In this document: one piece after another, positions 1 through 35,265 of the stretch
Numbering within the stretch: position 1 is the first letter of the stretch
How the letters are laid out: each line of letters opens with the position of its first letter
Origin: Sulfurimonas sp.
Lineage (GTDB): Bacteria; Campylobacterota; Campylobacteria; Campylobacterales; Sulfurimonadaceae
Assembly (NCBI GenBank): GCA_027019335.1
Contig: JALUWV010000095.1
Coordinates: forward strand, 1 to 35,265
Direction: 5' to 3'
DNA: 35,265 nt
The notes under the pieces: generated by a model
The model's input: the letters and a program-made list of their open reading frames with translations, nothing else
What the model was told of the DNA's origin: nothing
The model's database searches: none
Position numbers and translations under genes: made by a program

Positions 1-1
1 G

Positions 2-316
2 TTTTTAGCGATTTTTGCCATTGCCATTCTCAATGGGATTGTACTTGTGAGTTTCATCGATGAACTCCGAGCAAAGTTTCCTGATGTAAATTTAAAAACA
101 GTGTTAAAAGATGCAACGCTTCTACGTTTACGTCCCGTACTCATGACGGCATTTACAACACTTTTTGGAATCTTACCACTGCTGTATGCCACAGGTGTAG
201 GAAGCGAGATACAGTACCCTTTGGCCGTTGTCATCACAGGAGGTATTATCAGTTCAACATTTTTAACACTGTTGATACTCCCCGCAACATATTTGCTTTT
301 TTATAAAAAGACTTAA
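2..316 (+). CDS. C-terminal end of a CusA/CzcA-type heavy-metal RND efflux transporter (partial)
   Basis: The frame is open from base 2 with no start inside the window, so this is the last ~104 residues of a gene that begins upstream. The translation carries the signature of the last transmembrane helices of heavy-metal RND pumps: NGIVLVSFIDELR, then RLRPVLMTAFTTLFGILP, then a terminal hydrophobic segment ending in LLILPATYLLF. In the CusA/CzcA family these are TM11-TM12 of an inner-membrane proton-driven trimer that exports metal ions with a periplasmic adaptor and an outer-membrane channel. The adaptor and channel genes are not in the window and would be expected upstream. The metal cannot be deduced because the metal-binding methionine or carboxylate residues lie outside. 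The gene converges on the small membrane protein gene that ends 13 bases away. Confidence 0.85.
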   Translation, partial: FLAIFAIAILNGIVLVSFIDELRAKFPDVNLKTVLKDATLLRLRPVLMTAFTTLFGILPLLYATGVGSEIQYPLAVVITGGIISSTFLTLLILPATYLLFYKKT

Positions 317-321
317 ATAAA

Positions 322-380
322 GGTATACTTTATAACCATAATATAGCAGATAAAGCTACAATTATGGTTATAAGTATAGG
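322..380. terminator. Long stem-loop at convergent gene ends, possible bidirectional terminator
   Basis: TTATAACCATAAT (330-342) is perfectly inverted at 361-373, with an 18-base loop that itself holds TAGC/GCTA. The stem extends outward with one bulged base (TATACT against AGTATA). It overlaps the last codons and the stop of the minus-strand membrane protein gene and lies just after the stop of the RND gene. No clean T-run follows on either strand, so a classical Rho-independent terminator is uncertain. A 3'-end processing or stabilising hairpin is the alternative. Confidence 0.5.
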
Positions 381-668
381 GAGTAATTTATAAACGATAC
401 GCATACCAAACAAAGGTTTTCCATCTATAAATATACCCAACTGAACCGCTGTAACCATGAGTGCAGACACTATGAAAAAGAGAAAAGAGAATAAAAGAAA
501 AAGATACCAAGGTGTATGTAAAACACCAAAAAAAGCGACACTTATAGCGAAAAGAGTAACAAGCAAGTTTTCCAAAGTAATAAAAAGTGTTCTCTTCTCT
601 TCTTTATAACGAACTCGTGCTATCTTTTGGTAGAGGAAAAGTAAAAAAAGAGTAAAGTAAAAAAGCAT
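330..668 (-). CDS. Small hydrophobic membrane protein, function unknown
   Basis: This 112-residue protein is hydrophobic nearly throughout, with about four predicted membrane segments: residues 1-14, 28-48, 51-75 and 91-112. A short basic/acidic stretch (ARVRYKEEKR) follows the first segment. I recognise no family motif. The ATG is preceded by AGGA eight bases upstream, which supports the start. The gene stands alone: its 5' side faces the 112-base gap before maf, and its 3' end converges on the RND pump gene. The last fifteen codons form one arm and loop of a long hairpin, so the gene's end is constrained as RNA as well as protein. It may be a lineage-specific inner-membrane protein. Confidence 0.6.
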   Translation of the reverse strand: MLFYFTLFLLFLYQKIARVRYKEEKRTLFITLENLLVTLFAISVAFFGVLHTPWYLFLLFSFLFFIVSALMVTAVQLGIFIDGKPLFGMRIVYKLLPILITIIVALSAILWL

Positions 669-780
669 GCAACATATCCTAAAAAGTTTCTGAAATCATA
701 GCGAAATAGTTTTAAGTTATGTTTATCATATTAATTATTTATAAATATATTTTTATTGTTTAGTATACTTTCCTTTGTTC

Positions 781-2703
781 TTACATTTTTTGGGGGTTAT
801 CTAAAGTGAAAATTTCTGCTTCTAAATCTGCTTTCTTTGGTTCTATAATTTTCAAAATAGCATCAATATTTACTAAAATCCTATATGCCCACTCATGATG
901 AAAAAGTATCATTTTCCACTCTTTATGTACTTTATCTTTATTTGTTGTCTCTTTTTGCAGACTCCAGTAAGCGATGTCATACTCTAAATGCGTAAGTAAT
1001 GGCGAGATAAGTGATTCATAAAATGTTTTAAATTCTCCATTATAGTAAAGGTCTCTACTCACTGCTATTTTATCCACTATCTTCACGAGTTCTTTTTCTT
1101 TGGCATATAAGTGAATATCTTCTATAGGATATTTTTTATATTTTCGGATAACTTTTGTGAGAACTTTTAAAAGTTTTCTCACACTTTTTTTCATTACTTT
1201 AGCAAGTGCTATCGCTTCATTAAGTTTTTCTACAGCTTGTAGCATATTTTTTTCATACAGTTCTTTAGAAGGTAAGTCTAACACTATTTTCTCTTTTTTA
1301 TGCTCCTTATCCACATAAGTTTTCACTGCTTGAGCAAAAGGCATCTCTGTTGTTCCTTTGATTCTAGCACCCCCCTCGGTAGCATTAATCGTCAAAAAGT
1401 CTTTCTCTTTGTTCTGTTCAACAGTATTTTCATAGCCATTTAAAAACATTTTCCAAATTTTTGTCGTACGGACTTCTCCATCTCCACCATAGGCTTCTGT
1501 ATATTCATCGTGAGCTTTTTGCTTAATTTCATCATCACCAAAGATATGATTTAAAGCATGACTTTTCCCATCCTTAGCATACGCCAAATCTTGCCCAATA
1601 ATCATCACTTGGTTAAACTTCATACTACTTGCAAGTTCATAAGCCATATTGGCAGCACTCATTCCGAGTCCTAGGTAACCATACTTCTCAAACTCCATAA
1701 AAGAATAATGCCAACCTGTTGGTCGCATACTGAGTTGGAGTTGTCCCTCTTTGATGTTGTCGAGTAACTCTTGTGCAACAATGGCAGTCACTGCAAAGAC
1801 AATATCTTTTTGAAATGATGAACTCGTATGTTCATAAAATTTACCTGTCGCGGTAACTCTCTCAATCGAAGTCACAATGTCAGGCTTAATATTCTCTTTT
1901 TCAAGTACAGGTAAACAAGCATCTACTGCAAAAATTGTGACATGGTTTTGTATCTCTTTTAAAAGCGGTAACTGTTTGGTGAGAGAAGGTCCAGTTGCGA
2001 CTATGATAGCTGTATCGCTATTTCTTCCCTTGTGGACAAGATTGTTCAGTTGTGGATTTTTAAGCATCAAAGGGAGGTTTTGCACGAAATGCTCTAAGCC
2101 TAAAAGTTCATCTTTGGCATCATTTCCTGTAGAGACAAGATAGTATCTAAAAACCTTCAAAATATTTTGATTGACTTCTGTTATATCTGCTATATAGCGA
2201 TTATAAAATTCTGTATTGAGGCGTAAATCATAAGCTTTGAGATGCACAACTGCCAAGCCCTCAACAATCCGTCGAAAGATAACAGAATCAAAACCTTGAG
2301 TATGCACAAGAACAACTCTTTTAGAAGCTATATCTTCTGAAATATCTGTGAGATTGAGTGCGATGTACAGAAGTTCTAACTCTGGTTCAAAAACATAGAT
2401 AAACTCATGAAATTGATTTTGAGTGAGCATATTGATGAGATGACCATTTGCAATACCATAAATATACATGATTTTATAGAGTTTATACTCTTTCATCAAC
2501 TCTATGTAGGTCTCTTCTATATCATCAATAGGTCGCTTCTCATACATAAAAGCATTAGTCTCTCTATCAAGGATATTTGCATCAGCATAATGCCCACTTG
2601 CGAAAACTTCGTATTTTTCATTGGTAGTTATTTGGGAAATTTTTGTAGCTAAATCTTCATTGACACTCTTGAGAGCTGCCATATTTTTTTCATATATACT
2701 CAT
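781..2703 (-). CDS. maf: Motility accessory factor (Maf, DUF115/MAF_flag10 family)
   Basis: A 640-residue protein of the Maf family, the usual partner of flagellin genes in Campylobacterota. The Maf/6-hydroxymethylpterin-pyrophosphokinase-like core begins near residue 230 with AIIVATGPSL, followed by a Rossmann-like strand (IFAVDACLPVL) and a conserved DIVTSIERV segment. The N-terminal ~200 residues are the divergent Maf N domain, and the C-terminal ~150 are helical and lysine-rich. Family members are needed for adding nonulosonic acids (pseudaminic or legionaminic type) to flagellin, and are proposed to be the transferase itself, acting in the cytoplasm before export. The gene lies 53 bases downstream of flagellin 2 on the same strand and has its own sigma-54-like promoter, so it should be made at the flagellin assembly stage. 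No sugar-biosynthesis genes are in the window. Confidence 0.9.
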   Translation of the reverse strand: MSIYEKNMAALKSVNEDLATKISQITTNEKYEVFASGHYADANILDRETNAFMYEKRPIDDIEETYIELMKEYKLYKIMYIYGIANGHLINMLTQNQFHEFIYVFEPELELLYIALNLTDISEDIASKRVVLVHTQGFDSVIFRRIVEGLAVVHLKAYDLRLNTEFYNRYIADITEVNQNILKVFRYYLVSTGNDAKDELLGLEHFVQNLPLMLKNPQLNNLVHKGRNSDTAIIVATGPSLTKQLPLLKEIQNHVTIFAVDACLPVLEKENIKPDIVTSIERVTATGKFYEHTSSSFQKDIVFAVTAIVAQELLDNIKEGQLQLSMRPTGWHYSFMEFEKYGYLGLGMSAANMAYELASSMKFNQVMIIGQDLAYAKDGKSHALNHIFGDDEIKQKAHDEYTEAYGGDGEVRTTKIWKMFLNGYENTVEQNKEKDFLTINATEGGARIKGTTEMPFAQAVKTYVDKEHKKEKIVLDLPSKELYEKNMLQAVEKLNEAIALAKVMKKSVRKLLKVLTKVIRKYKKYPIEDIHLYAKEKELVKIVDKIAVSRDLYYNGEFKTFYESLISPLLTHLEYDIAYWSLQKETTNKDKVHKEWKMILFHHEWAYRILVNIDAILKIIEPKKADLEAEIFTLDNPQKM

Positions 2704-2729
2704 GAATGAACCTGCTTTTTAAAGATAAA

Positions 2730-2746
2730 AAGCAAATTTCATTCCA
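2730..2746 (-). promoter_or_regulatory. Sigma-54 (RpoN)-like promoter of maf
   Basis: Read on the minus strand: TGGAATGAAATTTGCTT. The invariant GG and GC are separated by exactly ten bases (GG complement at 2744-2745, GC at 2732-2733), matching the -24/-12 spacing, and TTGCTT matches the epsilonproteobacterial -12 element. Predicted transcription starts about 12 bases on, near 2720, giving a leader of about 17 bases before the ATG at 2703. It is almost the same sequence as the promoter of flagellin 2. Confidence 0.75.
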
Positions 2747-2756
2747 TAAACTATAA

Positions 2757-4184
2757 TTATTGGAGTAGTTTCATTACATTTTGTTGCACAGAGTTTGCTT
2801 GACTCATAGCATATGTACCAGACTGAGCTAAAATATTACGTTTTGAAAAGTTAGCAGACTCAGCAGCAAAGTCAACATCACGAATCTGTGATTCGGCAGC
2901 TGTAACATTTACTTCTGTTACAGAGATATTTCTTACAGTTGATTCAAGCTGATTTTGTGTAGAACCTATACCAGAACGGATAGCATCAAGTTGTTTTAGT
3001 GCAGAATCAGCAGTACGAATCGCTTTTTCAGCACCCTCTTTTGTTGTTACATCTATTTGACCGAGTGTACTACTTGCCTCTTTTGAAAGTTTTGCACTCA
3101 CAGCAAAACCAACATGAGAAGAACCATTCATTTGAATAGTATGATCAGAAATCAGAGTAATTTTACCGCTATTTAATTGACTTGCTAGACCAGCTACAGC
3201 ACTTACACCAGAAGCAGCACTTACAAGCATATCACTACCATCTTGTGAGGTTAAAGTAAGTTTACCACCATTATTTGTAGCAATAACACCTGTTTTATCT
3301 GTTTGAGCATTAATAGCATTCATCAATGCAGAATCAGCATCACTTGATTTTACATCCACTTTACCAATATCTATACCATTGATAGTCAATGTACCTGCAC
3401 TAATCGTACCTGAAACAACAGCAGCACCATTATATTGAGTAGAAGCAACAGCCGTTACATCCGTCTGAGTAGATATAGCATTGATAGCCACAGCTTTTGC
3501 CCAAGCAGAATCAGCACTATGTGCAATACTGACTGTATCATTAGCTCCACCTAAATCAGCAGAAGTAGCACCAACATTTACAGCTGCACTCAATGCATCT
3601 GTATTGATTTTTAAATCTCCTGCAGCAAGAGCTTTAGTATCAACAGCCACACTACCTGTAGTATCTACATGACGACCAATAGTATTTGTTTGTGTATTGG
3701 CGATGTTAATACCTACTGTTTCATTTGTGTATGCACCAATGTGAAATGATTTGTTTTGAAAAGAGCCATCAAGAAGTTTTTGTCCATTAAACGAAGTAGT
3801 ATTTGCGATGTTGTTTGCTTCGTCTAAAAGTTTACTGATATCATTTTGAATAGCTTGACGAGTATCAGCATTTTGACCATCAGAAGCTGATTGAATTGAT
3901 TTAGTTCTTACAGTGTTAAGAATGTTTTCATACTCATCAAGTGCAGCATCAGCAGTTTGCGCAACACCAATCCCATCATTTGCATTTTTAATAGCTTGTC
4001 CAAGTCCTGTTGCTTGTGATTTTAACTGATTTGCGATTGAAAGACCAGAAGCATCATCTGCAGCAGTATTGATACGAAGTCCAGAACTCAATCTCTCTAA
4101 AGATTTGTCTAATCCGACATTATTGTCTACAGCATTCCTGTGTGCATTTAACGCACCAATGTTTGTGTTAATTCTAAAACCCAT
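2757..4184 (-). CDS. flaB: Flagellin 2 (FlaB-like, sigma-54-type promoter)
   Basis: A 475-residue flagellin, the subunit polymerised into the flagellar filament after export by the flagellar type III system. The N-terminal D0/D1 region (MGFRINTNIGALNAHRNA, then LERLSSGLRINTAADDASG) and the C-terminal D1/D0 region (ESQIRDVDFAAESANFSK to QNVMKLLQ) are canonical. The central D2/D3 region (about 165-360) includes a flagellin 'hook IN' motif, LTINGIDIGKVDV. Like Campylobacter flagellins, it has a TVRTKSIQSASDGQ segment in place of the TLR5-stimulating sequence known from Salmonella. It is nearly identical to the upstream copy except for a short block near residues 319-343 and scattered changes at 230-265. 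By analogy with Campylobacter it is called FlaB because its promoter is sigma-54-like. Many Ser/Thr residues in the centre are candidate glycosylation sites. Confidence 0.95.
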   Translation of the reverse strand: MGFRINTNIGALNAHRNAVDNNVGLDKSLERLSSGLRINTAADDASGLSIANQLKSQATGLGQAIKNANDGIGVAQTADAALDEYENILNTVRTKSIQSASDGQNADTRQAIQNDISKLLDEANNIANTTSFNGQKLLDGSFQNKSFHIGAYTNETVGINIANTQTNTIGRHVDTTGSVAVDTKALAAGDLKINTDALSAAVNVGATSADLGGANDTVSIAHSADSAWAKAVAINAISTQTDVTAVASTQYNGAAVVSGTISAGTLTINGIDIGKVDVKSSDADSALMNAINAQTDKTGVIATNNGGKLTLTSQDGSDMLVSAASGVSAVAGLASQLNSGKITLISDHTIQMNGSSHVGFAVSAKLSKEASSTLGQIDVTTKEGAEKAIRTADSALKQLDAIRSGIGSTQNQLESTVRNISVTEVNVTAAESQIRDVDFAAESANFSKRNILAQSGTYAMSQANSVQQNVMKLLQ

Positions 4185-4193
4185 AATAAATCC

Positions 4194-4230
4194 TTTTCTA
4201 TGAAAGAGGCTTTCGCCTTTTCATAGAAAA
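4194..4230 (-). other. GAAA-tetraloop hairpin in the flagellin 2 mRNA leader
   Basis: On the minus-strand RNA a 12-base-pair stem (TTTTCTATGAAA with its complement), one bulged C, and a 4-base-pair AGGC/GCCT stem are capped by a GAAA tetraloop. The hairpin starts where the sigma-54 transcript should begin and ends at the AAAGGA ribosome binding site. No T-run follows, so it is not a terminator. A role in mRNA stability or translational control is inferred. Confidence 0.7.
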
Positions 4231-4248
4231 GAAGCAAGTTTTATTCCA
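4231..4248 (-). promoter_or_regulatory. Sigma-54 (RpoN)-like promoter of flagellin 2
   Basis: Minus strand: TGGAATAAAACTTGCTTC. GG (complement at 4246-4247) and GC (4234-4235) are ten bases apart, as sigma-54 requires, and the -12 half TTGCTT is as in Campylobacter flagellar class-2 promoters. Predicted start is near 4223. This would make flagellin 2 transcribable independently of flagellin 1, 73 bases away. Confidence 0.75.
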
Positions 4249-4257
4249 TCTTTTTAA

Positions 4258-5685
4258 CTATTGGAGTAAACGCATTACATTTTGTTGTACAGAGTTTGCT
4301 TGACTCATAGCATATGTACCAGACTGCGCTAAAATATTACGTTTTGAAAAGTTAGCAGACTCAGCAGCAAAGTCAACATCACGAATCTGTGATTCGGCAG
4401 CTGTAACATTTACTTGTGTTACAGAGATATTTCTTACAGTTGATTCAAGTTGGTTTTGTGTAGAACCTATACCAGAACGGATAGCATCAAGTTGTTTTAG
4501 TGCAGAATCAGCAGTACGAATCGCTTTTTCAGCACCCTCTTTTGTTGTTACATCTATTTGACCGAGTGTACTACTTGCCTCTTTTGAAAGTTTTGCACTC
4601 ACAGCAAAACCAACATGAGAAGAACCATTCATTTGAATAGTATGATCAGAAATAAGTGTGATATCACCTCTATTTATCGCCCTTGAAAGACCAGATGTTC
4701 CAGATGTATCACTAGCACCACTAATTAATACATCACTACCATCTTGTGAGGTTAAAGTAAGTTTACCTCCACTATTTGTAGCTACAACACCCGTTTTATC
4801 TGTTTGCGCATTAATAGCATTCATCAATGCAGAATCAGCATCGCTTGATTTTACATCCACTTTACCAACATCTATACCATTAATTGTTAAATCACCTGCA
4901 TTAATCGTACCTGAAACAACAGCAGCACCATTTACTGTAGTAGAAGCAACAGCTGTTACATTCGTTTGAGTAGATATAGCATTGATAGCCCCTGCTTTTG
5001 CCCAAGCAGAATCAGCACTATGTGCAATACTGACTGTATCATTAGCTCCACCTAAATCAGCAGAAGTAGCACCAACATTTACAGCAGCAGTAAGAGCATC
5101 TGTATTGATTTTTAAATCTCCTGCAGCAAGAGCTTTACTATCAACAGCCACACTACCTGTAGTATCCACATGACGACCAATAGTATTTGTTTGTGTATTG
5201 GCGATGTTAATACCTACTGTCTCATTTGTGTATGCACCAATGTGAAATGATTTGTTTTGAAAAGAGCCATCAAGAAGTTGTTGCCCATTAAACGAAGTTG
5301 TTTTAGCGATGTTGTTTGCTTCGTCTAAAAGTTTACTGATGTCATTTTGAATCGCTTGACGAGTATCAGCATTTTGACCATCAGAAGCTGATTGAATTGA
5401 TTTGGTTCTTACAGTGTTAAGAATATTTTCATACTCATCAAGTGCAGCATCAGCAGTTTGAGCAACCCCAATACCATCATTTGCATTTTTAATAGCCTGA
5501 CCAAGTCCTGTCGATTGTGATTTTAACTGATTTGCAATTGCAAGACCAGAAGCATCATCTGCAGCAGTATTGATACGAAGTCCAGAACTCAATCTCTCTA
5601 AAGATTTGTCTAATCCGACATTATTGTCTACAGCATTCCTATGTGCATTTAATGCACCAACATTTGTGTTAATTCTAAATCCCAT
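4258..5685 (-). CDS. flaA: Flagellin 1 (FlaA-like, sigma-28-type promoter)
   Basis: A 475-residue flagellin with the same domain plan as the neighbouring copy: D0/D1 at both ends (MGFRINTNVG... and ...QQNVMRLLQ), the central domain at about 165-360, and the LTINGIDVGKVDV hook-IN motif. The two proteins have the same length and can be aligned without gaps. Differences concentrate at 230-265 and at 319-343 (LISGASDTSGTSGLSRAINR here). The gene is preceded by an AAAGGA ribosome binding site seven bases from ATG, a GAAA-loop hairpin and a sigma-28-like promoter, so it is expected to be the major, late (FliA-dependent) filament subunit. It shares with its neighbour the identical AAAGGATTTATTATGGG translation start. 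Confidence 0.95.
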   Translation of the reverse strand: MGFRINTNVGALNAHRNAVDNNVGLDKSLERLSSGLRINTAADDASGLAIANQLKSQSTGLGQAIKNANDGIGVAQTADAALDEYENILNTVRTKSIQSASDGQNADTRQAIQNDISKLLDEANNIAKTTSFNGQQLLDGSFQNKSFHIGAYTNETVGINIANTQTNTIGRHVDTTGSVAVDSKALAAGDLKINTDALTAAVNVGATSADLGGANDTVSIAHSADSAWAKAGAINAISTQTNVTAVASTTVNGAAVVSGTINAGDLTINGIDVGKVDVKSSDADSALMNAINAQTDKTGVVATNSGGKLTLTSQDGSDVLISGASDTSGTSGLSRAINRGDITLISDHTIQMNGSSHVGFAVSAKLSKEASSTLGQIDVTTKEGAEKAIRTADSALKQLDAIRSGIGSTQNQLESTVRNISVTQVNVTAAESQIRDVDFAAESANFSKRNILAQSGTYAMSQANSVQQNVMRLLQ

Positions 5686-5702
5686 AATAAATCCTTTTAG
5701 GG

Positions 5703-5721
5703 TTAGAGCCTTTCGCTCTAA
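5703..5721 (-). other. GAAAG-loop hairpin in the flagellin 1 mRNA leader
   Basis: On the minus-strand RNA, TTAGAGC pairs perfectly with GCTCTAA around the loop GAAAG. It sits just upstream of the AAAGGA ribosome binding site, in the same place as the longer hairpin before flagellin 2, although the stem sequences differ. A stabilising or CsrA/FliW-type translational control role is inferred from position only. Confidence 0.6.
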
Positions 5722-5763
5722 ATAAAGTTTGTATCTTAGCTTCCTTGCCTCGATATAATAACA

Positions 5764-5790
5764 ATATCGTCACTACGAAAAAAATGTTTA
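5764..5790 (-). promoter_or_regulatory. Sigma-28 (FliA)-like promoter of flagellin 1
   Basis: Minus strand: TAAA (complement at 5787-5790), exactly 15 bases, then GACGATAT (complement at 5764-5771). This fits the flagellar sigma-28 pattern TAAA-N15-(G)CCGATAA/T with one mismatch. Predicted start is near 5756, giving a leader of about 70 bases. Confidence 0.8.
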
Positions 5791-5829
5791 GAAAAATTAA
5801 AAAAGAAATTTTGATTTTATAAAAGGAGG

Positions 5830-5905
5830 TGGTGGCCAATCTCGGAATCGAACCAAGGACACACTGATTTTCAGTCAGTTGCTCTACCGACTGAGCTAAT
5901 TGGCC
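5830..5905 (-). tRNA. tRNA-Phe (GAA)
   Basis: A complete 76-base cloverleaf on the minus strand, with acceptor GGCCAAT pairing with ATTGGCC, discriminator A and an encoded CCA (complement at 5830-5832). The D-arm AGCTCAGTCGGTAGAGC, the anticodon loop CTGAAAA with anticodon GAA, and the T-arm GGTTCGATTCC are all standard. It lies between topA (divergent) and the flagellin 1 promoter. Confidence 0.97.
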
Positions 5906-5923
5906 ATATTTTGAAAGAGTGAA

Positions 5924-5929
5924 ATTTTA
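5924..5929 (-). promoter_or_regulatory. Possible -10 box for tRNA-Phe
   Basis: TAAAAT on the minus strand lies 18 bases before the tRNA 5' end, which leaves room for a start point and a short RNase P-processed leader. The -35 side is only AT-rich, so confidence is low. Confidence 0.35.
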
Positions 5930-6073
5930 CCTTGTTACTACTGAAAATAAACTTATATACTCACTATTTTTTAAAAAACAATTTATTTTCTCTCGTAAAT
6001 TCTCTGTTTTTAATTTTTTTTGCTACACTTCCAAAACTGAAACATTTTACTATACTATATATAGGAATACTAT

Positions 6074-8305
6074 TTGAATTTAATTATCGTTGAGTCACCA
6101 GCAAAAGCAAAAACAATTAAAAACTTTTTAGGTAAAGGGTATGAGGTTATCGCTTCAAAAGGGCATATCCGTGATTTACCAAAATCTCGTTTTGGGATTA
6201 AACTTGATGAAGAAACACACCATCTTGTCCCAACCTACTCTGTCGCAAAAGAAAATGCCCCTACTGTCAAAGAGATAAAGGCGCTTGCAAAAAAAGCAGA
6301 TACTATCTATATCGCGACCGATGAGGACCGCGAGGGTGAAGCTATCGGGTGGCATATTGCACAAGCAATGAAAAAAGACCCCGCCGAATTACCACGCATC
6401 GTTTTTCATGAGATAACAAAAACAGCCATCAAACATGCCCTTGATTCTGCTAGAACACTCGATATGGATATGGTAAATGCACAACAAGCACGCCGAATAC
6501 TCGACCGCGTCGTAGGCTATAAACTCTCTCCTCTTTTAGCTTCTAAAATCCAAAAAGGACTCTCAGGTGGACGGGTACAAAGTTCTACACTTAAACTCGT
6601 GGTCGACCGTGAACGCGAGATTCAAGCCTTTGTTCCTGTAGAGTACTGGAGCATAGACACAGCATTTAAAACTAACATCGATGCAAATCTCATCGCTCAC
6701 AAGGGCGAGAAAATAGAGAAGATGTCCATAGAAAATGAAACACAGGCACAAGCGATTACAGCAAGTGTCAAAGCAGATAGTTTTACCATCACAAAAATCG
6801 AGACAAAAGAGAGAAGAAGTAAAACACCACCACCTTTTATGACTTCTACACTCCAACAAACTGCTTCATCTAAACTAGGGTTTACACCTAAAAAAACAAT
6901 GATGGTCGCCCAATCTCTCTACGAAGGGGTAAAAACTCCTGATGGCACCTCTGGTGTTATTACTTACATGAGAACCGATTCACTCAACCTTGCACAAGAA
7001 GCAGTTGAAGGTGTCCGTAGTATCATTGAGAGCCGTTTTGGAGAAAAATATCTTCCAAAAGAAGTAAAAGTTTACACTAAAAAATCTAAAGGTGCCCAAG
7101 AAGCGCACGAGGCGATTCGCCCTACTATGCTTGCATTTACTCCTGAGGTCGCACAAAGCTTTTTAAAAGCCGATGAAATTAAACTCTATCGTCTTATCTA
7201 TGAGCGATTTATGGCATGTCAAATGGAAGATGCGAAGTTTGAACAACAAAGCATTATCTTTACTGGAAATGAAAATGAGTACCGTGCAAGTGGGCGTAAA
7301 CTCATTTTTGATGGTTTTTATGCAGTCACGGGAGCAGAAGACAAAGATAAACTCCTCCCAACACTCACAAAAGGCGACAAAGCACAACTCCAAAGTGTTA
7401 AACCTGAACAACACTTTACCGAACCACCTGCGCGTTACTCTGAAGCCAGTCTTATAAAAAAACTCGAGTCTGAAGGTGTTGGTCGTCCTTCCACCTATGC
7501 ACCAACAGTTGCCACACTTAGCCAGCGAACCTATGTAAACATAGAAAAAAAACAAATAGTTCCAACAGAGATGGCATTTACTGTGACTAAAATCCTTGAA
7601 GAACACTTTGCAAACATCGTCGATATATCTTTTACAGCAAATATGGAAGAAAAACTCGATGAAGTTAGTGAAGGAAAAGTGGATTGGCAAAAGCTTTTAG
7701 CGGATTTTTACACTCCATTTATGCAACAAATTGAAGAAGGAAAAGAGAAAATTGTGAGTCTCAAACTCGCTAAACCACTCGGAAGAACTTGTCCAAAATG
7801 TGGGGAACATGAACTCCTTTTAAGAAGTGGACGTTTTGGAAACTTTATCGCGTGTAGCGGTTTTCCTACATGTAAGTACACAGAGCAGTGTGATGCCGAA
7901 GGTAACAAGGTAGAAGAGAAGAAAGAGTTAAGTGAAGAAAAATGTGATAAATGTGGCAAAGACATGGTAGTCAAAAATGGTCGCAATGGACAGTTCTTAG
8001 CGTGTAGTGATTATCCTGATTGTAAAAACACAAAAAGCATCAATGTGGAAGAAAAAACTTCTGAAACACCTTGTCCTGACTGTGGAGGCACAATAAGTCT
8101 GAAAAACTCTCGCCGTGGTCCTTTTTGGGGTTGTAACAACTACCCTGATTGTAAATTCATCTCCAAATTTGAACCAACAACAATTAAATGTAAAGAAAAA
8201 GGCTGTAAAGGTGTTTTAGCCCCTAGAACCTATAGAAACAAAGAAGTTTATGAGTGTGTCAAATGTAAAGCACGCACACCTCGTGAAGAGATTGACAAAC
8301 AATAA
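6074..8305 (+). CDS. topA: DNA topoisomerase I (type IA)
   Basis: A 743-residue type IA topoisomerase that relaxes negative supercoils by a transient 5'-phosphotyrosine break in one strand. The Toprim domain opens the protein (LIIVESPAKAKTI, with Glu7) and carries the acidic triad in ATDEDREGEA (Asp83, Asp85, Glu87). The catalytic tyrosine is Tyr298 in GVITYMRTDS. The C-terminal ~165 residues hold four zinc ribbons, three with the typical CPxCG ... ACSxxPxCK spacing and a last, more divergent one (CKEKGCKG ... CVKC). The start is TTG, chosen because the Toprim motif begins at residue 3. The gene is divergent from tRNA-Phe. A TA pair begins 15 bases after its stop. Confidence 0.97.
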   Translation: MNLIIVESPAKAKTIKNFLGKGYEVIASKGHIRDLPKSRFGIKLDEETHHLVPTYSVAKENAPTVKEIKALAKKADTIYIATDEDREGEAIGWHIAQAMKKDPAELPRIVFHEITKTAIKHALDSARTLDMDMVNAQQARRILDRVVGYKLSPLLASKIQKGLSGGRVQSSTLKLVVDREREIQAFVPVEYWSIDTAFKTNIDANLIAHKGEKIEKMSIENETQAQAITASVKADSFTITKIETKERRSKTPPPFMTSTLQQTASSKLGFTPKKTMMVAQSLYEGVKTPDGTSGVITYMRTDSLNLAQEAVEGVRSIIESRFGEKYLPKEVKVYTKKSKGAQEAHEAIRPTMLAFTPEVAQSFLKADEIKLYRLIYERFMACQMEDAKFEQQSIIFTGNENEYRASGRKLIFDGFYAVTGAEDKDKLLPTLTKGDKAQLQSVKPEQHFTEPPARYSEASLIKKLESEGVGRPSTYAPTVATLSQRTYVNIEKKQIVPTEMAFTVTKILEEHFANIVDISFTANMEEKLDEVSEGKVDWQKLLADFYTPFMQQIEEGKEKIVSLKLAKPLGRTCPKCGEHELLLRSGRFGNFIACSGFPTCKYTEQCDAEGNKVEEKKELSEEKCDKCGKDMVVKNGRNGQFLACSDYPDCKNTKSINVEEKTSETPCPDCGGTISLKNSRRGPFWGCNNYPDCKFISKFEPTTIKCKEKGCKGVLAPRTYRNKEVYECVKCKARTPREEIDKQ

Positions 8306-8320
8306 TGAAAGGAGTTTATG

Positions 8321-8533
8321 ATGCTATCACTCAATATCAATAATCCTACTGTTGAGAACTTTTATAAACAAGAGTGTCATGGCGATAATGAGACTTTTGT
8401 GAGTAATCTTTTACACTATATCGAAACTTACAATATCAAGAAAAGTTTTACCAAGGGTTTAAATGAAGTTAATCTAATACAAGAGGGTGTACTAGAAAAA
8501 CGAGAATTTAAGCAAATGATAAATGAACTATAA
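8321..8533 (+). CDS. Antitoxin of a RelE-type toxin-antitoxin pair
   Basis: A 70-residue protein immediately upstream of, and overlapping by 11 bases, a RelE-like toxin gene. The N-terminal strand LSLNINNPTVENFYK is typical of small campylobacterial antitoxins that use a beta-strand/helix dimerisation and DNA-binding head. The C-terminal half (LNEVNLIQEGVLEKREFK) would wrap the toxin. Two ATG codons are adjacent (8318 and 8321). AAAGGAG at 8308-8314 is only 3 bases from the first but 6 from the second, so 8321 is preferred. As in other type II modules, the antitoxin would neutralise the toxin and repress the pair's own promoter. I do not recognise the exact antitoxin subfamily. Confidence 0.75.
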   Translation: MLSLNINNPTVENFYKQECHGDNETFVSNLLHYIETYNIKKSFTKGLNEVNLIQEGVLEKREFKQMINEL

Positions 8534-8846
8534 GGTTATCCCAACGCCTGAGTTTGTTAAAAATCTTAAAACACTCAAAAAAAAGTATCCAAATATAAAA
8601 AATGATGTTTTAAAACTTGCAAACCATCTTGAAAAAAATCCAAAAATGGGGATAGAACTAGGGAATAATACCTACAAAATTCGACTTAAAAATAGCAATA
8701 ACAACAGAGGAAAGAGTGCAGGTTATCGAATAATAACTTACTGTGTCAATGAAGATAATGAACTTTATTTCATCACTATCTACTCAAAATCTGACAAAGA
8801 AAATATTTTAGATTTAGAGCTTCAAGAGCTGATTAGGAATAGATAA
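8523..8846 (+). CDS. RelE-family toxin (mRNA interferase-like)
   Basis: A 107-residue RelE/ParE-superfamily toxin. Features seen: an N-terminal strand-helix VIPTPEFVKNLKTLKKKYP, a second helix ending in LEKNP, then NNTYKIRLKNS and the KSAGYRIITY strand, and the C-terminal signature ITIYSKSDKENI, which is typical of this RelE subgroup. By family it would cleave mRNA on the ribosome and be held inactive by the upstream antitoxin. It overlaps the antitoxin gene by 11 bases (ATGATAAATGAACTATAA region), and its stop is followed with no gap by the ATG of the metallophosphoesterase gene. The pair therefore sits inside what reads as one operon from topA to bioB. The lysine- and arginine-rich composition fits an RNA-binding toxin. 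It appears intact. Confidence 0.85.
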   Translation: MNYKVIPTPEFVKNLKTLKKKYPNIKNDVLKLANHLEKNPKMGIELGNNTYKIRLKNSNNNRGKSAGYRIITYCVNEDNELYFITIYSKSDKENILDLELQELIRNR

Positions 8847-9365
8847 ATGAAAATAGGCATACTCTCTGACACCCACACAAAAGTAAAACTTGCAAAAGAG
8901 AGTTTAGCTGTACTTCTTGACAAAGGGGCAGAGTTTATTGTCCATGCGGGGGATGTTTGTGAAGTAGAGACCCTCGAGCTTTTAAAAAACTGTGGAGTAC
9001 GGTATGTCTGCGTTTATGGAAACAATGATGCTCATCTCGTACAGTACCACAATGATTATAATCTCGTTAAAGAGCCTTACTACTTCAAGCTTGCTCACAC
9101 AAGTTTCAAGTTAATGCACCTCCCTTTTTACATGGCACCCGATACAGAAATCGTGATTTCTGGACATACTCATGCCTTTGAATCTCGCTTTTTAAATGGA
9201 ACACTCTTTCTCAATCCTGGTGAAAGTTGTGCAAGAAACAAACCAATCTCAGAGTGTGCTTTACTAGAAGTTACGCAAGCATCACTTTTTGTAACCCATT
9301 TTAGCAAAAATAAGAATGAAGATGTTTTTTCAGAAAAACACTTTGCATACACAAGGAAAAAATAG
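8847..9365 (+). CDS. YfcE/MJ0936-type metallophosphoesterase
   Basis: A 172-residue calcineurin-like phosphoesterase of the small single-domain YfcE/MJ0936 type, which hydrolyses phosphodiesters with two divalent metals. The metal-binding motifs are in order: ILSDTHTK (DxH), FIVHAGDVCE (GD), VYGNNDAH (GNND) and ISGHTHAFES (GHTH). The physiological substrate is unknown for most members; cyclic nucleotide or model phosphodiesters are the tested ones. The start ATG directly follows the toxin stop, with AGGA in the toxin's last codons as ribosome binding site. The stop TAG shares its last base with the GTG of bioB, so the two are translationally coupled. Confidence 0.9.
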   Translation: MKIGILSDTHTKVKLAKESLAVLLDKGAEFIVHAGDVCEVETLELLKNCGVRYVCVYGNNDAHLVQYHNDYNLVKEPYYFKLAHTSFKLMHLPFYMAPDTEIVISGHTHAFESRFLNGTLFLNPGESCARNKPISECALLEVTQASLFVTHFSKNKNEDVFSEKHFAYTRKK

Positions 9366-10207
9366 TGAATCAAGAAATATTTTTATGCTCCATTTGTAAC
9401 ATCAACAGTGGAACCTGCTTAGAAGATTGTAAGTTTTGTTCCCAAAGTGTTCGCTACAAGGCAGACATTGAGCGCTACAAACAAAAAGAGATAGCACTCA
9501 TTGAGCAAGAGGCTATCAATGCTCGTGATAATGGGGCTTTAGGTTTTTGTTTAGTCACAGCTGATAAAGGTTTAAATGATAAAACACTCAAATTTGTTTG
9601 TGATGTTGCCGAGGCTGTAACTAAAGTAGCTCCCGAGCTGCGTTTAATCGCTTGCAATGGTACTGCCACACTTGCTCAACTCCTCACACTCAAAAGTGCT
9701 GGCATCAAGGCATATAACCATAACCTTGAGACAAGTGAGCAGTTTTACAAAGAAATTTGTACAACACACCCATGGAGTGAACGCTATGAAACCTGCCAAA
9801 ATGTCAACAAAGCAGGACTCACACTTATTACAGGCGGTATCTTTGGTTTAGGTGAAACACAAGCCGATCGAGTCAGTATGCTGGAGTCTTTAGCCTCTTT
9901 AAATCCCACATCTGTGCCTATCAACTTTTACCATCATAATGTCGCGCTTGAATTAGAACCAAACTCTTTAACAGTCGATGAAGCCTTAGCACTTATCAAA
10001 CTCACACGAGAGAGTATTCCCAATACACAACGCATTATGGTAGCAGGTGGTCGAGAACTTATGTTTGGAGAGCGTCAAAATGAGATTTTTGATGCGGGTG
10101 CAAACTCTATTGTTATAGGAAACTACCTTACAACTGCAGGAAGAGAAATGCATAAAGATTTAGAGATGCTCAAATCCCTCAATCTCCAAGTGGCAAAAAA
10201 AGTCTAA
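9365..10207 (+). CDS. bioB: Biotin synthase BioB, short form lacking one expected cluster cysteine
   Basis: A 280-residue radical SAM enzyme of the BioB family, which inserts sulfur into dethiobiotin. The SAM-binding cluster motif is CLEDCKFC (Cys18, Cys22, Cys25). Further family marks are GALGFCLVTA (Cys62), RLIACNGT (Cys97), YNHNLETS, GGIFGLGET and RIMVAGGREL (Arg223). In E. coli the auxiliary [2Fe-2S] cluster that donates sulfur is held by Cys97, Cys128, Cys188 and Arg260. The first two cysteines and the arginine have counterparts here, but the third position reads LITGG with no Cys. The protein is shorter than the ~320-346 residues of proteobacterial BioB and resembles the short Helicobacter form. 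The start is GTG, overlapping the previous stop by one base. No other bio gene is in the window. Confidence 0.88.
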   Translation: MNQEIFLCSICNINSGTCLEDCKFCSQSVRYKADIERYKQKEIALIEQEAINARDNGALGFCLVTADKGLNDKTLKFVCDVAEAVTKVAPELRLIACNGTATLAQLLTLKSAGIKAYNHNLETSEQFYKEICTTHPWSERYETCQNVNKAGLTLITGGIFGLGETQADRVSMLESLASLNPTSVPINFYHHNVALELEPNSLTVDEALALIKLTRESIPNTQRIMVAGGRELMFGERQNEIFDAGANSIVIGNYLTTAGREMHKDLEMLKSLNLQVAKKV

Positions 10208-10219
10208 AAGCAAAATTAT

Positions 10220-11377
10220 ATGACTGATAACATTACACTCATCTTAACCCTTTCAGTCATTATTATCTTTTCACCCTTTCTTGCCAAATACTTAAAACTC
10301 CCTACAACTCCCATAGAAATTATCTTAGGTTCTCTCTTTGGGTATGTTGGTTTTTTACATGAAGAACACCTTTTTGACATTGTGGCTGAGTTTGGATTTT
10401 TGTATCTTATGTTCATTGCAGGAACAGAGATTAACCTCAAAAATGTTCTCAAAACCCCTATACACCTCATCAAAAAAGTCCTACTCTATCTGCTGATTTT
10501 ATACACACTCTCCATTCTCTTTTCTCTGTATATCAACTTAGGCAATATTTTCATGGTACTTCTACCACTTATTTCCATAGGCTTAGTCGCTTCACTCATC
10601 AAGGAGTATGGTAAAACTCCATGGCTAGAACTCTCTATGACAGCAGGTGGCATTGGTGAAGTCATCAGTATCGTTATCTTAACCTTAACATCAGCAGCCC
10701 TTAGAGATGGCTTTGGTTTACATCTTTTTCAAACGATGATGGCACTCATCGCTTTCATTCTTTTTATGTTTATAATCTTTAAGATAGCAGGCTTACTTTT
10801 TTGGTGGTTTCCTAAAATTTCCACTGCCCTCATGCCACATGAAGACAACAAAGAACAAGATATACGCCTCTCCATGGGGATTTTTACCTTACTTATCGCT
10901 GCCATGCTTTTTTTAAAACTCGAGCTTGCTTTTGGTGCGTTTTTAGCAGGTATTTTTATCCCTACATTTTTTGACCACAAACATGAACTCCCTGAGAAAC
11001 TCGCTTCCTTTGGCTTTGGATTTTTAATCCCACTCTTTTTTATACATATTGGAACTGCGTTTCACCTTGAGCAACTTTTCACACAAGGTCTCATCATGAA
11101 GGCTTTAGAGATTGCACTTTTTATGATAGCTATGCGAGTTTTTGCAGCACTTGTTTTTATAAAAGAACTACAAATACTCGATACTGTACTGATGGGACTT
11201 TCCCACTCTATGCCATTAACCCTTCTCATCGCAATGGCAACCCTTGCATTGAGTGCAAAGTCCATCGATGAACTTCACTACTATGCTTTTATCTTAGCGG
11301 CATTATTTCAGGTAATTAGTGTTATGATTGTTATCAAACTTATCAACAATTATAAGAAAAAAAGGGAGTCTTTATGA
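10220..11377 (+). CDS. CPA2-family cation:proton antiporter (KefB/NapA-like membrane domain)
   Basis: A 385-residue, very hydrophobic protein with about 11-12 membrane segments and the layout of the Na+/H+ exchanger fold of monovalent cation:proton antiporters-2. Marks: KYLKLPTTPIEIILGSLFGY at 23-42, EFGFLYLMFIAGTEI (the acidic TM region), the ELAFGAFLAGIFIP helix, and FLIPLFFIHIGT near the end. There is no C-terminal RCK/TrkA-N domain, so it is not a full KefB or KefC. It would exchange Na+ or K+ for protons across the inner membrane. It starts 13 bases after bioB and overlaps the next gene by four bases (ATGA), so the next protein is probably made with it. Confidence 0.87.
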   Translation: MTDNITLILTLSVIIIFSPFLAKYLKLPTTPIEIILGSLFGYVGFLHEEHLFDIVAEFGFLYLMFIAGTEINLKNVLKTPIHLIKKVLLYLLILYTLSILFSLYINLGNIFMVLLPLISIGLVASLIKEYGKTPWLELSMTAGGIGEVISIVILTLTSAALRDGFGLHLFQTMMALIAFILFMFIIFKIAGLLFWWFPKISTALMPHEDNKEQDIRLSMGIFTLLIAAMLFLKLELAFGAFLAGIFIPTFFDHKHELPEKLASFGFGFLIPLFFIHIGTAFHLEQLFTQGLIMKALEIALFMIAMRVFAALVFIKELQILDTVLMGLSHSMPLTLLIAMATLALSAKSIDELHYYAFILAALFQVISVMIVIKLINNYKKKRESL

Positions 11378-11724
11378 GTCGTTCTATACTACTACAACTT
11401 GCTCGTGACTCCATTCAAGAGGTCTTTGAAGCACAAAGAACTATCAACATCAATACCCTCCTTCAAGAACACCCTCTCTTAGGTGAAAACATACCAATCA
11501 CACTCAATATATTTATACAAGAAGAACTCAAATCATCGTACAGTATCAAGCAAAAGAGTAATTCCCTTATAAACAACATCATCATCGGTGCCAAAAAAGC
11601 GGCATTTGAAAATGGCGATATTCTTACAACATCAGAGTATCTCGACTCTGAAATAGAACTCATCCTAGAAACTCCAGATGGAACAATCAGTCAAAGAGAC
11701 GAAGCGATTATAGTAACACAATAA
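11374..11724 (+). CDS. Small protein resembling a truncated AMMECR1 domain
   Basis: A 116-residue soluble protein translationally coupled (ATGA overlap) to the antiporter gene. By eye it follows the first two thirds of the AMMECR1 fold: LLQLARDSIQEVF matches the opening helix of that family, ITLNIFIQEELKSSYS lies where VTLxxxGELRGCIG is expected, and KKAAFENGDILTTSEYLDSEIE matches the AAFEDPRFxPLxxxELxxxEIE segment. The hallmark LRGCIG is not kept, and the C-terminal part of the domain is missing. If right, it is a degenerate member that keeps the fold but not the conserved surface. The assignment is inference from pattern only; a profile search with the AMMECR1 Pfam model would settle it. 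Otherwise a hypothetical protein. Confidence 0.55.
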   Translation: MSRSILLQLARDSIQEVFEAQRTININTLLQEHPLLGENIPITLNIFIQEELKSSYSIKQKSNSLINNIIIGAKKAAFENGDILTTSEYLDSEIELILETPDGTISQRDEAIIVTQ

Positions 11725-11729
11725 ATTCT

Positions 11730-11837
11730 TTAGATATTTATACTTATTTTATTAGTCGTGTAATTATGTATTAATGCTTGTATAATATTTTGATACGATA
11801 TTCCAATATCATCTGCTCTTTGTTTGAATAATCCATA
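11730..11837 (-). pseudogene. C-terminal remnant of a BrnA/CopG-like antitoxin
   Basis: Minus-strand reading without a start codon: a 35-codon frame with KQRADDIGISYQNIIQALIH followed by a short polar tail and TAA. The pattern K(A)xxxGIPYQTLIxxLIHKY is the conserved C-terminal half of small ribbon-helix-helix antitoxins that partner BrnT-like toxins in this phylum. The usual N-terminal ~50-60 residues are absent. The fragment is in the same frame as the toxin remnant and begins right after its stop codon, as if a deletion joined them. Confidence 0.65.
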
Positions 11838-12029
11838 TTAAACCCCTTTATATTGTTTGTTTAATTTTCTACTTGGTATTATATTTTTTAGAAATATATA
11901 ATCAACATCTTTCAGATATGGTACATAGTGAATATAACCTTTCAAAGCAATAACATAAATATATTGATTCGGATATTTCTCAATATGAGATAATAAGAGT
12001 GCATTTTTCTCTTCATTCCATCTATACAT
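11838..12029 (-). pseudogene. BrnT-like toxin gene with an internal deletion
   Basis: A 63-codon frame. It opens with MYRWNEEKN, the usual start of BrnT-like toxins, jumps directly to EKYPNQYIYVIAL, and ends with IFLKNIIPSRKLNKQY, the usual C-terminal strand and basic tail. The middle section of about 25-30 residues that normally lies between these (the GISFE...DIIEHPN part) is missing, so the frame is open but the fold should be broken. Together with the antitoxin remnant downstream it is the ruin of a second TA locus. A shortened but expressed protein cannot be excluded, because no frameshift or stop interrupts it. Confidence 0.6.
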
Positions 12030-12065
12030 TTATACCCTTTTACATATAATATAATTATACTATAT

Positions 12066-12602
12066 TTATATTGAAGAGTTTAACTTATCAGGAAACTGTG
12101 TCATAAATTTTTGTACTTTTGGTGTAATGACCACTTGACAATATCCCTGTGACATATTATTTTTATAGTAGTTTTGATGATAATCTTCTCCAGCAAAGAC
12201 ATCTCCAAGTTTGCTAACTTCCGTCACAATTTTGTCACGAAAGTTTTTTGCTTGCTTGTTGATGTTTTCTAAGATTATCTCTTTTTCTGCTTCATTCTCA
12301 TAATAAATCACAGAACGATACTGTGTTCCTTTATCAGCACCTTGGGCATTGAGTGTTGTCGGGTCGTGAATCACAAAAAATATATCTAGTAACTCCCCGA
12401 GTGAAATGACTTCACTATCATAATGTATATCGACAATCTCCGCGTGTCCTGTTGCCCCTGTGCAAACATTTTGGTAACTTGGATTGGGTCGTAAACCACC
12501 ACTATAGCCACTCACAGCACTCAGCACTCCTTTAACATCACTAAAGACAGCTTCCACACACCAAAAACATCCTCCACCCAAAACTAAACGCTCTTTTTTC
12601 AT
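12066..12602 (-). CDS. msrA: Peptide-methionine (S)-S-oxide reductase MsrA
   Basis: A 178-residue MsrA, which reduces the S-epimer of methionine sulfoxide in proteins and free methionine, protecting against oxidants. The catalytic motif is GGGCFWCVEAVF with Cys12; the position after FW is Cys rather than the common Gly. YSGG, GHAEIVDIHYD and FFVIHDPTTLNAQGADKGTQYRS-type motifs follow in order. A downstream Cys in QGYCQVVITPK is the likely resolving cysteine. There is no signal peptide and no fused MsrB domain, so it should be cytoplasmic. It is divergent from the OmpA-like gene across a 104-base gap that must hold both promoters. Confidence 0.96.
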   Translation of the reverse strand: MKKERLVLGGGCFWCVEAVFSDVKGVLSAVSGYSGGLRPNPSYQNVCTGATGHAEIVDIHYDSEVISLGELLDIFFVIHDPTTLNAQGADKGTQYRSVIYYENEAEKEIILENINKQAKNFRDKIVTEVSKLGDVFAGEDYHQNYYKNNMSQGYCQVVITPKVQKFMTQFPDKLNSSI

Positions 12603-12706
12603 CTTCCATCCTCATTTTTTGTCCAATTATTACACATTTTCCTTGGTTTATGGGTCAAATTTTTGCTTATCTTGAAAGATTAAGTATTATCACATATAAT
12701 AAAAAG

Positions 12707-13183
12707 ATGAAGCTACTTATTTATATCTTATTATACATTACACTCCAAGCCAATGAATTTCCTCTTGTGCAACCATTCGCTGTTGAAAGAGCATCGCAAG
12801 AAACTACACCTACTGTGAACAAAGAGCTTGCACCACCCAAAAAAAAGCAAATCAAAAAAATCAAAGCAGCAGCCACAACAAACACGCAAGAGTTAGCCAT
12901 TAACTTTCCTCCTGAAGGTGAAAAACTTACAAAAAAAGCAAAAGAAGTACTCCAAAAATTTGCTGATTACCTCCGTGCAAACCCATCCTATCAAGCCGTC
13001 ATTTATGTCTACTGCAATCACTTTGAAACGAACAAAAAAAACTTTGAGCTTTCTCAAAAAAGAGCCAACAACATAGTACAACTCCTTGAATCCTTCAAAA
13101 TCAATTCTACACGACTCACCGCTATTGGAGGAGGAAAAGTAGAAGGGAAAGAAAACAAAACAGAATCCCTTATCATCCAGTAA
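12707..13183 (+). CDS. Secreted protein with a divergent OmpA-like C-terminal domain
   Basis: The frame is open from 12650, but ATG 12707 gives a proper signal peptide (MKLLIYILLYITLQA, cleavage before NEF), so the later start is chosen: 158 residues. After a Pro/Lys-rich linker (about 20-55) the C-terminal part follows the OmpA/MotB pattern: AINFPPEGEKLTKKAKEVL, ADYLRANPSYQAVIYVYCNH, and FELSQKRANNIVQLLESF followed by RLTAIGGGK. The peptidoglycan-binding Asp in 'GHTD' is not conserved (YCNHFE here), and the Arg lies in SQKRA. No lipobox or beta-barrel is visible. It is likely a soluble periplasmic or loosely wall-bound protein. The next gene starts four bases after its stop. Confidence 0.7.
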   Translation: MKLLIYILLYITLQANEFPLVQPFAVERASQETTPTVNKELAPPKKKQIKKIKAAATTNTQELAINFPPEGEKLTKKAKEVLQKFADYLRANPSYQAVIYVYCNHFETNKKNFELSQKRANNIVQLLESFKINSTRLTAIGGGKVEGKENKTESLIIQ

Positions 13184-13187
13184 ACAG

Positions 13188-13760
13188 ATGCCTCGGATTA
13201 ACAATGAAAAGTTTTATCTCTCTGCTTTTAAAACATATGGGCAAACACCTCGCGGTGTAAATTGGCACTCTCAAGAGCATCAAAGTATGCGTTTTAAAGC
13301 GATTTTACAACTTTTACCAAAGGACATATCACGATTTACTCTCGGTGATGCAGGCTGTGGATTTGGAGACTTTTATACATTTTTACAAACAAAACCAAAA
13401 AAGTATCTCGGCATTGACTCGTTAGAAATGATGCAAAAAGTTGCCATCAAAAGAACAGGCACACAGATACTCTTAGCTGACATCACAAAAAGTACCCTTC
13501 CTACTATGGATTATTACCTGTGCAGTGGTGCTTTAAACATCCTTACACCCTTTGAAACCTATCAGTTTATTGCCAACTGCTACAAAGCTTCTAAAAAAGG
13601 CTTTGTCTTCAATGCCTTATTTGGAGAGAAAAAAAGTGCAACATACAACTACATGAACAAAAAACAAATCCAAGATATTGCTACAAATTTGCATGTCAAA
13701 AAGATAGCTTATAAAGAAGATTACTTAGAAAATGACATCAGTGTAGGATTTTTTAAGTAA
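13188..13760 (+). CDS. Class I SAM-dependent methyltransferase
   Basis: A 190-residue Rossmann-type methyltransferase. Motif I (the SAM glycine loop) is LGDAGCGFGDFYTFL, followed by the acidic motif II strand KYLGIDSLEMM, motif III QILLADITKS, and motif IV YYLCSGALNIL. The substrate cannot be told from sequence; the compact C-terminal half has no extra domain. It overlaps the start of the asparagine-synthase-like gene by one base (TAATG), so the two are probably coupled and may act on the same product. The start ATG is four bases after the OmpA-like gene, within a plausible three-gene operon. Confidence 0.85.
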   Translation: MPRINNEKFYLSAFKTYGQTPRGVNWHSQEHQSMRFKAILQLLPKDISRFTLGDAGCGFGDFYTFLQTKPKKYLGIDSLEMMQKVAIKRTGTQILLADITKSTLPTMDYYLCSGALNILTPFETYQFIANCYKASKKGFVFNALFGEKKSATYNYMNKKQIQDIATNLHVKKIAYKEDYLENDISVGFFK

Positions 13761-15559
13761 TGTGTGCCGTTTTTGGAATCATCGGTGAATACAATGATAC
13801 ACAAGCCAAAAAAGCCCTCGCAAAACTCTCCCATCGTGGACCTGACTTTTGTGGTATTTTTCAAAAGAAAAGACTCTTTTTTGCACATCAAAGATTAAGC
13901 ATACTTGACACAGACAAACGCAGCCACCAACCCCTCAAACACCAGAAAATTCTTCTCTCTTTTAATGGAGAGATTTACAACTTTCAAGCCCTGAAAAAAG
14001 AGCTTCCATTTTCCTACAAAACACAGAGCGATAGTGAAGTGATTATCGCTGCGTATCTACACTGGGGAGTTGATTTTGTGCAACATCTTCGAGGGATGTT
14101 TGCCATTGCTTTACTCGATGGAGATACACTCTATCTCTTTCGTGACAGACTCGGGAAAAAACCACTTTTTTTTATGCATGACTCAGCGTTTCGCTTCGCC
14201 TCCGAGATAAAAGCACTGACCCCCTTTTTACATAGAACACAGATGAATGAAGATGCCCTTTTAAGCTATCTCTCCTTTTTAGCACCTACCCCACCTTTTA
14301 CATTTTTTGAAGGCATTCAGAAACTCGCGGCAGGAGAGTATCTTCGCTTTAAAGACAATTCTGTGCATGTTCAAAGATATTATGATATTTTAGCTCAAAA
14401 ACCAAATATAATTACAGATAAAAAAGAAGCCCTCCATACACTCCAAAGCACTTTAGAGGAGTCAATTTCTCTACGTTTAGAGGCGGATGTGCCTATCGCT
14501 GCCCTACTCTCGGGTGGGATTGATAGTGCGACTATCAATTATTTTGCTAAAGAACAAGGTAGACAACTCCCTACATATACTTTAGGCTACAAAGAGTTTG
14601 CAAAGTATGATGAGAGAGCCAATGCTAAAGAGAGTGCTGCACTTTTAGGCTTAAAAAACACTCAAGTCGAGATAGATGAAACACTCTTTATGCAAACAAG
14701 TCAAAAAGTTTTTGACACCCTCGATGAGCCACTCAATGACCCTGCTGCCATTCCTCTTTACACTCTTTTTGAACAGATAAAAAAAGATGGCTATAAAGTC
14801 GTTATGAGTGGGGAGGGAAGCGATGAACTTTTTTTAGGGTACCGACAATATTTTGAGTATCTCGACATTGAAGGGGCTGCTTCTCTCTCGCATAAAAACT
14901 GGCTCAAAAAATACTTCCGTGCCAATTTTTCCATGAACAGAGAGTGGGAGTGGTACAAACGTATCTTTGATGACACTCTGCTCTTTCGTACTTCGGGTGA
15001 AAAATTTACTGACCTGCAAAAAAACAATCTTTTAAAAAGAAATATCCGCGATAACGAGAGTCTCAAATATCTCCAAACCTATCGAGAAAACTTTGAAGCT
15101 TCACACTTTCATGATGAGAGTTTTTGGTATAGCTACATCGACCTCAACATATTTCAAGCAGAGCATTTTTTAACAAAACTTGACCGTGTTTCTATGGCAC
15201 ACTCCATCGAGTCTCGGACTCCATTTTTAGACCATAAACTCGTTGAAACCATCTTCTCTTTAGACCCAAAACTGCGCTATCAAGAGAAGATTACAAAGTC
15301 ACTTTTAAAAGAGATAATGCACAACAAACTTGCCCCTCAAATCCTCAAACGCAAGAAAAAAGGTTTTGCCAATCCTTACATGGAGTACCTCATCCACTCC
15401 AAAAAAATCGACCTTATTCATGAGGTAAACGAGCAAACAGGACTCTTTAAAAGAAAAGCCCTCGATGAGTACATTCAAAAAGCGGCATCGGGGAGTTTCA
15501 AACAGCATGTGTGGGGACTCTATGTGCTGAGTGTCTGGATAAAGAAAAACTTACTTTAA
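13760..15559 (+). CDS. asnB: Asparagine synthase (glutamine-hydrolysing), AsnB type
   Basis: A 599-residue class II amidotransferase. The N-terminal nucleophile Cys2 (MCAVFGIIGEYN) is followed by SHRGPDFCGIF, QRLSILD, FNGEIYNF and the glutaminase-domain motifs up to about residue 200. The synthetase domain has the ATP-pyrophosphatase loop LLSGGIDSA at 250-257 and SGEGSDELFLGYRQYF, then the late ESRTPFLDHKLVE and KKKGFANP motifs. AsnB converts aspartate and glutamine to asparagine with ATP. Many genomes also carry AsnB-like enzymes that amidate surface sugars or peptides, and coupling to a methyltransferase gene leaves that possibility open. All catalytic motifs are present. Confidence 0.92.
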   Translation: MCAVFGIIGEYNDTQAKKALAKLSHRGPDFCGIFQKKRLFFAHQRLSILDTDKRSHQPLKHQKILLSFNGEIYNFQALKKELPFSYKTQSDSEVIIAAYLHWGVDFVQHLRGMFAIALLDGDTLYLFRDRLGKKPLFFMHDSAFRFASEIKALTPFLHRTQMNEDALLSYLSFLAPTPPFTFFEGIQKLAAGEYLRFKDNSVHVQRYYDILAQKPNIITDKKEALHTLQSTLEESISLRLEADVPIAALLSGGIDSATINYFAKEQGRQLPTYTLGYKEFAKYDERANAKESAALLGLKNTQVEIDETLFMQTSQKVFDTLDEPLNDPAAIPLYTLFEQIKKDGYKVVMSGEGSDELFLGYRQYFEYLDIEGAASLSHKNWLKKYFRANFSMNREWEWYKRIFDDTLLFRTSGEKFTDLQKNNLLKRNIRDNESLKYLQTYRENFEASHFHDESFWYSYIDLNIFQAEHFLTKLDRVSMAHSIESRTPFLDHKLVETIFSLDPKLRYQEKITKSLLKEIMHNKLAPQILKRKKKGFANPYMEYLIHSKKIDLIHEVNEQTGLFKRKALDEYIQKAASGSFKQHVWGLYVLSVWIKKNLL

Positions 15560-15576
15560 TAAGCTATACTTCTCTT

Positions 15577-16791
15577 ATGATTAAAACAATACAAAAATAC
15601 TCCACAACCAACACTCTCGTCATCTTTGGCATTCTCTTAGGGGCTTTGTTTGGGATTTATTTTCCCGAGCTTGCCTTAGAACAAAAAGTCATAGGAACTG
15701 CCTTTGTCTACTTTTTAAAAATGCTTGTTGTGCCTTTGGTTTTTTCAAGTATTTTTGTCGCTATTTTAGGCTTAGGTTCTATCGAACATCTCAAACGCAT
15801 GGGGGCAAAAACCATAGGACTTTACATCCTCACTACTGCTCTTGCTGTTTTAACTGCCATTGCTGCAATGAACATCTTCTCCATTGGGGAGCATGTAAGT
15901 AAAGTGGGTTTAGAGTTTGCAAAAGCCTCTACTATTGCCCCTTTTTCATTTGAGAGTATGATTTTAAGTTTTATCCCTACAAATATCTTCCATGCCCTCA
16001 GTAGTGGCTCTATGATGCAAATTATAGTCTTTGCTATACTTTTTGGGATTGCCTCTTTATACCTCTCAAAAACACAACAAGCACCTCTTGTAAATCTCTT
16101 TACTGCTGTGAGTGAGGCTATGCTAAAAATGGCAGAGTGGGTTATCTTGATGACACCTCTAGGTGTTTTTTCACTCATCTCTTATGTTATCGCAGAGCAA
16201 GGTATAGAAGTTGTTTTTGGACTCTATAAGTACATTTTAGTCGTTATTGGAGTCATCCTTTTTCATGCACTCATCACACTCCCTGCAGTTTTAAGACTCT
16301 TTACAAAGGTAAATCCTTACAAGTACCTCTTAGCCGTAAGAGAAGCCCCTATCATGGCATTTTCCACCGCTTCTTCAGCTGCAACACTCCCTGTAAGTAT
16401 GCGAGTGGTTGAGGAGATAGGCGGGGTCGACAAGAAAAATGCCTCTTTTGTACTCCCTCTTGGAGCTACTGTTTCCATGGATGGAACGGCAGCTTATCTT
16501 AGTGTGGCTGTTCTCTACATCGCTAACCTTGCAGGGGTCACACTCAGTTTTGGCGATCAGGTGCTTTTAGGGGTTACCGTTGTTGCACTTAGTGTCGGTG
16601 TTGCAGCCCTCCCGAGTGCTTCACTAGTTATGATGGTCGTCATCCTCAACCAAATCGGACTCCCTGTAGAGTATATGGCACTCATTGTCGCAGTGGATAG
16701 AATCCTTGATATGTGTCGCACTTCTTTAAATGTCACTTCTGATTTGATTGTTACAAAAATCATTGATGAATTTGAGAAAAAAAGAGCATAA
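15577..16791 (+). CDS. Dicarboxylate/amino acid:cation symporter (DAACS, GltP/DctA-like)
   Basis: A 404-residue transporter of the DAACS family, importing glutamate/aspartate or C4-dicarboxylates with Na+ or H+. ATG 15577 is chosen because the longer frame from 15511 would run inside asnB; the chosen start is 17 bases after the asnB stop. The core motifs are intact: the serine-rich re-entrant loop AFSTASSAATLPVSM, the GATVSMDGTAAYL loop, and the C-terminal helix with DRILDMCRTSLNVTSD (substrate and cation site). Lacking a substrate-discriminating motif that I can judge, I do not choose between GltP and DctA. The 3' end overlaps the next gene. Confidence 0.9.
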   Translation: MIKTIQKYSTTNTLVIFGILLGALFGIYFPELALEQKVIGTAFVYFLKMLVVPLVFSSIFVAILGLGSIEHLKRMGAKTIGLYILTTALAVLTAIAAMNIFSIGEHVSKVGLEFAKASTIAPFSFESMILSFIPTNIFHALSSGSMMQIIVFAILFGIASLYLSKTQQAPLVNLFTAVSEAMLKMAEWVILMTPLGVFSLISYVIAEQGIEVVFGLYKYILVVIGVILFHALITLPAVLRLFTKVNPYKYLLAVREAPIMAFSTASSAATLPVSMRVVEEIGGVDKKNASFVLPLGATVSMDGTAAYLSVAVLYIANLAGVTLSFGDQVLLGVTVVALSVGVAALPSASLVMMVVILNQIGLPVEYMALIVAVDRILDMCRTSLNVTSDLIVTKIIDEFEKKRA

Positions 16792-17665
16792 CATTAACTA
16801 CGCTTATCTTCTCACACTTGCCATGCTCCTCTGGGGTGGTGGTTGGACTGCACTCAAAATTCTAACCTACAATTTACCCATGGATACCATCATCTTTTGG
16901 CGTTTTTTTATCATGGCACTTGCATTTTTACCTGTATTGTACTTACTCAAAAAGCCCCTTAAAATTGATTTTCATTCACTAAAGTATATCCTCAGCAGTA
17001 CTATTTTAAACATTGCATTTATGGTAAGTTCTTTTCTTGGGATTAAGTATGGTTTAGCGGGTGCAGGGAGTGTTATCATCACTTCGCTTTCACCTCTCAT
17101 GACCTTTTTGTTAATGGTACTACTCTTTAGAAAAAAAGTCTCAAAAATGCAGTATATTGGTCTTTTTCTTGGCATACTCGGAGGAAGTATTATATTACAG
17201 CTCAACGACCTCTCACTCTTTTTGAATGGTTCCAATAGCTACTTTTTACTCTGTGCTATTCTTTGGGCAGGAGTTACCATACTCGCACAACACGCCCACC
17301 AACATCTGCACCCGATTCATTATAGTTTCTACATCTCAGTCCTAGCAACAGTGGTGGCATTTTTTTATGCGTTTGACGCAGATTTAGGGGCGGTATTTAC
17401 ACAAAATGTACATTTTTGGATAGCCCTACTCTATCTTGCTATTTTAGGGCAAACACTAGCAACAACTATCTTTTTTATGGCAAGTGGTAAACTTGGAAGT
17501 GAAAAAACAAGTTCTTTTATGTTTTTAGTGCCTATCTTTGCACTTTTGAGTGCTTGGATTTTTTTAGATGAAGCACTCCAGTTACATATCATTGTGGGTG
17601 GGGTATTGAGTATGTTAGCTGTTTATTTTATCAATAAAACGAATCTTTCAAGGCATCACGAATAG
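16766..17665 (+). CDS. EamA-family (DMT superfamily) permease
   Basis: About 299 residues with ten predicted membrane helices in two EamA repeats, as in metabolite exporters of the drug/metabolite transporter superfamily. Typical marks: LLWGGGWTALKI in helix 1, FWRFFIMALAFLPV in helix 2, GAGSVIITSLSPLMTFLL in helix 4, and FLVPIFALLSAWIFLDE in repeat 2. The start is uncertain: ATG 16748 and 16766 both lie inside the symporter gene, neither with a good ribosome binding site. 16766 is preferred because it leaves a short positively charged N-terminus. The 3' end overlaps the convergent HD-GYP gene by 35 bases. Substrate unknown. Confidence 0.88.
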   Translation: MNLRKKEHNINYAYLLTLAMLLWGGGWTALKILTYNLPMDTIIFWRFFIMALAFLPVLYLLKKPLKIDFHSLKYILSSTILNIAFMVSSFLGIKYGLAGAGSVIITSLSPLMTFLLMVLLFRKKVSKMQYIGLFLGILGGSIILQLNDLSLFLNGSNSYFLLCAILWAGVTILAQHAHQHLHPIHYSFYISVLATVVAFFYAFDADLGAVFTQNVHFWIALLYLAILGQTLATTIFFMASGKLGSEKTSSFMFLVPIFALLSAWIFLDEALQLHIIVGGVLSMLAVYFINKTNLSRHHE

Positions 17666-18551
17666 CTAAAAACTCATCTAAATGCTCAAAAAATATCTCT
17701 ACAAGTTTGGGGTCAAATTGTGTTTCTGCTCGCTCTTTGATATAAGCAAAGATATCTTCATCCTTCCAAGCATCTTTATAAATTCGTTTACTTCCGAGTG
17801 CATCAAAAACATCTGCAATCGCCGTAATTCGCCCATATATATGTATATTATACCCTTTCAATCCACGAGGGTATCCTCTGCCATCAAAACGTTCATGATG
17901 TTCGTAAGCAACGATTGCTGCGGTCTTCATCAAAGGTCTTGTAGAGTGTTTGAGCATCTCATAACCTATCTCCACATGCCCCTTCATTATCTCAAACTCA
18001 TCGGCTGTTAACGCTGCAGGTTTGTTTAAAATAGCATCAGCAATACCAATTTTTCCAATATCGTGCATAGGGCTTGCTTGCTTAAGAAGTTCGGCTTCTT
18101 TTTCATCTAAGCCATAATACAAAGCAAAAAGTTTTGAGTACTCTGCTACACGTTTTACATGGTTTGCCGTCTCTTTTGAACGACTTTCACCAATGGCACC
18201 CATAGTGAAGACAACCTCTTTTTGTGTCTCTTCTATCTCTTGCATCAAAAGTCGTTCATTTTCAAGTTCTATCTTTAAAAGTTCTTCTAATCCATAGGTA
18301 TTTTTAAGAAGTGCCTTCCCTTGAGCATCACCTTGTTTGATGATGTAGCTATATCTTTTGACTTGTTTTGCATAGGTTTCATTAGCACCCAACTTTTCAA
18401 ACAAAATCTTATCACTCATTTTCATGATTTTATGTAAACGCCGCTCTAATTTCGCTGAAGATTTTAATGTCTTTTGATGCTCCTCATAAAGAGCATCATA
18501 ATCAGATTTATTAACAGTAGCTACATTTTTTGCATATAACTCTTTAAACAT
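17631..18551 (-). CDS. HD-GYP domain protein, probable c-di-GMP phosphodiesterase
   Basis: A 306-residue protein. Residues 1-120 are charged and helical, with coiled-coil character and no recognised sensor domain. The HD-GYP domain follows: ANHVKRVAEY (His131), ASPMHDIGKIG (His163-Asp164), KGHVEIGYEML (His192), EHHERFDGRGYPRGLKG with GYP at 226-228, and the acidic ITAIADVFDAL. The full metal set appears present, so hydrolysis of c-di-GMP to GMP is likely. There is no membrane segment and no receiver domain, so the signal input is unknown. It overlaps the permease gene tail-to-tail. It lies about 4 kb from a LapD-like c-di-GMP receptor, but on the opposite strand. Confidence 0.93.
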   Translation of the reverse strand: MFKELYAKNVATVNKSDYDALYEEHQKTLKSSAKLERRLHKIMKMSDKILFEKLGANETYAKQVKRYSYIIKQGDAQGKALLKNTYGLEELLKIELENERLLMQEIEETQKEVVFTMGAIGESRSKETANHVKRVAEYSKLFALYYGLDEKEAELLKQASPMHDIGKIGIADAILNKPAALTADEFEIMKGHVEIGYEMLKHSTRPLMKTAAIVAYEHHERFDGRGYPRGLKGYNIHIYGRITAIADVFDALGSKRIYKDAWKDEDIFAYIKERAETQFDPKLVEIFFEHLDEFLAIRDALKDSFY

Positions 18552-18563
18552 AATTTATTTTGA

Positions 18564-18842
18564 TTATTTTTTTCTTTCAAGACATATACTACCTGAAGTT
18601 CCAAATTTATGCTCTGTAGTAAACTCTGAAATATAGAAAACTCTCCAACCATCATATTTTTTAAGCACAGAGTCCATATCTCCTTGGTCTCTCATATCTA
18701 CTGCAACACATTTTGTTTCCATATTTAAGTTATTATCTAAAGTTCTCATTTGGGAACTTACATTTGCTGCTGTACAACCAGAAATTGCGATTGCTAAAGT
18801 AGTGCTTATCACACCTGCCGTAATAATTTTTGATATTTTCAT
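18564..18842 (-). CDS. Small lipoprotein, function unknown
   Basis: A 92-residue lipoprotein. The signal peptide KISKIITAGVISTTLAIA ends in the lipobox ISGC, making Cys22 the lipidated residue. The mature part is about 70 residues, with a MDSVLKKYDGWRVFYISEF core and two further cysteines (in TKCVAV and SICLERK) that could form a periplasmic disulfide. The start at 18842 has a strong GGAGG six bases upstream; a TTG one codon earlier is less likely. It lies 12 bases upstream of the HD-GYP gene on the same strand and so is probably cotranscribed with it. I do not recognise the family. Confidence 0.75.
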   Translation of the reverse strand: MKISKIITAGVISTTLAIAISGCTAANVSSQMRTLDNNLNMETKCVAVDMRDQGDMDSVLKKYDGWRVFYISEFTTEHKFGTSGSICLERKK

Positions 18843-18896
18843 CAATATCCTCCTTAAAATTATATGTATTTTACAATAATTACATAAAAGTCATCT

Positions 18897-20015
18897 TTAA
18901 GTCAAATTTTTAAAATGCCACATTTTCATGAGATACAATGCGCATAGTGCAAGAAAAGAAGCAAGCAGAAAAGTGTATGCAGGAAAATACTCATACACAT
19001 ACCCAAAAACAATAGCTCCAGCAAAACCTCCTAAACCAAAAGTGATGCCTGAGTAAAACTGCTGTGCAAGGACTTTACTCCTGTAAAACTGATGTAAATA
19101 ACTGATGGATGCTGAGTAAAAAAGGGCAAAAGAGAGAGCATGAAGGGATTGTGCGAAAAAGAGAACTGCTAAGTTTTGCGGGTATAAAAAAAGTAGAAAC
19201 CAACGCACAACTGCTGAGAAAATTGTCACTTCTAAAATGCTCAAAAGATTAAAGTGAAGTAATCTTCCTTGCATATAAAGCATAACAATCTCAACAATCA
19301 CACCAAAAACCCAAAGATTGATGGTCATCTCCAAACTAATCCCATGTGCTGTTTCGTAGAGGGTAAAAAAGTTGTAAAATGCCCCAAAACTCATCTGCAT
19401 AAGCATCAAACTCAACCATAATTTCCAATGAGTAAATAGTTTTATATCGTTTTTTGTTTCTTCTTTTTTCTCACTTGTTTGATGATTTTTTAAAACCAAA
19501 ATAAAAGCAAAAACTGCTGTTATCGCCGTCAAGATAAGCAGATAGAGTAATGCAATATGAATAGAGTTGAGATACTTTACCAAAACTAAAGCGACTAAGA
19601 TAAAACCGATAGAGCCAAATAGCCGTACTTTTCCATACTTTGCTTTCCCTAAATGTTCTAAGGCTAACATCTCAATATAGGGTAAGATAAGACTCATCCC
19701 TATACCTAAGCCAATGTTTGAGAGAAAAAGTGCATAAAAATTATGGATTGAAAAATAAAAGGCAATAGCACTCAAAAACATAGTAAAAATAGAAAGGTTA
19801 AAACTCTTTTTATCCAGATGCAAGTACTTTGTAAAGGCAAAGGGTAAAAGGAAGCGAACTAAAGGAGCAGCCCCTAAGATAAGTCCTATCTCACTTGGTG
19901 TATAGAAAGCCATTGCCAAAACTTTTGGCAAAAAAATCACATAAACACCCACAATGGCGAAGTAAAAAAAATAAAATGAAGCAAGTAAAATTGACATACT
20001 GAAATTATACTGCAT
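18897..20015 (-). CDS. MFS transporter (MFS_1-like, LacY/NupG-type)
   Basis: About 372 residues with 11-12 membrane helices in the MFS_1-like arrangement: SFYFFYFAIVGVYVIFLPKV in helix 1, and PSEIGLILGAAPLVRFLLP leading into a basic cytoplasmic loop. KYGKVRLFGSIGFILVALV is the typical 'RxWGSIG' helix 4 variant. A charged central loop (NHQTSEKKEETKND) separates the two halves. The substrate is unknown. Start choices are TTG 20021, ATG 20015 and ATG 19997, none with a clear ribosome binding site; ATG 20015 is taken. It is divergent from the radical SAM gene across a 142-base region. Confidence 0.85.
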   Translation of the reverse strand: MQYNFSMSILLASFYFFYFAIVGVYVIFLPKVLAMAFYTPSEIGLILGAAPLVRFLLPFAFTKYLHLDKKSFNLSIFTMFLSAIAFYFSIHNFYALFLSNIGLGIGMSLILPYIEMLALEHLGKAKYGKVRLFGSIGFILVALVLVKYLNSIHIALLYLLILTAITAVFAFILVLKNHQTSEKKEETKNDIKLFTHWKLWLSLMLMQMSFGAFYNFFTLYETAHGISLEMTINLWVFGVIVEIVMLYMQGRLLHFNLLSILEVTIFSAVVRWFLLFLYPQNLAVLFFAQSLHALSFALFYSASISYLHQFYRSKVLAQQFYSGITFGLGGFAGAIVFGYVYEYFPAYTFLLASFLALCALYLMKMWHFKNLT

Positions 20016-20113
20016 TATCAAAATGTTTACTTAAAGTTACTATAATTCTTCATCTCAATTATGTTTTCCTCCTTTCATAAAAGAGTAAATACCTCCTTTT
20101 AATTTTCAAACAC

Positions 20114-20141
20114 ACCTAAGTTATAATGATTAAACTTAGGT
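20114..20141. promoter_or_regulatory. Inverted repeat enclosing a -10 box, candidate operator
   Basis: ACCTAAGTT (20114-20122) and AACTTAGGT (20133-20141) form a perfect 9-base inverted repeat around a 10-base spacer. The spacer holds most of a TATAAT box (20122-20127) directed at the radical SAM gene, whose ATG is at 20158. A dimeric repressor bound here would cover the -10 element. If transcription starts near 20134, the repeat is only partly in the RNA, so DNA recognition is the more likely use. Confidence 0.5.
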
Positions 20142-20157
20142 ATGTTACACTTCCTTT

Positions 20158-21657
20158 ATGAAAATCATTTTAACTACTCTAAATTCTCGATTTACCCATA
20201 GTGCCATCGGTCTCCGTTACCTTTATGCCAATATGCAAGCATTGCAAAAAAATACACAGATTTTAGAGTTTAGCATTAATGATGCTATTCAAACTATTGC
20301 AGAAGATATTTTAGTCCATCAGCCCTCTATCGTTGGTATCGGTGTTTACATTTGGAATGTGAGTGAGGTGGCAGAACTCATCCATATCATCAAAAAAGTA
20401 TCTCCACAAACAACACTTGTTTTAGGGGGTCCAGAGGTAAGCTACACCCCTTTCCGTGTCAATCTTGATGCCGCTGATTTTATCATCAAAGGTGAAGGGG
20501 ACACTGCATTTTATACACTATGTAAACAGATTTTAGCGGATAATGCACCGAGTCAAAAAATCATCCCTATGACACTACCAAAGCTCAAAGAACTCAAACT
20601 TCCCTATGAATTTTATAGCGATGATGATATAAAAAATCGCTATATTTATGTAGAAGTCTCGCGAGGTTGCCCCTTTGAGTGCGAGTTTTGTCTCTCCTCT
20701 ATGGATGAAAAAGTGCGAGCCTTTCACCTCGATGAAGTTTTAGAAGAGTTTAAAAAGCTTTGGATACGAGGTGCGAGAAACTTTAAGTTTGTTGACCGTA
20801 CATTTAACCTCAACATCCGTACAGCAAACAAGATACTTGATTTCTTTTTAGCTAAAGATGAACCTTATTTTGCCCATTTTGAGGTTATTCCAGACCATTT
20901 TCCTGACTCTATCAAAGAAAAGATGAAGCTTTTTGCTCACGGTGCTTTACAGCTTGAGATAGGTATACAAACCCTCAACCCACAGGTAGCAAAAAATGTT
21001 TCTCGGATTTTAAAGCTTGATAAAATCCATGAAAATGTCCGCTTTTTACAAGAGCAAACACACGCACACATCCACTTAGACCTTATCGTGGGACTTCCAG
21101 GGGAAAGTTTAGAGAGTTTTGGCAAAAATCTTGATGCCCTTGTTGCTTTAGCGGATTGTGAGATTCAAATTGGAATACTCAAAAAACTCTCAGGAACCTA
21201 CATCAAACGCCATGATATTGATTTTGAGATGGTTTATAGCGATATTCCTCCGTATGACATTTTAAAAAACTCTGAACTCTCTTTTTTAGATATACAAACG
21301 ATGAAACGATTTGCCCGTTTTTGGGATTTGACTTATAATAGTGGAAACTTCAAACGCAGTGTCACTCTTCTTTGGGAAAATGAAAGTGTTTACAAAAATT
21401 TTTATGCTTTTTCTTTATGGTGTTATGAGCAAACAGCTTCTACTTGGAAAATCTCACTCCAAAGACTTGGAGAACTCCTTTTTAGCTACCTTACAGAGGT
21501 GAAGAAACTTGAAAAAGAGGCTGTTGCAAGCCCTATGTTAGAAGATATGATGAAACTCAAAGGGAGAGCTGTCCCTAGCTATCTCAAGCCCTATGCCAAA
21601 GCATTTCAAGCGAAGGCAAAACTGGGAACATCTGGCTTTAACAAAAGACAAAGTTAG
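20158..21657 (+). CDS. B12-binding-domain radical SAM protein (DUF4080 type)
   Basis: A 499-residue protein. Residues 1-130 form a cobalamin-binding-like Rossmann domain (MKIILTTLNSRFTHSAIGLR; TTLVLGGPEVSY; FIIKGEGD). The radical SAM domain follows with VEVSRGCPFECEFCLSS (Cys171, Cys175, Cys178), and further marks KFVDRTFN and LIVGLPGES. The C-terminal ~140 residues match in layout the domain known as DUF4080 (YxxLWExESVYKNF region). No His of a DxHxxG cobalamin loop is seen, so B12 may not bind base-off. Reactions of this subgroup are unknown; methyl transfer or an RNA/lipid modification are options. It has its own promoter region, and lapG follows 18 bases later. Confidence 0.88.
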   Translation: MKIILTTLNSRFTHSAIGLRYLYANMQALQKNTQILEFSINDAIQTIAEDILVHQPSIVGIGVYIWNVSEVAELIHIIKKVSPQTTLVLGGPEVSYTPFRVNLDAADFIIKGEGDTAFYTLCKQILADNAPSQKIIPMTLPKLKELKLPYEFYSDDDIKNRYIYVEVSRGCPFECEFCLSSMDEKVRAFHLDEVLEEFKKLWIRGARNFKFVDRTFNLNIRTANKILDFFLAKDEPYFAHFEVIPDHFPDSIKEKMKLFAHGALQLEIGIQTLNPQVAKNVSRILKLDKIHENVRFLQEQTHAHIHLDLIVGLPGESLESFGKNLDALVALADCEIQIGILKKLSGTYIKRHDIDFEMVYSDIPPYDILKNSELSFLDIQTMKRFARFWDLTYNSGNFKRSVTLLWENESVYKNFYAFSLWCYEQTASTWKISLQRLGELLFSYLTEVKKLEKEAVASPMLEDMMKLKGRAVPSYLKPYAKAFQAKAKLGTSGFNKRQS

Positions 21658-21675
21658 CACTTTGTATAATGAAGA

Positions 21676-22293
21676 ATGAACTTTTGCAGAATCTTCCTCT
21701 CTTTTTTTCTCATCTTCTCTCAGGCAAGTGCAGAACTTATTGATGCTACTCTTGTTACACATGCAGAAAAAAAGTACAATGTTTTTGCTAAAAATCGCTT
21801 CTTAGACATCAAGACCTCACTTTTGAAAGATTTAAAAAATGCACAAGTGATGAAAAAACTCAATGTTGTCAACACATGGGTCAATCAAATTCGCTATGCG
21901 AGTGATAAAAAAGTGTATAAAAAACGAGATTATTGGGCAACTTTGTATCAATTTGTCGGTAAAGGTAAAGGCGATTGTGAAGACTACACCATCACAAAGT
22001 ATTATATACTGAAAAACCTTGGTGTCGATATTCACCGTATGAAATTTGCGTATGTTATTTACAAAAATCGTCGAGGAAAAAAGATTTCACACATGGTACT
22101 TGTCTACTTTAAAGTTGCCAAACCAAAAAGTCGAAAAGATATTCTTATCTTAGGGAACAACAACCGACGTGTTTTGCCTGCTTCTCAAAGAGCCGATATT
22201 GTCAAAGTAATCAAAATGATAAATGGTGATACAGGTGCAAAATCAAAAAAATGGAAAAAATTAGAAGCGAATATGAAAAGGAAATTATTATGA
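21676..22293 (+). CDS. lapG: LapG-like periplasmic cysteine protease (transglutaminase-like) with altered triad
   Basis: A 205-residue secreted protein: signal peptide FCRIFLSFFLIFSQASA, then the bacterial transglutaminase-like cysteine peptidase domain. The active-site Cys101 is in GKGDCEDYTITKYY, with the acidic Ca2+-binding neighbours Asp100, Glu102 and Asp103. His139 is in KISHMVLVYF. Where LapG enzymes have the catalytic Asp in a '(V/I)LDN' turn, this protein reads ILILGNNN, so Gly160 replaces Asp. In known systems LapG cuts the N-terminal retention module of large RTX adhesins, releasing biofilm cells when LapD is not c-di-GMP-bound. Its ATGA stop/start overlap with the LapD-like gene strongly supports the pairing. 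The adhesin and its type I secretion genes are not in the window. Confidence 0.88.
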   Translation: MNFCRIFLSFFLIFSQASAELIDATLVTHAEKKYNVFAKNRFLDIKTSLLKDLKNAQVMKKLNVVNTWVNQIRYASDKKVYKKRDYWATLYQFVGKGKGDCEDYTITKYYILKNLGVDIHRMKFAYVIYKNRRGKKISHMVLVYFKVAKPKSRKDILILGNNNRRVLPASQRADIVKVIKMINGDTGAKSKKWKKLEANMKRKLL

Positions 22294-24215
22294 GTTTATT
22301 TAAACAAATGGCACTTGCCATATCCTTAATGATTATCATCCTACTTGGGTCAATCATGACACTCAACTACCAATCTTCAAAAAAAGATATGCTAGAAAAC
22401 CTCTACCAAACAACAGCAAACAATATCTCTTCGCTTGCAAGCCAACTTGCAGAAGCAGGTAATGACAAGGCATTGATTGGCAGTGTCATTGATGCTGAGT
22501 TTGATAGTGGCTATTTTAAAAAAATCACATTTACCTCTAATGACGGCTCTTTTGTCTATACACAAGAAGACCACGATGCTTTAGAGGGTTTACCCCAATG
22601 GTTTGTAAATTTTACAGATATTTCACTCCAAAGTGTGCAAGCAGATGTAACTTCAGGCTGGGAAATGCTCGGGGTAGTCAGTGTAACGGGAGATACCAGC
22701 ATTGTCTATAAAGCACTCTATAAAATGTTTTTACAACTTTTCACGATATTTACCATTGCTGTCTTTGTCTCCTTAATCATGTTAAGTATTTTACTTAAAA
22801 TCCTTCTCAGACCCCTCAAGCGTGTTCAAAAACAAGCCGAAGCCATTGCACAAAATAGATTTATCCTCCAAGAAGAGATTCCATACACTACAGAGTTTCG
22901 AGATGTTGTCCTTGGGATGAATACCATGGTTACAAAAGTCAAAGCCATGTTTGACAAAGGAAATCAAGCACTCAAAGAACAAAAAGAACGCGAATACACA
23001 GACCCAGTCACACAACTCAAAAATCGCCAATACCTCATAGATAAACTCCCTGAATTTTTAAAAATAGACGCGACTTCTAAAGGGGGTGTTTTTATGATGC
23101 TTGCATTTAATGGCATCATTGAAGCAAATGCAAAACTTGGACATAGACAAGTCGATACACTCTTTAAAAAGTTTGCAAATATGCTTCTTGAAACGGTATC
23201 CGCATTTGAAGATGCCATTGTCTTGCGGATGAATGGGACAGAATTTGCACTCTTTATTCCTGATTATAAAATGTTTCATGCTTTAACCCATGCTCATGAT
23301 ATTGTTCACTTTACACACGATACCATTGAACGAAATGAGTTAGACTCTGAAACAACTTTTCTCTCTATTGGTATTTACCAGTACAACTATCAAGAGAGCA
23401 TAGCAACCCTCCTCTCACAAGCAGATAATGCCCTCGCACAAGCAAAATTGCAAGCCGAGAAAGTTTTTCTTGCCACACCTGCCAATATTACTGAGGTCAT
23501 GGGGAAAGAGGCTTGGCGAAAAATCATTACAAAAGCCATTGAAAAAGAAGCCTTTACATTTATCTCTTGGCCGACTATGGATGTTCAAAGTAAAGAAATT
23601 GTACATTATGCACTCAGTCTCACACTTAAAGGCGAAAAAAACTACTCTTATGGACAGTTTATGGCTCCTGCTAATCAAATAGGACTTAGTCATGCTATCT
23701 ATACTTCTGCCCTCAATATGCTCTTTAAAAAGCCAAACAAAAATCTTTACCATACTACGTGTTCTTTGCGTTTACCCTATGAATTTTTAACACAAGAAGA
23801 GACTTTCAAACAAATGCAAGTTTTACTTCAATCCTATGCTAAAAAACTACCACTTAAGCTCATTATTGAAATGCCTGATAAACTGATGAATCAAAATACT
23901 GAGCTTGCACAACAATACAAAACACTTTTAGAAAAATACTCTATAGAATTGGGGATTTTTGAATTTATTGGAGAGAGTAAAGATTATCATTATCTTCAAA
24001 CACTCAGACCACTCTACATAAAAGCACATTTTGAATACTTTCTTTCAAAAAACAATCAAACCTTTACACCACTCAAGCTCCTCACAGAGAGTATGAACAT
24101 TCAACTCATCGCCAATGGGGTAATGGATATACATACCCTCGAAGAACTAGGTCAAAAAGATGTTTTCACCGTACAAGGAAAAGTGATAGAGCAATTAAAT
24201 TCCTCGGGAGTTTAA
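22290..24215 (+). CDS. lapD: LapD-like c-di-GMP receptor (LapD/MoxY-N, HAMP, degenerate GGDEF and EAL)
   Basis: A 641-residue inner-membrane protein; the start at 22290 overlaps the lapG stop (ATGA), while the longer frame from 22251 lies inside lapG. Order: TM1 (7-25), a periplasmic LapD/MoxY-like domain ending in TSGWEMLGVVSV, TM2 (about 145-170), HAMP (RPLKRVQKQAEAIAQNRF), GGDEF (DPVTQLKNRQYL at its start) and EAL. The GGDEF site reads NGTEF. In the EAL domain the signature region is HYALSL, IANGVM replaces the usual (A/E)xEGVE, and YIKAH replaces the usual YIKID. Both catalytic sites therefore look dead, as in LapD. It should bind c-di-GMP through the EAL domain and sequester the LapG protease through its periplasmic domain. 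The 3' end overlaps the convergent gene by 21 bases. Confidence 0.92.
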   Translation: MSLFKQMALAISLMIIILLGSIMTLNYQSSKKDMLENLYQTTANNISSLASQLAEAGNDKALIGSVIDAEFDSGYFKKITFTSNDGSFVYTQEDHDALEGLPQWFVNFTDISLQSVQADVTSGWEMLGVVSVTGDTSIVYKALYKMFLQLFTIFTIAVFVSLIMLSILLKILLRPLKRVQKQAEAIAQNRFILQEEIPYTTEFRDVVLGMNTMVTKVKAMFDKGNQALKEQKEREYTDPVTQLKNRQYLIDKLPEFLKIDATSKGGVFMMLAFNGIIEANAKLGHRQVDTLFKKFANMLLETVSAFEDAIVLRMNGTEFALFIPDYKMFHALTHAHDIVHFTHDTIERNELDSETTFLSIGIYQYNYQESIATLLSQADNALAQAKLQAEKVFLATPANITEVMGKEAWRKIITKAIEKEAFTFISWPTMDVQSKEIVHYALSLTLKGEKNYSYGQFMAPANQIGLSHAIYTSALNMLFKKPNKNLYHTTCSLRLPYEFLTQEETFKQMQVLLQSYAKKLPLKLIIEMPDKLMNQNTELAQQYKTLLEKYSIELGIFEFIGESKDYHYLQTLRPLYIKAHFEYFLSKNNQTFTPLKLLTESMNIQLIANGVMDIHTLEELGQKDVFTVQGKVIEQLNSSGV

Positions 24216-24647
24216 TCCTCGCATCATTGCATCGTTAATCTCTTTTTTATACTCTGGATTACTTTTTTCCAGCTGCTTCATAAAAGCAAGGATAATATTT
24301 TTATTTGTATTTTTATGCCTACAGAGCTTAAAAATAATGTCCATATAAACATCCGATTCGGGGTGTGCGCGTATGCCTAACTTCTTATGCATTGTAGGAT
24401 GATATTTTATCAGTAACTCAAGGGCAGATTGTAACTCTTGTGTTGTGCTTGCTCTATTTTTTATCACACGGTAAAGCTTTTCAAAGCTTGTCTCATCAAG
24501 CTCTTTTTTTTGAGCATTTTTTATCTTTTTTTCTTGTTCTTGCACTCGTTTCTTTTTTGCTCTTTGTGGCAAAACTAATAAAAGGATTAATAATCCTAAA
24601 ATTATAGCAAGACCAACAACTGATTTTACTAATATAACTACATCCAT
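24195..24647 (-). CDS. Membrane-anchored protein with a helical cytoplasmic tail, unknown function
   Basis: A 150-residue protein with one N-terminal membrane segment (VVGLAIILGLLILLLVLPQ, about 10-28), a very basic stop-transfer stretch (RAKKKRVQEQEKKIKNAQKK), then about 100 residues predicted to be helical. The tail contains QSALELLIKYHPTMHKKLG and YMDIIFKLCRHKNTNKNI. The N-terminus is probably outside, with the tail in the cytoplasm. ATG 24647 has AAAGGA at a proper distance. I recognise no family; similar small anchored proteins occur near motility and c-di-GMP genes in this phylum, but that is a weak argument. Its last seven codons overlap lapD antisense. Confidence 0.7.
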   Translation of the reverse strand: MDVVILVKSVVGLAIILGLLILLLVLPQRAKKKRVQEQEKKIKNAQKKELDETSFEKLYRVIKNRASTTQELQSALELLIKYHPTMHKKLGIRAHPESDVYMDIIFKLCRHKNTNKNIILAFMKQLEKSNPEYKKEINDAMMRGLNSRGI

Positions 24648-24663
24648 ATCTTTTCCTTTTTCA

Positions 24664-24683
24664 TTAGTAAATTAATTCACTAA
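24664..24683. promoter_or_regulatory. Near-perfect palindrome between two minus-strand genes
   Basis: TTAGTAAATTAATTCACTAA is palindromic at 18 of 20 positions (GTRAATTAATTYAC core). It lies 17 bases before the ATG of the anchored protein and just after the stop of the HTH gene. It is a possible operator or a weak terminator stem; there is no T-run. AT-rich palindromes of this quality can also arise by chance. Confidence 0.3.
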
Positions 24684-24689
24684 AATATG

Positions 24690-25514
24690 TTAATCATTTT
24701 TAACTAAATACTCTTCAAATATTTCTTTATACTTCTTCGCTGTAGGATAAGAGACTTTTGCCTCTTTTGATACAGAGTATACAGTAATTTTAAGCTTTTT
24801 ATCTAACAAGCTTTTTATCGCTTTTTCTATTTTATCTCTACTCTTTTCTTTATTTATTTTTCTTGCTTTTTTTGTTGCATTTATTTTTTTATTTGTAATA
24901 TTAATATGTTTAACATTATTTAGTATATTTTTTAATTCTTCTATCTTTTTATTGGAAGCTATTTCATCCATAAGTGAAAGTTGTGCGATTGCAGAGGTAA
25001 TTTGCTGTACAAGAAGCTTATTTTGGGACTCAGTAAGGTTATATCTGTAGTAATCATAAGCTTTTTTCTCATCTTTTTCTTCTTCTTTTATAGTTTTATG
25101 TTTATCAATTTTTACTAAATATTTTGCAAGTTCAGACTTATCTTCTGCTCTCGTTCTTTGCGCTGCTATAATTTTTCGCAACATTATCTGAATTTGTTCT
25201 TCTGTAAAGTAGTCTCGAATGTACTGGTTAAGTTTCTCTTTAGAACCCATATATGCAGACTCTTCAGGATATTTATACTTAAATGTTTCATACTCATTTA
25301 AGTAAAGTTTTTTGTTCGAAATATCAAAACGCACAATCATAAAACTTCTATTCATAAAAGGCATAAAAGAGATAAGTCGCGTTTTGATTTTTTCTTGTTC
25401 TTGTTCTCTTTTTCTTTCATTAAAAGAGAGATTGTCATTTTCATTTTTAAGGTCTACAAACCAGTGTACAAGCATAAACTGCTCTTTTCTAAGTACTGAA
25501 AGTCTTATTTCCAT
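24690..25514 (-). CDS. AT-rich orphan protein with a C-terminal helix-turn-helix
   Basis: A 274-residue, Lys/Glu-rich, largely helical protein with no membrane segment. Residues 1-95 have mixed alpha/beta character (RLISFMPFMNRSFMIVRFD then KKLYLNEYETFKYKYPEES). 95-210 are charged helices. The last 40 residues (LDKKLKITVYSVSKEAKVSYPTAKKYKEIF) read as a helix-turn-helix of the 'VSKxAxVSxxTAxKY' kind seen in plasmid and integrative-element regulators. I do not recognise a named family. The gene is richer in A and T than its neighbours, with long Lys/Asn/Ile runs, which hints at later acquisition. A TATATAATAATG promoter-like sequence lies about 35 bases upstream. It could be a regulator or a replication-initiator relative. 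Confidence 0.65.
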   Translation of the reverse strand: MEIRLSVLRKEQFMLVHWFVDLKNENDNLSFNERKREQEQEKIKTRLISFMPFMNRSFMIVRFDISNKKLYLNEYETFKYKYPEESAYMGSKEKLNQYIRDYFTEEQIQIMLRKIIAAQRTRAEDKSELAKYLVKIDKHKTIKEEEKDEKKAYDYYRYNLTESQNKLLVQQITSAIAQLSLMDEIASNKKIEELKNILNNVKHINITNKKINATKKARKINKEKSRDKIEKAIKSLLDKKLKITVYSVSKEAKVSYPTAKKYKEIFEEYLVKND

Positions 25515-25570
25515 GATGGCTCTTTTTCTTATGAAGTGTTTAACATTATTATATACTTTTTTTACTCATT

Positions 25571-25591
25571 TTCAAAGCTTTTTGCTTTGAA
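25571..25591. other. Short perfect hairpin upstream of guaA
   Basis: TTCAAAGC and GCTTTGAA flank the loop TTTTT, an 8-base-pair stem in the 150-base divergent region between the HTH gene and guaA. No T-run follows, so it does not look like a terminator. It could be an operator. No purine-riboswitch-like fold is seen in the rest of this gap. Confidence 0.35.
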
Positions 25592-25664
25592 GTTGTCATC
25601 TAAAATAATATTTTAATCCTTTTTAGTGTATTCTTCCATCTATACTTACACATAAGGCATTTCA

Positions 25665-27203
25665 ATGAAAAATGTTAGCATAATCGTCCTCGATTTTGGT
25701 TCTCAATACACGCAACTGATTGCACGTCGTCTTCGCGAAGACAAGATATACTGTGAGATACTTCCTTATCATACATCTGTCGCAGATATTCAAGCAAAAA
25801 ACCCTCAAGGAGTTATTCTCTCTGGTGGGCCTTCGTCTGTTTATAGTGAAAATGCTTACGAAGTAGATAAAGCCGTTTATGATTTAGGACTGCCTATTCT
25901 TGGTATTTGTTATGGAATGCAAAGAATTGCTGTTGATTTTGGAGGAAGTGTGATTCGCTCTGACCACCATGAATACGGTAAAGCAGAACTTAAAATCGAA
26001 ACAGACTCCCCACTTTTAGCTGATTGTGATGATGAACGCATCGTTTGGATGAGTCACTCTGATAGAGTTGATGTTCTCCCTGAAGGGTTTACTCCTATTG
26101 CTACTTCTGCAAACTCTCCATATGCAGCGATTGCAAATGAAGAAAAACGTGTTTATGCAATGCAATTTCACCCTGAAGTTCAGCACTCTGAAGAGGGTTA
26201 CTTAATGCTTCGTAACTTTGCAAAAAACATTTGTGGTGTTACTGAAAAATGGAAAATGGAGCATTTCTTAAAACAACAAATCGAACTTATCCGTGAAAAA
26301 GTCGGTGATGGAAAAGTACTTTGTGGACTCAGTGGTGGGGTAGATAGCTCTGTTGTTGCTGCAATGCTTTATGAAGCGATAGGAGATCAACTTGTTCCTG
26401 TATTTGTTGACAATGGACTTTTACGCAAAGGCGAACGCCAACAAGTAGAAGATGTTTTTAAAATAAATCTCAAAGCACCACTTATCACAGTAGATGCAGT
26501 AGATAACTTTTTAGGTAAGCTTGCAGGTGTTTCAGACCCTGAGCAAAAACGCAAGATTATCGGACATACATTTATAGAAGAGTTTGAAAAAGAGGCAAAA
26601 AAACATGATGGCATCAAGTTTTTAGCACAAGGAACACTCTATCCTGATGTTATCGAGTCTATTTCTGTAAATGGTCCCTCTGAAGTGATTAAATCACACC
26701 ATAATGTTGGTGGTTTACCTGATTGGATGGATTTTGAACTGATTGAACCACTTCGAGAACTTTTTAAAGATGAAGTCCGTAAAATCGGTTTAGAGTTAGG
26801 ACTTCCAGAGGGTATGATTAACCGTCATCCTTTCCCTGGGCCAGGACTTGCGATTAGAATTATGGGTGATGTTAATGTTCCTGACTTAGATTTACTTCGT
26901 GAAGCAGATGTCATTTTACTCGATGAACTCAAAGCCAGTGGGTACTACGCAAAAACATGGCAAGCTTTCGCTGTACTTTTAAATGTAAAATCAGTCGGTG
27001 TGATGGGTGATAACCGAACATACGATAATACAATTGCTGTACGTGTTGTAGAAGCAGTCGATGGTATGACGGCTACTTTTGCACACTTGCCACATGATTT
27101 ACTAGAGCGAATTTCTCGCAGAATTATCAATGAAGTTGATGGCATCAATAGAGTTGTTTATGATATTTCAAGCAAGCCACCAGCAACGATTGAGTGGGAA
27201 TAA
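25665..27203 (+). CDS. guaA: GMP synthase (glutamine-hydrolysing)
   Basis: A 512-residue GMP synthase, which aminates XMP to GMP with ATP and glutamine. The glutaminase domain (1-~190) has the nucleophile Cys82 in LGICYGMQ and the His-Glu of [10 protein letters not shown]. The ATP-pyrophosphatase domain has the loop [11 protein letters not shown] near 220. The C-terminal dimerisation domain contains [13 protein letters not shown] and ends in KPPATIEWE, the conserved terminus. ATG 25665 follows TAAGG. Length and motifs are those of the full bacterial enzyme. hemD overlaps its 3' end, and purD lies 1 kb further on. Confidence 0.98.
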
Positions 27204-27840
27204 AGATATTTATCTTTTTTCCACCTCTTCGCACCCTGATACTATAAACATTCGCTCATTAGAGATAAGTTTTTTTTCACCACAAATTGATTTTTCTTCT
27301 TCTGAATACCTCCTCATTACCTCTAAGCAGGCACTTAAGGCACTTAAAAACTATAAAAGCCAAGATTATGCACAAAAAAAGGTATTTTGCATCTCACAAG
27401 CAACGGCAAAGACAGCTAAAAAAATGGGATTAGATGTTGTTGCAGTCGCTCAAGGGTATGGGGATACCCTCACAGAAATTCTACAAGACTATCCAAAGAC
27501 AACTCACTACTTATACCTTCGAGGAGAAGTTGTTGCTTCTGACTTTGTACAAAGATGTCAAAAGGATGGTTATAGTATAGAAGAAGCCATTGTTTATAAA
27601 AGTGAATGTTCCCAAGCACTTCTTGAAAAAGATTTCAAAAAAAAGAGTATTTTTATCTTTACCTCCCCTTCTGCGGTGAAGTGCTTTTTAAAAACACATA
27701 CATTTCCAGAGGATTCTTTGAGTATAGTTATAGGAAAAACCACAGCAAAAAGCCTCCCAAGAGAGGCTTTATATGCTATCGCTCCTGAGCCTAGTATTGA
27801 TGCATGTGTTGCACTTGCACAAACTTATCGTGCTAACTAA
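27190..27840 (+). CDS. hemD: Uroporphyrinogen-III synthase
   Basis: About 216 residues; HemD closes and inverts ring D of hydroxymethylbilane to give uroporphyrinogen III for haem, siroheme and B12. The family is poorly conserved. Marks here are [12 protein letters not shown] near the start, [66 protein letters not shown], and [11 protein letters not shown], which together follow the HemD two-domain pattern. The frame is open from 27130, but the family begins near DIYLF. No ATG is available there; TTG 27190 (overlapping guaA by 14 bases) is the best candidate and ATT 27208 is an alternative. Coupling to guaA translation is likely. Confidence 0.85.
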
Positions 27841-27863
27841 AATTAAATCAAGTATCTTTTTTG

Positions 27864-27869
27864 TATAAT
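27864..27869 (+). promoter_or_regulatory. Consensus -10 box for the 6S-like RNA
   Basis: A perfect TATAAT, preceded by TTTTTTG as is typical for vegetative promoters in this phylum, ends 8 bases before the first paired base of the structured RNA at 27878. Confidence 0.75.
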
Positions 27870-27877
27870 ACATTCTT

Positions 27878-28072
27878 AGTCTGATATGTTCGATTAATCG
27901 CACCAATGAGGGTTCTACATATTCAAATCGTGAATCAGTAGAGTTTTTGTGTGTCGGTGCTATCGTTTGAGATATGTTCACTCTGTCGAGATACTGCCGC
28001 CGTTAAATGACTCTCTCTTCACCCAAATTCGGCTTTTAGAACCAAGCCAAATGCGAAGCGGCATATCGGGCT
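27878..28072 (+). ncRNA. ssrS: 6S-like RNA (purD-motif position)
   Basis: About 195 bases that fold into one long rod. AGTCTGATATG (27878-27888) pairs with CATATCGGGCT (28062-28072) over 11 pairs including G-U pairs. GGTTCTA (27911-27917) pairs with TAGAACC (28037-28043), and GTGAA (27930-27934) with TTCAC (28018-28022). CGGTGCTATC (27955-27964) pairs with GATACTGCCG (27990-27999) at 9 of 10 positions and forms the terminal hairpin. Between the last two stems lies a roughly symmetrical open region of about 20 bases per side. This is the 6S RNA plan, in which an open central bubble mimics a melted promoter and holds RNA polymerase. The place upstream of purD is where the epsilonproteobacterial purD motif, later linked to 6S RNA, is found. 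A separate promoter for purD follows, so this RNA is probably independent. Confidence 0.8.
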
Positions 28073-28106
28073 ATATTATTTTAAACATCTATTGAGTGTA
28101 TTTTTG

Positions 28107-28112
28107 TATACT
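28107..28112 (+). promoter_or_regulatory. -10 box for purD
   Basis: TATACT preceded by TTTTTG, the same pattern as the RNA's promoter. A start near 28119 gives a 25-base leader containing the GGAGA ribosome binding site before ATG 28144. It implies that purD need not be transcribed through the upstream RNA. Confidence 0.6.
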
Positions 28113-28143
28113 TTATAGATTTTTAAGCAATTGGAGAAGATAT

Positions 28144-29409
28144 ATGAAAATTTTGATTTTAGGAAGTGGTGGACGCGAGTACTCTATTGCTAGAGCTATA
28201 AAAAATGAACAAGAAGAGCATGAACTTTTCTTTCAACCTGGAAATGGTGCTACACATCAGCTAGGAACCAACCTCAATATTAAAGATTATCACGATTTAG
28301 CTGCATTTGCAGAGGAAAATGCGATTGAACTTACAATCGTTGGTCCTGAAGCTCCTTTAGTAGACGGAGTTGTTGATATTTTTAAAGCAAAAGGCTTAAA
28401 TATTTTTGGACCTAGTAAAGAAGCGGCTCAACTTGAAGGCTCAAAAGTCTATATGAAAAACTTTTTAGCTAAATACAACATTCCTACAGCTCGCTATATC
28501 GAAACAGCTTCCATAGAAGATGCTTTTAAATTTACCGATACACTCCAAGCCCCTATCGTTGTCAAAGCAGATGGACTTTGTGGTGGAAAAGGTGTCATTA
28601 TTGCACAAAGCCATGATGAAGCAAAAATCGCTATCTCTGAAATGCTTAGTGGAAAATCTTTTGGAGATGCAGGGCTTAAAGTCATTGTCGAAGAGTTCTT
28701 AGATGGATATGAACTCTCAATGTTCGCTGTATGTGATGGTAAAGATTATATCTTACTCCCAGCAGCACAAGACCATAAACGTCTTCTAAACAACGATGAA
28801 GGTCCAAATACAGGGGGGATGGGAGCTTATGCACCAACACCACTTGTTGATGAAACACTTTACCAAAAGGTAAGAGAACGCATCATTCACCCTACTCTTG
28901 ATGGAATGCAAAAAGAGAATGCCCCTTTTGAGGGTGTCCTTTTTATAGGCATAATGGTTGTCAATGGAGAACCTATTACTTTAGAATTTAATGTACGTTT
29001 TGGAGACCCTGAGTGTGAAATACTCATGCCACTTATGACATCAAGTGTCAGCGATATGTTTTTAAAAGCTTCTACAAATAGACTCTCAGAAATACAAGTA
29101 GAGTTCTCTTCACAACATGCAGTTGGTGTTGTCATGGCGAGTGGAAACTACCCTTATAGTAGTTCTACCCCTGCTGAAATCATTCTTGATGATGTGAAAC
29201 ATGAAGATATTGCAAACAATACACATATTTCATTTGCTGGTGTAAGCATGGAAGATGATGTTTTATATGCAGACGGTGGACGTGTTTTAGTTTGTGTTGG
29301 TTTAGGCGATACAATTAAACAAGCTCGTGACCGTGCCTACTTACGCTGTGGACAAGTACACTTTGCAGGTAAAAAACTTCGCACTGACATTGCTTACCAA
29401 GCATTATAG
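28144..29409 (+). CDS. purD: Phosphoribosylamine-glycine ligase (GAR synthetase)
   Basis: A 421-residue ATP-grasp enzyme, the second step of purine synthesis: phosphoribosylamine + glycine + ATP to GAR. ATG 28144 is chosen because [15 protein letters not shown] is the conserved N-terminus and GGAGA lies eight bases upstream; the frame's earlier Met codons are in the leader. The motifs are in order: [45 protein letters not shown] (ATP-grasp), [20 protein letters not shown], and [17 protein letters not shown]. No fusion with purM or purN. The RDD gene follows 8 bases later. Confidence 0.97.
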
Positions 29410-29417
29410 GATTAGGA

Positions 29418-29867
29418 TTGGACGAAAATATAGAAACTATTTTACATAGAGAGCATCTGAGTTTAGCATCCATACCAAAACGGAGTCTTGCATTTTTTAT
29501 TGATGAGACACTGCTCTCTTTTTTACTCATTATTGCTTTATGGGACTCTTTTTCTGCTGCCCAAAATGTAAATGAGATGATTAATATTACCAATAGTTTT
29601 CTTTTAGAGTATATGTTCTTAAAAATTGTCTATCAAGCTTTTTTTACTATGCAATACGGTGCAACAATTGGAAAACTCTTAGTAAAAATACGGGTTATAG
29701 AACTAAAAACTCTCTCAAATCCAAATGTACTTGTCTCTTTAAATCGTGCTATATTTCGCATCATTAGTGAAATGTTTTTTTATCTTGGGTTTTTATGGGG
29801 CATCCTCCAACCCTCCAAACAAACACTTCATGACAAAACAGCAAGGACATTAGTTATCAATGCTTAA
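29418..29867 (+). CDS. RDD-family membrane protein
   Basis: A 149-residue protein of the RDD family with three to four membrane segments. The family residues are visible: Arg in SIPKRSLAFFIDE, the Asp of the first helix in the same segment, and later GATIGKLLVKIRVIE and TLHDKTARTLVI, the conserved end. The function of most RDD proteins is unknown; some have been linked to ion exchange. TTG 29418 is the likely start with AGGA upstream. It overlaps lptD by eight bases, so it is translated with the outer-membrane assembly gene. Whether it has a role in envelope assembly is unproven. Confidence 0.85.
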   Translation: MDENIETILHREHLSLASIPKRSLAFFIDETLLSFLLIIALWDSFSAAQNVNEMINITNSFLLEYMFLKIVYQAFFTMQYGATIGKLLVKIRVIELKTLSNPNVLVSLNRAIFRIISEMFFYLGFLWGILQPSKQTLHDKTARTLVINA

Positions 29868-32028
29868 ATTACTCCTTTTTCTTTTTTTTCTAACACTCTC
29901 TCTACAGGCTCAAGACAAGGTAGAAATTTATGCTTCTACAATGCAAACACAAAACAATATCGTTACAGCAAATGATGGTGTAACAGTAATCTATAAAGAC
30001 TACTTTTTAACTGCGAAAAAAGCCAAATATGATAGAACAAGTGGAGAATTAGAACTATTTGACAATGTTACAGTAAACAATAAGGGGAAATCAAAGGTTA
30101 TAGGCTCCTATGCACGACTCAATTTAGAAAAAAAAGAGAAGTTTTTTAAACCATTTTATATGCTTGACCTCTCCTCTAAAGTTTGGATGAGTGCAGATGA
30201 TGGACAAATGACAAACCAAGACCTTGACATAAAATCAGGAGTTGTTAGTGGCTGTAATCCCCTAGACCCTTTATGGATTATGGAATTTAGCTCTTCTGAT
30301 TATAATGCAGATTCAAAGTGGCTCAATCTTTACAATATGCGGCTTTATATTGAAGATATTCCTATCTTTTACACCCCCTATTTTGGCTATTCACTCGATA
30401 CTACACGAAGAACAGGACTCCTCAAGCCCTCTTTTGGTTTATCCTCAACAGAAGGTTTCTTTTACGAACAACCTATCTATATAGCAGAACAAAATTGGTG
30501 GGATTTAGAAATCGATCCACAAATGCGGACAACACGAGGAAATGGTCTTTACTCAACATTTCGATTTACAGATTCTGCTGTCTCTCAGGGTTCATTGAAA
30601 GTGGGCTATTTTAAAGAAAAAAATGACTACTATCTAGCAAATAACTTAGTTAATGATACCCATTTTGGATTTAATTTCAATTATAACAATAGAGATGTCC
30701 TAAATCAATGGCTCCATACAGATTTAGAGGGACAATCAGGGATTTATGTTGATCTTGTTAATATGAACGATGTGGATTATATCAATCTCCAATCCAATCA
30801 ATCTATTAACCAATCAACAGCAACACAACTTCTCTCAAGAATCAACCTTTTTTATAATACTAATGATTACTATCTTGGTGCCTATTTCAAACAGTATAAA
30901 GATTTAACCCTTGAGAACAATGACAACACACTGCAAAAGCTTCCAACCCTGCAGTACCATAGTTACCTCGACACCTTCTTTGAAGACCATCTTTTTTACT
31001 CCTTAGATGTAAAAAGTAATAATATTCAAAGAAAAATCAACAAAAAAGTAGTGCAAACAGATATTAATCTCCCTGTAACACTCCAAACAAATCTATTTGA
31101 TGAGTTTTTAAATCTTTCATATACTGCCAATCTCTATATGCAAGACTCTAAATTTAGTGGTCATGAATATGATCCATCACTGCAAACACAATACAATAAT
31201 GGCGATACAATCAAAAATTATCATACTTTAAGTGCATCAAGTCAATTAACTAAAGCCTATAAAGATTTAACACATGTCATTGATTTCAGCCTAACTTATA
31301 CACAAAATAGCTTTGAATCTAAAAATGGATTTTATACAGATTATAAAGATTTTTGTAGTGATCCGGTCAATGTAAATACACCAGAATGTGAATTTTACAA
31401 TGTTACTGATGTGCAAAATGCTACACAACTCAGTTTTATACAGTACTTATATGATACAAATGGCACACAAATCTTATATCATAAATTATCTCAAAATATT
31501 CTAGCCAACAGTTCACAAGACAAATATGGCGACTTAGAAAATGAACTAGAGTACCGTATCAGTAAATCATTTAGCTATTATAATGATCTTTTTTACAACT
31601 TTAATCATGGGTTGTTTTCAAAAACCATAAATCAAATTAGATATACAGGAAGTCCGATCAATCTAGCACTTTCACACCTTTATAAAGACAGTTTTATAGC
31701 CGCAACACCTTCTACTCCCCGTTACACGAGCTATTTAACATCAAATATAACATACAACTACTCCAAACATTATGTGTATAATGCAACATATAACTATGAC
31801 ATAGAGTCACAAACAAAGAAACAATTTCAATTTGGCTTTTTATATAAAAAAAGATGTTGGGAATTTGGTATCCAATATGCAGAGAACAACAAACCTATTT
31901 TAACAAATAATGGTGCGAAATCTGTATATGATAAATATATTTACTTTACAGTAGTCTTCAAACCTTTTATGCAAGCAAATACAAACTCTTCTGCACTCTC
32001 ATATAAGCTTCCAAGCACGAGTCAATAA
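29860..32028 (+). CDS. lptD: LPS-assembly outer-membrane protein LptD
   Basis: A 722-residue LptD (OstA/Imp), the outer-membrane barrel that with LptE inserts lipopolysaccharide into the outer leaflet. A signal peptide (LKLLLFLFFLTLSLQAQ) is followed by the periplasmic OstA beta-jellyroll (VEIYASTMQTQNNIVTANDG, KAKYDRTSGELELFDNV), with Cys132 in VVSGCNPLDP. The Asn/Tyr-rich barrel follows with many amphipathic strands, including the conserved TRRTGLLKPSFG and TTRGNGLYSTFR. A single Cys near the end (KKRCWEFGIQY) could pair with Cys132, in line with the disulfide known from E. coli LptD. The protein is shorter than the E. coli form (784 residues), as in other Campylobacterota. Confidence 0.93.
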   Translation: MLKLLLFLFFLTLSLQAQDKVEIYASTMQTQNNIVTANDGVTVIYKDYFLTAKKAKYDRTSGELELFDNVTVNNKGKSKVIGSYARLNLEKKEKFFKPFYMLDLSSKVWMSADDGQMTNQDLDIKSGVVSGCNPLDPLWIMEFSSSDYNADSKWLNLYNMRLYIEDIPIFYTPYFGYSLDTTRRTGLLKPSFGLSSTEGFFYEQPIYIAEQNWWDLEIDPQMRTTRGNGLYSTFRFTDSAVSQGSLKVGYFKEKNDYYLANNLVNDTHFGFNFNYNNRDVLNQWLHTDLEGQSGIYVDLVNMNDVDYINLQSNQSINQSTATQLLSRINLFYNTNDYYLGAYFKQYKDLTLENNDNTLQKLPTLQYHSYLDTFFEDHLFYSLDVKSNNIQRKINKKVVQTDINLPVTLQTNLFDEFLNLSYTANLYMQDSKFSGHEYDPSLQTQYNNGDTIKNYHTLSASSQLTKAYKDLTHVIDFSLTYTQNSFESKNGFYTDYKDFCSDPVNVNTPECEFYNVTDVQNATQLSFIQYLYDTNGTQILYHKLSQNILANSSQDKYGDLENELEYRISKSFSYYNDLFYNFNHGLFSKTINQIRYTGSPINLALSHLYKDSFIAATPSTPRYTSYLTSNITYNYSKHYVYNATYNYDIESQTKKQFQFGFLYKKRCWEFGIQYAENNKPILTNNGAKSVYDKYIYFTVVFKPFMQANTNSSALSYKLPSTSQ

Positions 32029-32038
32029 GCGATTAAAG

Positions 32039-32695
32039 ATGCAAAAATATAAAAATATCTTACACAATCGTCAAGCTGCAGCAAAAGAATTACAAGATGT
32101 GATTCCGATGCAACAACTCAAAGAAGAACGATGGAATTTGATTGGGGTTTCAAAAGGAGGGCTTGACTTATGCCATCGTATTCGTGGAAGATTCAACAAT
32201 AACATTGATTTTCTTTTTAGTGAAGCGATTATGGCACCAAATAATCCAGAATGTGAAGTTGCAAGGGTAAGTGAACATGAAGAAATTGTACTCAATGAAA
32301 GATTAATTGATGCTTTTGAGATACAATACGATTATATTTATGGAGAAGCCCATAGAAAACATGAAGAAGACATTTTAAGTTATGTCTATCAGTATAGAAA
32401 AGGACGCCATTTCCCCTCTATGAAAGACAAGGTAGTTTTACTTGTAGATGAAGGGAGTGAAACTGGATCCAAGTTTATGACAGCACTCAAAACAGTACTA
32501 AGCATGCAACCAAAAGCAGTGTACATTGCCGTTGCTGTTTTACCAAGCGATGTTGTAGAGATTTTAGAACCCTATGTGGATAATATCTACTTTCTGCATG
32601 AGATAGATGATTATGTGGAGACATCTCTTTATTATAAAGAGTTTGAAGATATAAAAGAAGAAACAATAGAAAAATTACTTGAGGAATCAAAATGA
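32039..32695 (+). CDS. Phosphoribosyltransferase-like protein
   Basis: A 218-residue type I phosphoribosyltransferase fold. LIGVSKGGLDLCHRI is the loop before helix 1. The PRPP motif is KVVLLVDEGSETGSKFM, with VDEG where VDDG is usual. The long insert between them (ECEVARVSEHEEIVLNERL) is typical of the amidophosphoribosyl- or comF-unrelated 'PRTase-like' group adjacent to pnp in this phylum. The substrate base cannot be deduced. The gene overlaps pnp by four bases (ATGA), so expression is linked with RNA degradation, which releases nucleotides. This coupling makes a salvage role plausible but unproven. Confidence 0.8.
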   Translation: MQKYKNILHNRQAAAKELQDVIPMQQLKEERWNLIGVSKGGLDLCHRIRGRFNNNIDFLFSEAIMAPNNPECEVARVSEHEEIVLNERLIDAFEIQYDYIYGEAHRKHEEDILSYVYQYRKGRHFPSMKDKVVLLVDEGSETGSKFMTALKTVLSMQPKAVYIAVAVLPSDVVEILEPYVDNIYFLHEIDDYVETSLYYKEFEDIKEETIEKLLEESK

Positions 32696-34872
32696 AATAT
32701 GATGTAAATTTAGCGTTAAACAACAAAGAAGAGTCTTACTCTTTTGGCGATGTAGCCAAACAAGCCAATGGAAGTGCATGGCTCAAATCTGGTAAGAGTG
32801 TCATCTTAGCAACCGTTGTGATTGATGAGACAGAGATAGTCAAAGATGACTTCTTACCACTTACGGTACAGTACATAGAAAAAACCTATGCAGCAGGAAA
32901 AATTCCAGGTGGATTTTTTAAACGCGAAACAAAACCAAGTGATTTTGAAACATTGACTTCTCGTATTGTTGACCGCTCTTTAAGACCTCTTTTTCCCAAA
33001 GGTTTTGGACATCCAACGCAAATTACTATTATGGTTTTTAGTGCTGATAGTGAATCAGATTTACAGGTTTTAGCATTAAATGCAGCCTCTGCCGCACTCT
33101 TCACTTCTGACATTGACATCAACACTTCTGTATCTGCTATACGTGCAGCAAAAGTAGATGGAGAACTCGTTCTCAATCCAACACTCTCACAAATGAAAGA
33201 AGCAACACTCGATTTGTACCTTTCAGGAACAAAAGATGACCTTCTCATGATAGAAATGCGAACTTTTGGTGGTGAAAAAGTAGCACTCAATGATATGATT
33301 GTAGACCCGATGCTTGACCCGACTATGAGTGCTATAGCGGTAAGTTCTCATATCTCGAATGCAATCCCAGAAGATGCGCTTATAGAAATCTTTGAAAAAA
33401 CACAAGCAGAACTTTTTACATCCAATGCAAAATATGAAGCAGCTTTTGAAAGTTTGAAAAAACCAGTTATGCCACTTGATTTAAAAGCACATGTAAGCAA
33501 TGAAGTAATGCGAACATATGTAAAAGAAAATCATATGGACGATATAGCCCAAGCTATGAATCAGATGGCAAAATCTGAACGCTCAACAGCACTAAGACAA
33601 CTCAGAAAAAAAATCCTTACACTCAAAGAAGAGTGGAATGAAACTGCTCTTGAAGTTGAACTCAAAGATGCAATCGACAGTGTAAAACGAGAACAAGTCC
33701 GCAGACAAATTCTTGAAAAACGAGTTCGTGCTGATGGCCGTGCCTTAACACAAGTACGTCCTATTACTATTGACACAAATGTCCTTCCGAATGCTCATGC
33801 TTCTTGTCTCTTTACACGTGGTCAAACACAAGCACTTGTCGTTCTTACAATGGGTGGCACAAAAGATGCCCAAATGTTTGAATCGCTCACAGACACGGCG
33901 ACACAAAATGAAAACTTTATGGTGCATTACAACTTCCCTGGTTTTTCTGTCGGTGAAGCTAGCCCTATCATGGGAACGAAACGCCGTGAACTTGGACATG
34001 GAAATCTTGCAAAACGTGCTTTAGCACCTTGTATAAACATTGATGGACAAACTGTGCGTTTAGTCTCTGAGATTTTAGAATCAAATGGTTCTTCTTCTAT
34101 GGCAACTGTTTGTGGTGGATATATGGCACTCAAAGCTGCAGACATCCAAACAAGCGATACTATCGCAGGTATTGCCATGGGTATGGTTAGTGAAGGTAAC
34201 AAATATGCCATCCTATCAGATATTATGGGGCTTGAAGACCATGATGGTGATATGGACTTTAAAGTCACAGGGTCAAAAGATGGTATTACTGCAATGCAAA
34301 TGGACATTAAACTTGGTGGTATCTCTTTAGATGTACTCAAAGAAGCACTCTACCAAGCAAAAGAAGGTCGTTCACATATTATCGATATTATGCTTGAAGC
34401 TGAGAGTCAAATAGAATTTAATGATGGTGTTTTACCTGCGACAGATATTTTTCATATAGATCCGAGTTTTATTGGTGAAATCATCGGTCAAGCAGGAAAA
34501 ACAATTCGTGAAATGATAGAAAAATTTGAAGTTGCTATCGACATTGATAAAAAAGATGGTAAAGTCAAAATTACTGGCAAAAATAAAACGGGTGTCTCTG
34601 GAGCTAAAGAGCATATTCATTCTATCGTTAATGCACCAAAAAAAGAGAAAATTAAGTACGAAGTAGGTGGTATTTATGATGGAACTATCAAACGCATCGT
34701 AGATTTTGGTGCTTTTGTTGAACTTCCTGATGGGACAGATGGTTTACTACACATTTCTAAAATTTCAGACAAAAGAGTCGAAAAAGTAAGTGATGTAGTC
34801 AGTGAAGGCGACAAAATAAAAGTAGAAATTCTCGAATTTAAAGGAAATAAAATATCTTTAGGGAGAGGATAA
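32692..34872 (+). CDS. pnp: Polyribonucleotide nucleotidyltransferase (PNPase)
   Basis: A 726-residue PNPase, the 3'-5' phosphorolytic exoribonuclease that is a trimeric ring. Two RNase PH domains are seen: the first with GSAWLKSGKSVILATVVI and KRETKPSDFETLTSRIVDRS, the second with RADGRALTQVRPI, FTRGQTQALVVLTMGG, and the catalytic ILSDIMGLEDHDGDMDFKV. A helical linker separates them (about 235-315). The C-terminus carries a KH domain (IGEIIGQAGKTIREMIEKF) and an S1 domain (GGIYDGTIKRIVDFGAFVEL, HISKISDKRVEKV). Complete, no insertion. In E. coli pnp is autoregulated with RNase III; no rpsO is next to it here, and atpE follows after 143 bases. Confidence 0.97.
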   Translation: MKYDVNLALNNKEESYSFGDVAKQANGSAWLKSGKSVILATVVIDETEIVKDDFLPLTVQYIEKTYAAGKIPGGFFKRETKPSDFETLTSRIVDRSLRPLFPKGFGHPTQITIMVFSADSESDLQVLALNAASAALFTSDIDINTSVSAIRAAKVDGELVLNPTLSQMKEATLDLYLSGTKDDLLMIEMRTFGGEKVALNDMIVDPMLDPTMSAIAVSSHISNAIPEDALIEIFEKTQAELFTSNAKYEAAFESLKKPVMPLDLKAHVSNEVMRTYVKENHMDDIAQAMNQMAKSERSTALRQLRKKILTLKEEWNETALEVELKDAIDSVKREQVRRQILEKRVRADGRALTQVRPITIDTNVLPNAHASCLFTRGQTQALVVLTMGGTKDAQMFESLTDTATQNENFMVHYNFPGFSVGEASPIMGTKRRELGHGNLAKRALAPCINIDGQTVRLVSEILESNGSSSMATVCGGYMALKAADIQTSDTIAGIAMGMVSEGNKYAILSDIMGLEDHDGDMDFKVTGSKDGITAMQMDIKLGGISLDVLKEALYQAKEGRSHIIDIMLEAESQIEFNDGVLPATDIFHIDPSFIGEIIGQAGKTIREMIEKFEVAIDIDKKDGKVKITGKNKTGVSGAKEHIHSIVNAPKKEKIKYEVGGIYDGTIKRIVDFGAFVELPDGTDGLLHISKISDKRVEKVSDVVSEGDKIKVEILEFKGNKISLGRG

Positions 34873-34895
34873 GAGAAAATTTAGCTTAGTTTGTA

Positions 34896-34901
34896 TATAA
34901 T
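34896..34901 (+). promoter_or_regulatory. -10 box and structured leader of atpE
   Basis: TATAAT preceded by TTTGTA, giving a predicted start near 34908 and a leader of about 108 bases. The leader holds TAGG/CCTA around GAAAT (34919-34932) and CTTCAT/ATGAGG (with G-U pairs) around GGTATAAA. GGTATAAAATG inside the second loop could instead be a later promoter. The AGGA-like ribosome binding site CGGAGAAACTT precedes ATG 35016. No known RNA family is recognised in this 143-base gap. Confidence 0.5.
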
Positions 34902-35015
34902 TGCATATCAATTTTGAGTAGGGAAATCCTAGCATTTATGTGTGGGTTGCTTCATGGTATAAAATGAGGTTACGCTATCCGAAAAAATTTGTACTATTTA
35001 TAATCGGAGAAACTT

Positions 35016-35265
35016 ATGAAAAAAGTTCTATTTTTAATGTTAGCTTTAGCAACTGCTGCTTTAGCAAATGATGGTGAAGTTGCAAACCAAACTATTAAAG
35101 CTTATTCACTTATCGCTGCTGGTATCGCTATCGGTTTCGCTGCACTAGGTGGAGCAATTGGTATGGGTAGTACTGCTGCTGCAACTATCGCTGGTACTGC
35201 ACGTAACCCAGGTTTAGGTGCTAAACTTATGACTACAATGTTCATCGCTCTTGCAATGATCGAAG
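35016..35265 (+). CDS. atpE: ATP synthase F0 subunit c (partial, cut by window end)
   Basis: The first 83 residues of the c-ring subunit. An N-terminal hydrophobic, signal-like segment MKKVLFLMLALATAALAND precedes the classical hairpin: helix 1 AAGIAIGFAALGGAIGMGS, the polar loop ARNPG, and helix 2 starting LMTTMFIALAMIE. Glu83 is the proton-binding carboxylate. The positions of helix 1 carry Ala/Gly rather than the Gln of Na+-type rings, so proton coupling is likely. The extended N-terminus is usual for Campylobacterota and would be removed by signal peptidase if used. In this phylum atpE stands apart from the main ATP synthase operon. The rest of the gene lies past the window. Confidence 0.96.
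   Translation, partial: MKKVLFLMLALATAALANDGEVANQTIKAYSLIAAGIAIGFAALGGAIGMGSTAAATIAGTARNPGLGAKLMTTMFIALAMIE

Follow-up and report, generated by a model that had tools for sequence, protein, structure and literature searches.

In the parts of Porcelli et al. (2013, PMC3847290) drawn upon here, the top-transcribed non-coding RNA of Campylobacter jejuni besides rRNA and tRNA sits before purD, and it is described, with northern blot evidence, as a 6S RNA of 185 nt that has a sigma70 promoter of its own and for which a 13-nt pRNA was found. According to the same parts of that paper, the RNA shows no growth-phase regulation, unlike that of Escherichia coli, and a shorter part of it had earlier been proposed as a purine riboswitch. 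Helicobacter pylori carries a homologue at the same place, with pRNAs (Sharma et al. 2010, as cited in PMC3847290), and the relevant section of a review lists the H. pylori 6S RNA as validated by northern blot (PMC8322730). In E. coli, the 6S RNA gene is bicistronic with ygfA, an arrangement of which the excerpt used here says that its significance is unknown and a link to purines is suspected (PMC2848244). The re-interpretation of the purD element from riboswitch to 6S RNA is not new, because it is already in print (PMC3847290). The identity of the RNA was thus known, and our additions, which concern gene linkage and the terminator, are modest.

The window studied here is a whole stretch of 35,265 nucleotides from a Sulfurimonas genome, and coordinates refer to its forward (+) strand unless stated otherwise. 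A Pfam search of the window gave the gene order guaA-hemD-RNA-purD, followed by an RDD-family gene. The hemD gene (uroporphyrinogen-III synthase; Pfam HEM4, 3e-27) occupies positions 27130-27840, with an uncertain start codon, and purD (phosphoribosylamine-glycine ligase; Pfam GARS_N, GARS_A and GARS_C) occupies 28144-29409, preceded by GGAG at 28133-28136, the likely ribosome binding site. The nearest named loci for the window PurD, 97% identical, belong to Sulfurimonas genomes. Within the 3' end of the hemD frame lies a GC-rich inverted repeat, AAAGCCTCCCAAGAGAGGCTTT (27748-27770), which resembles a two-way terminator; a sub-threshold Phe_leader match at 27631-27776 was driven by this repeat and was judged to be due to chance. 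Elsewhere in the window, a small two-gene cassette (8318-8846) is likely a toxin-antitoxin pair, its second protein matching RelE/ParE toxins in Pfam and its first, of 71 aa, giving no Pfam match. Two tandem and very similar frames of 475 aa each on the minus strand (2757-5685) are presumably flagellins.

The RNA, of about 195 nt, extends from 27878 to 28072. The Rfam purD motif RF01069 matches positions 27938-28071 with 76.4 bits (E 5.1e-13), well above its gathering threshold of 41 bits, and spans only the 3' two thirds of the RNA, leaving the first 60 nt outside the Rfam model. A covariance model made here from 42 sequences (R1) matched the window end to end over 27878-28072 (1-192 of 192) with 139 bits, a score that is not independent because the window is among the model sequences. 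The boundaries proposed in a previous reading of the sequence alone (hereafter the sequence-only reading) were therefore exact, and the Rfam purD model that it had suggested running does recognize the RNA. A second R1 match in the window (7283-7434, minus strand, 13.9 bits) falls inside the frame 6074-8305 and was judged a chance match.

A TATAAT box at 27864-27869 is placed alike in relatives. From 80 named PurD loci of the Sulfurimonas group we retained 75 with a full-length RNA; two had no match in the sequence examined (L040, L058), two had almost no upstream DNA (L068, L104) and one was not full length. TATAAT starts 9-19 nt upstream of the RNA 5' end in 73 of these 75 loci and lies 10-12 nt upstream in all 25 Campylobacter loci. 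Among 38 loci from other genera, the exact hexamer was found 11-15 nt upstream in at least 23 and was absent from the 45 nt read in eight. As judged from this conservation, TATAAT at 27864-27869 is the -10 box of the promoter predicted to drive the 6S RNA. A consensus scan for promoters and terminators missed both this promoter and the AU-rich hairpin discussed below, and its two promoter matches were at or below the level of shuffled sequences.

The folding energy of the single sequence was weak (z -1.55, with 11 of 200 shuffles equally good) and we rejected it as proof of an RNA. Covariation was assessed in two alignments. The first, A1, contains the window and 55 Sulfurimonas-group sequences left after a 93% identity filter. 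The second, A2, from which R1 was made, contains 42 sequences from 38 genera, namely the window, the 38 of 64 genus loci whose sequence match covered the full RNA and three of six non-redundant Campylobacter sequences; two weak second matches (L167, L168) were excluded from the 64. For A1, RNAalifold gave 53 pairs in seven helices, with 97.0% of cells paired and 28 pairs changed on both sides. The covariation score was 0.339 against 0.172 in shuffled alignments, and 285 cells were changed on both sides against 76.7, no shuffle out of 500 being as high in either measure. A2 gave 40 pairs, 92.8% paired and 30 changed on both sides, with a score of 0.516 against 0.246 and 275 doubly changed cells against 85.3, again with no shuffle out of 500 reaching these values. 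When the pairing partners were shifted by 1-3 columns, the paired share fell to 36-48% (A1) and 37-44% (A2); part of this excess is to be expected, since each structure had been computed from the alignment on which it was tested. The stems thus covary in relatives, a check that the sequence-only reading had itself proposed.

The closing stem (helix 1) pairs 27878-27892 with 28059-28072 and has 14 pairs in A1, with 98.9% of cells paired and seven pairs changed on both sides. Next to the central bubble, a P2-like helix (helix 3) pairs GGUUCU at 27911-27916 with AGAACC at 28038-28043; it is near-invariant in A1 and shows compensated variation across genera in A2, where 98.6% of cells are paired. 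Covariation thus strongly supports a predicted full-length rod with a central bubble. Four nested helices around a wide open centre had been described before; the asymmetric central bubble is borne out, but the consensus has seven helices.

On its 5' side, the central bubble covers 27917-27929, where an ACA beside the helix is invariant in the 56 sequences of A1. This side is likely to be the template region for the start of the pRNA, a start that we guessed from conservation alone. The 3' side (28023-28037) is unpaired in the consensus. In local folds, it can form a hairpin (GGCUU/AAGCC, 28031-28048) that was found in all 42 A2 sequences as an alternative to the rod. The capacity to form a hairpin here is shared with the release structures of gamma-type 6S RNA and of Bacillus subtilis 6S-1, as these are presented in the portion of PMC8876501 consulted. 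There, the gamma-type hairpin takes up the 3' strand of the helix that borders the bubble, and in most of the other families hairpin and helix likewise share that strand; in the family of the window, and in the window itself, it falls instead in or near the hairpin loop. A three-way covariation among hairpin, bubble helix and shared strand was seen in A2 (columns 39/194/209, GGC in 33 and AAU in 4 of 42 sequences), but it amounts to about one event because the four AAU rows correspond to the four Campylobacter-type sequences.

The Rfam 6S model RF00013, also suggested by the sequence-only reading, gave no match in the window at E<=10. The connection to canonical 6S RNA comes through relatives. 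In two loci of family f5, the same RNA is matched by both models: L177 by RF00013 at 2436-2613 (45.2 bits) and by RF01069 at 2501-2608 (33.4 bits), and L162 by RF00013 with 35.9 bits and by RF01069 with 32.1 bits. In a third relative, G300, RF00013 (C36:7798-7976, E 3.4e-8) and R1 (7801-7972) fall at the same place. Whole-genome searches with RF00013 matched two of 13 deep-branching genomes of families f5 and f6 (G300, 3.4e-8; G382, 6.9e-6), and the RF00013 scores in relatives (45.5, 45.2 and 35.9) all lie under the cut-off of 46.4. When R1 was run without filters on 2.8 kb around E. coli ssrS, the best of 30 matches covered 1187-1363, against an annotated ssrS at 1184-1366; the score was low (12.9 bits, the next being 5.9; rough E 6e-4) and came mostly from the closing stem. 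Judged by these bridging relatives and by the R1 match to ssrS, the RNA of the window is homologous to canonical 6S RNA. We are highly confident that it is the 6S RNA of the Campylobacter/Sulfurimonas group, one with a predicted promoter of its own that would act as a decoy for RNA polymerase and be released by pRNA synthesis. The sequence-only reading was right in calling it a trans-acting 6S RNA and not a purD riboswitch, as had been published for C. jejuni and H. pylori. The G+C content of the RNA is 59-61% in the f5 loci L162, L176 and L177 and 44% in the window. High G+C of structured RNA is expected in thermophiles.

RF01069, searched with stricter filters, was found at E<=0.001 in 376 of 397 Campylobacterota genomes, which represent 61 of 68 genera; the 14 control genomes gave no match at this level. 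R1 recovered 16 of the 21 genomes missed by RF01069, at E 2.4e-7 or better, which brings the combined count to 392 of 397 genomes and 67 of 68 genera. Five genomes (G358, G174, G274, G283 and G349) gave no RNA with either model. One of them, G358, is the sole sampled genome of its genus (g7) and has neither the RNA nor a normal PurD; its absence there may be an assembly gap.

The gap between the RNA and purD is 71 nt long in the window. It holds a terminator-like hairpin with a U run (28087-28124), similar to hairpins in relatives; the hairpin itself (28087-28120) folds with -12.2 kcal/mol (z -4.07, 0 of 200 shuffles) and is followed by UUUU. The Sulfurimonas-group gaps examined were those of the window and of 73 loci (74 gaps), L041 and L090 being counted in the promoter test and left out of this one. 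A hairpin followed by T's was present in 54 of the 74 at p<=0.05 and in 48 at p<=0.01, by a home-made score uncalibrated on known terminators, and 20 gaps had no significant hairpin. In the 53 gaps with a hairpin score of at least 16, the hairpin stops 16-31 nt short of the ATG, so that hardly more than a ribosome binding site fits in between. By the same home-made score, 11 of 43 gaps at the genus level and none of 30 Campylobacter gaps passed, and 17 of 24 genus gaps longer than 45 nt folded better than shuffles at p<=0.05. Gaps are short in many lineages, at 45 nt or less in 33 of 57 genera and 13-25 nt in 25 Campylobacter loci. Given the hairpin and the short gaps, transcription of purD probably comes from readthrough or starts at a promoter within the RNA gene.

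These observations are consistent with the 6S RNA and purD forming one unit transcribed from the 6S promoter, in which the hairpin would be a partial terminator and purD would be coupled to 6S output, as in ssrS-ygfA. The E. coli pair, for which a purine link has been proposed in the text cited above (PMC2848244), offers a precedent, and fau starts 75 nt after ssrS in that species. Against a single unit stands the broken linkage in 7 of the 64 genera, and we place its chances just short of even. The broader form of the proposal, that throughout Campylobacterota the two make up one unit and purD needs readthrough past the 6S RNA or its processing, is offered tentatively and is more probably wrong than right. 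If true, polymerase inhibition and purine synthesis would be wired together at the level of transcription and, with the ssrS-ygfA of gamma-proteobacteria, this would be a second case in which a 6S RNA is tied to a purine or one-carbon gene.

The sequence-only reading places an independent promoter for purD behind the 6S RNA, with TATACT (28107-28112) as its -10 box. The hexamer matches TATAAT at five of six positions, and its end is about 31 nt upstream of the ATG. In two loci, L041 and L090, the RNA lies 1.8-1.9 kb from purD with an opposite-strand frame between them, which suggests that purD may have its own promoter in some relatives. These frames (575-2365 in L041 and 675-2315 in L090) encode about 550-600 aa and gave no Pfam match. 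In the window, however, TATACT falls in the 3' arm of the hairpin, with U's after it, and in the two nearest relatives (L032, L033) the hairpin is kept while TATACT is replaced by TATGCT. Nor are -10-like boxes enriched in the gaps: matches at five of six positions numbered 34 against a shuffle mean of 48 in the 74 Sulfurimonas-group gaps, exact ones 8 against 10.1, and the 57 genus gaps had 21 against 19.3. The TATACT region is more likely to be part of a transcription terminator than a purD promoter, and an independent promoter at this hexamer appears improbable.

The third reading, implied by the Cis-reg type that Rfam gives to the motif, is that of a purD riboswitch or cis-acting leader which senses a purine-pathway metabolite and controls purD. 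It would agree with the short gaps and with the position of purD directly downstream of the RNA in 57 of the 64 genus loci. This linkage is not obligate, however. In the other seven genera purD is not next to the RNA, a GARS_N gene being found elsewhere in six and nowhere in G222. One such locus (L152) reads hemD-RNA-RDD-lptD, purD having disappeared from within the series; the RNA also remains next to hemD, with no adjoining purD, in L162, L176 and L177. RF01069 is retained in each of the three genomes sampled from genus g54, none of which has a normal PurD (GARS_A none, 3.1e-5 and 3.1e-7). The relocated purD genes brought no second copy of the RNA at E<=0.001, each of the six genomes (G382 among them) having a single match. 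Since the RNA is retained in genomes that have relocated or lost purD, is separated from it by opposite-strand frames in L041 and L090 and is homologous to 6S RNA, a purD riboswitch is largely refuted and extremely improbable. It is the persistence without purD that is decisive; the order hemD-RNA-purD, which was correctly read and had been taken as an argument for a trans-acting RNA, proves little by itself. Likewise, the idea that nucleotide-dependent pRNA synthesis is affected by the proximity of purine genes finds no support, as the linkage is common but dispensable.

Besides the location, covarying fold, conserved promoter, 6S homology and independence from purD observed here, we propose a mechanism for the 6S RNA of the window. 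Its gene would be transcribed from its own sigma70-type promoter with TATAAT at 27864-27869, and the transcript would form an extended rod, with a central bubble that mimics an open promoter. In the organism of the window, the RNA would bind the housekeeping RNA polymerase and be released when the enzyme uses it as a template for a short pRNA. Transcription would stop at the hairpin (28087-28124), and purD may then be reached by readthrough. Recognizing the Rfam purD "cis-regulatory" motif as the 3' two thirds of a 6S RNA removes a misleading label, and a full-length model should replace RF01069. Natural comparisons that bear on the frequent placement of 6S RNA genes ahead of a purine or one-carbon gene are provided by the terminator-like hairpin separating the 6S RNA from purD and by the genera where the linkage is broken.

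Among the systems described, RF01069 recognizes the same conserved arm, but its model starts 60 nt into the RNA and carries the Cis-reg label. RF00013 and E. coli ssrS resemble the window RNA in length, in closing-stem sequence, in the central bubble and in having a purine or one-carbon gene 71-75 nt downstream; they differ in that the sequence has diverged too far for RF00013 to match the window and in the identity of that gene, which is ygfA/fau in E. coli and purD here. The closest likeness is to the 6S RNA of C. jejuni and H. pylori, which, as described in PMC3847290, also lies before purD, has its own sigma70 promoter and a 6S-type fold, and starts upstream of the purD motif. In the Campylobacter loci the gap measures 13-25 nt, whereas that of the window is 71 nt long and contains a terminator-like hairpin.
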